The translations under genes were made by a program, and so were the position numbers. From assembly GCF_003952485.1 (NCBI RefSeq), contig NZ_CP034447.1, positions 310,001 through 374,000 of the forward strand: 64,000 bases of DNA. The letters run 5' to 3'. Under the pieces are notes generated by a model. The model made no database searches and had not been told where the DNA came from. It worked only from the letters and a program-made list of their open reading frames with translations. This document shows, piece by piece, positions 1-64,000 of the stretch. Source of the DNA: Mesorhizobium sp. M1E.F.Ca.ET.045.02.1.1 (GTDB taxonomy: Bacteria > Pseudomonadota > Alphaproteobacteria > Rhizobiales > Rhizobiaceae). Numbering within the stretch: position 1 is the first letter of the stretch; each line of letters begins with the position of its first letter.

Positions 1-152
1 GTGTTTTGGTGCTCGACAAGGGCGCGATCGTCGCCGACATCGCAATCAATGTTCCCACCCCACGCGAACATGGCGATCGCCGGTTCGGCGAGATCCGCTC
101 CGAACTTCTGCGTCATCTCGGTATCGAGACAAAGCCTGTGTTGCCCGTCTGA
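1..152 (+). CDS. ABC transporter ATP-binding protein, C-terminal end (partial)
   Basis: Only the last 49 codons are in the window, read in frame from base 3 to the TGA at 150-152; the start lies upstream. The tail contains VLVLDKGAIVADI, then a proline/arginine-rich stretch (NVPTPREHGDRRF) and a helix ending in HLGIE. This is the usual C-terminal tail of SsuB/TauB-type ATPases, which energise import of sulfonates, taurine or nitrate-like anions. The FMN monooxygenase directly downstream supports a sulfonate or related substrate. No nucleotide-binding motif is visible, so the assignment rests on the tail and the context. Confidence 0.6.
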   Translation, partial: VLVLDKGAIVADIAINVPTPREHGDRRFGEIRSELLRHLGIETKPVLPV

Positions 153-202
153 ACGGCCCCCCAAGATCTGTCGCTCAGCATCACCACCCAGGAGGACGAA
201 CT

Positions 203-1549
203 ATGCCCGCCGAAAAACGACAATTGAATCTCAACCTTTTCATCTATCCTGGCGGCCATCATGAAGCCGGCTGGCGCTACAAGGATTCCGCCCCTGAGAG
301 AGTGCTGGATATCTCCTATTATCAGGAACTGGCGAAAAAGGCCGAGGCGAGCAAATTCGACGCGCTGTTCTTTGCCGATGGGCCCGCGCTTGCCGACAAC
401 ATTCGCTACGCAAGCCGCTTCAGACTGGAGCCGCTGACATGGATTTCGGCTCTCGCTGCTGTGACGGAACGCATCGGCTTCATCGCCACGGCTTCGACCA
501 CCTACAACGAACCCTACAACCTGGCCCGGCTGTTTGCTTCTTTCGATCATTTGAGCGGCGGGCGCGCCGGCTGGAACATCGTCACGACGGGCGATGCGTC
601 CGCAGCTTTGAATTTCGGCTTTGACCGACATCCAACCCACGCCGATCGTTACGAGCGCGCCGGCGAGTTCGTTGATGTGGTGACGAAGCTCTGGGACAGT
701 TGGGAGGACGACGCGCTCGTCTCGGACAGGGAGTCCGGAATCTTTGCCGACACCGACAAGATCCACCCAATCAACCACATCGGCAAATACCATCGGGTGA
801 AGGGACCGCTCACGCTTCCGCGCTCGCCGCAGGGGCGTCCGGTCTACGTCCAGGCAGGTTCGTCCGAAGACGGACGGTCATTCGCGAGCCGCTATGCCGA
901 GGCGATATTTACAGCACATCAGACACTCGGCAACGCGCAGGAATTTTATTCTGACATCAAAGCGCGCGTGAAGTCGGTTGGCCGCAACCCTGACCACGTC
1001 AAGGTCTTGCCCGGCATCAGCCCCTTCATCGGTTCAACCGAGGCGGAAGCCCGCGCGCTGCATGACGACTTCAATGAGCTGACGCAGCCGGAATATTCCC
1101 TTCACCAGCTACGCCGCATCGTAGACGCCGACCTTTCCAGCTACGATCTGGACGGGCCATTTCCGCGCGAGCTTATCCGCGTCGAGGGCGAGCGCGGTGC
1201 GAGCAGCCGCTTCCACGTCGTACTCGACATCATCGAGCGCGAGAATCCAACAATCCGCCAGTTGCTCCACCGCCTCGCCGGGGCGCGCGGCCATTGGGTC
1301 CAGGCCGGGACGCCTGAACAGATCGCCGACAAGATCCAGGAATGGTTCGACAATGGCGCCGCGGACGGCTTCAATATCATGCCGCCGTATCTGCAGGGCG
1401 GGTTCGACATATTCGCCGAGGAAGTGGTGCCGCTCTTGCGCAAGCGCGGACTTTTCCGGCACGACTATGACGGGCCAACGCTGAGGGACCATTTCGGTTT
1501 GCCGCGCCCGGAAAATACGTTCAGCTGGCCGCAAAAGGCGACCGCCTGA
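203..1549 (+). CDS. FMN-dependent LLM-class monooxygenase (NtaA/SnaA/DszA-like)
   Basis: A 448-residue flavin monooxygenase with the bacterial-luciferase TIM-barrel fold. Family signatures are the N-terminal LNLFIYPGGHHEAGWR, the central GRAGWNIVTT segment and the RPVYVQAGSSEDGR segment, all typical of the nitrilotriacetate monooxygenase component A group. These enzymes use FMNH2 from a separate reductase and O2 to oxidise aminopolycarboxylates, sulfonates or thio compounds. A strong GGAGG Shine-Dalgarno 8 bases upstream fixes the ATG. It follows the end of an ABC ATPase gene and precedes a decayed FAD/NAD(P)-binding gene, a grouping typical of rhizobial sulfonate or organosulfur clusters. 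The substrate cannot be told from sequence. Confidence 0.9.
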   Translation: MPAEKRQLNLNLFIYPGGHHEAGWRYKDSAPERVLDISYYQELAKKAEASKFDALFFADGPALADNIRYASRFRLEPLTWISALAAVTERIGFIATASTTYNEPYNLARLFASFDHLSGGRAGWNIVTTGDASAALNFGFDRHPTHADRYERAGEFVDVVTKLWDSWEDDALVSDRESGIFADTDKIHPINHIGKYHRVKGPLTLPRSPQGRPVYVQAGSSEDGRSFASRYAEAIFTAHQTLGNAQEFYSDIKARVKSVGRNPDHVKVLPGISPFIGSTEAEARALHDDFNELTQPEYSLHQLRRIVDADLSSYDLDGPFPRELIRVEGERGASSRFHVVLDIIERENPTIRQLLHRLAGARGHWVQAGTPEQIADKIQEWFDNGAADGFNIMPPYLQGGFDIFAEEVVPLLRKRGLFRHDYDGPTLRDHFGLPRPENTFSWPQKATA

Positions 1550-1633
1550 GCTACCTTCGCATCGGGCATTCAACCTCAAAGCGTTACGCCAACACATAAT
1601 AGTTTGTGGGGCCGCCAGGGAGACCCGCGCGAT

Positions 1634-1934
1634 CATGACAGCCGCCATTTCCGCGTATCGGGACCCGACTGCCGGCACGGCTCCGATCAGGTCCCTTGCG
1701 AATCATCGGCGGCGGTGCCAGCTGCGTCCTGATGGCCGCGCTTGAGGAGATTCGGGCCGGACGGGTCTACGACTGCGCCGGCCTGATCGCGGATCCGGGC
1801 AAGAGCACCAACCCCCTGATCCGGTCCCTGCTCGCCACAGGTCGCGGACGGATAGGCTTCACCTCGACATCGCCACCGATGGCGCACTGATCAACCGGGA
1901 GGGAAGGCACAGCGACTTGTTGTACGTGTTGGCC
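1634..1934 (+). pseudogene. FAD/NAD(P)-binding protein, internally deleted and frameshifted
   Basis: The ATG at 1634 begins a stretch ending in PIRSL; after a one-base shift the dinucleotide-binding sequence IIGGGASCVLMAA follows (about 1699). This joins directly to what is normally the C-terminal third of the family, with ADPGKSTNPLIRSLLATG, then after another shift LDIATDGALINREGRHSDLLYVL. Most of the protein (normally about 450-480 residues) is missing. The order matches rhizobial FAD-NAD(P)-binding proteins found beside LLM monooxygenases and sulfonate transporters. It cannot give a working enzyme. Confidence 0.6.
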
Positions 1935-2225
1935 CCTTATACGATGAGCGCATCTATCCGCTGATGCGCATCTGGTTCTTCGAGCGCGAGCGTTTCGATG
2001 AGGAATATTCCCGTCTGCGGGCCGGGTGGGTACGTGACAAACCCGATGAATGCCAGCCTGATTTGTTTGCTTGTTGATGTAACTTTGACCTCTTGCGAAT
2101 AAGCTTTGACCGGACTGGCAAATGATGCCCATTGGATTTTTATCGGGCATGTATTGTGCGCTGGCTTGTCAATTGAACAAGGAACGGCGAACCTTGCTCC
2201 GCCGTTTCGAACCTAGAGCGATATC
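1935..2225 (+). other. Junction region with a short unidentified coding fragment
   Basis: From about 1935 to the TGA at 2075-2077 one frame reads DERIYPLMRIWFFERERF and continues to end in CQPDLFAC. It looks protein-like but has no start and was not recognised. It is joined directly to the FAD-protein remnant and marks the boundary of the defence island. In 2078-2225 no gene was seen. Confidence 0.35.
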
Positions 2226-3222
2226 TTGCGCCCAAACTACGCCGTCCAGCTCACCGCATTGCCCAACGAACGTCTCGAAGCCTTTGTCAACGATTGGCTT
2301 GCGAACCGTACGAAGGACTACAACTCACACGAGCGTTGGTCCGGCACCGGCGATATGGGACGCGATGTCGTGGCTTACGTCACAGATCAGCGGCATGAAG
2401 GCCCTTGGGACAACTTCCAGTGCAAGCAACTCGGTGCCCGTCTATCGGAAAAGGCGGCGTTTGTTGAGCTGGGCAAAATCTTCATGCACGCAGCGAAGGG
2501 TGAGTACACGCTGCCGCGCTCCTATACGTTCGTCGCCCCTCGAGGGGTTGTGCGCAACGTTCAGGCCTTCATTGCACATCCGGAACGCTTCAGGCAGGCC
2601 TTCCTCGATCGGTGGGCCACCGACATAGCCGGGGAGTTGGTCGAGAATGCAACCGTCCCTTTGAGCGAGGAGATCCGCTCGGCAATAAATGCTTTCGACT
2701 TTACCCAGGTATTCTCTGGACGCCGTCCGTCTCGTCGATGACAGCCACGCGAAGACTGTGCTCGTGAAATGGTTCAACGATGATCCGGGACCTTCGCCGC
2801 TTGGCGTGGCACCTGACCAGCTGCAAGATCACGAATCTGCTTACATCAGTCAGCTGGTCGATATTTATGGCGAGCGCGCCGGATCAAAGTTCGAGAACCC
2901 GGCTGCGGTTCTACAGGACGCTCGGTGGGGCACCCATTTGCGTGATCAGCGAACTCGGTACTTCGACGCGGCCGAGTTCGATCGTTATTATCGTGACTCG
3001 ACCCCTCCGGACTATCTTTCGACGTTCAAGGATGAGGTTTATCACGGGGTTTCGGATGTCTACACGGAGTCCAACGGTGACGGCCTGGATCGTGTGACAA
3101 GGGTGCTGTCGCAGGCGGCTACCATCCAAGCTTCCGGGGTGTTACGACGCCACGCGCGGGTGCAGGTCAAACAAGGTACCTGTCATCATTTCGCGAATGA
3201 GGGGCGGCTTCCGTGGAAGTGA
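2226..3222 (+). pseudogene. ABC-3C system effector with nuclease-like N-terminus (frameshifted)
   Basis: First gene of an ABC three-component system. The first frame (TTG at 2226) has GDMGRDVVAYV followed by NFQCKQLG, the D...QxK pattern of restriction-endonuclease-like (PD-(D/E)XK) nucleases. The second frame, readable from about 2689 to 3222, carries the C-terminal domain that couples such effectors to the ABC partners and ends GTCHHFANEGRLPWK. The two join at about 2705-2715 with a one-base loss, restoring a roughly 330-residue protein. No better start exists because an in-frame TAG lies just upstream. It overlaps the next gene by 10 bases. The family assignment is from memory of ABC-3C proteins. 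As written it is broken. Confidence 0.65.
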
Positions 3223-3728
3223 TCAGCGAGGGACGGCAACCGAGTCATCCTTTCAACAGCACCCTCGAGACCGGCATCCGAGCGGTGATGCTGTTGGAAG
3301 CATTTTATCCGCGTCAGTGTGATCTGATCGAAATGACTTGGCTGGACCACTTGGTCGTTCATACGGCTGACCTCGATGGAGAGGACGTGCCCCCCAGTCT
3401 CCATCCGGACTTGCCGAATCGCACCGGTGAACTCTTCGTTCGTCGTCAGCTGGTGGAGAAGAGCTTGCGCATCATGCAGCAGGTGCATCTCGTTGACGTC
3501 GTGGAAACAGACCTTGGCGTCACGTTTGTCGCCAGCGAAGATGCGCCAACCTACCTAGACCTGCTTCAGTCCGACTATTCGATGGCACTCAAAGAGCGTG
3601 CCCGCTGGATTGCCCAGCGCTTTGCTGGAATGGCGACGGTCGAAATCAAAGCTGTGATTGAGGCCAAGATCGGCCGCTGGACCGCCGAATTCCGCGCAGA
3701 TCACGCCCCCACCGGCAGTAGCGCATAA
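3213..3728 (+). CDS. ABC-3C system middle component
   Basis: A 171-residue protein that begins at a GTG inside the end of the effector gene; its stop overlaps the next start (TAATG). The opening PSHPFNSTLETGIRAVMLLE is typical of the small alpha-helical middle components of ABC three-component systems, which bridge the effector to the SMC/RecF-like ATPase. Position, size and translational coupling all fit. It is the only gene of the three that is intact. The family is predicted to work in antiphage or anti-plasmid defence; no biochemical role is visible in the sequence. Confidence 0.7.
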   Translation: MEVISEGRQPSHPFNSTLETGIRAVMLLEAFYPRQCDLIEMTWLDHLVVHTADLDGEDVPPSLHPDLPNRTGELFVRRQLVEKSLRIMQQVHLVDVVETDLGVTFVASEDAPTYLDLLQSDYSMALKERARWIAQRFAGMATVEIKAVIEAKIGRWTAEFRADHAPTGSSA

Positions 3729-5594
3729 TGGCGAGCGGCATCACGATTCGTCACCTGGTTTTCACAGGACCATCAGTCGCGCCGGCTGAACTGTCGTTCA
3801 ACGATGGCCTCAACATAGTTTACGGAGCCTCCAACACCGGCAAGTCGTTTACGACCAAGGCGCTAAACTTCATGCTGGCAGCGACCAAGGAATTGCCCAA
3901 AACTGAGGAAATCACGCACTACGATGCTGTTTGGCTAGGACTGACGCTCTCTAGCGCCCGAGACGTCACACTTTATCGGGCTACAAAGGGCGGCGCGTTC
4001 CGTGTGCACGATGGGATGATCAAGAATACACCCTCTGCGGCGGGGGCCATCCTTCAAGGTAAATTCGACGCCAAGCGAAGCGACAACGTTTCATATTTCC
4101 TCCTGGAGACGCTTGGCCTTGCGAACAAGGTAATCGTCAAAAGCGCGAACGCGGAAAAAGATACTCTCTCGATCCGCTTGCTATCTCCGTACGTCGTTGT
4201 GTCGGAGGAAGACATCATTTCCGAGAGAAGTCCCGTCCTCTATTCTGGAATTCCCAGTCAGCGGACGTTTGAACGGAACTTGTTCCGTCTGCTTCTAACC
4301 GGCAACGACGATGGCGCGGCTGTTACCGTTGCAGGTAAAAAGGAGAAAAGTGTCGCCCGAACTGCAAAGGTTGAGTTGGTCGATGAGATGATCGCTCAAC
4401 TTGATGAGGAGATTGGCGAGGGTGGGCCGACGCGTGAGGAGCTCACCGAACAGATCAGAAAGATCGAAGGATCCCTAGGCTCCCTGCATGACAACTTGCG
4501 TCAGGCTCAAAACAATCTTGACAGCCTTGTGACCGAGCGTCGGCAGCTTGTGGAAACCCAACGCGACCTGGTTCCTCGATTTACGGAACTCGAAGTGACG
4601 CTGCAGCGCTTCGGCCGTCTTAGTGAGGTCTACAAGTCCGACATTGCCCGGCTACAGGCTTTGGAGGAGGGCGGATTCATACTGGTCACTATGGCGGAAC
4701 GCGATTGTCCGGTCTGCGGGGCGCCGCCTGCGGTCCAGCGGCACAATCATGCCGCAGATGAGATCGCCCTTGCTCACAGGGCTGCTGCCGCCGAGGTGAG
4801 GAAGATTCAGATTGAGCAGCGTGAACTAGGTCAGACGATAACATCGCTTGAGGCCGAGGCAACGGGCTTGCGAAGCAGGTCTGCAAAGTTGTCGGACGAG
4901 ATTGATCGTGCTGGGAAAAGAATAGAGGACGCTCGGCCCAAAGAAATCGCTGCACGTCACCTCTACGAAGAACTCTCTGCCACCAAGGCACGGCTTGATC
5001 GAGCGGAAGACCTTTACGAGAGAAGGGACCGTCTCGTGGTTCGTCGATCCCAGATCGAAGAAGGTTTCTGAGGGCAAGGCAGACAAACTCGACGTGGGTG
5101 TGGATAGCACAATTGCCTACACATTCGGAGAGGTCGTGCGAGAAGTATTGACGGCTTGGAAATTTCCACAAGCCGACCGCGCGCAGTTCGATATTGAAAC
5201 GAACGATGTTACCATCGGAGGTAAGCCCAGGTCGGCGAACGGAAAAGGCGTCCGGGCCATCTTGCATGCCGCATTCAATGTTGCGGTGCTTCTCTTCTGC
5301 CGGCGCCGAGATTTGCCACATCCCGGCTTTTTGGTTCTAGACACACCGCTTCTCACATATCGCGAGCCGATGAAGAGCAAGCACGGCGAGCTTTCAGCCG
5401 ACGAGGAAGAACTTAAGAAAACAAGCCTTGCGACGCACTTCTATGAACATCTCGCTGGCCTGAAAGACCTGGCGCAGATCATCATAATTGAGAATTCCGA
5501 CCCCCCGAACGGAATTCGGCCTCTAGCCAAAATTGAGACCTTTACCGGCGTGGACGGTGAAGGCAGATACGGTCTTTTCCCTAAGCTGGGTTAG
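3728..5594 (+). pseudogene. ABC-3C ATPase, DUF3732/RecF-SMC-like (frameshifted)
   Basis: Two overlapping frames make one ATPase: 3728-5071 and a second frame that carries on to 5594, joining near 5060. The first holds the P-loop GASNTGKS (residues 33-40), a long heptad-rich helix and a zinc-hook-like CPVCG near residue 327. The second carries GVRAILHAAFNVA and the Walker B-like FLVLDTPLL, the hallmark of DUF3732 proteins. The restored protein would be about 620 residues, normal for the family. Such ATPases are thought to sense nucleic acid and license the effector. As sequenced, the protein stops before Walker B, so it should be inactive. Confidence 0.75.
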
Positions 5595-5739
5595 CCCCAA
5601 CTCAAACCCGTGCACGTACAGTTGACGCACGAGGATACCTCGTGGCGGCACCGGGCATTGCGAACAAAACAAGAATCTGGGATCGTCCAAAGTGATAGCT
5701 TGGGATGATTCGAACTGTGACTGCCACCGCTACATGGAT

Positions 5740-6203
5740 AAGGTTCGGCAAGCCGCTGCTCAAATAACGCCTTCAGCGCCTCATCCAGCCGCGCCGTCGC
5801 CTCGCTCACCGTCGAGGCCGAAAAGGAATGGCCGCACAGCTCTTCGGTGATCGCCTTGACCTTGCGGGTTGACACGCCTTGCACGTACATCTCGACCAGC
5901 GCCGATACCAGTCCCTTCTCCGAGCGCTGGTAGCACTCGAACAAGGAGAACCGGCCGACCCGATCCTGCGGAAAGCGAAGTTCCAGGACCCCAACCCGCG
6001 TCACAAGCTTGCGCTCATAATAGCCGGACCGGTAACCAACCCGCTCCGCCGTTCGCTCGCCTTTCTCGGCCCCGATCGCCTCCGTCATCTCGGCTTCCAA
6101 GCCTCCTGCACGACAGTCTGCAAAACTCTGCGAAAGGCGTCCTCATCTGACAACAGCAACGCTTTCAACTCGCCTCTGCTCAGTCTAACGTCTCGCTTGG
6201 TCA
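5740..6203 (-). pseudogene. IS256-family transposase, N-terminal remnant
   Basis: The minus-strand frame starts at an ATG at 6203 (MTKRDVRLSRGELKAL) and after a one-base shift near 6105 reads LEAEMTEAIGAEKGER, then SALVEMYVQGVSTRKVKAI and FSASTVSEATARLDEAL. This is the N-terminal DNA-binding half of a Mutator-type transposase. Similarity stops at AEPYP, just where the catalytic domain would begin, so the DDE domain is gone. The sequence from 5595 to 5739 was not recognised. The remnant sits directly behind the ABC-3C ATPase gene and separates it from the restriction-modification genes. Confidence 0.8.
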
Positions 6204-6415
6204 TGGCACTTGCCCTTCCACGGGAATCGGTGATCGCAACGTCACCAGCGTGCCATGGCCGCCCCTCGCCTCAGAGTAAGGGCTGTTCTCTCTCCAGAGC
6301 TTTTTGCAGAACCTTCAGGATACTATCTAAGCAAGCTGCCCCACAGTTTTTAGTAAACACTTCAGTGTTGTTTGACGACAATGCCGGCGAGAGAGACGCA
6401 ATGCATGTTGGCGCA
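6204..6415. other. Non-coding stretch behind the IS256 remnant
   Basis: No gene, terminator or RNA was recognised. It lies between the 5' end of the IS256 remnant and a methyltransferase fossil, and probably contains the IS end. Confidence 0.3.
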
Positions 6416-6576
6416 TTTTATGAATTTTTTGCGGGGCGGGATGGCGCGGGCCGGATTGGGTGTGGTCTTGCCTATTCGCCTTGATCCGAGAAAAGCGGCG
6501 GGCTACGCCGCTAACTTGGGCGGCGAGATTGACGATCGGCGACGTCGCTAAGGTCGATGTCGCCCAATTCCCCTGA
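6416..6576 (+). pseudogene. Fossil N-terminus of a DNA cytosine methyltransferase
   Basis: The plus strand reads FYEFFAG, then after a shift MARAGLG, then GYAANLGGE and after another shift LTIGDVAKVDVAQFP. These match in order residues 4-65 of the intact methyltransferase encoded on the other strand at 7377-8579 (FYEFFAGGGMARAGLG ... ELTIGDIRQVKIDKLP). It has two shifts and no catalytic part. The residues differ enough to show a related but distinct gene, not a recent copy. Confidence 0.7.
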
Positions 6577-6667
6577 CGCAGATGACCCGACGCCGACGGT
6601 GACCAAGGGCATCGCGCATAATTGTTGTTTATGTTTAACCCACTTTCGACGCGATGCACTCAGTTCG

Positions 6668-7447
6668 TCAGTGTGGAATCGCAGTTCCGTCCCCGTCCAA
6701 GTCTCCCTTTGTGTCCTCTTCGTCCTCGGCTCCTTCCTCTACTAGGCTCTCGCCGCCGAGTTTCTCGAAGCGTCTTTCCGCCAGCCAGTTCATGCGCCTA
6801 GTCTGGGTCACGAGCACACGTCGAAGGCCCATCTTTACCTCGCGTTCGGAGATGACCTGCGACAGCTTGGACACGATGAGCGCCCGACGTGCCAAACGGG
6901 TGTCCGGATGGCCGCGCAACTCCTGGATCCGGTCGGAGACAATCGAACCACGCATGGAAGGCGGCTCGGTGATTTCTACAGTCGGCGCCGGCGGGTCCTT
7001 CTCATTCAGGATCGCCTTGAACTTGCTCTCGTTGCGTAGCCGAGTGAAGACAAGGTGCTCGAGCGCGTTTAGGTGCGCATTCGCCGTTTTAAAGTCAGAG
7101 TGCTTCGACCCCACGGCCTCGAACTGCGGCAGTGGCCAGACCTGTATCTCCGCCACCTCAAAAGGGTCCAACACCGACATCGCCACAGCGTCGGTGCGCT
7201 GGTTCGTGAGGTGGCGCCCGACGCGGCCGGAAACCTTCTCCTTGGTCTGGCCGACGTAGATCGGCTCCCCGTCGTAGTCGTAGAACGCGTATACTCCCCA
7301 GCGATAGCTGCCGACGGGACGCTTCTCACCCGAGGGGTCGTCGTAGAGAGTTTCGCGGAAGAATTTCCGAATGGCCTTACGCAGCTCGTCCGTTTCGAGC
7401 GGCGGTGTTTTCGTGCTGTCTGTTGTGCTGTTCGGGAGTTTCGCCAT
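6668..7447 (-). CDS. GIY-YIG nuclease family protein, probable restriction endonuclease
   Basis: A 259-residue protein with a GIY-YIG nuclease core: GVY at residues 51-53, YVGQ at 64-67, conserved arginines at 75 and 78, and the metal-binding glutamate in NALEH (E130). GIY-YIG restriction enzymes such as Eco29kI pair with a C5-cytosine methyltransferase, and this gene overlaps the 3' end of one by 71 bases. The chosen ATG has a GAGGGA Shine-Dalgarno 5 bases upstream; longer readings would begin deep inside the methyltransferase gene. The inferred role is cleavage of unmethylated DNA at the partner enzyme's site. The C-terminal 100 residues are charged and unassigned. The recognition sequence cannot be predicted. 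Confidence 0.75.
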   Translation of the reverse strand: MAKLPNSTTDSTKTPPLETDELRKAIRKFFRETLYDDPSGEKRPVGSYRWGVYAFYDYDGEPIYVGQTKEKVSGRVGRHLTNQRTDAVAMSVLDPFEVAEIQVWPLPQFEAVGSKHSDFKTANAHLNALEHLVFTRLRNESKFKAILNEKDPPAPTVEITEPPSMRGSIVSDRIQELRGHPDTRLARRALIVSKLSQVISEREVKMGLRRVLVTQTRRMNWLAERRFEKLGGESLVEEGAEDEEDTKGDLDGDGTAIPH

Positions 7448-8579
7448 GTTGTCCCTCGGTCGCTCGGAGGACCGGCTCGAACAGGTGCTGCGCCAGAAAG
7501 CGAACGACCGGAACTGCCACCCCGTCCCCTGTAAGGTGGTAGCCTTCATTGTATGCGCGAGGCAACTTGTAGTCGTCCGGAAGTCCCATGAGCCGTGCGG
7601 TCTCCCTCGCGCTGATCAAGCGCGACCGGACACGGGCGCCGTCCACGACCATGATCGTCTGCCGGGACGACCCTCCCGTCGGTGTGCGCAGGCAGCCCGC
7701 GATCTCGTCGAAGCGCACTTCCGCTCTTACAGCTTTCCCGTTAGGATTCTGCGGTCTCGTCCGCTTGTAGACGGTCCCCACCATGCGGCGCCCGGCCCGC
7801 TTCGCGGCCTCAAGCTTCGCGATATTCACCGGAGACATCTGGGCGATCAGCCGCGCGGTCTGTTCCGTGGTGTGCCATTCGACGCTCGAGGGATTTTCTT
7901 CGACGAGGTCGGCGAAGCATGTGTTGCGGACAGGCGGAGAAGGAAGATTCCACCACAGCCACCGCTTCCGCGCCTTTGCAGGAATCCTTGCGACCGCGTT
8001 TTGAAGGCCGCGGGAATGGAAGGGCGCCACCGGCTCCGGCGATAGCATGGCCTCGTGCACCTCGAAATCCCCCCGGACGCCGATGACGAAGAGCCTTGGG
8101 CGACTCTGCGGGACAAAAAGTTTTGCGTCGATGACCATAGCGCCATAGCGGTAGCCCGCTTTCGCGAAAGTCTCGGCGATCGCCACGAAGTCAGCGCCTC
8201 CGTGGCTGGTCAGAGTCCCGTTAACGTTTTCCAGCGCGATGATCTTCGGACCGCGGGCCTCTGCGATCAGGCCGTTCATAATCGTCCAGAACGGATAGAA
8301 GGTTCCCGAACGCTCGCCTTTCAATCCAGCGCCGCCTCCGGCAAGCGACAGATCCTGACAGGGGAATGACCCCCAAGCTAAGTCGGCAGTGCCGGGGAGC
8401 TTGTCGATCTTGACTTGGCGAATATCACCGATAGTCAGCTCGCCGCCGGTCCCCCAGTTGACCTGATACGTCAGGCCTTTTTTTACATCGAAATCGTTAG
8501 CGAAGGCACACTGCCACTCTGGACCAAGTCCGGCACGCGCCATCCCTCCGCCGGCGAAAAACTCATAAAATGTCCGCAT
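7377..8579 (-). CDS. DNA (cytosine-5-)-methyltransferase
   Basis: A 400-residue C5 methyltransferase with ordered motifs: motif I FYEFFAGGGMARAG at the N-terminus, motif IV GSFPCQDLS with nucleophile Cys74, motif VI ENV (117-119), motif VIII VPQSRPRLF and a C-terminal GDGVAVPVV (motif X). The start ATG at 8579 follows a GGGGAG site and agrees with motif I at residue 4. It transfers a methyl group from AdoMet to a cytosine in a specific site. It is divergent from vsr and overlaps the GIY-YIG nuclease gene, giving a type II restriction-modification unit with mismatch repair. The 96-base gap to vsr probably holds both promoters. Confidence 0.92.
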   Translation of the reverse strand: MRTFYEFFAGGGMARAGLGPEWQCAFANDFDVKKGLTYQVNWGTGGELTIGDIRQVKIDKLPGTADLAWGSFPCQDLSLAGGGAGLKGERSGTFYPFWTIMNGLIAEARGPKIIALENVNGTLTSHGGADFVAIAETFAKAGYRYGAMVIDAKLFVPQSRPRLFVIGVRGDFEVHEAMLSPEPVAPFHSRGLQNAVARIPAKARKRWLWWNLPSPPVRNTCFADLVEENPSSVEWHTTEQTARLIAQMSPVNIAKLEAAKRAGRRMVGTVYKRTRPQNPNGKAVRAEVRFDEIAGCLRTPTGGSSRQTIMVVDGARVRSRLISARETARLMGLPDDYKLPRAYNEGYHLTGDGVAVPVVRFLAQHLFEPVLRATEGQHGETPEQHNRQHENTAARNGRAA

Positions 8580-8675
8580 GATCTCCCCGTGATTCGCGCG
8601 TAATGCTAGCATACCCCACGCCGAAAATGGTTTACGGTTTGTTCTCATCCGTAACATGCTCACCATGAATTTTCC

Positions 8676-9092
8676 ATGACTGCGAACGTTGATCCTGCCA
8701 GAAGCCGACAAATGTCCTTGGTCCGGTCAACCGGCACAAAACCGGAGATGGCCGTCCGCCGCCTCGCGCACGCACTCGGCTATCGCTTCAGGCTGCACCG
8801 CAAGGACTTGCCCGGGAAGCCCGACTTGGTGTTCTCCCGGCGACAGGCCGTCATCTTCGTACATGGGTGCTTCTGGCACGGACATGGGTGCAAGCGCGGC
8901 GCGCGTATGCCGAAAAAGAACCGGGAATACTGGTCGGCGAAGATCGCGAGGAACGTCGAGCGCGATGCCGCGAGCGTCGCAGCGATCGAGGCCGACGGAT
9001 GGCGGGTCCTAGTGATCTGGGAATGCGAGATGAAAGACGCGGACCGCCTTGCTCGCCGACTCGCCGACTTCCTGGGCAAGCATGCTTCTTAA
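8676..9092 (+). CDS. vsr: Very short patch repair endonuclease
   Basis: A 138-residue Vsr endonuclease, the usual length. Catalytic features align with the E. coli enzyme: Glu24, Asp50 in GKPDLVF, and His63/His68 in VHGCFWHGH; the threonine before the first histidine is valine here, a common variant. Vsr nicks beside T:G mismatches made when 5-methylcytosine deaminates, so it protects sites modified by the divergent cytosine methyltransferase. The pairing is classical. The gene ends at 9092 with nothing co-transcribed behind it. Confidence 0.93.
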   Translation: MTANVDPARSRQMSLVRSTGTKPEMAVRRLAHALGYRFRLHRKDLPGKPDLVFSRRQAVIFVHGCFWHGHGCKRGARMPKKNREYWSAKIARNVERDAASVAAIEADGWRVLVIWECEMKDADRLARRLADFLGKHAS

Positions 9093-9487
9093 AAATCCCG
9101 GAGTGGCTGACTCCCTTTCTTACCTCGGTTTCAAGATCTAACATGTTCGTCAATAATCTTACTGCGTCATAAATACCGTTCAATTGATGAAAGGCTGCAT
9201 TTCTATTGTGGCGTTTTTTGCACAAACAATTCGACACAAATCGGGCATGGTGGCCCTTACTTTCCGCAGCGATCACAGCGCGGAATCAGATAATGCATCC
9301 GAAAGTTGGCGTAGAGCTCACGGTGACGGATGCCGAAAACTGCCTCATGGCGATATGAATGCGACAGATGCCCTTTTCCTGACAGTCTTCGGCAAACCTT
9401 GGCCCAAAGCGAAAAAAGGTCTTCATTCATCTGAGACGGTCTGATCACGGCCCATGCCGTGCCGCCGGCAAGGCAAAGCAAGGATTA
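9093..9487. other. Gene-free AT-rich stretch
   Basis: About 395 bases with no convincing coding frame, RNA gene or terminator. It lies between vsr and a remnant of a DUF1612/HTH gene. Small frames here have no recognisable content. Confidence 0.35.
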
Positions 9488-9772
9488 CTACGTTGCCACG
9501 TGACACTCGATCTCGCGCCCACGGAGACCAATGAAATCCGACCTGAATAGCCAAACGACCCCTACGCCCGATATCGCGCCCTCCCGTGATTTCGCGCAGG
9601 TTGACAGGGTGAACTCGGCAACGAAATTGGCACCCTGTCGCGACACCTTGAGCTCCTTCTGGATCATGGTGGTGGAGACCAGCGGCCGCGACAACAGCAA
9701 CTCGATCAGCCGCGGCAGTTTGAGCTCGATGCGTCGCTCCATCTGCTCCCGGGCTATCACACTGCTAGGCAC
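9488..9772 (-). pseudogene. C-terminal remnant of a DUF1612/HTH (RHE_PE00001-type) protein
   Basis: The minus strand encodes REQMERRIELKLPRLIELL, SRPLVSTTMIQKELKVSRQG and ANFVAEF. This aligns along its length with the C-terminal helix-turn-helix of the gene at 25865-26734 (SDLIELVMSRPLVSTGMVQKG, KVTKQGALNLVGEL). After AEF the match slips into other frames, and there is no N-terminal domain. It is a decayed copy of a rhizobial plasmid-type family of unknown function. Confidence 0.7.
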
Positions 9773-9858
9773 CGGGGCCTTTTATGAATGTGCGGTCTTT
9801 CCAGATGGATGGTCTTACAGTTCTCCGGACGCGCAAGCGACAACGAGGCGCGCACATC

Positions 9859-10767
9859 TTACCTACACTCCAGTGAGAAGGTGTTATCCACGCGCAGTGC
9901 GCTTGGAATCCACATATCGGGGGTCGGGCGAAATTCAGCGGAATCGGTCCATTGGAACGTCGGCGATGGATCAGGAGCCAACGCTTGGAGCGCGCCGCTG
10001 CTAAGTTCACGGACCTCCTCTACATGAGCGGCTATGATGGTTCGTTCCACCATTACACTTGACGAAAATATCACCTGAATGAGTCGCCATTCGGACCCGA
10101 ACTTTGCTGCTTTGTCGAATTCGTTGCGCGACACGAATACACGGTCTGCGGTGGCTCTTACGCACGCCTTCACCTCCAAGCGCTCGGTAGCAGAGGCCCG
10201 ACGGTTCTCAATGTCGTAGCCGTACCAATCAGAGAGGAGCGCCACATGCACCGGTGAGTATCTCTCATAACGAAGGGCCGACATGATTGCGAGTTCGCCA
10301 GCATTGCCGAGCATCTTTCTGCGCTCGTCAAAGGACGCACGTGTTAGCCGATGATGTATTTCGACGAGCAGCGGTTCCAGGTCCGGCCCAAGCCAGGAAA
10401 GGGCTTCTAGGTCACTGTCGGGAATGAATTCTGGGGCCAGACGCCCGTCGACAATTGCAGCTCCAATCCACGCCAGAGGGCATCTCTGCAGCAAGAGACG
10501 GGCAATGCCCAACAGACTATGTCGATCAGCCTTGCTGTCGAAAGCGGCAAGTACGGGATTGATCGCGACGACATCGGTTATGCTAGCGAGGTTGATATCT
10601 ACGAGCAGCCTCGCGGTACCTAGGACGTCAGTTGAGGCGGCCATGATGGTCGACTTCCCGCTCGCGGATATCACCCAAGAGTTGAAGTCACCTGAAGGCC
10701 TCAGCCGCGCACTGTAGGCCAGCAGGAAGGCAGCATGACAGCGTCCGCGACTTGGCAACTCATACAT
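9859..10767 (-). CDS. PD-(D/E)XK nuclease-like protein (DUF3883-type C-terminus)
   Basis: A 302-residue protein, last gene of a four-gene operon; its ATG overlaps the helicase stop by 8 bases. The N-terminal 150 residues are helical and unassigned. From residue 154 the sequence reads GNAGELAIMSALRYE, then GYDIEN and LEVKACV, giving Glu158, Asp185 and Glu198-x-Lys200: the active-site layout of the PD-(D/E)XK fold as in DUF3883 domains. VSRNEFDKAAKFG downstream resembles the family's ysRNE segment. It is probably a DNA nuclease working with the helicase. The exact family was not confirmed, and it could be a structure-specific nuclease instead of a site-specific one. Confidence 0.65.
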   Translation of the reverse strand: MYELPSRGRCHAAFLLAYSARLRPSGDFNSWVISASGKSTIMAASTDVLGTARLLVDINLASITDVVAINPVLAAFDSKADRHSLLGIARLLLQRCPLAWIGAAIVDGRLAPEFIPDSDLEALSWLGPDLEPLLVEIHHRLTRASFDERRKMLGNAGELAIMSALRYERYSPVHVALLSDWYGYDIENRRASATERLEVKACVRATADRVFVSRNEFDKAAKFGSEWRLIQVIFSSSVMVERTIIAAHVEEVRELSSGALQALAPDPSPTFQWTDSAEFRPTPDMWIPSALRVDNTFSLECR

Positions 10768-12652
10768 CTATGGTTCCGACGTGTGCGGCTACGGCCTGCC
10801 AATCATCCTCGAACGCAGGTGCACCGCCTTCGCCCTCATCTGGAGAAGGTAGTGAGATCTGGACTAGGCCGGGATCATCCATCAAACGGGAAAGCGCCCT
10901 GACCTTGTCGTGAAGCCTTCCGTCAACCGTATTGTCGATGGTGTTCGAGCTGATGAGTAGCGTGAAGCGCGTTTTTACATCCGCCGACAGCCCAAGCCTG
11001 TGAATGCGATCCTGGCTCTGCAGGAAGTGGCCCGCATTGAACGTCCTATCCAGGAACACAGCGTTGTGACACCAGTGATGGAGGCTGATGCCCTCGCCGC
11101 AGGCTGCAGGATTTGCCAGGAGCGCAACGCAGTGGGCATCATGTCGGAACCGCCGAAATTCATTCTCGCGCGTTAGGTCGCCAGGGGGAGCACCGTCGTC
11201 GGAGGGAACCCCTCCATGCACTATTGCCGGCTGATATTGCGCAAGCATTCGAGCCAACACCTTTAGGTTGCGCACGAAGTTGGACCAGATCAGGACCTTC
11301 TCGCCGCGTTCGGCTGCTGCCGCTACAATGGAAAGCACTTGTTGGTATTTCCACGGCGTCTCAAAGTTTTTGTAGCTTTGTAGCAGGTTGACGAGCGGCT
11401 CGCTGCTCGACAACTCGAGCGGCGGGTGAAGGAATCCTGGATCATCACTCTCATCCGAACCGGCCGTTAACAGCATGGGGTTTGTCGCGGCCTCGAGCAG
11501 GTACATTACTATGCGGCCAAGGCGCTGCATCTCGTGCCGACCGCGGTCGGGAAGCGAAAAAGTGGCGCGGTAGCGACCCACGAGCGTATCATAGATCGCG
11601 CTTTGAATGGGTCCCATTTGTCTGCGGATAACCTCGAACGTTATGGGAGGCAGCTCCAGCTCGCTCTTGGGAGTTCGAACGAAGTACCGCGTAATCGCTG
11701 CGTGAGTCTCGCCGAGAACATTCGGATCGCGCCCCAGCCTTTCGATGTAAGCAGACCTCGGAAGAATCTGGCGATCCTGGCCCGGGTATAGGAACTTCAC
11801 CAGAGCCACTAGATCGTGCGCGCCTTGGGGGGCCGGCGTACCAGTTAGCACGTCTCGGCGATGAGCCGCATAGGCCAAATCCAACACAGCACGACCATGC
11901 ACCCCCGAAGCGCCGCGCTTCACACGATGGGCTTCGTCGAGCACAACCTTGGTAGCCCCATTCGCCACGAAGGCTCTGATAATGTCATAATCGCTTGCGA
12001 CGCGATTGTAATTTGAGAGCAGGATCTCCGTGTCTTGCGGGATAATTGTTTCGGGACCCCCAAAGATTACAACGCGCGGTGGCTTTTTGAAGCAAGCGAC
12101 TGCATCCTCATCCCAGGCTCCGAAGGCGGCGATTGGCGCAACGACCATAAGACGGTCGATACTTCCTCGAGCGCGACCCAAAGCAAATGCCGCCAGCGCC
12201 ACCGTCGTCTTACCCGCTCCAGGAACCGAAAAGTCCGCAGCATGCGGCAGACGCATGAGGCGGGCGAGATTTCTCAGTTGAAAGGGCTTCAAATTCCTTT
12301 TGAACCCGGCGGCCTCAAGCTCGGCCGCGAGGGCCTCAAGCTCGGTTTCGCTTGCCTCACCGGCTTCGATCGCCACGGAACGGGCACGGCGATCATCAGC
12401 CATTAATCGCAACTGTGATGTGAGGGTCGGTCCTAACTCAACCCGCTCTGCAAACACTGCCCGAATGTCGCGCAGGACATCGAGTTCCGCCATGAACACA
12501 TCCGGGTGCACCACTGACTGCCGTGCCGATCCAGTGAGGATGCCGCGTGCAAAGGCTTCCTGCAGCCGGGCCCAGGCACCAGGATTCGTATCGTCCAAGC
12601 GATCGACGACGACCGTCGGACGGTCCTGCCGATAGAGCTCGGCACGGATCAT
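10760..12652 (-). CDS. SNF2-type superfamily 2 helicase/translocase
   Basis: A 630-residue SF2 ATPase. Motifs in order are Q-like FKRNLKPFQLRNLARLM (about 117-133), Walker A VPGAGKTT (143-150), Walker B box DEAH (239-242), motif III LTGTPAP, motif IV KVLIWSNF and motif VI QSQDRIHRLG near residue 565. The RIHRLGL form and RecA-like spacing are those of SNF2 translocases. Unlike chromatin remodellers it has a roughly 115-residue N-terminal extension and an acidic C-terminus. It starts inside the ParB-like gene's stop (4-base ATGA overlap) and overlaps the nuclease gene, so the three are translationally coupled. It probably moves on DNA to deliver the nuclease. Confidence 0.88.
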   Translation of the reverse strand: MIRAELYRQDRPTVVVDRLDDTNPGAWARLQEAFARGILTGSARQSVVHPDVFMAELDVLRDIRAVFAERVELGPTLTSQLRLMADDRRARSVAIEAGEASETELEALAAELEAAGFKRNLKPFQLRNLARLMRLPHAADFSVPGAGKTTVALAAFALGRARGSIDRLMVVAPIAAFGAWDEDAVACFKKPPRVVIFGGPETIIPQDTEILLSNYNRVASDYDIIRAFVANGATKVVLDEAHRVKRGASGVHGRAVLDLAYAAHRRDVLTGTPAPQGAHDLVALVKFLYPGQDRQILPRSAYIERLGRDPNVLGETHAAITRYFVRTPKSELELPPITFEVIRRQMGPIQSAIYDTLVGRYRATFSLPDRGRHEMQRLGRIVMYLLEAATNPMLLTAGSDESDDPGFLHPPLELSSSEPLVNLLQSYKNFETPWKYQQVLSIVAAAAERGEKVLIWSNFVRNLKVLARMLAQYQPAIVHGGVPSDDGAPPGDLTRENEFRRFRHDAHCVALLANPAACGEGISLHHWCHNAVFLDRTFNAGHFLQSQDRIHRLGLSADVKTRFTLLISSNTIDNTVDGRLHDKVRALSRLMDDPGLVQISLPSPDEGEGGAPAFEDDWQAVAAHVGTIDV

Positions 12653-13968
12653 CCGCGTGCCTCGAGCTTGCTCACTTCGGCCTTGAGCGCGGCCACCTTG
12701 GTTTGGAAGTCGGCTTCATTCCATCCGTCAAAGCTACGCGCCCGTTCAAGCGCAGCAGCTGCGCGGCCAACCTGCTCCTTGGCGGCGGCAAGACGGCTCA
12801 ATGGAGCCACGAGCGCCTTTGCGTCCTTAGAATCCTCATCGGCTTCCTGTGCCGCGACGGCGATGGCAGCCCCTACGGAAGCAATTAGATCGGATACGAC
12901 AGCGCTCTTGCCATCTGCGAGAGTCACTATCTCTTCGCTGCGCTTGCGCGCGAAGAAGGCGAGGATATCGGAAAGGTCCTCTTCCTGTGCTGCATCACCG
13001 AGGGCGTCATCGAGAACATCGCCGCCATTGTTGGGCACATCATGCCTGATGGCACAAAGCAGCGGTGCGATTGTCGGATCCGATTCCAATTCCTGCCTGA
13101 CTAGTGCGGCGGCATCCGGCCGCTGAAGGTGGCGAAGATCGCGGTAGTTGACCCCGGTCAGCGTGCCAAGGAAGTAGGCGCCCCGAACGGAATTGGCCTC
13201 AGCCTTAGGCTTAGTTCGGATGTGCCTAGTGAGTTCCTCAAAAGCCGACTCGTTCTCATCAAAGTCGGCGTGGTGGCGAGTGCCGTCTGACAGTGCCACC
13301 AGCTGATGCAGCTGCTGCAGCTTTTCATACTGCGCCCGAACCTTGGGTACATCCTTGTGCATCCTCGCCGCGACTCGATCCCAGTTCTGGGCTTCGCGGT
13401 TGAACAGTTCCTCGATCAAGAGCGCTTCATTGACCCACGAATAGTCTTCGCGGAAGTCACGTGCGATCTGCAGCTCAGTCTCGAGATCGACCAGTTCATC
13501 CATGGTCGCATCGGCCGGAAGGACGAGGCAGCGGACATATCGAGAAGGCGCATGCTGATTGTCTAAATAGAGGCTACGAAGCGCAGCGGACCTACGGTTG
13601 CCGTTTACAAGAACGCCCTCCGCAGTAGCTACGGCCGGCTCCTGCTGACCACGTTCTCTCAGATCAGCCTTGAGATCATAGAAGCCCGGCTGAGATTTCA
13701 GGATACGAAGCTGTGCCGCTTGTGCTTCCGACCCCATCGGGTCCGCCGAAAACAGGTCTGGGCGCCCCTTCGTCTCAATCTCTCGCATCTGTTCAGCCTT
13801 AGTCCGGTGGTTCAGAGTGGAGAGCCGCACCCACGTCACCTCCAGGTCCACCAGCGGCAGTTCGCGATCTGGCCGCGACCAGGCGGCCAGCAGCGCGCGT
13901 CGTTTCGACGAGCTCTGGCGCGCGACAAGGTGTTGGACTCGTTCCTGATCTAACACAGGGTTCATCAT
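12649..13968 (-). CDS. ParB/sulfiredoxin-like domain protein
   Basis: A 439-residue protein with a ParB N-terminal-like signature, EGVLVNGNRRSAALR, at residues 117-131. This is the GxRRxxA nucleotide-binding box of ParB/DndB/Srx-fold proteins. Before it, LKADLRERGQQEPAV has the form of the ParB lead-in strand. The C-terminal half is helical with an alanine- and glutamate-rich coiled region to the end. It is not a chromosome-partition ParB: no ParA or parS is nearby and the middle HTH is not evident. In this operon it may read DNA modification or nucleotides to control the helicase. It sits 2 bases after the upstream gene and overlaps the helicase start. Confidence 0.7.
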   Translation of the reverse strand: MMNPVLDQERVQHLVARQSSSKRRALLAAWSRPDRELPLVDLEVTWVRLSTLNHRTKAEQMREIETKGRPDLFSADPMGSEAQAAQLRILKSQPGFYDLKADLRERGQQEPAVATAEGVLVNGNRRSAALRSLYLDNQHAPSRYVRCLVLPADATMDELVDLETELQIARDFREDYSWVNEALLIEELFNREAQNWDRVAARMHKDVPKVRAQYEKLQQLHQLVALSDGTRHHADFDENESAFEELTRHIRTKPKAEANSVRGAYFLGTLTGVNYRDLRHLQRPDAAALVRQELESDPTIAPLLCAIRHDVPNNGGDVLDDALGDAAQEEDLSDILAFFARKRSEEIVTLADGKSAVVSDLIASVGAAIAVAAQEADEDSKDAKALVAPLSRLAAAKEQVGRAAAALERARSFDGWNEADFQTKVAALKAEVSKLEARG

Positions 13969-13970
13969 TT

Positions 13971-14786
13971 TTAGCTCCTGAAGGTGGTCAACCGTCCCGG
14001 ACCAAACCGGGAGGCGACTGTGGTCCTGATGCCGCGGACGCCTTGGTGAAACCCGATGTACCCGGTCAAAACACTTGCATTGCCTGCATCGACATTGAAC
14101 GAAGAGAGCAGAACTGCCGGGAATCGCCGTTGGCGGCGACCGTGCCAGTTGAAGTCAGGTCCTTGGCCCCGCTCCGGCATGATCCAGATACACGGAGGAG
14201 GAATGCGGTTTCCGCCAATCTCCACTGCCCGGCCCATCTTCGGACACGGTCGAAGGTCTGACCCGCAGAGGTCATTGTGGAAGATGATGCCATCAAGCGT
14301 ATCTGGTGCATCCGAGAAAAAGCGACGGCGGAGTCGGTTGACCCCTTTGAAAACATGTTCTCCGGGTTCCGAGGCCAGACTCGGGCACAACCACCAAAGG
14401 TAGGTCTCGACCGCCCATGAGGGAACAGACCATGCAACGCTGCTGTGAGCGCCGTCGGGACACCCCTTCTGGATGATGGCTACGTTACCAATGTCAGGCA
14501 CGGCCAGTTGGTAAACCGTATCCTTTCCGTAGACTGGGCGAACCACACTGGCTATCGCGCCCACAGCCAACATATGATCGAAGATCATACCCAGAAAGTC
14601 ACGCCGATCGGCATTGCTGGCGGCCGTGCTGCCGCGAAGCTTCTCGATCGCGGCAGGGAGGGCCAATCTAAACTCGCCCGCCGAGAGTCCTCGCTGATAA
14701 AGGTACTGCGGGTCATCGGCGATGCCGCTGACGATTTCGGCAACGCGATTTACCACCTCCTCCGGCGGTGCCCCCGATGGCGACAT
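13971..14786 (-). CDS. Unknown protein, first gene of the ParB-helicase-nuclease operon
   Basis: A 271-residue protein not recognised. Its core has an aromatic segment (AVETYLWWLCPS) followed by GVNRLRRRFFSD, DGIIFHNDLCGSD and a proline-rich PPPCIWIMPE. Scattered acidic and lysine residues could form a nuclease site, but no standard motif can be asserted. The ATG at 14786 is the first possible start because an in-frame TGA lies 13 bases before it; a GGAGGAGG run at 14757-14764 raises the chance of a slightly later start. Only 2 bases separate it from the ParB-like gene, so it belongs to the same unit. Next to a methyltransferase/Vsr cluster, a restriction-enzyme role is possible but unproven. 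Confidence 0.55.
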   Translation of the reverse strand: MSPSGAPPEEVVNRVAEIVSGIADDPQYLYQRGLSAGEFRLALPAAIEKLRGSTAASNADRRDFLGMIFDHMLAVGAIASVVRPVYGKDTVYQLAVPDIGNVAIIQKGCPDGAHSSVAWSVPSWAVETYLWWLCPSLASEPGEHVFKGVNRLRRRFFSDAPDTLDGIIFHNDLCGSDLRPCPKMGRAVEIGGNRIPPPCIWIMPERGQGPDFNWHGRRQRRFPAVLLSSFNVDAGNASVLTGYIGFHQGVRGIRTTVASRFGPGRLTTFRS

Positions 14787-15629
14787 GGTGCAGCTTCTTC
14801 ACCAGCCATTAATCCCCCCATATCGCCGGTATTTAACGCGCCGGCCGACGCGATGTGTTCAAGCGTTATAATGATGTGAGGGACGGACTGCAAAGAGTCG
14901 GCCTCAACAAAACGATGTTCGCGGCTATTATTTGTCAGGAGTTCTGGCTTTCGCGCCCGCCTCTCTCATTGACAACGGGTACACTCTGAACCGATGCGGG
15001 AGAGAGCACTAAGCGCGGGCCGCAGCACTGTCGCTTTGCAGTTAATGATGAGAGTTGCTTGTCAACGCTTTCAGTATGTTAGCTATACACCTAATTTGAG
15101 AATGTGCACTTAATTTGATGATGGAGCCCGGCCATTGGCATTTAATTTGAGAATCAACGTCAACACCTTATCGGGCTAGTATTTCTCGAAAACGTCTTAT
15201 GGAATTCAATGGTTCAAGGCTTTCGGAAAATACGATTGAAATTCGAGAATCCGAACTTCAATATTCCTAAATTATATGCCAATCATGGTCGAAACTACTG
15301 CTTTCTTACAGTTAACTGCCAAAGCGACAGATTTTGATGTCAACGCGGCAACTGACTCATGGAGCGTCAGATAATATACCCTGCTTGCCTATAGCAGAAT
15401 GCGACGTGGTTCTGGACTCAACGTTTACGCTTTCAGAGCTCACCATTTTTGAGATGGCAGGCTTACAACGGGTGGTTTCTTGGTCAAGCGGAGATTGCAG
15501 AATACGAGGCGGTTCTAAGCTGCCCATATGCACCGACTCCGCTACGACCCTGCGCCAATGCGGAGGCTGAGGGCACTGAGATGGTTCATCTTAGGCTAAT
15601 CGCAGCAACTACCATTTTGGAGGGATAAT
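14787..15629. other. Long AT-rich intergenic region upstream of the ParB operon
   Basis: About 840 bases without a credible gene. It holds the promoter of the minus-strand ParB-helicase-nuclease operon and that of the plus-strand HNH gene, and three copies of a 13-base motif (15091-15154). Composition is visibly more AT-rich than the neighbouring genes. Confidence 0.4.
15091..15154. repeat. Three direct copies of a 13-base AATTTGA motif
   Basis: CTAATTTGAGAAT at 15091-15103, TTAATTTGATGAT at 15110-15122 and TTAATTTGAGAAT at 15142-15154. Spacing is 19 and 32 bases. Such clusters occur at operators and at the ends of some integrated elements; the role here is unknown. Confidence 0.55.
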
Positions 15630-16543
15630 ATGGAATACAAGCTACACAGGATCGCACCCAATTCAGAAGCCGTCACGCGGCAGATTGAGCCAGAAGGGGG
15701 TCGGCAGCTACGTTCATGAACACGGGTTCGGGCACGAGGACTGGAATTTCAATATTGATTTCGCGATCGATGGACAGGTCGTCGGCTACACGGTAGCGCT
15801 TCCTGCCAAGAAATATGAGGGCCAGAGATTTGGCCTGGTCCTAGCGACCTTCGATGCTGGCGGGTGGCGAGCGGCAGGCTATTACGACGGAGCCATATTA
15901 CTTGATAAACCCGCCGCTCCGTCAGCCTCAGCGGTGGAGCAGATGGCGATTGATGTTTTCGAACTCGCCAAAATCAATCAGGTTGCCCATCGATACATGA
16001 ACCAAACACTTACCCAGATAGAGAACTCCATCCGAAGCGATTTTGTGTACTTTCGCTTGGGCGGTCCCAAAAGATCGGATTGTCGTATTCCGGGAGTCGC
16101 TACCAATACCGCCAAACATTTTCGAGCCCGGCCGGCAAAGGATGGTAACTTCGTACAACTTGTCCGAAGAGCAGTTCAGGGCGATCACGAAGCTAGGAGC
16201 AGATGCTAGTGGAAGAGAGGGTGAGCGTTCCGAAGAAGAAGGCGCACGCAGGCTCAGGCTTCATTGGGCCATTGAACGGAAGCCGCAACTGGTCGCCGCT
16301 TTCAAGGCGAGCCTGACTTCATTCGCATGCACGGTTTGCGGCTTTGATTTCGAGAGAACTTATAAGGAGCGCGGCATTGGCTTCATCGAATGCCACCATA
16401 CGAAGCCCGTGGCAGAAATACGGCCCGGCGAAAAGACGCGATTGAGCGACCTTCGGGCGGTCTCCTCAAACTGTCACCAGATGCTACACCGCAAACCCAT
16501 GCTCATGGTGGAAGAACTCAGGGATGTAGTGGAAGGGAAATAA
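15630..16543 (+). pseudogene. HNH endonuclease (two frameshifts)
   Basis: The ATG at 15630 has a strong GGAGGG site 6 bases ahead and opens MEYKLHRIAPNSEA. After a disrupted patch near 15690 the frame continues KGVGSYVHEHGFGHEDWNF up to about 16055, then shifts again into a frame that ends at 16543. That last part contains the HNH core: CTVCGFDFERTY, IECHHTKPV, LSDLRAVSSNCHQMLH. Two CxxC/H-type metal positions and the catalytic HH are present. Restored, it would be about 300 residues, a McrA-like predicted restriction endonuclease. Stand-alone HNH enzymes of this type often cut modified DNA. As written it cannot be made whole. Confidence 0.75.
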
Positions 16544-16842
16544 GCTGAACGTTCATCCTTTGCCCGACGGCTCAAAGACTATCACGTGGCAGTTGTGCAG
16601 GACTATGGCTAAGGCGAGCACCGGCATCGGCTGCCGCTCGATAACCGGGTGAAGTCGGCGCGAATCCGAGGCAGAGAAGGGGGCGCCCAGAGTGTTACTT
16701 TTCAGCATGTCGCTTGGCCGCTCGGTCTGCACGTAAACGCGATCCGGGCCGAGAGGTGTTCGTTGACCGCGCTATCGACACCGCCATCACCAGAACGGCC
16801 AAGTTGGGCGACGCCGATGAGCGACAGGCGCTTGTGGATGTC
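16544..16842. other. Remnant-rich stretch without an intact gene
   Basis: Between 16755 and 16883 one plus-strand frame reads EVFVDRAIDTAITRTAKLGD and continues to a TGA after LGQQSPR. It looks like a protein tail but has no start and was not identified. Confidence 0.3.
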
Positions 16843-17571
16843 TCAGCCAGGATCCGTGTATCTTTGGGACAACAATCGCCAAGGTGAAGAAGATAGATCA
16901 AATGTCTCTTCCTGAAACGTGTCGGAGACTGTCAGCACATCGTTGGCGATTGTGAATGTCGCCGAATTGGACTGCATCGTTGCACCGTCTCTGTTGACCC
17001 AATTCAGCGAACTCCGGCCATTGCCGATCGAGCAATTGTAAATTTGTCCCAACTCGCTTTTAAATGAGAACCATTGACCCTGCTGCTCCACGTATTCGGG
17101 CGGCAACTTCAAATAAAAATAGGTATGAACCCCGGCAGTACATATGGCGTCATCCAGCTAACGCTGGCCATTCGTCAAGGATGATTTCCCTCTTGATGAG
17201 TTTGACGTCACAGCTACGGAGGTCATCGCAATACTCGCTGTGGCCGGCTGAGCTGAAATTGTCGATCCTCTAAACCAAATGAAGCAACACATCCCAACAA
17301 GCGCAACGATCAGCCAGCCGGTCAAGCCGCCGCGTTCTTGGCCTGGAAAGGCCGTTCGCTGCCTCGAATTGTGATCTCAGGCACAGAGCGGTCCGGTGTT
17401 GTGTTGTGCAGCGACCCAAAGCGCAACACGTGGCCCGTTGCAAACGGGACAGACCACGGCTGTCAGCGGAATGACACTTTGGCATTTGGGGCAATGTTTT
17501 TCCTGAGACTCGGGCAATGTCATCGCTTGTCCCCCGGGAGCAGACGCTGCCGCTCCGCCGCGAAAGTCCAC
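16843..17571 (-). pseudogene. Zinc-ribbon membrane protein, broken
   Basis: The minus strand shows pieces of one plausible protein in different frames. The N-terminus (17571 downwards) has a zinc ribbon, HCPKCQSVI plus VVCPVCNGP. A second frame has one transmembrane helix, LTGWLIVALVGMCCFIWF (about 17330-17275). A third frame (to 16843) has a soluble domain with QWFSFKSELGQIYNCSIGNG. The order ribbon, helix, exported domain is common in small membrane-anchored proteins. In-frame stops separate the parts. Calling the three pieces one gene is an inference; the last part could be a separate 89-residue protein. Confidence 0.4.
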
Positions 17572-17832
17572 CGTTCTTCAGTGGCAGAAAACCTTAGCAC
17601 CCACACACTGTCATAGTCATCACGACGAAAAGTAGTGCGGGACCTTTTCACACGCTATAAGTGCGTCTATAACCGGACGCGTCAGTCTTTGCCGCAGCAG
17701 GTCCAGGTAAAAGGTGTTTGGCGGGAACCGAGCGGCCGCCTTGGCGATGATAATCCAGGTGGTCACGCGCGCTTTGATGCGGCGCCGCGGCACTGTCCCC
17801 AATTTCGGTCACAATGACATCTCTGCCGATCG
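17572..17832. other. No recognisable gene
   Basis: Sequence between two pseudogenes. It may hold more of the Argonaute remnant in degraded form, but no motif was recognised. Confidence 0.25.
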
Positions 17833-18308
17833 GGATTTGCGGAGATCGTCAGCCGCTGCGCTGACAGGTACATCAGTGGGCACGGCAAGCCGCCGCAGGA
17901 GATTTTTATCCACGGCCGCACCCGGTTCAATGGTGCGGAGAGTGAGGGCTTCCGCAGCGCGGTTCCGGCGGGAACGACTATTTCCGGCATCCAGATTACC
18001 AAGCCGAATGACCTCAAGCTTTTTCGCAAAGGCGGCGTGCAGTTTTGCGGGGCCTGGCGCTTGAGATCGACCATCGCAACGCATTTTGAGAGGTTCCAAC
18101 GCCCTTGAAGGTGCTCATTGTTTTTGGTGACACGCGGCTCCATCAGGTGCTGGCTGATGTTCTCGCTCTGACGAAGCTGAACTTCAATGCGTGCCTTTTC
18201 AGCGACGGTTAGCCGGACACTCTCCGATTTGCCGACGACATCGGGGAAATCTTGACCGCGATACCGGGCGTGGGGTCGAAACCGCTATCGTTTCGGCACT
18301 ACATTTAG
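17833..18308 (+). pseudogene. Argonaute PIWI-domain C-terminus (fossil)
   Basis: The plus strand reads GFAEIVSRCADRYISGHGKP, then PPQEIFIHGRTRFNG, GTTISGIQITKPNDLKLFRK and, after a stop and shifts, VLADVLALTKLNFNACLFSDG, a TAG, DTLRFADDIGEILTAIPG and a final PLSFRHYI before the stop. The blocks LTKLNxNxC, TLRFADxIGEIL and the extreme C-terminal aromatic-isoleucine are hallmarks of PIWI domains in prokaryotic Argonautes, and FIHGR with DLKLFR fit the same region upstream. The MID domain and everything before are missing. No partner gene (Sir2, TIR, nuclease) remains beside it. Confidence 0.7.
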
Positions 18309-18443
18309 CCAGCAATGACGCCTGCAAAGGTTAGGCGGCACTGGGCGCAGCTTTCCATATAATATTTTACGGTTCTCGCTTCCGTATTTGGTTGCACATA
18401 GCAGCCCAATTAAAGAATAAGAACAATCGGCAGGGAGATGGGA

Positions 18444-21143
18444 ATGGTCACGAACTACCAGGATCAGATCGAACGGGTTTCGAGCGAAAGCCTCGACGTT
18501 TTCGAGAGAATTTCCAAGGACGCACGTTCGGCGCTTGGCGAGCCCTACTCCACCGGCCCGACGGCGCTCGCCAGCGTGAACACCTTTACGTCAGGCGAAG
18601 CCGTCAAGGCCCTGGGCAACGTCGACAGCGCAAACCGCCGTGCTCTCGAACTGCTCGCCAAAGAACCGGCCATCGCCAGGGTGGTAGCACGCCAGGACGA
18701 TGGAAAGATCGTCATCTATTACATCTGCCGTGGAACGGCTTCAGGAAGACCCGGCGGAGACAAACGCTTCGCTGGACGCAATTCGTTGATGGGCCGGCTG
18801 GCGTCCTTGGATGTGGGCGACGATTTCGATATCCGAACCCCTGGTGGCGTTCAGTCTGTCGAGATCATCGAGAAGGCGATCCTTCATCCTCATCAGCGCC
18901 AGGGCCAGTGGGACTCGCGTAACTCCATTCTGGAGGGCGAATCCTACGGGCCCATTACCGTCATCTCCATGCTCGATGCACTCGCCGTGCATATTGCCGT
19001 CGGGGAAGATAGCTCCATCCTCGACAGTATTTTGGCTATCGATGAGCAAGCAACCAACATCATTGAAGGCATCCGGCGCAGTGTCGTCACGAAGATGGGC
19101 CTGCGTGACCAACCGATCCTGGATCGCTATCAGGACGAGATTTTCCGGTTGCCCCTCAACACTCAGTTGCTGATTATAGGACCGCCCGGCACGGGCAAGA
19201 CCACGACCTTGATCCGGCGTTTGGGACAGAAGGTCGATCGTATCTATCTTGATGACGATGAACGGCGCTTGACCGACAACAGCAGTGCCGACAATGCCGT
19301 GGATCACTCTCACAGTTGGCTGATGTTCACTCCCACGGACCTGCTCAAGCAGTATCTCAAGGAGGCCTTCGCGCGCGAAAACATTGCTGCGCCCGACCAG
19401 AAGATCGCGACATGGTCAAGCTTTCGGCAAGGCCTGGCGCGAAACAGGTTTCGCATCCTCAAAGCTTCTGACGGCGGCGGACCTTTCATCATGAAGGAAG
19501 GTGAATCCTATGTCCTTCCTGACGTGCTCAACAGGCAAACAGCTTGGTATGAGGATTTTGTAAGCTGGCAGGCCGGCGACTACTGGGAGGATTTAGGCGG
19601 TGCAGCCGACCTCCTTGAAAAGAATGGAAACTCGGAAACCGCGCGCCTCGGGCGGAGGCTTAGAGAAGCCGTCGCGGAAGCGCCTACCATTTCGCTTCCT
19701 CGCGCCTTACTGGAACTGGTGAGCGTTTCCTCTGACGTTGAAGGTTTCCTCTCCAGCATGAGGGAAGAAACCGACACCGCGTTGCGGCGGCGCCTCAATA
19801 CCCAGGTCAATCAGGACCGAAAATTTCTCGAAGGCCTGGCGGCATTTATCGACGGGCTCAATACGCCCGACGACGACAATGACGAGCAAGACGGCGACGA
19901 GGACGAAGATGTCCAGAACCAGGCACCTCGTCCGCGCATGGCGGCAACTGCGGCAGCCTATATGCGAAATCTGCGCAGCCAGGCCCGGGCGCGCTTTGGT
20001 CGACGTACATTGGGCCGAACCACGCGATCTGGCCGTATTGCGGAATGGATAGGCGACCGCACTTTATCCGAGGACGAGCTCCGTGCGATAGGCGAGAGCC
20101 TGCAAATCCAGACGGCGCTCCGAAAGTTCACCAATCCTATCCGGAGATACTTGAACGGCATACCGGCAAGGTATCGTCGGTTCCGGCGTCTGCGCCAGTC
20201 GGAAGGTGCCTGGTATGTCGCAGCTCCTATTCCCGTGAGTGATGTCGACCCTCAAGAGGTGGATATCCTGTTGTTGTGTACGATGCGTACGGCGTCGAGC
20301 CTGGTCCAGGACCGCACAGTTCGACGCAATATCGATCAGCCGGCTTACGGCATTCTAAAGGACTTTCAGAGCGTCGTTCGCAATCAGATCATGGTCGATG
20401 AGGCAACAGATTTTTCGCCGATAACGCTTGCCTGTATGGGCGCACTCAGCAATCCGGCTATTCAGTCATTTTTTGCCTGCGGCGATTTCAATCAGAGGAT
20501 AACAAGTTGGGGAAGCAGGAGTGCCGACGAGATGCGTTGGGCTTTCCCCAAAATCGACCTCAAGCCGATCCAGGTTTCATACCGTCACACGCGGCAGCTC
20601 AATCGCTTGGCATCGGAGATTGTCCGTCTGTGTTCCGGCGAGACTGTCGAAGCGGTTCTCCCTAAAAACGTCGAGAACGACGGTTGGGCTCCAGTCCTGG
20701 GCGTTGACCTCACTGGGCGTGATGAGACCGTATCGTGGCTTGCCGCTCGCATCATTGAGATCGAGCGGTTGACGAAGCCCCTCCCTTCCGTCGCAATCCT
20801 GGTGAATGACGAGGCGGAAGTTGGGCCACTTGCCGATAGATTGAAAACTGCGCTTGCAGATCAGAATCTCAACGTGATCGCGTGCTACAAAGGCCAGTCT
20901 GTTGGGCAGGACAGCGACATCAGGATTTTCGATGTTCAGCACATCAAAGGCCTGGAATTTGAAGCCGTGTTTTTTGTTGGCATCGACACCTTGGCGACAC
21001 TGCGCCCCGAGCTGTTCGACAAATTTCTCTATGTGGGCGCAACCCGTGCCGCGACCTATCTCGGGCTTACATGCGTCGGAAGCGCGTTGCCTAAGAAGAT
21101 CGGCTCCCTTCAAAGTGACTTTGTTCAAGGCTGGAGCACCTAG
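18444..21143 (+). CDS. UvrD-like superfamily 1 helicase with GreA/GreB-like N-terminal segment
   Basis: An 899-residue helicase. The ATG at 18444 is preferred to the one at 18438 because AGGGAG ends directly before the earlier one and gives 6-base spacing to the later. Numbering from 18438: a segment at about 92-150 (SLMGRLASLDVGDDF, RTPGGVQSVEI) resembles the C-terminal domain of GreA/GreB. Then come Walker A GPPGTGKTT (248-256), motif II VDEATDFSP (about 651), motif III GDFNQRI, motif IV SYRHTRQLN, motif V QHIKGLEFEAVFF and motif VI YVGATRAA. An acidic DDDNDEQDGDEDED stretch lies in the middle. It stands alone, with the Argonaute fossil upstream and an IS downstream, and is probably a defence or repair helicase. 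Confidence 0.85.
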   Translation: MVTNYQDQIERVSSESLDVFERISKDARSALGEPYSTGPTALASVNTFTSGEAVKALGNVDSANRRALELLAKEPAIARVVARQDDGKIVIYYICRGTASGRPGGDKRFAGRNSLMGRLASLDVGDDFDIRTPGGVQSVEIIEKAILHPHQRQGQWDSRNSILEGESYGPITVISMLDALAVHIAVGEDSSILDSILAIDEQATNIIEGIRRSVVTKMGLRDQPILDRYQDEIFRLPLNTQLLIIGPPGTGKTTTLIRRLGQKVDRIYLDDDERRLTDNSSADNAVDHSHSWLMFTPTDLLKQYLKEAFARENIAAPDQKIATWSSFRQGLARNRFRILKASDGGGPFIMKEGESYVLPDVLNRQTAWYEDFVSWQAGDYWEDLGGAADLLEKNGNSETARLGRRLREAVAEAPTISLPRALLELVSVSSDVEGFLSSMREETDTALRRRLNTQVNQDRKFLEGLAAFIDGLNTPDDDNDEQDGDEDEDVQNQAPRPRMAATAAAYMRNLRSQARARFGRRTLGRTTRSGRIAEWIGDRTLSEDELRAIGESLQIQTALRKFTNPIRRYLNGIPARYRRFRRLRQSEGAWYVAAPIPVSDVDPQEVDILLLCTMRTASSLVQDRTVRRNIDQPAYGILKDFQSVVRNQIMVDEATDFSPITLACMGALSNPAIQSFFACGDFNQRITSWGSRSADEMRWAFPKIDLKPIQVSYRHTRQLNRLASEIVRLCSGETVEAVLPKNVENDGWAPVLGVDLTGRDETVSWLAARIIEIERLTKPLPSVAILVNDEAEVGPLADRLKTALADQNLNVIACYKGQSVGQDSDIRIFDVQHIKGLEFEAVFFVGIDTLATLRPELFDKFLYVGATRAATYLGLTCVGSALPKKIGSLQSDFVQGWST

Positions 21144-21223
21144 CGGTATCTCTATGGCGCATTCAACGCCCAATCGCGGCCAATCCTTCGCAGGTCGTTG
21201 CCTGTAAGCCTGCTTCGTCTGGA

Positions 21224-22772
21224 GTCGACCGTGAACTATCCGCAAGCCATTGATCTGGCATGTTGATTGAGGCGGATAGCGGCTTTGGAATTGCGGGATT
21301 GGCGGTTTATGAGCGCTGTTTTCCTGCAATTCGGTTTGCGATTCCCTTGTGCTGCGGAGCGTGATTCACTCGGTTCGGCGGCGGCGAATCGAGGGGACGG
21401 CGAATGTCCAAGCCACGCGAGAAGCGCGAGACGGGAGAGCAGGATCTGTTCCGCTCCAGGCTCGATCAGATCATCAACATGAAGCACGAGCTGGTGCGGC
21501 TGGCGCAGGCGATCGACTGGCCGGTGCTGGAGGAGCGTTTCGGCGCCGTCTATTCGGACGGCCCCGGCATGCCGCCGCTGCCGATCCGGCTGATGGCGGG
21601 GCTGGCGATCCTCAAGCACACCTTCAACCTGTCGGATGAGGTGCTGTGCGAGCGCTGGGTGGAGAACCCTTACTTCCAGTATCTCACCGCGAGACGTTCT
21701 TTGCCATACGCTGGCCGTTTGACCGCTCCTCGATGACGCGTTGGCGCAGTCGTATGGGCGAGGAGCGGATCGTGGCGCTGTTGCAGGAGAGCCTCAGCCT
21801 TGCGGTCGAGACCGGGGCGATGAAGCCGGCCGACACGCGCCAGGTCATCGTCGACACGACCGTGCAGCCGAAGAACATCATGTTCCCGACCGACGCCAAG
21901 CTCATCCACCGGGCGCGCGAACGGCTGGTGCGGCTGGCCAAGAGGAAGGGGCTCCATTTGCGCCAGAGCTATGTGCGGGTCGGCAAGCTGGCGCTGATCA
22001 GCCATCAGCGCTATGCCCACGCCAAGCAGTTCAAGCGGGCGAACAAGGCGCTGCGCAGGCTCAAGACCTATCTCGGCCGGACCATTCGCGACATCTCTCG
22101 CCAGATCGCCGGCGATGCGGGGCTGGACGCGCTCTTCAAATGGCCGCTCTACCAGGCGGCCACCGTTCTCGAGCAACGCCAGCGCCAGCGCGGCCGCAAG
22201 ATCTACAGCCTGAACGCACACGAGGTAGAATGCATCGGCAAGGGCAAGGCGCATATGCCCTACGAGTTCGGGGTGAAGGTGTCGGTGGCCACCACGCTGT
22301 AGCGTTCCAAGGGTGGCCAGTTCGCCCTGCATGCAAAAGCACTGCCCGGCAATCCCTATGACGGCCACACGCTGGCAAGCGTCATCCCCGACATGGAAAA
22401 GACCATCGGCAACGAGATCGACCGCATCCTCGCCGACGCCGGCTATCGAGGCCACAACGCACCGCAGAGCCACAAGTTCAGGGTCTTCACCGCCGGCCAG
22501 AAGCGCCGCGTCACCCCAGCCATCAAGCGCCAGATGCGGCGGCGGTCGGCGGTCGAACCCGTCATCGGCCACATCAAGAGCGAACACAGAATGGGCCGCA
22601 ACTACCTCGCCGGCCAGCAGGGCGACGCCCTCAACGCCATCCTGGCCGCCGCCGGCTACAACTTCTCCCTCCTGCTCAGGTGGCTGAAGGATTTTTTGTC
22701 GCTCTTGATCGCCCTGCTTCAACTTCGGCCGAAGTCGGTCGCCGCTTAGCGCCCGGATTGTTCACGGTCGAC
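21224..22772 (+). mobile_element. Insertion sequence, copy 1 (IS5-like, 1549 bp)
   Basis: Bounded by inverted repeats GTCGACCGTGAACTATCC and (reverse complement) GTCGACCGTGAACAATCC, 17 of 18 matching. Flanked by the 6-bp direct repeat TCTGGA at 21218-21223 and 22773-22778, so the target duplication is 6 bp. A second copy lies at 33218-34768 in the opposite orientation. The single gene is interrupted here. The unbroken duplication suggests insertion was recent compared with the decay around it. The IS5-type label comes from the transposase and was not checked against an IS database. Confidence 0.88.
21404..22749 (+). pseudogene. IS transposase of copy 1 (frameshifts and internal TAG)
   Basis: The gene starts at the ATG at 21404 (MSKPREKRETGEQDLF). 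Compared with copy 2, two single bases are lost and one gained between about 21690 and 21720, breaking the frame near LTARRSLPYAG. The second part runs to a TAG at about 22300 after VATTL, then continues in frame with RSKGGQFALHAKALPGN up to the end at 22749. DDE-type features are IVDTTVQPKN, ILADAGYRGHN and a C-terminal EPVIGHIKSEHRMGRN. The full product would be about 445 residues. The TAG is shared with copy 2. Confidence 0.88.
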
Positions 22773-22961
22773 TCTGGAGCCGTCCGTCACCGGAGGCGGG
22801 CGACGGCGCTCCAGCGAACACGCTGCCGGTCTGCTGCGGCGCAGATGATCCACGAACCATCCGACATGCGGGCTGACCGACCAGGACGTCGCCCTCGCGA
22901 CCGTGGAGTTCGCGCGGGACGCTGTTCGGACAGCGTGCCGCACGATCGACGAGGCGGGCCG

Positions 22962-24164
22962 TCACAGCAGACGGCGTTGATTCTTTCCCAGGGCCGGAGG
23001 GGTTTTCCTCTTATCAGAGCCTTCCTCGCTCTTATCCGGTACCTTTCGACCGTCGTTCTTAACTTCCATGAATCTGCCGGAAACGCCAGTGTCAGCCTGC
23101 GGACGGCCTGTCCAACCTTCCGCGAATTTCGGTCGGCTGATATCGGCGAAGTCGAGCAACGCACCGAGAAACCCCTTTGTGTCCGCATCGAGGTGATCGA
23201 AGGAAACGAGATGTGACGCGTAGGCGACCTTCTCAAGGGACTTGGCGATGCTGAACAGCTTCTCCGAATTGCTCAGCCTGATGACGATTTCCGCCAGTCC
23301 TTCGGCAGAAACCGCATTGAGCTCCGCCGTGAATTTCTCCCGGACCACCTGAGCCAGCCCGGCGCCGTTCGGCAAGTATTCCCTGATCGCGGCCTCAGTC
23401 CACCGCAGGTTAGCGAGCGCTCCCTCGGTGTTCGCCCCGAAACGGATGGCGTCGGTCATGTGTCGAACGCGTTCGGCAGAGGGTCTGAGGGCGGTGTCCG
23501 CAGAAGCGAAATCGAAGGCGGCGGCAGCGATCGCGGCGGCGAGATAGGTGAGGCGTCCGGCTCCCCGAGCGGCGGCGGAAGCAGGATGCGCGTTCACGGC
23601 CTCGCGGGCGAACAGCTGAAAGCCTTCAAGCGCGGTATTGGCGCATGATGGCCCGAACCTGTCGGCGACAGCGGATTTCACCTCATCTATCTTGTCCCTT
23701 AAGACGCGACCGTTTCTCGCGTTATCGATATCGGCGATCTCGCCGTTGAACTCCTCTTCGGTCATGCGGTTCAGTCCGGAAAGCGCGTCGCTGTCCTTGA
23801 GGCGCTGGAGGTCCGCCCCGTCAATCCACAGGACTCCATGCTTCCGCGCCAGCTCCCGGAGCATGGGGCGGTTGTCGGTCGTGGCCACGCCTGCGCCCTC
23901 GACGGAGATGACGCCTGCCACTCCCTTGACGAAGAACAGCCGTTCCGCTGCCTGCGGAGTTCTTTTGTCCTTGATGTCGATGATAGTGCGCCGCCGGGCC
24001 AGCGTCGCTGAACGCTCGTATACCCACATGTCGATGTCGGTCAGCTCGACGCCATCATGCCGCAGCTTGATTCCGCGCATGACGAAGAACCCGGCACGGA
24101 GGAAATATGCTCTGACCAGCTCTTCGGTCTTCAGACCCTTTGCACCGCTTGCCGTGGCCATCAT
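22962..24164 (-). CDS. Mrr/PD-(D/E)XK nuclease-like protein, second gene of a pair
   Basis: A 400-residue protein. The N-terminal 110 residues look like a restriction-endonuclease-like domain: GLKTEELVRAYFLRAGF with Glu15, TDIDMWVY with Asp43/Asp45, and RRTIIDIKDK with Asp63-x-Lys65. The following GVAGVISVEGAGVA and the hydrophobic core fit that fold. The rest is mostly helical and unassigned, with a basic, disordered tail rich in Lys, Asp and Glu. The ATG overlaps the stop of the upstream gene by 4 bases, so the two are one operon. It is probably a nuclease of a two-component defence system; the target is unknown. Confidence 0.6.
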   Translation of the reverse strand: MMATASGAKGLKTEELVRAYFLRAGFFVMRGIKLRHDGVELTDIDMWVYERSATLARRRTIIDIKDKRTPQAAERLFFVKGVAGVISVEGAGVATTDNRPMLRELARKHGVLWIDGADLQRLKDSDALSGLNRMTEEEFNGEIADIDNARNGRVLRDKIDEVKSAVADRFGPSCANTALEGFQLFAREAVNAHPASAAARGAGRLTYLAAAIAAAAFDFASADTALRPSAERVRHMTDAIRFGANTEGALANLRWTEAAIREYLPNGAGLAQVVREKFTAELNAVSAEGLAEIVIRLSNSEKLFSIAKSLEKVAYASHLVSFDHLDADTKGFLGALLDFADISRPKFAEGWTGRPQADTGVSGRFMEVKNDGRKVPDKSEEGSDKRKTPPALGKNQRRLL

Positions 24165-25474
24165 AGCCTGCCTCCACCGCGTACGGCGCTCAACAGCGTC
24201 CGCATCTGCGACTTGCTTTGAGGGCCCTGTTTCTTTGTCCGGAAATCCGTCCGAGCGGCTTCCGGAGGAGTGTACCCGCTCATGCCAGCGCTCGGAAGCA
24301 CTTCCAGCGCCGCTGCGGCGGCATCGCCACCCTTCAGAACCTGCAAGGCGATTTGACCGACCTCCATCTTCAGGAGGCGCATCGTGAAATAGCCGTTTCC
24401 GGTATGCGTTATCTGGACAACGCGCTCGAACTCCAGCGCTCGGTAGTCGCTCCCGATGGCAGGAGCTGGGCCGACCGCCTCGCCTCGGAGCAGCTTGGCA
24501 AGGATCAATTCAACTCCCCAAATTCGGCCGCGGACAGGCGTGCTCTGTGACATGCCGTAGCTGAGAGCGGAAACCAGCGCCTTGGCATGATCAAACGCGT
24601 CGTCGATCAGCGGACTGGTAAACTTGTGGAATGCGCCTGGCGACGTCATGAACGCGTGTTCGCCGGCCTCGTTGGAAACGACGTTGATGTCGAAGACGGC
24701 AGCGGACTGGAGCTTCGAGAGCAGTAGAGCGCCAAGCATCTTCTTGGCGTGGGTGGCTACGACCGCGCCCTTCACCTTGAGCAGCTGCTCGAACTGCTGG
24801 AGGCTTGCCTGTTCGGCCGGGGTCAGCGAGTCGAGCACCTTCTTGGTCTTTTGGGCTGTGTTCCGGCGGAACAGGTTGCCGTTGAACAGAAGGCGGTCAT
24901 CGCCTTCTCCCTCGGCGTCAACGAACCCGATGCCATAAGCCTGGCCGAGGAAATCGGAGGTATCGTTCTTGGTTAGCTTATAGGTGTCACCGATGTACTC
25001 GGACGCAGCCTTCACGCCGACGGGCGCGGACGATGTCAGCTCCGCCAGGCCTATAGAGGCCAGCTCGAAGGGCTGAGGCTCGTTCTCGTCGAAAAGGTCC
25101 GAGGCGTGACCAAGCGCGGTGCGACCGGTCACGCCAATGACCGAAATCGAACCGTCAGCGGCGACATCGATGACCCGGCGACCCTGAAGCTGGGTCAGGC
25201 ATGCCTGCAGCTCTGTCTTAGGATTCAGGCCGCCGATCCTTGCAGCGGCTACCACTTGGCTCTTGTTCAGATCCGCTTGCTTGCTCTCCGCAAGCCTGAC
25301 CAGCAGCGAAGCCGCCTTCGCCGCAAGGTCTATCGCGCTGTATTCCGACGCGCCACGCTGGTCGCCCGAAATCTTCCTGCCGTGATGGATGACCCATGCG
25401 CCCTTAGTTTGCTTGTCCATGCGAAGCCCCATGCCGTCCCAAGACTGCACTAGCACGGTGTACGCCACATGCAC
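24161..25474 (-). CDS. Unknown protein, first gene of the nuclease pair
   Basis: About 437 residues, not recognised. The region following DKQTKGAWVIHHGRK has two winged-helix-like stretches (NKSQVVAAARIGGLNPKTEL followed by LQGRRVID; and TKNDTSDFLGQAYGIGF). The middle third is helical (LTPAEQASLQQFEQLLKVKG), and the C-terminus is alanine-rich then basic. The start is uncertain: the GTG at 25474 has AGAGGT 6 bases ahead; ATGs at 25432 and 25420 are alternatives with weaker sites. It probably acts as the DNA-recognising or regulatory partner of the nuclease-like protein that follows. A GHKL-ATPase fragment lies just upstream on the same strand. Confidence 0.6.
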   Translation of the reverse strand: MHVAYTVLVQSWDGMGLRMDKQTKGAWVIHHGRKISGDQRGASEYSAIDLAAKAASLLVRLAESKQADLNKSQVVAAARIGGLNPKTELQACLTQLQGRRVIDVAADGSISVIGVTGRTALGHASDLFDENEPQPFELASIGLAELTSSAPVGVKAASEYIGDTYKLTKNDTSDFLGQAYGIGFVDAEGEGDDRLLFNGNLFRRNTAQKTKKVLDSLTPAEQASLQQFEQLLKVKGAVVATHAKKMLGALLLSKLQSAAVFDINVVSNEAGEHAFMTSPGAFHKFTSPLIDDAFDHAKALVSALSYGMSQSTPVRGRIWGVELILAKLLRGEAVGPAPAIGSDYRALEFERVVQITHTGNGYFTMRLLKMEVGQIALQVLKGGDAAAAALEVLPSAGMSGYTPPEAARTDFRTKKQGPQSKSQMRTLLSAVRGGGRL

Positions 25475-25589
25475 AGGTGACCTCTTTCCCCCTGACCTGA
25501 GAGTATTGCAAGGCGTCGACGAACGCGCTGTATGGCCTGCAAATCGCTCCTTTGTTGACGGATCAGCCGAAAGACCCGAATCCGGCCCC

Positions 25590-25796
25590 TCAGGCCGGAT
25601 GCCCATTCAGGCCGGTGGCCCGGGAGTCCTTGGTCAGCCATCCGGACAGGGGGTGCGGGCCGTAAGGATTCGATTGCCGGGATGCGGTATGAATCGAGTT
25701 GCTGACCGCTTCGAAAAGCGGCTGCATGGCGCCCGTATTGGTCGGCTGTGGGAGCCGATCTATTTCTTTAACTAGGTTTGTTTTTAGTGACGGCAT
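25590..25796 (-). pseudogene. GHKL (HSP90/gyrase B-like) ATPase, N-terminal fragment
   Basis: The frame opening at 25796 reads MPSLKTNLVKEIDRLPQPTN followed by MQPLFEAVSNSIH, the N-terminus and helix alpha-1 (E..SNSIH, the Mg-binding N-box) of the GHKL ATPases common in defence loci. Similarity stops after about 38 residues and the frame ends at 25590. The ATP lid and the G-boxes are gone. It lies directly upstream of the nuclease pair, which may once have been its operon partners. Confidence 0.6.
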
Positions 25797-25864
25797 TGCA
25801 ATCCCCGACCACACTATTGACAAGTCGCCAGCGTCAGCCCGTCTATCGTCCAAAAAGCCCATCA

Positions 25865-26734
25865 TCACACGATGCCCCACGCGCGAAACCTTCCCCTACC
25901 CGTCATCTCGCGCAGCCCAAGCTCACCGACCAGATTCAGCGCCCCCTGTTTTGTCACTTTTAGCCCCTTCTGAACCATGCCAGTCGAGACAAGTGGCCGC
26001 GACATCACCAGCTCGATCAGGTCGGAAAGTTTTGAACTGACGCGCCGCTCCCGCAGCCGCCGATCCATCTGGCTTTTTGCCATCACCAGCCGGTCATGCT
26101 CTTTCAACCCGGCGAGCGCTGCCTCGTGGATGGCATCGACAAAAGCCAACAACCGATCCGAGCGATTGCGCGCCCGCCGCCGCTCTCGTGGAATGTTCTT
26201 GGCGCCGAGCTGCAGGCTGACGAGATGATTGGCGGCAAGACCCTCCTGCCGCAGCAGCGCGGCGACGAACAGCGGCCCGAGCCACGTGGCATGCTGCAGC
26301 ACCTCGATGTCCGACCAGGCTTCGAGGAGGACCGCGGCGCGCAGGATGACCGGCAGATCGCGGGTCCTGACCATCACATCCCGCCATTCGGCCAGCCGCT
26401 CTTCTTCATTCCAGTCGAGATCGTAGATCAGGTTCGGCCGGTCACGTCGTGACGTTTCCTCTTTTCGAGCAGACACGTCGGCGCCGCTCAGAATCTTCGA
26501 CGAGCGCGCCAGGACAGCATCGATCTCGGCAAATTCTAGGGCCAGCGGATTCAGCTCCTGCACCTCCATCGCCGCATTGGTATCCGCTTTGGGGACAAAC
26601 ACCCCCTGCCCTTCCCAGCCTTTTTGTCCCGCCGCCGGCATCGCGCCACCCCGGCCGGTCAGGGCCAAAAAACCGTCGCGACTGAGCGCCCAGTCCGCCT
26701 TTTGCGACAAAATGCGACGGCGGGTTCGCAGCAC
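25865..26734 (-). CDS. DUF1612/HTH protein (RHE_PE00001 family), 5'-truncated
   Basis: A 289-codon frame with the family's landmarks: LRTRRRILSQKADWALSRDG, NPLALEFAEIDAVLARS, ILRAAVLLEAWSDIEVLQH, SLQLGAKNIPRERRRARNRS and a C-terminal helix-turn-helix near LVSTGMVQKGLKVTKQG. The family is common on rhizobial plasmids and islands; its function is unknown, with DNA binding likely. The normal N-terminus (about 80-100 residues, ending GR(V/L)SRAHAV) is disrupted: the in-frame extension stops at a TAG around a hairpin at 26761-26804. The GTG at 26734 is formally a start but lacks a ribosome site. A second, more decayed copy is at 9488-9772. Confidence 0.65.
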   Translation of the reverse strand: MLRTRRRILSQKADWALSRDGFLALTGRGGAMPAAGQKGWEGQGVFVPKADTNAAMEVQELNPLALEFAEIDAVLARSSKILSGADVSARKEETSRRDRPNLIYDLDWNEEERLAEWRDVMVRTRDLPVILRAAVLLEAWSDIEVLQHATWLGPLFVAALLRQEGLAANHLVSLQLGAKNIPRERRRARNRSDRLLAFVDAIHEAALAGLKEHDRLVMAKSQMDRRLRERRVSSKLSDLIELVMSRPLVSTGMVQKGLKVTKQGALNLVGELGLREMTGRGRFRAWGIV

Positions 26735-26760
26735 CGCATGCGCGCGGGAGACGCGGCCGC

Positions 26761-26804
26761 CGTGTCCGCCGCTCCGCTAAACACGGGGCTGCGCGGCGGA
26801 CACG
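26761..26804. repeat. Perfect 12-bp inverted repeat
   Basis: CGTGTCCGCCGC at 26761-26772 pairs with GCGGCGGACACG at 26793-26804 around a 20-base loop. It interrupts the 5' end of the DUF1612/HTH gene and has no T-tract. Confidence 0.7.
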
Positions 26805-27300
26805 CCAATGTCACCGCTGAATGCCACGCCATTTTTTGCAGAACTTGACGCACACAACTCGTTCGCCGAATGCAGCTTCCTGGCTTGATCGACAGACTTC
26901 AAGGAATGCAATCAAGGGGACGGTGCAGGCCAAGATTGCGGCAGGGCTTGGGCAACCATCAGGTCGCCCAAGCGGTGCCCCATCCTTCTCCTCAGAACTC
27001 CGCTGCTTCCAGCTGGCGGCTGAAACCCACAGGCAGCCAGCTTGGTCGCTAACCGCATCGATCGCCTCATGGTGTCTGCCATGAATCCGTGTGCGTGAAG
27101 CGCTCCAGAGCGAAGATGTTGGGCGTCAACCAAGTTCACCAATGAGCTTCACTGCTCGAGTTCTGCACGGTGTCACCGACTGGCGCCGGAGGTTGATCCG
27201 GTGATTAGGAGGAGCACTCGTTGTCGGATTCTCGACGATGTCGGACATGTGACACAACGCTTCCAGAGCGATCGCATTGTTCCGAAACGATTTTCCCAGT

Positions 27301-27316
27301 TGGCACGACGGTTGCG
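27301..27316 (+). promoter_or_regulatory. Sigma-54 (RpoN) promoter
   Basis: TGGCACG-N4-TTGCG preceded by T; the consensus is TGGCACG-N4-TTGCW, with the invariant GG and GC correctly spaced. It lies 150 bases before the oligopeptidase ATG in the right orientation. An enhancer-binding activator would be required; none is encoded nearby. Confidence 0.75.
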
Positions 27317-27465
27317 GTCCTATGCGCAAAAGCACTGCGATGCCGCACCGACTGGAAGAACTCATCAATGATCACGCTTTTCGAACATGTGGGCGCCGCT
27401 ACCGACACTGAGCGTTCCCGAGCCGACGGAAGCATCTATCCCTTCTTTCTGAAGGCTGTCCGGAC

Positions 27466-29628
27466 ATGAACGCATTTGATGTCCGTCCAACGCTGGATGC
27501 TCCCGAAGACGATCCCTATCTCTGGCTTGAAGATGTAGAGGGCGAGCGGGCACTTGCCTGGGCCGCCGGCCAGTCGGCAAAGACCCTGAAGCACTTCAGT
27601 GAAACGCAGTTCGAGCGCGACCGCGCGGCTCTGACAGCCATTTTCGACAATCGCGACAACCTTCCCCTGATCGCGCGCCGTGGTCAGTACCTCTACAATT
27701 ATTGGCGAGATGCCGGAAATCCACGCGGACTGTGGCGCCGGACCACCCTTGCCGCCTACATGAAGGCGGATCCCCAATGGGAGCTACTGCTCGATCTGGA
27801 TGCTCTCGCGGCTAGCGACGGAGAGGATTGGATCTGGGACGGCGCGTCCATCGAGCCGGAGAGACGGGAAAGAGCCGTTCTGCGCCTGTCGCGCGGCGGC
27901 AGCGACGCGGTCGTGCATCGCGAATTCGACCTGATCTCTCTGAGCTTTGTCGCCGACGGTTTCAATCTCCCCGAGGCCAAAGGCTACGTTAGTTGGCTAG
28001 ACCCTGACACGCTTCTGCTTTCCAGTGCGCTTGGTAATGGCATGGCCACCCGCTCCGGCTATGCGCGCACCGTGCGAGTGTGGAAGCGTGACGCGGATCC
28101 CCTCACCACGCCGGTAATCTTCGAGGCCGGGTTCGAGAGCCTCAAGGTGTCTGGTCATTCGGACCGCACCGGCCGCAGCGAACGCCTTTGGTTCATTGAG
28201 AAACGGGCCTTCTTCGAGAAGATCAGTTGGATCGGCGACAGGAGCGGGCCGAGGACGCAGATCGATCTTCCTCGCGACGCGTCGTGGCGGGTCTTCGGCG
28301 ACTGGCTGGCGGTAAGGCCGCGCAAGCCCTGGACGGTGGGAGGCACCACCCATCCCGCCGACGCGCTGATCGTCATCTCGCTTTCCTCTTTCCTCGCAGG
28401 CGGACGCCGTTTTGAGACCCTGTTTCAACCAGCGGAAAGGCGCTCCCTGCAGTCATTCTTCTGGAATGACGGGAAGCTCATTAACTCTTACCTCGTCAAT
28501 CTCGTACCGCGTTTGGAGATGTTCACTCCCGGCCACCAGGAATGGACGCGCCGAGTCCTGGACACCCTGCCCGCCGAAGGGACTGTCCACGTCTGGTCAT
28601 TCGATGCGGCAGTTCACGAGACCAATGGAGAGGTCCTGGTCTGCGCTCAGGATCCGATCACGCCGCCGCAGCTCTTGCTATTCGATCTCAATGCCGCGCC
28701 GTCTCTCAGCGCTTCAGCAATCCTGAAGCGCAGCCCGGAGAATTTCGATGCATCCGGACTGGTGGTCACGCGCCACGAGGTAGTCTCTATCGATCATGAG
28801 CTGATCCCCTATACGCAGGTTGGTCCGGCGAACGGGAACGGAGATGCTCCGATTCACCTTTCCGCTTATGGCGGGTTCGGCATATCACTCCTGCCCTACT
28901 ACAACTCCCCGCTGGGCAAGCTGTGGCTCGAGCGCGGCGGCACGTGTGTGGAGGCGAACATCCGCGGCGGCGGCGAGTTCGGCACCCGCTGGCACGATGC
29001 CGGGCGCAGGGAGGGCAAGCGTCTCGCGCATGACGATTTCGCCGCCGTTGCCGCCGACCTCGTGCGAAGGGGCATCACCCTGCCGAGGCGGATTGCCGCC
29101 GAGGGCGGCTCAAATGGCGGCCTGCTGATCGCAAACATGCTGACCCGCTATCCTGAGCATTTCGGGGCTCTGTTCTGCACAATTCCGCTTATCGACATGC
29201 GTCGCTACACCAAGCTCTTGGCGGGCGCGAGCTGGATCGACGAATATGGCGATCCGGACAAGGCTCACGATTGGGCTTTCCTGAAGGAAATCTCCGCCTA
29301 TCACGCCGCGGCGCCGGGACAGCCCTATCCGCCTATCCTGATCGCCACCACGAAACGCGACGACCGCGTCCATCCGGGCCATGCGCGCAAGATGGCCGCA
29401 AAACTGCAGGCTCTTGGCTATCCCGCTTACTTCTACGAGGCCAGCGCAGGCGGGCACGGCTACGGCAAGGACAATCGGGAGCAAGCCGCATTCATCAGTC
29501 TAGGCACCAATTTTCTCCGCAGCGCAATCGGCTTCAACGATCACCTTCCGGAGATGGCGGAACGCGTTGCAACGCAAGAGGAGCATTTGAGCTCCATCAA
29601 CAATTCATTCGAGCAGGAGACGAAATAG
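27466..29628 (+). CDS. Prolyl oligopeptidase family serine peptidase (S9)
   Basis: A 720-residue peptidase of full family length. The N-terminus DDPYLWLEDVEGERALAW is the S9A opening, followed by a seven-bladed propeller region. The C-terminal alpha/beta-hydrolase holds GGSNGG (nucleophile Ser near residue 548), RDDRVHPGHARK (Asp near 632) and GGHGYG (His near 664). It lacks an export signal, so it should cut short proline-containing peptides in the cytoplasm. A sigma-54 promoter lies upstream and an OmpW-type porin gene 38 bases downstream, so nitrogen- or stress-linked peptide use is plausible. The propeller is somewhat divergent from oligopeptidase B. Confidence 0.92.
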   Translation: MNAFDVRPTLDAPEDDPYLWLEDVEGERALAWAAGQSAKTLKHFSETQFERDRAALTAIFDNRDNLPLIARRGQYLYNYWRDAGNPRGLWRRTTLAAYMKADPQWELLLDLDALAASDGEDWIWDGASIEPERRERAVLRLSRGGSDAVVHREFDLISLSFVADGFNLPEAKGYVSWLDPDTLLLSSALGNGMATRSGYARTVRVWKRDADPLTTPVIFEAGFESLKVSGHSDRTGRSERLWFIEKRAFFEKISWIGDRSGPRTQIDLPRDASWRVFGDWLAVRPRKPWTVGGTTHPADALIVISLSSFLAGGRRFETLFQPAERRSLQSFFWNDGKLINSYLVNLVPRLEMFTPGHQEWTRRVLDTLPAEGTVHVWSFDAAVHETNGEVLVCAQDPITPPQLLLFDLNAAPSLSASAILKRSPENFDASGLVVTRHEVVSIDHELIPYTQVGPANGNGDAPIHLSAYGGFGISLLPYYNSPLGKLWLERGGTCVEANIRGGGEFGTRWHDAGRREGKRLAHDDFAAVAADLVRRGITLPRRIAAEGGSNGGLLIANMLTRYPEHFGALFCTIPLIDMRRYTKLLAGASWIDEYGDPDKAHDWAFLKEISAYHAAAPGQPYPPILIATTKRDDRVHPGHARKMAAKLQALGYPAYFYEASAGGHGYGKDNREQAAFISLGTNFLRSAIGFNDHLPEMAERVATQEEHLSSINNSFEQETK

Positions 29629-29666
29629 TGCAGTGCATCCTTTCTGAACATCAAGGAGTGAATATC

Positions 29667-30365
29667 ATGGCGAGAACGCGAATGGGCGTAGCGCGGGCAA
29701 TAGCAGCGGCGGTGGCCCCGATCATCGTGGGACAGCAGGCCGTCGCCGCGGAGCCTGCGCAAGCAGAGACCGTCCTGGCGGAGACGGGAGCCTCGGTCAC
29801 CGAAGCGCCAAGCCCTTGGCAGGTCCGCCTGCGGGGGTTGGGCGTCGTTACGAAAGATCTGGGCTACGTTGATACGCTTCCCGGCTCCGGTCTTTCCTAT
29901 TCGGACACGGTGACGCCGGAACTCGATATCTCGTATTTCTTCACCGACAATATCGCCGCCGAACTCATACTCGGCACCACCTATGCTAACATCGAAGGTC
30001 AGGGAACGATCCGCTCGGCGGGTAATATCGGCAAGGTTTGGCTGCTCCCGCCCACGCTGACATTGCAGTACCATTTTACCGATTTCGGCGCGTTCAAGCC
30101 TTATGTCGGCGCCGGCGTGAACTACACGATCTTCTATAACCAGGACACCGGCAGCGCCGACGCTCTCAAGGTGAAGAATACGTTCGGCACGGCGCTGCAG
30201 GTCGGTTTCGACTACATGGTGGACCAGCACTGGGGCGTCAACTTCGACGTGAAGAAGCTTTTCCTGAAGCCGGACTTCGACGTCACGGTGGCCGGCGCGA
30301 AGCTGACGGGGAAGGCGGAGCTCGATCCCTGGCTGATAGGCGCAGGTGTCACCTACCGCTTTTGA
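29667..30365 (+). CDS. OmpW-family outer membrane beta-barrel protein
   Basis: A 232-residue outer membrane protein. The ATG at 29667 has AAGGAG 8 bases upstream and gives a signal peptide of about 28 residues ending VAA before EPAQ. The mature part has OmpW features: PELDISYFFTDNIAAELILG, LPPTLTLQYHF, FKPYVGAGVNYT and the terminal DPWLIGAGVTYRF with C-terminal Phe for BAM recognition. OmpW barrels form small hydrophobic channels. It is probably co-transcribed with the oligopeptidase from the sigma-54 promoter, and a terminator follows directly. The substrate is unknown. Confidence 0.9.
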   Translation: MARTRMGVARAIAAAVAPIIVGQQAVAAEPAQAETVLAETGASVTEAPSPWQVRLRGLGVVTKDLGYVDTLPGSGLSYSDTVTPELDISYFFTDNIAAELILGTTYANIEGQGTIRSAGNIGKVWLLPPTLTLQYHFTDFGAFKPYVGAGVNYTIFYNQDTGSADALKVKNTFGTALQVGFDYMVDQHWGVNFDVKKLFLKPDFDVTVAGAKLTGKAELDPWLIGAGVTYRF

Positions 30366-30407
30366 ATATCAGAGTGAAGTCTGCTTCCCGACTGCCGGTT
30401 TAAAATG

Positions 30408-30432
30408 AAGGGCGCCTCGCGCGCCCTTTTTT
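30408..30432 (+). terminator. Rho-independent terminator after the OmpW gene
   Basis: GGGCGC at 30410-30415, loop CTCGC, GCGCCC at 30421-30426, followed by six T. It ends the oligopeptidase-OmpW transcript. Confidence 0.9.
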
Positions 30433-31102
30433 ACGGTCGACACTGCAGCGCAAGACCTCATGAAGCTATTGTCGGGCGGGGTTCTCTTCCGGCGGACCAA
30501 GAAGGTGCACTGGCCAACCGGCCTTGCGCCTGAGATGGAGTGCTTAGAAGCGCTTTGGATCGGGACGGGCTTTGGCATTGTGGGTGGAATGCTTCAGCCA
30601 GACTATTTGCCAGCATCGTCTCCCGGACGTCATGTCTGAGCTTCGTGTCAGCGCAAGGCGAACACGCGGCTCCTAGATGCCGACACGATGGCTGGTTCAG
30701 CCATGCTGCGACAGTTGCCTGTTTTTTCGGTTCCTTTGCTGTTCGTGCGCTAACCGCAACGCTCCATACTAGTCTCGCGTGCCTGTCCCCGTGGGGTGGG
30801 CGGCAGAAAGCGATTAGGCCCGCTGAAAGAGGCGGACCGCATCCGAAGGACCGTAACCAAGAGAAGGACCTGAAGCGAGAGCGAAGGTTGCGGGAGGTCG
30901 CGGCGGCCTAAAAGGCAATGCCGACCAACCCCCAGGCCCCAGGAAAGGCTGACAAAAACCGCAGCGGCCGACTGTCCAATAGGTTGCGCCGCGCCAGGGC
31001 GAGCCAAATGGCAGGGGCTGCCGGGGGGCCCTAAGAAAAGCGTGGGTTCACGAGCACCCGGCGCGCGCCATCAGGCCGCTAGCTACTTGGAGGGCGGGTG
31101 TA
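30433..31102. other. Intergenic region before QseC/QseM-like module 1
   Basis: No gene seen. From about 30836 it resembles the stretch at 31931-32175: both contain the 18-mer ACCGCATCCGAAGGACCG (30836-30853 and 31931-31948), then a similar GC-rich block with a GTTGCGGGA...CGCGGCGG core and an AAGAAAAGCG element. So the region belongs to a duplicated module. Confidence 0.55.
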
Positions 31103-31321
31103 TCAGGCCTGTTTGTCGGGCCGAACCAGATCCATATGGCTGACGCCGAGGGCCAATGCCAGTTCATAGATCGTGATAATTGTCGGATTTCTTCGGCCTT
31201 TCTCCAAGCCGCTGATGTACTGCTGACTGAACCCGGAAATCTCCGCAAGCTGCTCCTGCGTCAGACGCTTCCTTTGCCTGATCCTCTGCACATTCCGTCC
31301 GACCAACTTGCGCATATCCAT
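31103..31321 (-). CDS. XRE-family HTH regulator, QseC-like (module 1)
   Basis: A 72-residue single-domain Cro/C1 repressor: MRKLVGRNVQRIRQRKRLTQ, then EQLAEISGFSQQYISGLEKG with the recognition helix, then NPTIITIYELALALGV. Two adjacent starts are possible (31321 and 31315). It is divergent from an 88-residue DUF2285 protein gene. In Mesorhizobium symbiosis islands the same layout, QseC (HTH) divergent from QseM (DUF2285), forms a switch for element transfer. The gap contains an imperfect palindrome beginning CTAAAATATGT and ending ACATTTAG, a possible operator. It differs in sequence from the module 2 regulator, so the two probably bind different sites. Confidence 0.75.
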   Translation of the reverse strand: MDMRKLVGRNVQRIRQRKRLTQEQLAEISGFSQQYISGLEKGRRNPTIITIYELALALGVSHMDLVRPDKQA

Positions 31322-31430
31322 GCACGCAAGCCAGCGGATCAGGCGGCTTGAGTTTATCAACTAAAATATGTAATCCACATTTAGCAGGCAGAGGGCTTCG
31401 CGGGTCCATTGGCCGGAGATAGAATTAGCG

Positions 31431-31697
31431 ATGTTACAGCCCAAATCGAACACGCCGTTTGCCGATGAGGTCCCCTGGTCAGACCGCGTTACAGCCTACG
31501 ACAAGGACCACTTTACAACCTATATGAGGCTCCTGGACGCCTCAGCCGACAACGCCACTGAAGAGGAAATGGCCCATGTGATCCTCGGCATTGATCCGGC
31601 ACGCGAACCGGAGCGCGCACGGAACGTTCTTCGCAGTCATCTCAACCGTGCAAACTGGGTGGTGACGAGCGGCTACAAGGATTTGTTCGCCAATTGA
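31431..31697 (+). CDS. DUF2285 protein, QseM-like antiactivator (module 1)
   Basis: An 88-residue protein of the DUF2285 family: FADEVPWSDRVTAYDKDHF, then YMRLLDASADNATEEEM, ILGIDPAREPERARNVLRSH and RANWVVTSGYKDLF. QseM of ICEMlSym R7A, which blocks the activators TraR and FseA, belongs to this family and has this size. The gene is divergent from the XRE regulator. It shares most residues with the module 2 protein, so the two are recent paralogues. The start ATG is followed by LQPKSN; the ribosome site (GGAG) is about 13 bases away, which is weak. Confidence 0.75.
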   Translation: MLQPKSNTPFADEVPWSDRVTAYDKDHFTTYMRLLDASADNATEEEMAHVILGIDPAREPERARNVLRSHLNRANWVVTSGYKDLFAN

Positions 31698-32175
31698 CGA
31701 AATGGGCGGTGCGGTCGCTTCGCTTCAAGCAACGAAGTCGCGTAACCACCATGCATCGACGCATCACCCAGCGCGGATGCGCTCGAAGATGATCGCGAAG
31801 ACTTCCAGTCGGCGCCGATGGCCTAGCGCTTCGCTGTCTCATCGTTTTGTCCTTCGCTCGCCAATGGCTGCTTCCCAGGAAGCGGTGCGGCGGCGAGTCA
31901 TGACAGGAACGGACCCGCCGTCTGAGCCGCACCGCATCCGAAGGACCGGATGGACAACCTCCCGAAAAGCTCACAGCTAGCTAAGGGTTGCGGGACGCCG
32001 CGGCGGGCCTAGAAGGATGCGGCGGCCCCTGCTGGGAAAGGCACAACAGAGAGAATTGCGAGAGTCTAACGACACGCTAGGAGGCGCAGCGGAATGGTCG
32101 AGACGCCCTGAGCCAAGAAAAGCGGGGATCGACCCACCGGCACCCGGCACGCGCGGTGATGGGCGCGGGCGCCCA
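31698..32175. other. Spacer between the two QseC/QseM-like modules
   Basis: No gene seen. The second half repeats the sequence before module 1, starting with the shared 18-mer at 31931-31948. This shows that the duplication unit includes the 3' flank of the regulator gene. Confidence 0.5.
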
Positions 32176-32409
32176 CTACGCACGCAGGCTCAACAGAATC
32201 TCACACGGATCAGCGTCGAGGGCCGCAGTTACGTCGAGAAACTCAATGATATCGAGACGCCGCTCTCCACCCTCATATTTCGCCACGAAAGATTGCGGAC
32301 GACCAAGCTTCTCAGCCACCTGCGCCTGCGTCAGCCCTTTGACCTTGCGCAGTGAGATCAACTGGGCCAGAAACCGCTGGTGGCGGGGAGATCGAAGAGA
32401 TTTGGGCAT
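32176..32409 (-). CDS. XRE-family HTH regulator, QseC-like (module 2)
   Basis: A 77-residue HTH protein: SLRSPRHQRFLAQLISLRKV, then KGLTQAQVAEKLGRPQSFVA and KYEGGERRLDIIEFLDV. The QSFVAKYE recognition helix is the form seen in regulators next to DUF2285 genes in mesorhizobia. It is divergent from the DUF2285 gene at 32526; two overlapping palindromes (32447-32480) lie between and are good operator candidates. It should repress its own and the divergent gene's expression according to occupancy of the two sites. Confidence 0.8.
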   Translation of the reverse strand: MPKSLRSPRHQRFLAQLISLRKVKGLTQAQVAEKLGRPQSFVAKYEGGERRLDIIEFLDVTAALDADPCEILLSLRA

Positions 32410-32446
32410 TTAGGTGAACCGGTCAGGTAGAGACCGGCTCAGCGAC

Positions 32447-32480
32447 TAATCCCCGTTTCGGATTATCCCATTTTGGGATA
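32447..32480. promoter_or_regulatory. Two overlapping palindromic operators
   Basis: TAATCC-N7-GGATTA at 32447-32465 and TATCCCA-TTT-TGGGATA at 32464-32480, in the divergent gap of module 2. Two adjacent sites with related half-sites (ATCC) fit a QseC-type dual-operator switch. Confidence 0.7.
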
Positions 32481-32525
32481 TTCTGCCTTGGATCCAGCGA
32501 TCAACATGCGAGGTTCGCGGCAGAC

Positions 32526-32807
32526 ATGAATCGATCAACGGCAACAGATAGGACTCAAAGCTCAACACTGCTCGACGAAGTCCCTTGGTCTGACCGTCTT
32601 ACCGCCTACGACAGGGCGCACTTTACCATCTATATGAGGCTCCTGGACGCCTCAGCCGATGAGGCGCCCGAAGAGGAAATGGCCCATCTGATCCTCGGCA
32701 TTGATCCGGCACTTGAACCGGAGCGCGCCAGGAAGGCGCTTCGTAGTCATCTCGACCGTGCGAACTGGATGGTGACGAGCGGCTACAAGGAATTGTTCGC
32801 CAGCTGA
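32526..32807 (+). CDS. DUF2285 protein, QseM-like antiactivator (module 2)
   Basis: A 93-residue DUF2285 protein: LDEVPWSDRLTAYDRAHFTI, then YMRLLDASADEAPEEEM, ILGIDPALEPERARKALRSH and RANWMVTSGYKELF. It is about three-quarters identical by eye to the module 1 protein, with a different 15-residue N-terminus. By analogy with QseM it should bind and silence a TraR-like activator; a TraR-like LuxR gene is 2.1 kb away beyond an IS. GAGGT lies about 11 bases before the ATG. Confidence 0.78.
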   Translation: MNRSTATDRTQSSTLLDEVPWSDRLTAYDRAHFTIYMRLLDASADEAPEEEMAHLILGIDPALEPERARKALRSHLDRANWMVTSGYKELFAS

Positions 32808-33217
32808 CAAATGCGCAGTGCTCGGTCATACAAGTAGGCAGTTCCTGTGGCAGCCAGTGGTCAGGCTGATCGGGACCTGCACCACAGACGCGCCGGCAAA
32901 ATGGACCCGGTGGCGAGCACAATTCAGTTCCCAGGAAATGGGTTTTGGCAATTGTCCGAGCGTCTGACGTGATAGAAGGTTCCGCTCTGTCTGGATGGTA
33001 ATAGCCCGGAGCAGCACTCCATATCGTGCCGGCGCTCGACGCAGAATGGTCCACCTCTTCGCTTTCAAGCCGGATAACCGAAAGCCATCGCCCTAAGTCA
33101 ACGGTTAGAGATTACCGGCAGGCAGGTATGCAAGCGGGCCATCCTCGGAAACTATAAAACCGCACGACTAGCTCGTCAGCGACGAAACACCCGCTCGAGC
33201 ACCGATAGACTAAGATC
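32808..33217. other. Intergenic region up to IS copy 2
   Basis: About 410 bases with no gene, RNA or terminator recognised. It is interrupted at 33218 by the IS; before the insertion it was continuous with 34775 onwards. Confidence 0.35.
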
Positions 33218-34768
33218 GTCGACCGTGAACAATCCGGGCCCTAAGCGGCGACCGACTTCGGCCGAAGTTGAAGCAGGGCGATCAAGAGCGACAAAAAATC
33301 CTTCAGCCACCTGAGCAGGAGGGAGAAGTTGTAGCCGGCGGCGGCCAGGATGGCGTTGAGGGCGTCGCCCTGCTGGCCGGCGAGGTAGTTGCGGCCCATT
33401 CTGTGTTCGCTCTTGATGTGGCCGATGACGGGTTCGACCGCCGACCGCCGCCGCATCTGGCGCTTGATGGCTGGGGTGACGCGGCGCTTCTGGCCGGCGG
33501 TGAAGACCCTGAACTTGTGGCTCTGCGGTGCGTTGTGGCCTCGATAGCCGGCGTCGGCGAGGATGCGGTCGATCTCGTTGCCGATGGTCTTTTCCATGTC
33601 GGGGATGACGCTTGCCAGCGTGTGGCCGTCATAGGGATTGCCGGGCAGTGCTTTTGCATGCAGGGCGAACTGGCCACCCTTGGAACGCTACAGCGTGGTG
33701 GCCACCGACACCTTCACCCCGAACTCGTAGGGCATATGCGCCTTGCCCTTGCCGATGCATTCTACCTCGTGTGCGTGCAGGCTGTAGATCTTGCGGCCGC
33801 GCTGGCGCTGGCGTTGCTCGAGAACGGTGGCCGCCTGGTAGAGCGGCCATTTGAAGAGCGCTTCCAGCCCCGCATCGCCGGCGATCTGGCGAGAGATGTC
33901 GCGAATGGTCCGGCCGAGATAGGTCTTGAGCCTGCGCAGCGCCTTGTTCGCCCGCTTGAACTGCTTGGCGTGGGCATAGCGCTGATGGCTGATCAGCGCC
34001 AGCTTGCCGACCCGCACATAGCTCTGGCGCAAATGGAGCCCCTTCCTCTTGGCCAGCCGCACCAGCCGTTCGCGCGCCCGGTGGATGAGCTTGGCGTCGG
34101 TCGGGAACATGACGTTCTTCGGCTGCACGGTCGTGTCGACGATGACCTGGCGCGTGTCGGCCGGCTTCATCGCCCCGGTCTTGACCGCAATGCTGAGGCT
34201 TTCCTGCAAAAGCGCCACGATCCGCTCCTCGCCCATACGGCTGCGCCAACGCGTCATCGAGGAGCGGTCAAACGGCAGCGTATGGCAAAAGAACGTCTCG
34301 CCGGTGAGATACTGGAAGTAAGGGTTCTCCACCCAGCGCTCGCACAGCACCTCATCCGACAGGTTGAAGGTGTGCTTGAGGATCGCCAGCCCCGCCATCA
34401 GCCGGGTCGGCAGCGGCGGCATGCCGGGGCCGTCCGAATAGACGGCGCCGAAACGCTCCTCCAGCACCGGCCAGTCGATCGCCTGCGCCAGCCGCACCAG
34501 CTCGTGCTTCATGTTGATGATCTGATCGAACCTGGAGCGGAACAGATCCTGCTCTCCCGTCTCGCGCTTCTCGCGTGGCTTGGACATTCGCCGTCCCCTC
34601 GATTCGCCGCCGCCGAACCGAGTGAATCACGCTCCGCAGCACAAGGGAATCGCAAAACCGAATTGCAGGAAAACAGCGCTCATAAACCGCAAATCCTGCA
34701 ATTCCAAAGCCGCTATCCGCCTCAATCAACATGCCAGATCAATGGCTTGCGGATAGTTCACGGTCGAC
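33218..34768 (-). mobile_element. Insertion sequence, copy 2 (IS5-like, 1551 bp)
   Basis: Same element as at 21224-22772, in the opposite orientation. Ends are GTCGACCGTGAACAATCC (left) and the complement of GTCGACCGTGAACTATCC (right). Flanked by the 6-bp target duplication AAGATC at 33212-33217 and 34769-34774. It separates the QseC/QseM-like modules from the LuxR gene. The copy is free of the frameshifts of copy 1 but keeps the internal TAG. Confidence 0.9.
33241..34587 (-). pseudogene. IS transposase of copy 2 (single internal TAG)
   Basis: Open from the ATG at 34587 for 299 codons to a TAG after VATTL (33688), then in the same frame to the stop at 33241. The first part has the N-terminal DNA-binding region with LTGETFFCHTLPFDRSSMTR and IVDTTVQPKN. 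The second has ILADAGYRGHN and GHIKSEHRMGRN with the catalytic glutamate. A full product of about 448 residues needs the TAG to be read through. The same TAG is in copy 1. If termination is complete, neither copy makes active transposase. Confidence 0.85.
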
Positions 34769-34907
34769 AAGATCACCGGCGCGGACTGGAAGAATACGGC
34801 TGCATCGCCCTGACCGAGCCGGCGGAACAGAAGATCTCGGCATCCGTCAACGCTCGATACAAACCGCGCGATCGAATGGACCGAGCACAACCGGATCAAA
34901 AAGCTTC

Positions 34908-35645
34908 TCAGAGAATTGAGGACCCTTCGGACCCCAAAAGGGCTATAGCCTGATTTTGGGTTCGCACGCCTAGCTTCTTCTTGGCATTGTCCAAATGAAA
35001 AGCGATCGTGCGTGGCTTGATGCCCAAGATGCGGCCGGTCACCCAGGCTGAATTACCCCGCGCTGCCCACCGCAGGCACTCATATTCGCGGGATGTCAGC
35101 GAAATCCCATCCACTGTTCGATCGCTCGGCAGTTTGCGGCGAACGCAACGATGAAAGCAGGCCGCCATCAGCTGAAGAGCTTGTTCGTACCGCTCAGCGA
35201 CCCGAAGAAATACTGGACGAGGCTCATCGGCGGCAAAAGTAACCGCAGCGATGCGGCCGCGGAGATCGACAATTGGGATCGTCAAACCGCAGCAGATGCT
35301 GAATTGAGCCGCCTCATCGAATAGCTGCTGTTGAGCCGGCGACATTTTATCGCCTCCCAAATTCGATCCCCAGTGAAACGGGCAGCCGCCATTTCGAGCA
35401 CGCAAGACCACAGGATCGAGTTTCTCATACTGATTTTCGAGATACTGTCTGGTCCAGCGGGGTGGATAGTTCGAAATTAGCCTCGGTTTGCCGGAAGGCC
35501 GTGCTGGCAAGGAGAGGTACGCAAAGGAGATTAGGTCAAGTCGTCCGGCCGCCTCAGCCATGGCATCCCGGAAATCTGCCTCATCGATACTCTGTGACAG
35601 TCTTTCAAGGAATGTCTCGAAAACAAGTGGCATGTCCCTCGTCAT
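34908..35645 (-). CDS. TraR-like LuxR-family quorum-sensing regulator
   Basis: About 245 residues from the ATG at 35645 (a longer reading to 35762 adds a stretch unlike the family). The N-terminal autoinducer-binding domain has the conserved pocket residues Trp64, Tyr68, Asp77 and Trp92 (RWTRQYLENQY, KLDPVV, PFHW), which match TraR Trp57, Tyr61, Asp70 and Trp85. The C-terminal LuxR helix-turn-helix is LTSREYECLRWAARGNS with IKPRTIAFHLDNAKKKLGV. It should bind an acyl-homoserine lactone and activate transcription. No luxI is in the window. With DUF2285 antiactivators nearby it resembles the quorum control of a mesorhizobial ICE. Confidence 0.9.
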   Translation of the reverse strand: MTRDMPLVFETFLERLSQSIDEADFRDAMAEAAGRLDLISFAYLSLPARPSGKPRLISNYPPRWTRQYLENQYEKLDPVVLRARNGGCPFHWGSNLGGDKMSPAQQQLFDEAAQFSICCGLTIPIVDLRGRIAAVTFAADEPRPVFLRVAERYEQALQLMAACFHRCVRRKLPSDRTVDGISLTSREYECLRWAARGNSAWVTGRILGIKPRTIAFHLDNAKKKLGVRTQNQAIALLGSEGSSIL

Positions 35646-36574
35646 CGTCGCGCTCGATTCTTCCTCTTTCTGCACGCCTTCCGGCTGCGTCGTGTATGTC
35701 CCGACAAACGCGATTGACTTCGCGGGCGTCGCTGGGCTGACCAGGCTCCAGAATGCTGCCACACTTTCGATCTTCGCCGGTCATCCCAATCATGCTGGGC
35801 TCGCCCGATGGGTGTCTGGCAGACGCCTCATGATCTTTCAACAGCTCAATCAGAGAATCTCCATGCATTAAATCATGACCGCCCCTGCACCGTCCAAATC
35901 AGGAGAAATCATCCTGCGCTGACCAAAAGCCATCATTGACCCAGCTTTTGCAGGAATTTGGGTCGGCACGAGCATAACAATTCGGATAGCCGCTCATCCC
36001 CCACCCAGGGCGCCATGATCCGGAACGAAGTGTTGCGATGCTTTCTTTTCTTTGATAGGCAAATCGTCTCAACAATGTTAAAATGCCTTTTCCTTGTGAA
36101 CGGGATGGCGTGTGAGTATCGTCCTTTTATATACATGACGTGATAAAATTCACCGCAATGATTATTCTGCTCTTTGTGATGTGAAGGAAGATATCTTCGG
36201 CGTTGCCGCCTTTGGAACCGGCGACCGTGGCCCGCTGCAATGATGTAAAGGGCGAGTCTAAGCTCAATCTGCATCGGAACGTGCAGATGACCTTTACCAG
36301 ACCCTCGATTCCGGACGGGCCATAATGATTCTGATTACGTGGGTCAAAAAGGGCGCCCTGCCGGCGGGGAGGTACACCCGCAGGGCGCGCCGCACAGAGG
36401 TCCTGGTCGTTGGGCAACAGGACAGCGGCGGCAGAACTGATTCGGTTCGTGACTGAAATAGTCCGGAGCATGCTCAAGATCAGATATCTGGAATTCAACA
36501 GTTTTGGGTCTGCTCGGCGCAGTAGCGCGCAGGGACATGCCTGCCTCCGGACTCGCTCCTTCGCGATCGCAAAA
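35646..36574. other. Intergenic region with a GC-rich inverted repeat
   Basis: About 930 bases without a convincing gene. It includes the 9-bp inverted repeat GCGCCCTGC/GCAGGGCGC (36353-36388) with an 18-base loop and no T-tract. A minus-strand fragment ending FLQKLGQ (about 35940-36020) was not recognised. Confidence 0.4.
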
Positions 36575-37981
36575 TCATACGGCACCCTCGGCCTTCAGCG
36601 CGCGATAGGTGGTATCGACCGACTTTACCGTCGCGTCGACAATGATGTCGATCTCTTTTCGGGTAATGATCAGGGGGGGTGCATAACCGAGGATGTCGCC
36701 ATGCGGCATGGCCCGTCCGATGACACCATTCTCAAACAGAGCAGCTGCAGTGCGCACCCCGACCTGAAGGTCGGGTTCGAATGGTATCCTTTGTTTTGGG
36801 TCCCGCATCATCTCTACGGCCGACAGGATACCCACTCCGCGAACTTCACCAACGATGGGATGCCCCGCCAGCTCGGCCTTCATCCGGTCTTGCCAATACG
36901 GTCCAACATCGCGGACATGCTCCAAAATATTTTTTTCTTTAAGCAGTCGAATATTGGCGAGCGCGGCTGCGGCACAAAGCGTGTGCCCCGAATATGTCCA
37001 GCCGTGGCCGAGTGCGCCGTGCTTCTCAGTTCCTTGTTCCAAAACCGACCAGACACGGTCGCCAATGATTGACCCGGAGATGGGGAGGTAGGCGGAACTC
37101 AAACCCTTTGCGATGGTCACGAAATCCGGACGCATGTTATACAGGTGGGAACCGAACTTCTCGCCGGTTCGCGCGAAGCCGCAGACCACTTCATCGGCGA
37201 TTAAAAGGATATCGTATTTGTCGAGCACCGCTTGAATGGACGTCCAGTACCCTTTGGGGGGCGGCACAATACCTCCTGTCCCAAGTACCGGCTCTCCGAT
37301 AAAAGCTGCAACCGTTTCCGGTCCTTCGGCCAGGATCAAGGCTTCAAGCTCATCGGCACAGCGCCGGGAGAACGCTTCCTCGCTCTCCTCGATACGCGCC
37401 TGGCGGTAATAGTGCGGCGTGGTTGTATGGCGCACCAAATCCAGAGGCAGGTCGAAGAAATTGTGAAAGAAGGGAAGGCCAGTTAGGCTACCCGTGACCA
37501 ATCCAGACCCGTGATAGCCGCGATTTCGCGAGATGATCTTTTTCTTTTCGGGCCGGCCAAGAATGTTATTATAGTACCAGACCAGCTTGATGTTGGTTTC
37601 GTTAGCATCGGAACCGGAGAGGCCGAAATAGACCCTTCGCATGTTCTGACCGAAATACTCGACCACGGCCTCTGCCAACAGGGCGACCGGCTCCGTACCT
37701 TGGCTGGCATAGACGTGCGCGAACGGCAATTCGCGTGCTTGCCTGGCAATGGCCTCGGCGATCTCCGTGCACCCGTATCCCATGTTGACGCAGTAGAGCC
37801 CTCCGAAACCGTCGAGGCTCCGTCGGCCTTCGGTGTCCCAGATATAGACGCCGTCCGCTCCGGCCATGATCCGGTTTGGCGTCTCTCCGCGACTGTGCTT
37901 GGCCAAATGTGTAGACGGATGAAAGACGAAGCTTCGATCCTTCTCCTGGAGTTGCTCGGTTCCCAGATTGCTCGAGCGCAT
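36575..37981 (-). CDS. Class III aminotransferase (omega-amino acid:pyruvate type)
   Basis: A 468-residue PLP enzyme of fold type I. Landmarks are GLYCVNMGYGCTEIAEAIA, FGLSGSDANETNIKL (phosphate-binding), SRNRGYHGS, the metal-free ILLIADEVVCGFARTG (Asp binding the pyridine nitrogen) and TIAKGLSSAYLP with the Schiff-base lysine, then GHGWTYSGHTLCAAAALANI. These are typical of omega-amino acid, putrescine or beta-alanine:pyruvate transaminases. The enzyme moves an amino group from an omega-amine to pyruvate, giving a semialdehyde, which fits the aldehyde dehydrogenase gene at 44.2-45.6 kb. A decayed N-terminal copy with the same upstream DNA lies at 41389-41870, next to an Lrp gene. Confidence 0.9.
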   Translation of the reverse strand: MRSSNLGTEQLQEKDRSFVFHPSTHLAKHSRGETPNRIMAGADGVYIWDTEGRRSLDGFGGLYCVNMGYGCTEIAEAIARQARELPFAHVYASQGTEPVALLAEAVVEYFGQNMRRVYFGLSGSDANETNIKLVWYYNNILGRPEKKKIISRNRGYHGSGLVTGSLTGLPFFHNFFDLPLDLVRHTTTPHYYRQARIEESEEAFSRRCADELEALILAEGPETVAAFIGEPVLGTGGIVPPPKGYWTSIQAVLDKYDILLIADEVVCGFARTGEKFGSHLYNMRPDFVTIAKGLSSAYLPISGSIIGDRVWSVLEQGTEKHGALGHGWTYSGHTLCAAAALANIRLLKEKNILEHVRDVGPYWQDRMKAELAGHPIVGEVRGVGILSAVEMMRDPKQRIPFEPDLQVGVRTAAALFENGVIGRAMPHGDILGYAPPLIITRKEIDIIVDATVKSVDTTYRALKAEGAV

Positions 37982-38225
37982 CGTCCCTCTCCTCGCGATA
38001 GATTGGCGGAGGGCACTCGGCCAGCCACCTGTTTAGCAAATAGCATACCGGAAACGTCTCTCGAGTTTCTCGGGAATGCAGGTTATTCGCCGCGGAATTC
38101 GCGGGATCGGCCCGAATTGCCGTGAAAACTAAGGCGCCACCTTCGCAGGAGCGTTGAATTGGATCTCACTGATTTTGCGACGTCAGGGCGCGTACTGCAA
38201 ACACGAACAGCTTACGACACGTATG
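37982..38225. repeat. Upstream region duplicated from the Lrp-aminotransferase junction
   Basis: Sequence before the aminotransferase ATG aligns, with gaps, to 41632-41875: shared blocks include CTCGGCCA, ATACCG, TTGAGTTTC-like and the tail encoding the last residues of the Lrp protein at 41791. So this segment carries a broken end of an Lrp gene. Confidence 0.6.
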
Positions 38226-38900
38226 CGCCCAGCATAGTGCCCGATTAGCGGGTGACGTTGCCCCCAGTTTCTATCCAGTTTTGAGTTCGTTTCCGGCGTG
38301 GGTTGTGCCCTGCTGGGCGGGTGAGCGACGGGCGCTGGCGCGGAGCCTTTGGCATAGCCCAGCGCGAGGCACGATAGAGCGCCGCCGGCCATGTTCCGCC
38401 GAACGCCGGTCATCCCTTACATTCTGATGGTCCGGATCGGTCTTGCCCTTCCCCAGGGTGGTAACGCAGGTGATCAGGGGAAAATCACATTCGCCTCGAT
38501 CAGCAGGCGGCGGGTTCCGTGCCGCGGCACAGGCCCCAACCTGGTTGGCCAGCGCTGAGAGGCTGAGGTCGTGCCCTCGCGCATAGCGATCGCTTTGGCG
38601 GTGCAGCGGCTGGTGCTCGGCAGACTTCTCAAAGGAACAGCCAGCAGGTTCGGCCCGGCAAAGACGCGCGGCGAGAGCGCCTCGCCATCGACATCTTGAT
38701 TCGCAGCCGACCAGCGCCGCCAAGTTCTGTCGTCAGTGTGTTGCCCTTCTTGCGATCGCAAATTCGTGGTTGCTGCGCAGGGCGAGCCGAGCTGCGGCTC
38801 GCGGGACGCGGGCGAACCGACAGAACTCTTTGCGCCGCCTGAAAAGCTGCCTCCATCAATGCTGGCCAATCGTGCAGTCTTGAAACGCTGGCTCAAGCCT
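38226..38900 (-). pseudogene. IS66-family transposase (TnpC) remnant
   Basis: Pieces of TnpC are readable in changing minus-strand frames: EALSPRVFAGPNLLAV, FEKSAEHQPLHRQSDRYA, HDLSLSALANQVGACAAA, LIEANV, LGKGKTD and VRDDR. These follow the order of TnpC, in which FEKxAEHQPLxRQxxRYAREG is characteristic. Several frameshifts and missing catalytic blocks make it a fossil. No IS ends were identified. Confidence 0.65.
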
Positions 38901-39161
38901 CAAACGTCGAGCAGCCGCTCCTTTTCCTCTCGAAACCAGCGCCCCTCGCCCGACGTGATCACTCGATCTCATGCTTCGAGCAGGGCTCCTCCTAATGGTT
39001 GCGCTCATGACCTGCACCCTTCAGCCAAACTCAGCAAATGGGACGTCTCCACGGATTATCAGCGGCTCGGCAAGCTCGGAACGCGCCGGTGAACGCTGCA
39101 AGGTTAGTCGCCGCCAGTGGATGGCGAGGATGTCCTGCGGCTAAGTACTTTAGGTGGGTTA
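38901..39161. other. No recognisable gene
   Basis: Sequence between the IS66 remnant and the TIR-SLATT operon. Nothing identifiable was seen. Confidence 0.3.
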
Positions 39162-39669
39162 TTATAACCCGAGATTCCGATACGTGGTTTCGCCATAGCT
39201 CCTGGCGCCATTGGCACGCTGAGCGTTTGAAAGCCGATGAAACTCGTTAGGCCAATGGGCAAGCGCGTGCTTGATAGCCTTCATCTTGAACGGCACGTGG
39301 CACAACACATTTGTCCCTGATGATGGGCGGACAGCTCGCATCTAGTTGTCGCGAGCCGTTAAGGTTTGCTGCGATTATCGGCAGACCTAGATCAAGGGCC
39401 AATTCCATTTCCCAGCGCACGAAGCGAAAAAGGTTTTTCGTTTTCTCACCGATCAGGACAAGTACCTGGCTCGATCCATTCATTCTGTTGCGAAGATTGC
39501 GTTTAACATAATCTTCGTCCTGTGCTCGGCTCGTCATATTGTCCAGATCGTGAGCGTTCGCGAATTCAAAACTCACATTCTCGCTGGCATTCCACCCTTT
39601 CATAAAGCGGTATGCCCAAGCGTCTTCATCGCCGTCAAATATTACATAGATCGGATCGCTGTATGCCAT
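39162..39669 (-). pseudogene. ThsB-like TIR (DUF1863) protein, C-terminal frameshift
   Basis: The open frame 39669-39247 encodes a TIR-like domain of the MTH538/ThsB type: PIYVIFDGDEDAWAYRFMKG, FEFANAHDL, VLVLIGEKTKNL and FVRWEMELALDLGLPIIAAN, with candidate catalytic Glu87/Glu89. After DKCVV an extra C near 39297 sends it to an early stop; removing it restores HVPFKMKAIKHALAHWPNEF and a stop at 39162. ThsB proteins turn NAD+ into a cyclic ADP-ribose isomer after phage sensing. Most of the domain survives in the short form, so some activity is possible. It follows the SLATT gene by 9 bases. Confidence 0.75.
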
Positions 39670-39678
39670 TGTTGTCTC

Positions 39679-40382
39679 TTAGTTGTTTTGACGAGCAACC
39701 CACTGGGTGTGCTCCCTTGAGAAAGCCAGTTCGGCTTCGTTCACCGCCGCGGAGAATGCCTCATCCGAGATGGCGTCCGTAATAAGGTCGGCAGTCAATC
39801 CGATCTCGTGAGCTGGCGGCCAGCCTGGTATCGCTGGGTCAGCGATGCGTACCACGATGAACGAGAACCCCAGAGCGTAAGCAATCACACCAAGGCCCAT
39901 CCAAATTTTTGCGGATCTCTGTTCGAGCGCGCTTTCTTCTCGTACCACTTACGTTGCTCGCAAATTCGTGTCTGCAGATATAGCTCTTTTCGCTCTTTTA
40001 GCGGGGAGTCCCTTCGATTGCTATCAAGGATACCTTCCATGAGCTTGCGAAAATCAGCTCTAGCGTCGGCCGCACGCGTGTCATCGAACGGCTGTGCTCG
40101 CATCGCAAAGCGCCAGGTCAATGTCTTTACTGACTCTGCCAAAGCTCTAGCTTGATACCAGACCTGCTCGGGCTTTGTGACCGACCGGAAAATGAGGATT
40201 CCCATTGAGCAAAGAAACACCGCAGCATACACACCGAAATAGGCCTTTGATGGCCACAAATCCAAAGAGAGAACAGAGGCCGAAAAAAGAATAACGTACT
40301 CTGCCCGGATCAGGCTAAGAAATGTCGCCTGCTGCTCGTTAGACGCCATGTCGGCGCTATTATAAAGTCCAGGATATTTCAC
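39679..40382 (-). pseudogene. SLATT-type (DUF4231-like) membrane protein, frameshifted
   Basis: Two frames form one membrane protein. The first (40382-39885) has two transmembrane helices (YVILFSASVLSLDLW and YFGVYAAVFLCSMGILIF), then VWYQARALAESVKTLTWRFA and RICEQRKWYEKKAR, typical of SLATT domains. The second (to 39679) restores LEQRSAKIWMGLGVIAYALG, a third helix, and the tail. The break is a one-base loss near 39932. SLATT proteins are predicted pore-forming effectors triggered by nucleotide signals, which fits placement between two TIR genes. The start overlaps the upstream stop (ATGA). Confidence 0.7.
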
Positions 40383-40981
40383 TTCAGAGCACCTCTATTT
40401 GTGCCAGCAAATTCTTTAAGCCATGATTTGGCAAACGTAACGTTTGCAGTCGAGCTTACAGAGCCTAGTCTTGAGCTAGACGCGGTCCCTCTGTTTATAA
40501 ACAGGATTGCAGGTCCGGTCCCATCGATGTACGGGTATAGGCCCAAAAATTCTTGCCCACAGAATGTTTCCGAAGAATTTTTTGCCACGGGGAGAACTGC
40601 TACCGCGGTCCGAAAGCCATCGAAAAAGCCAAGCTCCCAAGGCATCTATCTGGATCCTGGAGAATTGTTTGAATGCACATAGATTAGCGTCTTTGACTGC
40701 CTCATACGGGTCCGCAGCAACTCGGCAGTGGCAGAGGAGACCTTTGTGCGGTCCAATTGTGAATCTTCGATCCAATCTACATAAGCAGTGAACCCAAGCT
40801 CCTCAAAAATTCGCTTCACACCGAGAACGATCTCTGCGTCCTTGAACGAATGTGACAGAAAAACGTCGAATGACGATCTGGCTGTAGCTGCGGCCATCTC
40901 TTCCTTTAGAACGATCGATGCGGCTCTATGTCCTCGACTGGCATTCGCAACTTTTTTCAGCTCTGCCTCGGTCAGTAGCAC
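40379..40981 (-). pseudogene. TIR-domain protein with one in-frame TAG
   Basis: A GTG at 40981 (GGGGG 9 bases ahead) opens a 200-codon frame broken only by a TAG at 40646-40648. Before it: SFDVFLSHSFKDAEIVLG, FEELGFTAYVDWIED and SKTLIYVHSNNSPGSR; after it: MPWELGFFDG with the expected catalytic Glu (position 116), AVLPVA and FLGLYPYI. The stop stands where TIR domains have tryptophan or another residue before the WE(L) motif, so TGG to TAG is likely. TIR domains of this kind cleave or cyclise NAD+. It is the first gene of an operon with the SLATT and ThsB-like genes. Confidence 0.75.
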
Positions 40982-41388
40982 TATTCAAATCCCCCATGAT
41001 CTGTTCGCAATCTATGAACTAGACGCCCATTCGATTAAGCGACCCCTTGTCTTGTGAAAACTGGCACCATTCTCTCCAGCCGGTAGCGCAACCTCCACCC
41101 TTCTCGAAGACCACTCGGCTGGCGGGCGTGACCGGCCTTGTCACCCACCTACGCGACCGCGGCTCAGCGATGCTCCTCGCTCAGAAGGCTGCGGAGACCA
41201 GCAATGTCAAACAGGACAGACAATCTCCTAATCTCGAACAGCAACGAACTTACGACGTAGAAAGGAGATGGAGCGATCTCCGAATATCCGCAGGCGTCGA
41301 GGGCCGGTTTGCTCGCCAAGGCCGAGCGGGCCAGCTTGCACTCCCGCTACCCGTCGGCTTGCCAATTCCTCGCTGTAGATTTCGCCCC
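40982..41388. other. Intergenic region upstream of the TIR operon
   Basis: About 400 bases with no gene recognised; it should hold the promoter of the minus-strand TIR-SLATT-TIR operon. Confidence 0.35.
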
Positions 41389-41631
41389 CTACACGGATGC
41401 GCTGACCGCGACTAAGCTCAATCGCCCCCGATCGCCAATCCAGGGCGAAGGTTCCCCCCTTGAGATAGCTGTAGATGCACTTTTCGGCACTTCGCATCTC
41501 AGATATGGACGCCTCCTCCACCAGGCACGATCCGGTTTGGCTTCTCGCCGCAACCGTGCTGGCCAAGTGCGTCCGATGGCTGCTTCGATCCGTCTCCTGG
41601 AATTGATCGGTTCCAGATTGCTCAAGCGCAT
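41389..41631 (-). pseudogene. Class III aminotransferase, decayed N-terminal copy
   Basis: The start ATGCGCTTGAGCAATCTGGA corresponds to ATGCGCTCGAGCAATCTGGG of the intact gene at 37981. One base is missing within the first ten codons, so the frame is lost; the similarity continues for about 100 bases and then fades. The upstream 240 bases also match. It is a broken duplicate that lies directly behind the Lrp gene. Confidence 0.7.
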
Positions 41632-41790
41632 CGTCCTTCCTCGCCATCAACTGGCGGATAGCGCTCGGCCACCTTTTTCCAGGAATTAGTATACCGCAAA
41701 TGTCCCTTGAGTTTCGTCGGAATGGGTGCTTTTTGCCGACGAATCTACGGGATCCGTGCCAAACGCCGTTGAAACTTAAGCTTTTCGGTT

Positions 41791-42288
41791 TTACCGTTGC
41801 CTCAGGGCGGACAAGGGTATCGGTGAATTGGACTTCACTGGTTTCGTAACGACAAGGCTATAGTATTGATCAATCCCTAAGCCTGCCTGCAGCAGTCCCT
41901 CCATGAAATCCTGATAGGCGGCCATAGAACGAGATGCGACCCGCATCAGATAATCGACGCGCCCCCCAATTGCCCAGCAGTCCAGGATTTCCGGAATCTC
42001 TTGGATTGCAGTTTCGAAGTGTCGTTGGTCCTCAAGACGATGACGATCCAGCACGACCTCTACCATCACAAAGATCATGCCGCCAATGAGGGCAGGACTC
42101 AGTCGCGCATAGAATCCCTCAATAATCCCTGCGGCCTTGAGTGCTCGGAGCCGCTCCGAACAGGCCGATGCCGAAAGATGAACTCGTTTTGCAAGCTCAC
42201 TTTTTGAAATCCGACCGTCTGCCTGAATTTCGGAGAGAATCCGGACGTCCCAACTGTCGAGTTGCACGGGATCGGGTTTCGACTTCAT
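41791..42288 (-). CDS. Lrp/AsnC-family transcriptional regulator (1)
   Basis: A 165-residue regulator: the N-terminal winged HTH (DSWDVRILSEIQADGRISKS, ELAKRVHLSASACSERLRAL), then the RAM ligand-binding domain (FVMVEVVLDRHR, IPEILDCWAIGGRVDYLMRV, YQDFMEGLL). The family senses amino acids and controls nearby metabolic genes. It lies just upstream of the decayed aminotransferase copy on the same strand; the intact aminotransferase at 36.6-38.0 kb keeps the same upstream DNA, so it is the likely target. Confidence 0.92.
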   Translation of the reverse strand: MKSKPDPVQLDSWDVRILSEIQADGRISKSELAKRVHLSASACSERLRALKAAGIIEGFYARLSPALIGGMIFVMVEVVLDRHRLEDQRHFETAIQEIPEILDCWAIGGRVDYLMRVASRSMAAYQDFMEGLLQAGLGIDQYYSLVVTKPVKSNSPIPLSALRQR

Positions 42289-42789
42289 AACCTATGCTCT
42301 CAAGCAGCGATCGACATCGCGTTGTGTGCCGATCAATTCTATCATCAATTGAAACGACCGAATGTAGTAGTGGAAGGCATCTGTTTCTCGGCCCGAGATG
42401 TGCCAGAATGGGGTACGAAAATCAGCTGAGGGAGAGCGATCCGCTGAGAAAAGCTGCAGAAGTAGTTTGGCTATCGCCCCGACGCCTAACGGGGCAATGA
42501 TGCAGCTGGAGAGGATAGCCGGCCGCGGCGGAGACCTCCTGATAAAATAGATAACCCATTTACTGAACTCCGCTGCCGTACTTGATAGACGCCGCGACGG
42601 CATTCGAGCCTCGATCGCGTGTATGGCATATTCAGTGCAGTATTCACTGGCACATTCAGCTATTGGAGTGAATTGAAGGCCTTGCTCGTCCGGCTCGCCG
42701 AGGCGCATGGCACCGCAAATGCCGCTCGTCTTACGGCTTGCCCGACAATTTGGCGCGGGAGTCTGGCCGAAATCGCCCAACGGAAAGAC
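42289..42789. other. Intergenic region between Lrp 1 and fumarase
   Basis: About 500 bases. A minus-strand frame of 162 codons spans it but has no family features and no ribosome site, so it is not called. No other feature seen. Confidence 0.3.
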
Positions 42790-44159
<1,370 letters not shown>

Positions 44160-44165
44160 CGGATT

Positions 44166-45597
44166 TTATCCAAATGAACCGAGGCCATTCACCATTTTAA
44201 GGATTTGGAAGCTTCGCACCCCCTGCTCGCCGCCTTCATATCCATAGCCGCTTTGCTTGACTCCTCCATAAGGGCATCAGCGGAAACCCCTTTCAGGTAA
44301 TTCACACTAACAGCGCCCGCAGAAGACCATTGATAAGCTTCTCTTGCGTATCGGCAACGCCAGTGAACAAGTAGGCGGCCAGCCCGTACTCGGTGGCGTT
44401 GGCTTCCTCGATCGCCTCTTCGATCGTATCGAAAGGCGCCACGGTGAGAATCGGTCCGAACGGCTCTTCATGAAGCACTCTCGCTTGCTTCGGTACGCCC
44501 GTCAGGATGGTTGGCGGCCAGTAAAACCCCGGTCGGTCAAGGGGGGTGCCACCGGTCTCGATGCGGGCGCCGCCCTCTACCGCATCTTTGGTCAGGCGTT
44601 GCATGGCCTCGATTCGCCGCGCGTTTGCCATTGGCCCCATTTGCGTTGCAGGGTCATCCGGTGGACCGATCCTGATTTTTCGGACCGCCTCCGTCATCCG
44701 GACCAGGAATTCCTCATAGCGGGATCGGGCGACAAGAATCCTGCTGGGCGCATTACAGCTCTGGCCCGCGCACTCGAATTTGTATTCCGAAATAGCCGGT
44801 ATCGCCTTTGCCAGGTCCGCATCTTCGCACACAATAACCGGGGAATGTCCACCGAGTTCGAGGATGCAGCGCTGCAAATTATTCGCGGCGAGCGTGGCCA
44901 GCTGTTTTCCAACAGCAGTTGACCCCGTGAACGTCAAGACTTTCACAATTGGCGAACTGAGCAGATGCCGCGATATATGCACAGGAACACCGAAGACCAG
45001 GTTGACCACGCCTTCCGGTATCCCTGCTTGACGCAAAGATTCCACGATATGGACAGCCACGCTTGGCGTCTCTTCGGCCCCTTTGAGGATCACCGGGCAG
45101 CCTGCCGCCAGCGCGGGGGCGAGCTTGCGGGCGATAAGAACGGCCGGATAGTTCCACGGCGTAAAGGCAGCGACGACACCGAGCGGCTCCGGGACTATCA
45201 TCCTGTTCGAGCCCAACGGAATCGGGACCGACAACTCATCGGCATGTCGGCCATTCCATTCCAGCGTTTCGACCGCGCGCGCGTATTCCCCTGCCGCCTC
45301 GGCAATCGTCTTTCCCTGTTCGGACGACAGGTCCCTGGCTGCGACGCCAGCTTTCTCTGCCAGAATGCTGGCGGCAGAGACGAGGATCTCGCCACGCTCT
45401 TTGGCGGATCGTGAGGACCACGCCTTGCGGCCGCGTTCTGCCGAAGCAAGAGCTTCATCCAAGTCCGAAACCGTAGCCGAGGCCACTGAGGCAAATACCT
45501 TCTCCGTCGCCGGGTTGATCACCGGCAAAGAGGCTCGGCTACCACCGGCTCGCCATTTGCCGTTAATGAAGAGCTCATAGCTCTTGGCGTCGGACAT
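44166..45597 (-). pseudogene. Aldehyde dehydrogenase (succinate-semialdehyde type), C-terminal frameshifts
   Basis: From the ATG at 45597 (MSDAKSYELFINGKWRAGG) the frame runs through VAAFTPWNYPAVLIARKLAP, the NAD-binding FTGSTAVGKQL, LELGGHSPVI (general-base Glu) and CAGQSCNAPSR (catalytic Cys), then derails after LINGLLRALLV at 44302. The missing end is present in other frames: NYLKGVSADA, YGGVKQSGYGYEGGEQGVRS and FQILKMVNGLGSFG up to 44166. So a roughly 475-residue NAD(P)-dependent semialdehyde dehydrogenase is broken by two small shifts in its last 50 residues. It would oxidise the semialdehyde made by the omega-aminotransferase. Confidence 0.8.
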
Positions 45598-45903
45598 CGA
45601 GGGCTCCACTTGAATCAATTCTGGCCATACGAGCGCGGTTTCGATATCGAAACTGCTGAACTCGCTTGGGCCAGTTTCATCGCTACGGCCGCGGCGGGTC
45701 AAATATGGAATATTGCCGAGGTCCATCTGGAATCTAGATCGTTCTGGCCGTTCAGAATCACCAATGGCCTTCGCACAATTAATGAATGCTACAGGCCCGT
45801 GTCCGACGCCATGGCCGATCAGCCCTGCGTCGTGGCTGTTTCGCCAGCCACAGCCGGCTCGCCAGATGGCTTCGAAAGGGTCATAGCTCGCGGCGTCCGA
45901 CAT
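45598..45903 (-). pseudogene. Duplicated start of the aldehyde dehydrogenase gene
   Basis: This stretch is open in frame with the dehydrogenase and begins MSDAASYDPFEAIWRAG, mirroring the true start MSDAKSYELFINGKWRAG. The bases before each ATG also match (CTCCACTTGAAT versus CTCCGCTTGTGTGAAT). So a decayed tandem copy of the promoter and first codons sits directly upstream; the remaining 75 codons are unrelated. Translation from 45903 would add a roughly 100-residue extension, which is unlikely to be native. Confidence 0.6.
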
Positions 45904-46464
45904 CGCCTGCTCCGCTTGTGTGAATTTTTATCTATCGGGCTAATCCTTTGATTCTCGATCTTTTAGATCCAAGCCGCCCTCAATCCTTCGACGGACGACA
46001 ACAAGAAACAGCCGCTCGATCATATTCGGCAACCAGATACCCGTTCGATCTGAAAATTCCGGACAAAGGCGTGGTTTTTCTCGCGCCGCTCTTCGAGCTA
46101 ACTCAAAGTCAAAAGTCATCTGACTCGCCCGGGCGAACTAAATTGGTCTAGGTGCAAATCTTCCGATACAGCCCCGCTCGGCAGAATTAGGCGATGCGAA
46201 TTTGGAGCCGTAGCGACCAGCACAGCGAAGCCGGAAGATCTTCCGGCCGTCAGCGCACAGCGCTGTCCAAAGATATCGCTGGTCGGCATTGCGCGAACCA
46301 CCAGACCACAATTCGGCCAACTCTCGAGGTGGGCCACCCCACTTTGAGCGACGGGTCGAAACGCTTTTTGTTCTCGCGGTTGCCTACCAATTCGATTGTG
46401 GTCACCGGGCCAACTGAATTGGACTAACCGCTTAGCAAATTGCTCGCACATGGCTCGTTTCCAA
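45904..46464. other. Intergenic region with a 21-base direct repeat
   Basis: No gene seen. CGGGCGAACTAAATTGGTCTA-like sequence at 46130-46150 recurs at 46406-46426 with four changes. The role is unknown; the copies flank about 255 bases of non-coding sequence. Confidence 0.45.
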
Positions 46465-47424
46465 TCACGGGTAGGTGACAGCAGTCGTCCATTGCGGATC
46501 ATCGTGCTTTTGCCAGTAGAGGTCCATGAGCCGTCTGGTGACGGGTCCGACGTGTCCATTAGAGACCGAGGCGTCGCCGATGCGGGTCACGGGCATAATG
46601 CCGCCGGCAGTCGAGGTGATGAACACCTCGTCAGCGTCTTTGATCTCGGCGCGACTGATATCGGCAGCCGTGGCAGAGAGGCCGATCTCGGCGCAAAGAT
46701 CGAACACGGTTCGGCGCGTGATCCCCGGCAACACGCCAAAAGCAGGCGTCCTCAGGGAGCCGTCCTTAACAACGAACACATTGAAGCCGGGGCCCTCCGC
46801 AATGTGCCCGTTCGTATCGACGATCAGCGCTGTCTCAGCCCCCATGTCATAGGCGTCAAAAAGCCCCTTCACGAGATCGAGCCAATGATAGTTCTTGATC
46901 GCTGGATCGACCGACTTAGGCGGAATGCGGACGGTCTCGCTGATCGCGACGTGCAAGCCTCTTTCCAGCTGTTCCTTGTTGGCGACCGAGCCAAAAGGCA
47001 CAGCAAACGCCATGAAGCGGTTCTCCGCTTGGCGGGGATCGCGACTGAATGTCGGCGATGTGCCGCGCGTGCAGATCATCTCCACATACGCCGACTGGTG
47101 CCCCGACAGAGCGACACAATTGTTGAGGATCGAGGCTATCTTTTCGCGATCATAGGGAAGCTTCATTCGCAGCCGTTCCACGCCCCCAAAGAAGCGGTCG
47201 AGATGCAAGTCCAGCCGGAAGAACCTGCCCTTCCAGACGTGCACCGTGTCGTAGGTGGCATCCGAGTGCAGGAAACCCCAATCGAGCACGGAGACCTTGG
47301 CCTCGGACATGGGCAGGTATTGCCCATCCATGAAAGCAACCCCGCGCGGATACTGACGTCGATCGACGTGATGCTCGTCCACAGTTGGAAGAGCACCTAA
47401 GAGCTGCGTCATAGCGAGCGTCAT
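46465..47424 (-). CDS. Class IV aminotransferase (branched-chain/D-amino acid type)
   Basis: About 319 residues from the ATG at 47424, which has GGAG 7 bases ahead; a longer frame to 47550 lacks a site. Fold type IV PLP features: VSVLDWGFLHSDATYDTVHV, RFFRLDLHLDRFF, AIKNYHWLDLVKG with the PLP lysine, ALIVDTNGHIAEGPGFNVFV and GITRRTVFDLCAEIG, then EVFITSTAGGIMPV. It could transaminate branched-chain amino acids or D-amino acids; the closest resemblance by eye is to BCAT/DAT-like enzymes of soil bacteria. An Lrp gene lies 199 bases upstream and is its likely regulator. Confidence 0.88.
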   Translation of the reverse strand: MTLAMTQLLGALPTVDEHHVDRRQYPRGVAFMDGQYLPMSEAKVSVLDWGFLHSDATYDTVHVWKGRFFRLDLHLDRFFGGVERLRMKLPYDREKIASILNNCVALSGHQSAYVEMICTRGTSPTFSRDPRQAENRFMAFAVPFGSVANKEQLERGLHVAISETVRIPPKSVDPAIKNYHWLDLVKGLFDAYDMGAETALIVDTNGHIAEGPGFNVFVVKDGSLRTPAFGVLPGITRRTVFDLCAEIGLSATAADISRAEIKDADEVFITSTAGGIMPVTRIGDASVSNGHVGPVTRRLMDLYWQKHDDPQWTTAVTYP

Positions 47425-47623
47425 TCTTTCTCCTTCCTTACCCCCGGGACGGTTGCTTTGCCCGCGTCGAGCAGTCTGGCAACCACACCGTCCCGACGCA
47501 GGATCCACTGCGTCCGTAGATCGCACGTTTCTCCACGCGAAAAAGCCCAATCTGATGGTGGATGCGCAATGGCGGTTTCAAAAGGCAGCCCGGAGTGAAG
47601 GCTTCAGCGCAATCCGCCCAAGG

Positions 47624-48076
47624 TTACACCAAAACCCGCGGCTCGAACTTGACACGATCAAGCGCGATCATGCTCTTAAATTTTCGGACATTAGGATTGG
47701 TATAGAGCTTCGTTTTGACGAAGACGTCAAAGGCCTCGACGTCCTCAACAGCCACGATCAGGACAAAATCGGCGTCGCCCGTGACCATATAGCACTGGCT
47801 AACCTCCTTGGCCGCCCGCATCGCGCGCTTAAAATCGTCGACAAGGTCCAGACGTTCACGATCAAGCTCTACGGTCACCACAACGGCAAGCGATTTGCCA
47901 AGAGCCTTCGGATCCACGAGCGAGATATCCGCGACGATTACGCCATCCACACGCAACTTGTTCACTCGACGCATGCACGAGGCGGCCGAAGAACCGACAA
48001 GCTCCGCGAGTTCGGCAAAGGAGAGCCGGTTGTTCTTCTGCAGCGCAGTAAGGATCCTTCGGTCTAGGTCGTCCAC
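47624..48076 (-). CDS. Lrp/AsnC-family transcriptional regulator (2)
   Basis: A 150-residue regulator: HTH DDLDRRILTALQKNNRLSFA with ELAELVGSSAASCMRRVNKL, then the RAM domain (SLAVVVTVELDRER, EVSQCYMVTGDADFVLIVAV, FDVFVKTKLYTNPNVRKFKS). It is a different subtype from the Lrp at 41.8 kb. It sits upstream of the class IV aminotransferase in the same orientation. A diverged copy of the 65-bp repeat lies about 190 bases before its start. Confidence 0.92.
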   Translation of the reverse strand: MDDLDRRILTALQKNNRLSFAELAELVGSSAASCMRRVNKLRVDGVIVADISLVDPKALGKSLAVVVTVELDRERLDLVDDFKRAMRAAKEVSQCYMVTGDADFVLIVAVEDVEAFDVFVKTKLYTNPNVRKFKSMIALDRVKFEPRVLV

Positions 48077-48590
48077 CGTGCAATGCCGCCATGTCGAAGA
48101 CTCAATAATCGCTCAAGGACTTTAACATTCGCACGAATTTGCGCAATGTCTATTGCAATTTCTCCCGAAAACTGAAACAAACCACGCACTCCTCGGTCGC
48201 TGGATGATCGAATGCGCGCCCATTCCGGTTTTAAATCGGTGCGAAGTGGTCTAAGCTTGCAACATTTTAGAACGCGCGGGTTTGCATGATCCGCATTTCA
48301 GCAACTGACCCATTTGGTGCAAACCTCAGAATTCGAGGATGGTTGCATGAGACGATCCGCGTTCTTTTGCCTGGCTTGTCAATGATCACGGATTCGTTCG
48401 AAGAGAGCATGTTTCCCTCGTTAAATGCCGCACTCGTCTGATCCGCTGTTGATATTCGATTTGCGACAACGGTGCGTGAGAGATGATCGTCATGGGAGCA
48501 AAGTCGTGAGCGGCCATGGCTTTCTTCTTAGTACCTCCGTTGCGCGCAACCCGTTGAGATGTCGACCACCCAGTTCTGTCGAGTTCCAAC
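48077..48590. other. Intergenic region upstream of Lrp 2
   Basis: About 510 bases with no gene. Holds a diverged copy of the 65-bp repeat family (48262-48326, minus orientation). Confidence 0.45.
48262..48326 (-). repeat. 65-bp repeat family, diverged copy E
   Basis: On the minus strand this reads CACCAAATGGGTCAGTTGCT then GAAATGCGG...GCAAACCCGCGCG..TAAAATG, aligning over its length with copies A-D but with more changes and in the opposite orientation to them. It is the weakest member. Confidence 0.45.
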
Positions 48591-49760
48591 TCAAACGGGC
48601 AACACTGTCTCGACTAAGCGGACCCAGTAGCGGATGCCATAGGACAAGGCTTCGTCGTTAAAATCGTACGCTGGATTGTGCAGGGGCGGGGATGACCCAT
48701 TGCCAAGGAAAATCATGGCGCCAGGCCGGGCCTCAAGCATATAGGCGAAGTCCTCCGCCCCCATACTGATTCCAATCTTGTCGTCTACTGAGGCGGGGCC
48801 CACGAGGTTGCGTGCCGCCGTGATCGACAAATTGGTTTCCTCGGTATGGTTGAAGGTAACCGGAACGGATCGACGGTAGTTGAACTCCACGTCCGCGCCG
48901 AACCCGCGCGCAATCCCCTGGGCCGATGCCAAGATGTCTCGTTCGGCGAAGTTTCGCAGGTCGGATGCGAGCGTCCTGACAGTTCCGGCGATTTCGACGT
49001 GATCGGGAATGACGTTATAGGCCTCTGCGGCCTTCAACTTCGTAACGGAGATCACGAGCGACTCCCTAGGATCGGTTTTGCGCGAGACCAAGCTTTGCAA
49101 TCCAACGATGATCTGTGCGGCAATGACCACGGGATCCACAGTCCGATGCGGCGAGGCCGCATGGCCGCCTTTGCCCTTTACGACAATATCGAAATCGTCC
49201 TGCGACCCCATAATCGGGCCATCGCAAATGCCGAACGTGCCGATCTCCATACCCGGATTGTTGTGCATGCCGAAGACCTGGGAGATGTTGAAACGATCCA
49301 TGATTCCTTCCTGGACCATCTTTAGGCCGCCCGATGGCAATTCTATCTCTTCTGCCGGCTGAAAGATTAAGGCAACAGAGCCCTTGAATTTGCGCGTACT
49401 CGCAAGATACTTCGCGGCACCTAGCAGCATGGCCGTGTGCCCGTCGTGGCCGCATGCATGCATTCTGCCGGGTATTTTCGACGACCAGGGTTTGTCTGAG
49501 GCCTCAACGATTGGCAGGGCGTCCATGTCCGCCCTTAATCCGATGGTCGGCCCGTCTCCACCTTCGCCTTGGATTAATGCGACGATACCGGTCTCAGCAA
49601 TCCCCGTTTCGATGTGATTGATGCCAAACGAGGCCAGTTTTTCGGTCACAAACCTTGCTGTGTTGTGTAACCGATAGTCGAGCTCTGGATTTTCATGGAG
49701 GTAGCGGCGCCACTCGGTTGCTTCGCGCTGCAACACTTCGAACTTTTCAATACTTCTCAT
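48591..49760 (-). CDS. M20-family amidohydrolase/peptidase
   Basis: A 389-residue M20D metallohydrolase (IAA-amino acid hydrolase/hippurate hydrolase group): WRRYLHENPELDYRLHNTA, IGLRADMDALPI, the metal-binding GRMHACGHDGHTAMLLGAAK, IFQPAEE (catalytic and bridging Glu), GMHNNPG, and the dimerisation-domain HAASPHRTVDPV, ending SMGAEDFAYML with NPAYDFND. It would hydrolyse N-acyl amino acids to free amino acid and acid in the cytoplasm. It stands alone in an orientation shared with the downstream amino-acid genes; the 65-bp repeat A is about 110 bases upstream. Confidence 0.93.
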   Translation of the reverse strand: MRSIEKFEVLQREATEWRRYLHENPELDYRLHNTARFVTEKLASFGINHIETGIAETGIVALIQGEGGDGPTIGLRADMDALPIVEASDKPWSSKIPGRMHACGHDGHTAMLLGAAKYLASTRKFKGSVALIFQPAEEIELPSGGLKMVQEGIMDRFNISQVFGMHNNPGMEIGTFGICDGPIMGSQDDFDIVVKGKGGHAASPHRTVDPVVIAAQIIVGLQSLVSRKTDPRESLVISVTKLKAAEAYNVIPDHVEIAGTVRTLASDLRNFAERDILASAQGIARGFGADVEFNYRRSVPVTFNHTEETNLSITAARNLVGPASVDDKIGISMGAEDFAYMLEARPGAMIFLGNGSSPPLHNPAYDFNDEALSYGIRYWVRLVETVLPV

Positions 49761-49870
49761 ATTGCATAGCCCTTTTCGGACGCATTCCTCCGACCCGCTT
49801 CAATGTTCTTTTCCGCAGGTTGCGGTGGGAAAGGAACTGCGACAATGAAGCCCTTTTTGAGGTGAGCTTC

Positions 49871-49936
49871 GCGCCAAACTGCACCGCCTGCTGAAATGTG
49901 CATGACACAATGCGGTGCAGTTTGAAATGTCGCCAG
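49871..49936 (+). repeat. 65-bp repeat family, copy A
   Basis: Starts GCGCCAAACTGCACCGCCTG and ends AGTTTGAAATGTCGCCAG. Contains the shared CTGCTGAAA and GTTTGAAATGTC blocks. This copy has a perfect 11-bp inverted repeat, AAACTGCACCG/CGGTGCAGTTT. It lies before the M20 gene. Confidence 0.7.
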
Positions 49937-50404
49937 CTGTCGAGACGCACTTGGGACCTATCGAAGGAAGCCAGATCGCCGCTTCTGGTCGATGACCGTT
50001 TGGGTCGATCGCTTCAGTGTGGTCGAGCGGCCCGGAAGAATGCGCTCAGTAAGGAGGCCGGGTGCGAGGTGGCGTGCGGATGATCGACGGGACTTTAACT
50101 TCAAGGCGAGCGTTTGGTTGCAGGCCTCGCAGCCTTCTCCCGGCTGCGCCACCTCACGCTCAAGCGAGCCAGAGGCTGATAGATCAGGTGTGCCAGTTGC
50201 TCGGAGCGGTAACGCGCAGCCTTCCCGCCCTACTGCGCGAGGGCGACATCGGGCTGGCTGCCAGCGGTCGCTGCCGCAAACGCAGGCGCACCTGCCGGGA
50301 AGCCGCGCCGAGAAAGCAATCTAGCGGAGATACTCACCTGTCAGCGTCTCAATTCCTTGGGAAAAGGCTCTTCAGGAAGACATTGGATACCTTTTTGATG
50401 TTGC
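49937..50404. other. No recognisable gene
   Basis: About 470 bases between repeat A and the D-aminopeptidase-like gene. No coding frame with family features, RNA or terminator was seen. Confidence 0.35.
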
Positions 50405-51961
50405 TCAGGCTCGCGTGAAGCGCCATTTCTTGACGCGGTCCGAGTTTATCTCGAAACCGTCGGCGGTGACGCTCAGCGTCGCCCTCCAGTGCGGATCGTG
50501 ACGCATGTTGGTGCCGGGCTGGAGCAGGAACCAGAGATCGCTGGCCGCGGTGATGATGGGCGCGTTCATTGAGCCGAGATCGGAGCGCAGGCGGAACATG
50601 CCACGCTGCGCATCGCCATCGATCTCGACCTCTAGGCCTTGCGCCTTGTTGGCGTAGCGACCGGCGAGAGGTGCGGCTGCCCTGGCGTCCGGGCCCAAGG
50701 GTGCGTAGAGCCTCGGTGTGCCGCAGAAGATGCCGTCGACTTTGCCGTCCGGCCGGGGGCTAAGAACCAGGTCGGTGATCCCGCGCTCGGGCTTGGCGCC
50801 ACCTGGATGGCCGAAATCGAACCCGCACACACCACCGGAATCGAGGAAGGTCGGCACGCCATCCTTCGCGACGATCTCGAACACATCGGGGCCGCCTTCC
50901 TGCCGGTAGCGGCCGGGAGCAAGTTCGATCGGCGCTGGTGCGGCGTCGCCGAAATAGATGTCGGCGATACGGCGAGCAACCGCGAAGGCGGCGACTTGGT
51001 CGTTGTTGGCAATGATAACAATACCGAGCCCGCCGTCGATGAAGCGCATTGATTGCGAATTGCCGCCAGCAACGGAGCCGCCGTGGCCGACCGCGCGGCG
51101 GCCGCGATAGACGTCCGTCACCAAACCAAGCCCGTAGAAGCCGTTCGCGCCATTGTCGAAGACACAAGGCGTCGCCATGCGCCGATACATTTCCGTCTTT
51201 CCGACTTTAGCGTCGATCAGGTTCTGCTGCCAGACCACCATGTCGTTGAGCGTCGAAACCATGCCACCTTCGCCGCCGAATTCCAGCCCCCAGCCCAGTT
51301 GGATCCAACCGTCAGCGCGTTTCGTATAGTGGGCGGCCAGGCGCTTTATCGCCATGCCGTCGCGCAACACGAGCGAGGTGTCGTTCATGCCGAGCGGGCT
51401 GGTGATGCGCTTGTGCAGGACCTCGTTGAAGGGCGCACCCTCGATCTGCTCTATGATGTCAGACAGCATGAAGAAGCCGGCGTTCGAATAGATCATCGCG
51501 CTGCCGGGCTTGAAGTTGAGCGCGTCCTGCTTGGCGATCACATCACGGACGGTCTGGCGGTCGGACGGCGCGAAGATTGATAGACCGCTAACGATCATGC
51601 CATCCAAATGGTCCCGGTAGCCACTGGTGTTGGAGGCCAGATGCCTGAGGGTGACCGGGTACTCGAGCCGGGGCACATAGGGCAGGTGCTTCTGCACCTC
51701 GTCATCCAGAGTGAGCTTGCCTTCTGCCTCCAGCATCAGGATCAGCAACACAGCGAACTGCTTGCTCTGCGAACCGATGCGGATGATGGTCTTGCGCCCC
51801 ATCGGGACGTCGTAGTTGATGTTCGCCAAACCATAGGCCTTGGCGAAAATCTCGCGACCGTTCTCGGTCACCGCGACGACAGCGCCAGGCATTTCCGGCC
51901 CGCTGAACTCGCTGAACAATGCGTCGACGCGCTTGTCAAAATCGGTGGGTGCCCTGGTCAT
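50405..51961 (-). CDS. Serine hydrolase, D-aminopeptidase-like (S12/beta-lactamase fold)
   Basis: About 518 residues from the ATG at 51961; the ATG at 51970 is only one base from the GAGGA site. The N-terminal penicillin-binding-like domain has GSQSKQF (Ser-x-x-Lys), YSNAGF (Tyr-x-Asn) and GHGGSVAGG (His-x-Gly). After about residue 330 two beta-rich segments follow (PGRYRQEGGPDVFEIV; AGRYANKAQGLEVEIDG), the layout of Ochrobactrum D-aminopeptidase with two C-terminal barrels. It would release N-terminal D-amino acids from peptides. No export signal. The 65-bp repeat B lies 72 bases before it. A general esterase or amidase activity is an alternative. Confidence 0.85.
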   Translation of the reverse strand: MTRAPTDFDKRVDALFSEFSGPEMPGAVVAVTENGREIFAKAYGLANINYDVPMGRKTIIRIGSQSKQFAVLLILMLEAEGKLTLDDEVQKHLPYVPRLEYPVTLRHLASNTSGYRDHLDGMIVSGLSIFAPSDRQTVRDVIAKQDALNFKPGSAMIYSNAGFFMLSDIIEQIEGAPFNEVLHKRITSPLGMNDTSLVLRDGMAIKRLAAHYTKRADGWIQLGWGLEFGGEGGMVSTLNDMVVWQQNLIDAKVGKTEMYRRMATPCVFDNGANGFYGLGLVTDVYRGRRAVGHGGSVAGGNSQSMRFIDGGLGIVIIANNDQVAAFAVARRIADIYFGDAAPAPIELAPGRYRQEGGPDVFEIVAKDGVPTFLDSGGVCGFDFGHPGGAKPERGITDLVLSPRPDGKVDGIFCGTPRLYAPLGPDARAAAPLAGRYANKAQGLEVEIDGDAQRGMFRLRSDLGSMNAPIITAASDLWFLLQPGTNMRHDPHWRATLSVTADGFEINSDRVKKWRFTRA

Positions 51962-52032
51962 GATCGTCATTCCTCGGTGGTGATGCTGGTGGACGTCCTT
52001 CAGGAGATATGACGCATGGAGAAGGTAGTTTT

Positions 52033-52098
52033 GGGCCAAAATGCATCGGCTTTTGAAACACGGACCGCACGAAGCGGCGTGGTTTGTGATCTCGTCAG
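52033..52098 (+). repeat. 65-bp repeat family, copy B
   Basis: Starts GGGCCAAAATGCATCGGCTT, then TTGAAACACGGACCGCACGA, AGCGGCGTGGTTTG and ends CTCGTCAG. It lies upstream of the D-aminopeptidase-like gene. Confidence 0.7.
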
Positions 52099-52162
52099 CC
52101 TTTTGGATGTGTCGCTGTCTGACCAGTTCGGGAAATCGGCTGTAACGCGGCTGCGTGAAAGG

Positions 52163-52435
52163 TCACGCGTTTCGGGATGACAGATCGGCGAAGGCGAAAC
52201 CGGTAATCGAGCGCCGTTCATGTCCGACGTAAGGAACCGCTTCGCACCTTTGGTTACCTAGTGGTCGCCGGCGCGCCTCAAGCGAATACCAGGCGTCATC
52301 TGTGGCGTCGCCGACTCGCCAGCGATCATGGCTGCCGGTCGCCGGGCGCCGGACTGAGAAGCAGAAAACGGAGAGTCCGACCATCGCCGTGACGGCGATG
52401 GTCGAAATCGACCGGCGAAGGAGATAGGCGGCCAT
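52163..52435 (-). pseudogene. Oligopeptide ABC permease (DppB-like), N-terminal remnant
   Basis: Opens MAAYLLRRSISTIAVTAMVG, matching the start of the intact permease at 62042 (MAVYILRRSISAIGVMAMVG). After about 25 codons the frame slips (RPATGSHDRWRVGDATDD in place of APGDPAAMIAGRSATAEM) and the gene ends. It lies right behind a binding-protein gene as in the intact operon, so the second operon was truncated here. Confidence 0.8.
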
Positions 52436-52441
52436 TGCGCC

Positions 52442-54031
52442 TCAAGCCTTCTGCATGTTCCACATAGGGATCCACGCCGGCACGCCAATGAGGCCAGTGA
52501 GTGTCTTGCGGCGCGCGATTGGCGTGATTTGTTGACCTAACGGAACCTGGGAAGCATAGTCCCAAAATATTCGCTGCATCTTGCGGGCAATTGCCTTCCG
52601 TTCTTCGAGCGTTTCGACATCTGCCCATTTGGCGCGAAGAGCCTCATATTCGTCATTCTGCGGCCAACCGACCCAACCTTTTTCGCCATTCATGGTCAGG
52701 GTCACGGCCGTGATAACATTGCCGCGTATCGCTTCAGGTTCGCTAGTTATGAAGATGCTCCAGCCTCCGTCCTCCACGGGGCCCTTGTTATCGAGGCGGG
52801 CGGTAGCCGCGCTCCAGTCGCTCGGCGCAAGCTCGGCATTGACCCCGATTTTTCGCAGCTCGACCGCTAGGAACTGCGCGGCATTGTCGGCCTCCCGCCA
52901 ATCCGTGGTTTCGAGAATGACGACTTTCTCGCCTGCATATCCCGCCTCCTTGAGGAGTTGCTTGGCCTTTTCCGGGTCGCCGCCCTTTTTGAACCATCCC
53001 GTATTTTCGTCATTGGACATCGGCGTTTCGTTTCCAAAGATCGAAGTGACAGTGCGGAAGTATTTTGGGTCGCCGAACGCGGCGCGCATCACAGCCTCCT
53101 GATCGACCAGGTGAAGCATCGCTTGGCGAACCTTCACGTTGTCGAACGGCTTTTGCAGACAGTTCATGCTCAGGAACATATCCTGACCCGTCTTGTCCAG
53201 AACTTGCAGTTCAAGGTTGGGATCGCTCTCGATGACCGGCAAGAGATCAACTGGCGGCAGCGAGAGAAAATCAACCTCACCTGCTTGCAGGGCCGCCAAG
53301 GCCGTCTGCTGATCGGCTATATTATCCCAGATGACACGATCGACCTTAACGATCTTCCCGCCGGCCAGTCCGTCGGGCGCTTCGGTACGTGGTACGTATT
53401 TTTCATTGCGGTCGTAGGTGAAGCTCGCGCCCGGCTTGGCAAGAGTGTGATTGAACTTGAAGGGCCCCGATCCGATATTCGCGGTTACCTGCTCCGTTGG
53501 GGGAAGATTCGCGTCCTTCTCGCGCATGATGAATGGGCCTTGGAAAGCCAGGATGCTGAGCAGAGCGCCCATCGGCTCCTTAAGCGCGATTGTGAAGGTC
53601 TTGTCATCCTTTTTCGAGATATCCCTGGCCCGAGCTATGAGCAACTGCCCGCCGGGAGCCACCTCGCCCCAGCGATGGATTGAGGCGACACAGTCCGCCG
53701 CGGTAACGAGGGTGCCGTCGTGCCATCCGAGACCATCGCGGAGCTCGAAGGTATAGGTCTTCCTGTCGTCGGATACGCGCCACTTTCCCACCATCTGCGG
53801 ATGCGGTGCAAACGTCGAATCGACCCCGAACAGCGTATCGTAAATCGCGAAGGCGTGGGTGAAGGTGGTGTCAGACGTTGAAACGACCGGGTCGAACACA
53901 CCGAGGCCTATCACCATGCGGACAGTCCGGTCGGGAGCCGGTGATGTCTGCGCCCGCAGGACAGAAGGGATCGATAAAGCCGCTCCGGCGGCGACACCCA
54001 CCTTGAAGAGGTTGCGTCGAGAAATCGTCAT
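52442..54031 (-). CDS. Peptide ABC transporter substrate-binding protein (2)
   Basis: A 529-residue family 5 solute-binding protein (DppA/OppA type). The N-terminus TISRRNLFKVGVAAGAALS is a twin-arginine signal peptide, cleaved near VLRAQ. The mature part has FDPVVSTSDTTFTHAFAIYD, TYTFELRDGLGWHDGTLVTA (the family signature) and GSGPFKFNHTL. It is about 85 percent identical by eye to the binding protein at 62.0-63.6 kb. Its permease is a short remnant, so it is either an orphan or supplies the other transporter with a second specificity. The 65-bp repeat C is 130 bases upstream. Confidence 0.92.
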   Translation of the reverse strand: MTISRRNLFKVGVAAGAALSIPSVLRAQTSPAPDRTVRMVIGLGVFDPVVSTSDTTFTHAFAIYDTLFGVDSTFAPHPQMVGKWRVSDDRKTYTFELRDGLGWHDGTLVTAADCVASIHRWGEVAPGGQLLIARARDISKKDDKTFTIALKEPMGALLSILAFQGPFIMREKDANLPPTEQVTANIGSGPFKFNHTLAKPGASFTYDRNEKYVPRTEAPDGLAGGKIVKVDRVIWDNIADQQTALAALQAGEVDFLSLPPVDLLPVIESDPNLELQVLDKTGQDMFLSMNCLQKPFDNVKVRQAMLHLVDQEAVMRAAFGDPKYFRTVTSIFGNETPMSNDENTGWFKKGGDPEKAKQLLKEAGYAGEKVVILETTDWREADNAAQFLAVELRKIGVNAELAPSDWSAATARLDNKGPVEDGGWSIFITSEPEAIRGNVITAVTLTMNGEKGWVGWPQNDEYEALRAKWADVETLEERKAIARKMQRIFWDYASQVPLGQQITPIARRKTLTGLIGVPAWIPMWNMQKA

Positions 54032-54163
54032 CTTTCAGTTCCCCTTTTGAGCCACTGGCGCGGGTTAATCCGCGCTTATTACGTCTTGTCGACCACGGGC
54101 GAAGCATTCGTCTTCACAAACACGTTCGAGGACGCGTAGGGTAGCACCTGGGCAGGAGGGTTT

Positions 54164-54228
54164 GCCCCAAAATGCGTCAGCTGCTGAAACACGGACAGCA
54201 CAAAGCGTCGTGGTTTGAAATGTCTCAG
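54164..54228 (+). repeat. 65-bp repeat family, copy C
   Basis: Starts GCCCCAAAATGCGTCAGCTG, then CTGAAACACGGACAGCACAA, AGCGTCGTGGTTTGAAATG and TCTCAG. It lies upstream of the second binding-protein gene. Confidence 0.7.
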
Positions 54229-54354
54229 CCTCAGCCTCCGCCTTGCGCACGCGGCAGCTCATTTGCGATCTTCTCGTTGGACAATTCTCAGCTTTCGGCG
54301 GGACCGGGCATCACTTCGCCCTGCAGGCTCTTGCGCCGGCGGTTAGTAGATCAC

Positions 54355-55088
54355 ACAACGCCTTCCTAGGCAGAGGCATGCACGGCCAGCTTCTGTATGT
54401 GGCGCACAAGGCGGAGAAGGTGGTTGCGCGCCTGCGCCGAGCAGGCGCCGCCCACACTGCCGCGATCCCTCTGAAGCGCGTAGAGGCCACGTGGTCGGTG
54501 TAGGCCAAGGAGCTTTTGTCATCATAGTCCTCGCTGTCGTGTAGGCCTGTCTGCATGTCCATGGCCTGGCGCAGCGTGGCCTCTTCGAACGCGCTGCCGC
54601 GCAGCTCCGGCAGATAGTGCGCAAACGCCTTGGATTCGTCGAGCACGCTTTCATATATGAGCGCCGCGGCGAGCGTGGCCGATATGACGTCGTGACGGAC
54701 CAGCACGCATGCGGCAGGTGCGGCTCAAGCGCGCCAAAATAGCGCTCGTAGACGATGCGCCCACGATGTAAAACGATCCCGTCCGTGCAGGTATCGTAGA
54801 GCGAACCGGCGCACGCGCCCGTCCGCGTCGGCGAAGGAGAGCGCGTCGATGTCGGCGGTCTGGTCGCAGCGATCGAGCAACGTAGGCCCGCCCCGCCCCC
54901 GCCTCACGTAGATCGTCGGCACCAGCTCGCGCATATGCGACAGGGACCAAGCGCAACTGCGGAAAATCGAGGAATGCGAGACTTTTCGAAAGTGATGCGC
55001 TTGTCCGCCGGCGGCGGAGCACCGCGCCGAGTTAATCGGGATCGGACGCGCGGCCGCCGAGGTAGCGCTGTCTGTCCAATTCGAGCAT
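54355..55088 (-). pseudogene. NylB-like serine hydrolase, rearranged copy
   Basis: The minus strand from the ATG at 55088 reads MLELDRQRYLGGRASDPD, a stop, then shifted pieces RGAPPPADKRITF and FPQLRLVPVAYAR, and (54660-54540) ESVLDESKAFAHYLPELRGS with TLRQAMDMQTGL. All match the intact gene at 55246-56490. The C-terminal piece AFLGRGMHGQLLYVAHKAEK is present but on the plus strand at 54355-54420, so it has been inverted. The central portion is missing. Two 31-base direct repeats flank most of the copy (54474-54504, 55171-55201). Confidence 0.75.
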
Positions 55089-55245
55089 GCGTGTCGAGTC
55101 TCTCCTCGTTCGTTGCCGACGTGTGCATCACGGTTTCTGACAAATCCATTCTGGCTCGGCGAACCCCCTCAAGCGCGTAGAGGCGACGTGGCCGGTGTAG
55201 GTCTCCGCTCAAAGTGCAAGCAGATCCCAGGCTGCTCCACGTACG

Positions 55246-56490
55246 CTATGCGGACAGGGCCCGACCCAGTTCTAGCATCTGTGGCAGAGTAATCGGAATG
55301 TTTCCGGAGCTGCCCGCTACGGGATGAGACGCCAAGCGCGCCACCACCATCTCCGCTCTTGGCGCGATGTAGAGCAGTTGGCCGTGCATGCCTCGACCCA
55401 AGAATGCGGCCAGTTCATCATGCGTCACCCACCATTGGCTTCGATACGCATAGCCCTGCATCTCCTCATACGCGAATTTGGACGGGGCGTCCCCATTTTG
55501 GACGTCCTCTATAACTGAGCTAGGTATCAGCTGTTTCCCGTTCCACTCGCCGTGGCGTCGCATAAGCTCGCCGAAGCGCGCCAAATCGCGCACGGTCGCC
55601 GACAGGCCGGCTCCAGCCATTGCTGTGCCCGCGGAATCCACGAAGACATATCCGTCCTCTTCGCAACCGAGTGGAGCCCACAGGCGTTCATGCAGCAGTT
55701 GTGCGAAGGAGTGCCCGGTTACGCGGTTCATTACCCAGGCCAGCACATCGGTATTCACGGTCTTGTAGTCAACGAATTCGCCGTGTACGCCTTTCTTGCG
55801 GAGCGTGCACAAGTAGTCGAACAAAGTCTGCGGACCGCTGTACCCAGCAGGCCGAGGTCGCCAGCCGCAGGCGCGAGCATGCGCCCAGAAGCTAGCGTGC
55901 CTATCGGCGTAGTTCTCGCTGTAGTCGAGGCCTGTCTGCATGTCCATTACCTGGCGCAGCGTCGCGTCCTCGAATGCGCTGCCGCGCAGCTCCGGTAGGT
56001 AGTGCGCGAGCGCTTTGGAGTCGTCGAGCACGCCTTCGTGCACGAGCGCCGCGGCGATCGTACCCGCATATGACTTCGTAACCGAGTGCAATGCATGCGG
56101 TAGGTGCCGCTCGAGCGCGCCGAAGTATCGCTCATAAACGATACGCCCGCGATGCAGAACCACGATTCCGTCTGTGTAGGTATCGTAGAGCGCCTCGTCG
56201 AAACGGCGCATGCGTCCGTTCGCGTCGGCAAAGGTGAGAGCGTCGATTTCCGCGGTCTTGTCGCTGCGTTCGAGCAGCGCAGGGCCACCCCGCCCACGCC
56301 ACACGTTGACAGACGGCACAAGCTCGCGCATGTGCGACAGCGACCAGCGCAGCTGCGGAAAGTTGAGGAATTCGTCGCTCTCGAAAGTTATGCGCTTGTC
56401 CGCGGGGGGCGGCGCACCGCGCATCCAGCCGAGTGCATTGGGATTAGACGCGCGGCCATCGAGAAAGTGCTGTCCATTGAATTCGAGCAT
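55246..56490 (-). CDS. Serine hydrolase, beta-lactamase family (NylB-like)
   Basis: A 414-residue penicillin-recognising hydrolase similar to 6-aminohexanoate-dimer hydrolase. HSVTKSYAG carries the Ser-x-x-Lys nucleophile; NTDVLAWVMNRVTG and GMHGQLLYIAPRAEMVVARL match the family's tyrosine-region and C-terminal strands, with FGALERHLPHALHS before the active site. NylB-type enzymes cut amide bonds in short linear oligomers; the natural role is probably peptide or amide scavenging. No export signal. A rearranged paralogue lies downstream. The gene is flanked by a binding-protein gene and a CapA-family gene, all in the same direction. Confidence 0.85.
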   Translation of the reverse strand: MLEFNGQHFLDGRASNPNALGWMRGAPPPADKRITFESDEFLNFPQLRWSLSHMRELVPSVNVWRGRGGPALLERSDKTAEIDALTFADANGRMRRFDEALYDTYTDGIVVLHRGRIVYERYFGALERHLPHALHSVTKSYAGTIAAALVHEGVLDDSKALAHYLPELRGSAFEDATLRQVMDMQTGLDYSENYADRHASFWAHARACGWRPRPAGYSGPQTLFDYLCTLRKKGVHGEFVDYKTVNTDVLAWVMNRVTGHSFAQLLHERLWAPLGCEEDGYVFVDSAGTAMAGAGLSATVRDLARFGELMRRHGEWNGKQLIPSSVIEDVQNGDAPSKFAYEEMQGYAYRSQWWVTHDELAAFLGRGMHGQLLYIAPRAEMVVARLASHPVAGSSGNIPITLPQMLELGRALSA

Positions 56491-56704
56491 GTATCAATAG
56501 TCTCCTCGTTCGTTGAAAACGTATGGCAGGTAGTCCACGTGGCCCAGGTGTTCTGACAAATTGTTCTGATTGGTCGGGTCGTAGGCCTCTATTGCAAGTA
56601 CCAGCGGTTGGGCAAAGCCCAAGTCTCGCGGCCCAACGGCCCTGGCTAGTGCCCTCGGGCGGGGGATTCGCCTAGCTGCACCCGAGACATCATGACATGC
56701 CGTG
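56491..56704. other. Short intergenic region
   Basis: No terminator or gene recognised between the CapA-family gene and the NylB-like gene, so the two may be co-transcribed. Confidence 0.3.
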
Positions 56705-58099
56705 TCATTGCGCCGAGCTGGGTCGCAGTCGAATCAGTCCGACGTCGTTCTCGATGGCGATCTCGGTGCCAAACGGCTTGGAGAGCTTTTGGAGACGCTC
56801 CAGAATGGCTATTCCCTGAGCTGCGGGAGCAAGACGCGGCACTCCCCGGTTGGCAAACCTGTTCGAGCGGCGGAGTTCGATTGGATAGAGCCTCAATTCA
56901 GCAAGCCGGTTCTGCTCAAAGCGGCTGATAGTGACAACGCTCTCATAATAGACCGCATCGGATTGGGGGCCTACAAATCCTGCTGCCGTCGGATATCCTT
57001 TTGCCACCTCATCTACGGTCACCTCAGCATCCGTATCAACCTGAGGGTCCTTGCCGTATGCCTCGAACATATCAGCGCCTACCGGCGACCGGAGATCCTG
57101 ACAGAAGAAATTCCCCAAGCTATAAAAAATCGGTCGCCCTTTGTAGATCTCGATGCCTCGCAACAGATGCGGTCCGTGTACGACGTATGCGTCTGCTCCG
57201 GCATCAATGAGCCTGCGGGCAAACGATTGTTCGTAGTCAGGCGGCTCCTGGCTCCATTCCCCGGGCTCGTGTCCGTGGTTCGTGACGATGCAGAAGTCGG
57301 AGAACTGCTTGCCCTGACGAACGTTTCGCAGAATACCGGCGACGTCGCGAGGGTCTGTTTCGAAGCTGTAACCGGCTTTGTTGCCCGCTTTGTATGTCAC
57401 CCCGCCCAGTACGACCCGGCTGGAATCCTGTCCGGCGGGATTGTAGCCTGGTAACACTTCGCGCACCCGTCTCAAGCTCTCGAGCATCTCGGGCGGGACT
57501 ACGATGCTCGTCGTGAAACGAAGGGCGTTGAGTCCTGGTCTGCCTGGCGCATCGCCGGCGGGATTGCACCCACGGGACATCGGCGAGAACGTCGTCGCAA
57601 ACGAAACCAACGCAACGCGACCGCGCGAGGTTTCCAAGAAGCGAGCTGCGCCGGCTTGTGCCAGGTTTTCGCCGGCACCTGCATGGATGATCCCGTTCTC
57701 GTCAAGCGCCCGGGTTGTTTCGCGCATCCCTTCGACGCCCCAGTCAAGTGTGTGGTTATTCGCGCGACTGAGCATATTGAAGCCCATCGTCTTTAAGTCA
57801 CGTCCCAGCTCTGGGGCGCTGATGCAATACGCACCACCGTACTCAGCCTGGGGACTTCCTTTAGACTGAACATCCAAGATGTTGGTCTCCAGATTTCCGA
57901 AAACGACGTCAGCCTTATCAAAGATCCTGAGGACATCAGCCAAGCCGGGATGATAGCCTTTTGTTACGGGCCGAGCGAAGAGAAGGTCGCCGACTGCGGC
58001 CATCGTGAAGCCGTCTGCAACGTTCGTGGCAATCGAACCCACCGTATCAAAGCCACCATCCTGCTGGATCGGAGGGCGACCATCTTCATGCGAGTCCAT
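56705..58099 (-). CDS. CapA-family metallophosphatase-like protein
   Basis: A 464-residue protein of the CapA/poly-gamma-glutamate family: TMAAVGDLLFARPV, DVVFGNLETNI, ISAPELGRDLKTMGFNMLSR, the metal-site ANNHTLDWGVEGMRET, FCIVTNHGHEPGEWS and ADAYVVHGPHLLRGIEIYKG, then IFYSLGNFF. These are the calcineurin-like Asp, Asn and His ligands of CapA. Classic CapA is membrane-anchored and takes part in capsule export; this one has no membrane segment, and no CapB or CapC is near. In a peptide-scavenging cluster it may be a hydrolase of gamma-linked or amide polymers. That role is inferred. Confidence 0.85.
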   Translation of the reverse strand: MDSHEDGRPPIQQDGGFDTVGSIATNVADGFTMAAVGDLLFARPVTKGYHPGLADVLRIFDKADVVFGNLETNILDVQSKGSPQAEYGGAYCISAPELGRDLKTMGFNMLSRANNHTLDWGVEGMRETTRALDENGIIHAGAGENLAQAGAARFLETSRGRVALVSFATTFSPMSRGCNPAGDAPGRPGLNALRFTTSIVVPPEMLESLRRVREVLPGYNPAGQDSSRVVLGGVTYKAGNKAGYSFETDPRDVAGILRNVRQGKQFSDFCIVTNHGHEPGEWSQEPPDYEQSFARRLIDAGADAYVVHGPHLLRGIEIYKGRPIFYSLGNFFCQDLRSPVGADMFEAYGKDPQVDTDAEVTVDEVAKGYPTAAGFVGPQSDAVYYESVVTISRFEQNRLAELRLYPIELRRSNRFANRGVPRLAPAAQGIAILERLQKLSKPFGTEIAIENDVGLIRLRPSSAQ

Positions 58100-58176
58100 A
58101 AGATCTCCTACCTTTCACGAATTTGCATTTTGACTGCAGCTATTGCGTTTCCCATACCTAGGACCGGGTGATGAGG

Positions 58177-59211
58177 CTAAGACACATGAGCAGGCGAATG
58201 ATCGTCTGCTACAGCCGGTTGGGTCGGGATGTTCTCTGTAGCCGGAGCACGCACATGACAGGCCACGACCCGCCCATCTGGCATCGGCACCGGAGGTGGT
58301 ACTTCGATGCGGCAACGCTCCACCGCGAGCGGGCAGCGCGGGTGAAACGCGCACCCGCGCGGCGGGTTGATCGGGCTTGGCACCTCGCCTTCCACGGGCA
58401 CCTCCAGCCGAGCCCGCGTCGGATCCGGGACCGGGGCTGCTGCGATCAGCGCCTCCGTGTAGGGATGGACCGGTTTGGCGAAGAGCGCCTCGCATGGTGC
58501 GAGTTCCACTATCCGACCCAAATACATGACCGCGACACGATGGCCGATATGCTCCACGACGCTAAGGTCATGTGAGATGAAGACGAAGGCAATGCCCATC
58601 TGCTGCTGGAGATCCAGAAGCAGATTCAAGATCTGTGCCTGCACTGATACGTCAAGGGCTGACACCGCCTCGTCGGCGATGATGAGCGAGGGCTGGAGGG
58701 CCAGCGCCCGCGCGATGCCGAGGCGCTGCCGCTGGCCGCCCGACAACTCGGACGGGAGCCTGTGCATCATCTCGGGCGACATTCCGACCTTCTGGAGAAG
58801 GTCCGCAGCAAGCGCGGTGCGCTGCTTCCGGCTGAGGCGCTCGAAATTCTCGACGGGTTCGGTGATGATCTGTCCGGCGGTGAGACGGGGGTTCAGCGAC
58901 GAGTAAGGATCCTGAAAAACCATCTGCATCCGACGGCGCCAGGCGTGAAGCGCGTCCTTCTTGAGGCTCGCAATGTCGGTCCCGTCGATCAGCACGCGCC
59001 CGCCCGTCGGTTCCACGAGCCGCATCAGGAGCCGCGCCACGGTGGACTTGCCGCAGCCGGATTCGCCGACGATGCAAAGCGTCTCGCCCGCCTCGACGGA
59101 AAACGATACATCCTCCACCGCCCGGATTACCGGAATGCTTTTCTTGAAGATTCCCGAGCCAAGCGGGTAGTGCTTGGTCAGATTCTCGACTTTCAGCAGA
59201 GGACCGTTCAT
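58177..59211 (-). CDS. Oligopeptide ABC transporter ATP-binding protein (DppF/OppF-like)
   Basis: A 344-residue ATPase from the ATG at 59211, which overlaps the upstream stop (ATGA). Walker [11 protein letters not shown]-loop [13 protein letters not shown], signature [15 protein letters not shown], Walker [14 protein letters not shown] and H-loop FISHDLSVV are complete. The C-terminal oligopeptide-transporter extension has [20 protein letters not shown], with the cysteines that bind an iron-sulfur cluster in some DppD/F. Last gene of the five-gene transporter operon. Confidence 0.95.
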
Positions 59212-60215
59212 GCGCTCATCACCTCTTCGGCGCGCCAGCAAGCTGCGGCGTGGCTCGACCCGACATCACGCAGGGGGGGGGTCGTGTCGCGGCAAATGTC
59301 GATAGCGAACGGGCAGCGAGGAGCAAAGCTGCACCCGACAATGGGCTCGCGAAGACTTGGGACAATGCCGGGAATTTCCGGAAGGCGGCGCTGTCGGCCG
59401 CGCCGCCGGTCAGGCACCGATCGCATGAGGCCCTGAGTGTAAGGATGCGCCGGACGCGCAAACAGATCAGTTACGGTCGCTTGCTCGACGATTCGGCCAG
59501 CATACATAACAATCACGCGTTGGCATGTCTCGGCTATAACGCCCAGGTCATGCGTAATGAACATAACGGCCGTTCCCGTACGCTCTTTCAGATCGACCAT
59601 GAGCCGCAGGATCTGCGCCTGGATAGTAACGTCAAGCGCAGTGGTTGGCTCGTCGGCGATCAATAGTTCTGGTGAGCAGGCAAGAGCCATGGCGATCATG
59701 GCGCGCTGGCGCATCCCGCCCGACATTTCGTGAGGATAGTTGTTGACGCGACGCTCGGGGTCCGCAATGCGGACAAGACGGAGCATCTCTTGCGCCTTTG
59801 CCATCGCATCGAACCGCGAAGCCTTGGTGTGGATCTGCACCGCCTCGGCAATCTGGCGGCCGACCGTATAGACCGGGTTCAGGCTCGTCATTGGCTCCTG
59901 GAAGATCATGGCGATCTGGTCGCCGCGGATCTGTCGCATCTCCCGATCGGACAGTTCAAGGAGGTCACGTCCGTGAAAGCGGACCTCGCCGCCGACGGTC
60001 CTGGCGGTCAGCTTCGGCAACAGGCGAAGGATGGAGAGGGCGGTGACGCTTTTCCCACATCCCGATTCGCCGACCACGCCGAGCGTTTCGCCTTTCTTCA
60101 CCTGGAAGCTGATGCCGCCCAGGGCGCGGGTGACACTTTCTTCGCCGTAAAAGTGCGTCTCCAGGTCTCGGACGTCGAGAAGCACGTCATCCCCTGCGGA
60201 TTCTCGCATGAGCAT
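59208..60215 (-). CDS. Oligopeptide ABC transporter ATP-binding protein (DppD/OppD-like)
   Basis: About 335 residues from the ATG at 60215 (60209 is an alternative); it begins one base after the permease stop. Walker [10 protein letters not shown]-loop [14 protein letters not shown], signature [16 protein letters not shown], Walker [15 protein letters not shown] and H-loop [11 protein letters not shown]. The C-terminal domain has [15 protein letters not shown]. It forms the heterodimeric motor with the next gene product. Confidence 0.95.
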
Positions 60216-60216
60216 A

Positions 60217-61098
60217 TCAACGTCTCCGCTTTGAACGGGGATCGAACAGGTCGCGCAAGCCATCCCCGAGCAGGTTAACGGCAAGGACCATGACAGCAAG
60301 GCAGATACCGGGGGCGAAAACCGTCATTGGGGCGATAGCGAGATACAGTCGAGAGCTTGAAATCATGTTGCCCCAGCTCGGAATCTCGGGCGGCACGCCC
60401 GCGCCCAGGAAGCTCAGGCCGGCCTCTGTCAGAATCGCATCTGCGCAGATTATGGCGCTCTGCACCATAAGCGGCGGAATGGTGCTTGGCAGGATGTGCC
60501 GCCACAGCACTTTCGGCATGCGGGCCCCGCCGCAGAGGGCCGCCTCCACATACGGACGCTCCCGAACACTCAGAACCGCCGAACGAACCAGCCGTGCAAC
60601 GCTTGGTAACTGGGGGATCGTGATGGCGACGATGAGGATACCGATGCCAGGCCCTGTCAGAGAAATAAGAGCGATGGCCAGCAGAATCGTCGGGATCGAC
60701 ATAAGCCCGTCCATGACCCGCATGACCATATTATCAAAGGTCCGGTTGTAGCCGGCGAGGACACCTATCAGAGCGCCGCCCAAGGCCGCGCCCACCGCCG
60801 ACGTCAATCCGACCATAAGGGATATCCGGGTGCCGAACACCGTCCGTGCGAATACGTCACGGCCCAAATTGTCACTACCGAACCACATCTCGGCCGAAGG
60901 CGGCTGAAGGCGTTTGAATGGATCCATGTTTAATGGATCGCCGGCGTAAAGCGGGGCAGCGAGGGCTAAAACGATTAACAGAGCTAAGAGGCCGCCGCCG
61001 ATGGCGACCAGGCGATGCCGCCTTGCCAGACGGGGAAGGTCAGATATTCGCAGGCGACCCGTCGGGACGTATTCAACTGGTGCGGAGAGGAGCGTCAT
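60217..61098 (-). CDS. Oligopeptide ABC transporter permease (DppC-like)
   Basis: A 293-residue inner-membrane permease from the ATG at 61098, 2 bases after the previous gene. Six helices are expected: [20 protein letters not shown] first, then the DppC-type [20 protein letters not shown], a transmembrane pair, and the EAA loop [20 protein letters not shown]. The longer upstream frame to 61563 lies antisense-free inside the other permease gene and is not used. Pairs with the DppB-like protein. Confidence 0.94.
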
Positions 61099-61100
61099 AA

Positions 61101-62042
61101 TCAGTACCGGATGCGGGGGTCGATCAGGGTGTAGGAAAGATCGACCGCGAGATTGATAAGGACGTAAAGACCCGAAACCAGGATGAGCACACCTTGAATG
61201 ATAGGATAGTCGCGGTTGTTGATCGCATCGACCACCAAACGTCCGACACCAGGTATGTTGAACACCGTTTCCGTGATGACGACACCGCCAATCAGACCTG
61301 CGAAACTTAAGCCGATGACGGTGAGGATCGGGGCCCCCGCATTCTTCAGAGCATGGTGGAAAAGCATAGCATAGGAAGACGCGCCCTTGGCGGCGGCTGT
61401 TCGCATATAGTCTTCCGACAGAACCTCGAGCATGCTCGCGCGCGTGATCCGGGCGATGAAAGCAATGTAGGGAACGCTCAAAGTCACGGTCGGCAGGATC
61501 AAGTGCACAAGCCATGGCCCGAAGCCATGGTCGATCGGCTGGTATCCTTGGACGGGCAGCCAATGTGTCCTGATCGCGAACAAGTATATGAGGAAGAAGC
61601 CGACGACAAACACCGGGACAGAAAAACCAACTGTCGCGAATGCCGTCAGGATGCGATCAACAAGACCGCCAGCTCGCCATGCGGCGAGGACGCCAAAGGA
61701 GACCCCGACCGTCACGGAAACGATCATCGTCAGGATCGACAGGGAAATGGTCGGTTCAAGCCGCTGCGAGATGAGTTCGAGAACCGGTCGTCCGGCAAAG
61801 ATTGAAGTGCCGAAATCGCCGCCGATCAAATCCCGCACCCAACGTATGAATTGAACCGGCAGGGGATCGTTCAGTCCCATCTGCTCGCGGATGCCAGCGA
61901 TCATCTCCGCCGTGGCCGACCTGCCGGCGATCATGGCCGCCGGGTCGCCAGGCGCCAGCCTGAGAAGCAGGAAGACGAACATCCCGACCATCGCCATGAC
62001 GCCGATGGCAGAGATCGACCTGCGTAGGATGTAGACAGCCAT
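61101..62042 (-). CDS. Oligopeptide ABC transporter permease (DppB-like)
   Basis: A 313-residue permease; start overlaps the binding-protein stop by one base (TGATG). N-terminal MAVYILRRSISAIGVMAMVG, the family segment LLLRLAPGDPAAMIAGRSAT, MGLNDPLPVQFIRWVRDLI and the EAA loop YMRTAAAKGASSYAMLFHHA with NAGAPILTVIGL. A remnant of a paralogue is at 52163-52435. Confidence 0.95.
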   Translation of the reverse strand: MAVYILRRSISAIGVMAMVGMFVFLLLRLAPGDPAAMIAGRSATAEMIAGIREQMGLNDPLPVQFIRWVRDLIGGDFGTSIFAGRPVLELISQRLEPTISLSILTMIVSVTVGVSFGVLAAWRAGGLVDRILTAFATVGFSVPVFVVGFFLIYLFAIRTHWLPVQGYQPIDHGFGPWLVHLILPTVTLSVPYIAFIARITRASMLEVLSEDYMRTAAAKGASSYAMLFHHALKNAGAPILTVIGLSFAGLIGGVVITETVFNIPGVGRLVVDAINNRDYPIIQGVLILVSGLYVLINLAVDLSYTLIDPRIRY

Positions 62043-63643
62043 CAGGCCTCAGCCTTCTGCATGTTCCAAAATGGGATCCAGGCCGGCACGCCGATGAGGC
62101 CAGTGAGCGTCTTGCGTCGCGCGCTTGGCGCAACACTCTGACCTAACAGAACCGAGGGCACATAGTCCCACCATATTTGCTGCATCTTTCGAGCCAGCAC
62201 CTTGCGCTCCTCGAGCGTTTCGAGATCTGCCCATTTGACCCGAAGAGCCTCATATTCGTCGTTCTTAGGCCAGCCGAACCAACCACTTTCGCCGTTCATA
62301 GGCAGGGTGACGTCGGTGATAACATTGCCGAGAATCGCTTCAGGTTCGGTCGTTATGAAGATGCTCCAGCCGCCGTCCTCAACGGGGCCTTTGTTCGCGC
62401 GGCGGGCGACAACCCCGCCCCAGTCGCTCGGAGCAAGCTCGGCATTAAGCCCGATCTTCCGCAACTCAGCTGCCAGCAGCTGCGAGGCATTGCTTGCCGC
62501 CGCCCAGTCCGTGGGCTGCAGGATGACGACTTTCTCGCCGTCGTATCCCGCCTCCTTGAAGAGTTGCTTGGCCTTTTCTGGATCGCCGCCTTTTTTGAAC
62601 CATTCCGTGTTTTCGTCATTGGACATCGGCGTTTCATTTCCAAACATCGAAGTGACGGTGCGGAAGTATTTTGGGTCGCCGACTGCGGCGCGCATCATGG
62701 CCTCCTGATCGACCAGGTGAAGCATCGCTTGGCGTGCCTTCACGTTATCGAATGGCTTTTGCAGGCAGTTCATGCGAAGCAAATAGTCGCTGCCCGCCTT
62801 GTCCAGAACTTGCAGTTCAAGGTTGGGATCGCTCTCGATGACCGGTAAGAGATCGAGCGGGGGCGCCAACAAGAAATCAATCTCACCTGAATGCAAGGCC
62901 GCCAAGGCCGTCTGCTGATCGGCGAACAAGCCGATGTCCCAGATGACACGATCGACCTTTACGATCTTCCCGCCGGCCAGTCCGTCAGGTGCTTCGGTAC
63001 GTGGTACGTACTTTTCGTTGCGGTCGTAGGTGAAGCTCGCGCCCGGCCTGGCAAGAGCGTGATTGAACTTGAAGGGTCCCGATCCGATATTCGCGGTTAC
63101 TTGTTCTGCTGGAGAAAGATTCGCGTCCTTCTCGCGCATGATGAATGGGCCTTGGAAAGCCAGAATGTTGAGCAGAGCCCCCAACGGTTCCTTGAGCGCG
63201 ATTGCGAAAGTCTTGTCATCCTTTTTCGAGATATCCCTGACCCGCGCCATGAGCAACTGGCCACCGGGAGCCACTTGGCCCCAGCGGCGGATCGAGGCGA
63301 CACAGTCCGTCGCGGTAACAGGGGTGCCGTCGTGCCAGCCGAGACCATCGCGGAGCTCGAACGTATAGGTCTTCCTGTCGTCAGATACGTCCCACTTTCC
63401 CACCATCTGTGGATGCGGCGCAAACTGCGAATCGGTCCCGAACAGTGTATCGTAAACCGCGAAGGCATGGGTGTAGGTACTGTCAGCCGTTGTAACGACC
63501 GGGTCGAATACACTGAGGTTGTCTATCACCATGCGGACCGTCTGGTCCGTGCTCGGCGATGTCTGCGCCCGCAGGAGAGAAGGGATCGATATGGCCGCTC
63601 CAGCGGCCATGCCGGTCTTAATAAGGTCGCGTCGAGAGATCAT
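62042..63643 (-). CDS. Peptide ABC transporter substrate-binding protein (1)
   Basis: A 533-residue family 5 binding protein, first gene of the transporter operon. The ATG at 63643 follows a GGGGA site and gives a twin-arginine signal (MISRRDLIKTGMAAGAAIS) cleaved near LLRAQ. Family signature TYTFELRDGLGWHDGTPVTA; also GSGPFKFNHALARPG and FGNETPMSND. It binds peptides in the periplasm for the DppBCDF-like proteins that follow without gaps. Close paralogue of the protein at 52442-54031. The 65-bp repeat D is about 150 bases upstream. Confidence 0.95.
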   Translation of the reverse strand: MISRRDLIKTGMAAGAAISIPSLLRAQTSPSTDQTVRMVIDNLSVFDPVVTTADSTYTHAFAVYDTLFGTDSQFAPHPQMVGKWDVSDDRKTYTFELRDGLGWHDGTPVTATDCVASIRRWGQVAPGGQLLMARVRDISKKDDKTFAIALKEPLGALLNILAFQGPFIMREKDANLSPAEQVTANIGSGPFKFNHALARPGASFTYDRNEKYVPRTEAPDGLAGGKIVKVDRVIWDIGLFADQQTALAALHSGEIDFLLAPPLDLLPVIESDPNLELQVLDKAGSDYLLRMNCLQKPFDNVKARQAMLHLVDQEAMMRAAVGDPKYFRTVTSMFGNETPMSNDENTEWFKKGGDPEKAKQLFKEAGYDGEKVVILQPTDWAAASNASQLLAAELRKIGLNAELAPSDWGGVVARRANKGPVEDGGWSIFITTEPEAILGNVITDVTLPMNGESGWFGWPKNDEYEALRVKWADLETLEERKVLARKMQQIWWDYVPSVLLGQSVAPSARRKTLTGLIGVPAWIPFWNMQKAEA

Positions 63644-64000
63644 GTTCCAGTTCCCCTTTCGAGTTAATGGCGCGGTTGATTCGCGCGCTATTTTTGGACT
63701 TGTCGACACCACCAGCGAAGGTATTGCTTGCGTTTCTAACGAGCCCAATCGGGTGGCGGCGATTTGGAAACGCTAGCACCCTGAAGAGGAGAGTTCGCGC
63801 CAAAATGCATCGACTGCTGAAATGCAAGCCCCACAAAGCGGCGTGGTTTGAAATATCTCAGTCTCCGCCGGCTGCCCGGGGCAGTTCATCTTCGCTCGCA
63901 GACGGACAAGTCCTAGAAGGGGAACTTTCGAGGCGTCCACTTGTCGGCACGGCATGGGCATTGGTCTCTTTTCAATGAGTGAGCAGCGCTCACCGGTCAG
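63644..64000. other. Upstream region of the transporter operon, with repeat D
   Basis: No gene seen up to the window end. It holds the promoter of the operon and 65-bp repeat copy D. Confidence 0.5.
63797..63861 (+). repeat. 65-bp repeat family, copy D
   Basis: Starts GCGCCAAAATGCATCGACTG, then CTGAAATGCAAGCCCCACAA, AGCGGCGTGGTTTGAAATA and TCTCAG. It lies upstream of the transporter operon. Confidence 0.7.

Follow-up and report, generated by a model that had tools for sequence, protein, structure and literature searches.

A composite restriction–modification locus with a proposed ATP-dependent arm and a nuclease-dead restriction enzyme paralogue as its candidate specificity subunit

Four closely packed genes in a 64,000-nt window (the whole stretch of DNA analysed) encode a protein termed R1, a ParB-like protein, an SNF2-family ATPase and a NOV_C nuclease, and raise the question of what a motor and a nuclease would do together and which subunit would choose their target. 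The first-pass annotation proposed a stand-alone defence system in which the ParB-like protein senses the state of DNA. Comparison with homologous loci supports a defence-type cassette with a helicase-family motor and a nuclease as effector. It is rather probable that the four genes form the ATP-dependent restriction arm of a composite restriction–modification (R-M) locus, in which R1, a dead restriction endonuclease (REase), would find the site and the motor and NOV_C nuclease would act.

Layout and linkage of the locus

The four minus-strand reading frames were recovered as first described (Table 1), with a gap of 2 bases between the R1 and ParB-like genes followed by overlaps of 4 and 8 bases. 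Linkage was counted over 27 R1 loci from other genomes. The C5 methyltransferase (MTase) lies near the cassette in 25 of these, the remaining two ending at a contig end, and a Vsr match is present in 21, with none seen in L010, L013 and L017 or in the contig-limited L007, L014 and L032. A GIY-YIG homologue occurs in 14 of the 27 loci, and these partners conserve the site-like residues Y, Y, R, H, E and N. Because of the MTase and Vsr linkage, the neighbouring genes (6668-9092) are taken as part of the same unit, and the operon at 9859-14786 is the effector half of a larger R-M locus rather than the stand-alone system first supposed. Comparison of the reading frames of L013 and L024 with the queries and inspection by eye, with family models run on some frames only, revealed no second REase; the cassette is thus the only candidate restriction arm there.

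Table 1. Features of the composite locus; the MTase coordinates are those of the reading frame as called, whose TTG start may lie upstream of the true start
Feature	Coordinates	Strand	Length	Description
R1	13971..14786	-	271 aa	gene 1; proposed specificity subunit, nuclease-dead paralogue of a type II REase family
ParB-like	12649..13968	-	439 aa	ParB fold, HTH region, long C-terminal helices; proposed coupling/clamp subunit
SNF2	10760..12652	-	630 aa	SNF2-family SF2 ATPase; proposed dsDNA translocase
NOV_C	9859..10767	-	302 aa	NOV_C/DUF3883 PD-(D/E)XK nuclease; proposed cutting subunit
Vsr	8676..9092	+		mismatch endonuclease, same locus; TIGR00632 7e-45, above cut-off
C5 MTase	7377..8711	-		same locus; TIGR00675 7.8e-42, Pfam PF00145 1.3e-45
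GIY-YIG REase	6668..7549	-		probable cognate REase of the MTase; Pfam PF01541 2.4e-5

The gene set co-occurs elsewhere, as had been anticipated. The order R1-ParB-SNF2-NOV recurs in Alpha- and Gammaproteobacteria and in Actinobacteria, and a short Verrucomicrobiales contig carries the R1-ParB start of it; since the order recurs in such distant phyla, the arrangement is not a product of chance. R1 also evolves together with the cassette, as its distances correlate over 23 sequences at 0.94 with SNF2, 0.89 with NOV and 0.87 with ParB, and at 0.54 with the MTase. The cassette is plasmid-borne in four records. A ParA gene is present on the Kozakia plasmid, outside the operon.

R1 and its probable target site

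Gene 1, initially left as unknown, is hit by a PADLOC model for type II restriction enzymes (PDLC03501, E 5e-19) over profile positions 34-261 of 285, and is 24-28% identical to the PDLC03501-type type II REases, here termed R2. The two share the lysine of the active site, KGCxDG, E132/E135, CPK and PPPC in alignment; R1 is a distant paralogue of the R2 family. R2 can also accompany the MTase on its own; R1 is linked to ParB-SNF2-NOV. Pfam returned no R1 match at E<=1, and the R1 profile found no meaningful sequence match in the PDB. Because Foldseek found no significant match for R1, and its VIA rows with REase folds tied with unrelated rows, structure adds little to the assignment.

The principal difference between the paralogues lies in the D..(D/E)xK site. 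R2 keeps D97 and E111, with D in 123/123 aligned sequences, E or D in 122/123 and K in 123/123; R1 keeps the lysine, but both acids are replaced in all 137 aligned sequences, none of which is acidic at either position (0/137). In a REBASE-style reading, a restriction enzyme plus a helicase protein, R1 would remain a functional type II REase whose active site has been displaced, and the ParB-like, SNF2 and NOV proteins would boost it or degrade the DNA that it cuts. In keeping with this, K115 and D119 are invariant in the R1 alignment, positions E135 and D97 are acidic in 99% and 97%, respectively, and the REBASE-based Table 4 of PMC8709438 gives two neighbouring ‘restriction enzymes’ with a V and an H protein at a chromosomal locus, one of the enzymes presumably being R1. 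Nevertheless, the uniform loss of the acids, a loss of the same kind in two unrelated REase types on this chassis and the complete site kept by NOV make a catalytic R1 unlikely.

The R1 gene of the window is itself an exception to the description of all four genes as intact. Its conserved start, M..EEAAPCRHRG, lies just upstream of the called reading frame and is not in frame with the remainder of the gene, whereas P0001, a close copy, runs in a single frame throughout; R1 is likewise uninterrupted in L002, on the Azospirillum sp. TSH58 plasmid. The break is a sequencing error or a true mutation, the two being indistinguishable here.

The site that R1 and the C5 MTase are proposed to share is probably GGCGCC. 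In a strain for which methylation of GGCGCC is reported, an R2 gene adjoins an MTase to which this site has been assigned. PMC8709438 places a GGCGCC MTase in the chromosomal set of a strain that also carries L004, and the MTase of the window is 73% identical to that of L004. Counts of GGCGCC within the window gave no signal of avoidance (44 sites against 46.1 expected).

The ParB-SNF2-NOV chassis and its proposed mechanism

The SNF2 protein matches Pfam SNF2-rel_dom PF00176 (1.5e-16) and PF00271 (4e-6), and the SF2 motif set reported earlier stands, as all 23 SNF2 copies carry motifs I, II, III, V and VI, with four positions that vary; the Walker-A lysine of the protein in the window is K148. 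The nuclease belongs to NOV_C/DUF3883 (PF13020, E 4.5e-7), and its E..D..ExK site was likewise confirmed, with E158, D185, E198-x-K200 and E216 invariant in 28/28 aligned sequences. The ParB-type box, NGNRR, does not vary among 40 aligned orthologues, of which 20 match PF18763 weakly. An AF2 model of the ParB-like protein (pLDDT 87.4) gave nine Foldseek matches at E<=1e-3, all to ParB, Noc or KorB, which places the protein in the ParB/Srx superfamily by its ParB N-domain fold and HTH. No PADLOC model matched it, and single-sequence PDB searches with the ParB-like and NOV proteins returned nothing useful. The region that would correspond to ENxxR, the phosphate motif of ParB CTPase clamps, reads E(T/A)ELQ(I/V)A in the alignment. 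The likely sensor of DNA state is the dead REase paralogue R1, and a coupling or clamp function suits the ParB-like protein better than the sensing role first given to it.

Against PADLOC models, the SNF2 protein matches ZorD (3e-18), DpdE (1.1e-14) and DrmD (2.2e-6), and NOV matches PDC-S36 (1.3e-6) and TmtA (4e-4) weakly. An SNF2 core is common to Dpd, DISARM and Zorya II, but their partner genes are different, and membership in these systems was rejected on the grounds that the helicase core alone matches. No known PADLOC system was assigned, matches being limited to R1 (as REase_II), the helicase core, Vsr and the MTase, with a weak one for NOV. The first-pass annotation named no system with exactly this set, and this holds in part: the DISARM and Dpd NCBIfam cut-offs are missed by far (DrmD 24.1/610 bits; DpdE 11/500 bits), but REBASE already lists a helicase-type accessory beside type II R-M loci. 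These ‘type II helicase domain proteins’ (H) appear with M, R and V genes in the available parts of PMC10855626 and PMC8709438, which give the label only, with no subunit composition, dead-REase role or mechanism. Full-text searches, with few subscription papers or bioRxiv preprints covered, gave no account of the R1-ParB-SNF2-NOV set or of nuclease-dead REases serving as its specificity subunit.

By analogy, the cassette is best read as a multisubunit ATP-dependent restriction enzyme that would work like CglI and NgoAVII. As described in PMC4267653 and PMC5737866, these systems combine a 5mC MTase with two further, separate proteins, R for site recognition and N/H as the SF2 ATPase; their ATPase requires the R protein and unmethylated sites, and cleavage requires ATP hydrolysis. 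The present locus resembles them in its cognate 5mC MTase (TIGR00675, PF00145; 25/27 linkage) and differs in that their R protein carries B3 and PLD domains, whereas R1 has no Pfam match and fits an REase family model. Composition, linkage, the catalytic residues lost from R1 and the intactness of the nuclease and ATPase motifs are established by comparison; complex formation, the site, translocation and cutting are inferred, as follows. R1 would bind the unmethylated site shared with the C5 MTase, the ParB-like subunit would link R1 with the motor, perhaps clamping DNA as well, the SNF2 ATPase would then translocate along foreign DNA, and the NOV_C nuclease would cut it. The host would be protected by MTase methylation, Vsr would repair T:G mismatches arising from 5mC deamination, and the GIY-YIG enzyme would provide, at that site, an additional cut that needs no ATP.

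Alternatively, the cassette could be a type IV-like or repair module whose substrate is DNA that is methylated, mismatched or already cut, as when it degraded GIY-YIG products or acted with Vsr, and R1 would recognise this state of the DNA. Vsr is often nearby, and PMC3710099 describes an SNF2 helicase-DUF3883 fusion within R-M operons. However, six of the 27 loci show no Vsr (three of them contig-limited), no cognate REase that would make ends was recognised in L013 and L024, and an MTase-linked, REase-derived subunit is better suited to sensing unmethylated sites, all of which render such a module quite improbable. Very unlikely is a regulatory or maintenance module, in which R1-ParB-SNF2 would act on host DNA sites to control R-M genes or plasmid maintenance with NOV as a by-product; the ParB fold with HTH and the plasmid-borne records are in its favour, but the nuclease site is strictly conserved in NOV and none of the gene orders read places a ParA within the operon.

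Should the reading of the four genes as a restriction arm be correct, some annotated cutters or ‘hypothetical protein’ REases would in fact find targets for a motor-nuclease machine, and a mechanism could be given to the REBASE ‘H’ proteins. Such a modular ATP-dependent cutter would draw its specificity from well-studied REase folds, and would explain why an MTase, Vsr and two restriction arms travel jointly. It would also yield a search rule, namely an REase-like gene without acids adjoining ParB-SNF2, with the site predicted from the MTase.

Divergent cassettes and other dead restriction enzymes

Divergent ParB matches were found in 28 other genomes, and 14 neighbourhoods were read; 14 divergent neighbourhoods (G517, G691 and 12 with E 3e-5 to 1e-3) lie outside the counts, and L046 and L048, in which no SNF2 gene adjoins ParB, were dropped, leaving 12 divergent genome loci. 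The divergent ParB-SNF2 cassettes carry other MTases. Unrelated REase-type proteins without catalytic acids accompany the chassis in six divergent loci, of which fewer are independent: BglII/BamHI-like proteins in three loci and Sau3AI-C-like proteins on three plasmids. Sau3AI is a MutH-fold REase with N- and C-terminal domains; L055 encodes a homologue of the C-terminal domain as a separate protein (PDB 2reu, E 3.6e-42), and differs from Sau3AI in having no catalytic N-terminal domain and an added ATP motor. A dead REase was recognised in only two of the 12 divergent genome loci, most of the others having no recognised slot protein.

These loci point, tentatively and at somewhat less than an even chance, to a widespread class of ATP-dependent restriction enzymes, in which one ParB-SNF2 chassis would deliver a NOV_C or PLD nuclease and the specificity subunits would be built from at least three unrelated kinds of retired REase (the GGCGCC-associated R2 family, BglII/BamHI/BstYI and the Sau3AI C-domain) that have lost their catalytic acids. 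If such a class exists, target sites could be predicted, and perhaps re-programmed, through the joint exchange of dead REases and their MTases. In L084, a 247-aa protein that contains CxxC and matches neither Pfam HNH nor any PDB entry lies beside ParB, where it may be suspected of being a fourth dead-REase type.

Layout of the operon and its partners

The four compact minus-strand genes described in the first-pass annotation were confirmed at that place and spacing, with a gap of 2 bases followed by overlaps of 4 and 8; the names R1, ParB-like, SNF2 and NOV were coined in this analysis. The first gene, previously entered as unknown, instead matches a type II restriction enzyme model, and with GIY-YIG, MTase and Vsr all seven genes are present in the window. 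Pfam ddrB-ParB is weakly matched by 20 of 40 ParB-like orthologues (best E 0.0023), and the structures matching the predicted ParB model (pLDDT 87.4) are Noc, KorB and ParB.

Features of the window and of related loci (L numbers), with coordinates
Feature	Position	Strand	Description
R1	14786-13971	minus	PADLOC type II REase model PDLC03501, 5e-19
R1 N-terminal peptide	14700-14830	minus	out of frame with remaining protein
ParB-like	13968-12649	minus	no convincing Pfam match by itself
SNF2	12652-10760	minus	Pfam PF00176 1.5e-16; Helicase_C 4e-6
NOV	10767-9859	minus	Pfam NOV_C 4.5e-7
GIY-YIG	6668-7549		
MTase	7377-8711		
Vsr	8676-9092		
169-aa ORF	5591-6100	minus	adjoins GIY-YIG gene
447-aa ORF, overlapping 199-aa ORF	3728-5594		447-aa ORF ATPase-like; coiled-coil-type Pfam matches only
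901-aa UvrD-like helicase	18438-21143		outside island; UvrD_C_2 2.3e-11
R2 of L017	5692-6552	minus	beside MTase
247-aa CxxC-containing protein of L084	10444-11187	minus	upstream of ParB
Two TIR-domain genes of L089	2185-4097		Priestia plasmid; close to dcm-ParB-SNF2 locus
IS481 transposase gene of L001	16165-17112		inside NOV gene; Mesorhizobium mediterraneum plasmid

The conserved N-terminal peptide of R1 (M..EEAAPCRHRG) is displaced from its frame in the window. A 99% identical R1 (P0001) begins with this peptide in an uninterrupted frame, and the R1 of L006, with 100% identity across residues 5-271, is unlike the window at the point of the break; thus, intact R1 copies exist in close relatives. 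The window may carry either a sequencing error or a true break.

The 169-aa ORF resembles a truncated IS256/mutator-type transposase, judged by eye, and the overlapping ORF pair is possibly a broken gene. The 901-aa helicase gave only weak matches to defence helicases. In L001, genes past GIY-YIG, possible counterparts of the overlapping ORF pair, bear the annotation of an ABC-three-component system.

When plasmids were searched, four records proved to carry the operon, namely a Mesorhizobium copy (98.9% identity) and copies from Azospirillum, Kozakia and Rhizobium (65-67% across 69-76% of the query). All four also have a C5 MTase and Vsr, which lie close to the operon except in Kozakia, where they are elsewhere on the circle. 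An R1-profile scan of genome contigs yielded 27 loci, slightly fewer if counted as independent because L006 and L007 are closely related to the window, with partners tabulated by tblastn. Their hosts include Mesorhizobium, Rhizobium, Sphingomonadales, Gammaproteobacteria, Streptomyces, Nocardia, Nonomuraea and a Verrucomicrobiales MAG. ParB immediately follows R1 in 26 of the 27, the exception (L032) being a contig end, and SNF2 is present in 25 (L031 and L032 are contig ends). NOV occurs in 23, with L008, L031 and L032 ending before it and L023 continuing without it; L007 holds just its first 50 residues. The MTase is found in 25 (L007 and L014 reach the contig end within or just beyond NOV) and Vsr in 21. 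The enzyme partnering the MTase varies: GIY-YIG in 14 loci, DUF4928 in 4, R2 (the restriction enzyme family of which R1 is a paralogue) in 2, and none recognised in 7, some on short contigs (L007, L009, L013, L014, L024, L031, L032).

A modular chassis and its proposed specificity slot

ParB profile searches covered 385 genomes of the class, 398 of the phylum and 396 of the Actinobacterial phylum hosting L019, with matches in 8, 7 and 18 genomes, respectively (own or centre genome included). A divergent ParB match was found in 28 other genomes, of which 14 neighbourhoods were examined (L042-L048, L053, L054, L083-L087); SNF2 was not found beside ParB in two (L046, L048). An MTase adjoins ParB-SNF2 in 9 of the other 12, clearly in L042, L043, L044, L047, L053, L054, L083 and L084 and weakly in L086, and was not found in L045 (a 4.4 kb contig), L085 or L087. 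One chassis therefore serves both C5 and N6/N4-type MTases. NOV_C comes next in 8 of the 12 (L042, L043, L044, L047, L053, L054, L083, L086). ParB-SNF2 relatives are carried by Enterococcus plasmids in 52 of 71 matching plasmid records; no MTase was seen at plasmid loci L057 (Streptomyces), L091 and L092 (two Enterococcus relatives). An approximately 865-aa sigma-like HTH protein lies upstream in L091 and L092.

A protein of 154-156 aa sits between the N6/N4 MTase and ParB in L042, L053 and Paracoccus plasmid L058, the latter two being nearly identical. The L042 protein matches Pfam Endonuc-BglII (9.6e-7, 29.1 bits against a cut-off of 26). Weak HMMER alignments to PDB sequences place its Q82 and Q84 opposite E111 and E113 of BamHI (E 0.26) and E128 and Q130 of BstYI (E 0.06), residues which we take to be catalytic, and QLQ stands there in all three slot proteins. 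In Lactiplantibacillus plasmid L055, a gene lying 3' of SNF2, not before ParB, encodes a homologue of the C-terminal domain of Sau3AI (PDB 2reu, E 3.6e-42), the PADLOC match being limited to the C-terminal half of the model. In the nearly identical Priestia plasmids L089 and L090, a 512-aa MutH/Sau3AI-like protein adjoins SNF2 on the opposite strand. In an alignment that included two Sau3AI-like enzymes of full length, the proteins of L055 and L089 are without both acids of the catalytic N-domain PD...ELK and keep the lysine; L090 reads the same. The alignments therefore place all examined members (137, 3 and 3) of three restriction enzyme kinds associated with the chassis among proteins lacking the acids. 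A PLD-like domain occurs in the scanned SNF2 proteins of L055 (7.2e-7) and L056 (4.5e-9), and neither L055 nor L089 gave a match to NOV.

The slot protein is not universal among chassis loci: none was recognised in L043, L044, L054 or L083, and L047 and L086 carry an 887-aa Eco57I-like and an 829-aa MTase-like protein, respectively. The 247-aa protein of L084 is a suspected slot protein, possibly a degenerate HNH-type restriction enzyme in this position.

Active sites and proposed mechanism

Judging from conserved residues, the subunits other than R1 look active. All 28 NOV sequences compared, 8 of them from divergent cassettes, share E158, D185, E198, K200 and E216 without exception (the L003 match is split in two pieces), and SNF2 motifs I, II, III, V and VI were found in 23 of 23, with four positions variable. 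Among 18 aligned GIY-YIG pieces, including two short remnants and two with a stop, Y87, R109, R112 and H113 are kept in all and Y98, E164 and N182 in 17; these presumably correspond to Eco29kI residues. In L017, A replaces E in the ExK motif of R2, so this partner too may be inactive there, which may leave the cassette as the sole working arm.

Distance-matrix correlations (23 sequences per gene) reach 0.94 for R1-SNF2, 0.93 for SNF2-NOV, 0.89 for R1-NOV and 0.87 for R1-ParB, whereas that for R1-MTase is 0.54, all being inflated by common ancestry; this contrast argues that R1 travels with the cassette. The division of labour among the predicted subunits can be read from their residues. CglI and NgoAVII provide the model, with a site-binding R protein, an ATPase and ATP-dependent cleavage: two papers describe a site bound by the R protein only, an ATPase turned on by its presence, and cleavage requiring ATP (PMC4267653, PMC5737866). 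By analogy, we infer that R1 would locate the unmethylated site, ParB would link it to SNF2, SNF2 would travel along DNA and NOV would do the cutting.

Candidate recognition sites

In the strain carrying L004, one study describes GGCGCC methylation, detected by nanopore and termed 4mC, at odds with the C5 class of the MTase, and reports two loci, one chromosomal and one on pRL11, where an MTase for GGCGCC neighbours a putative type II restriction enzyme, V and a 'helicase domain protein' adjoining the former in its Table 4 (PMC8709438). We infer that the pRL11 genes are those of L004, the gene labels there being partly inconsistent; the L004 and window MTases share 73% identity. Fragmentary R2 matches adjoin GIY-YIG in L012 and L033, and a fragmentary GIY-YIG adjoins R2 in L004, which suggests that the two replace each other at one MTase and hence recognise its site. 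Actinobacterial MTases share 34-39% identity with that of the window in 12 of 13 loci (52% in L026), and thus their site may differ. Additionally, since a further paper describes GIY-YIG restriction enzymes for CCGCGG and R-M loci assigned to that site that may include V, C and H elements (PMC10855626), CCGCGG is possible for the GIY-YIG branch.
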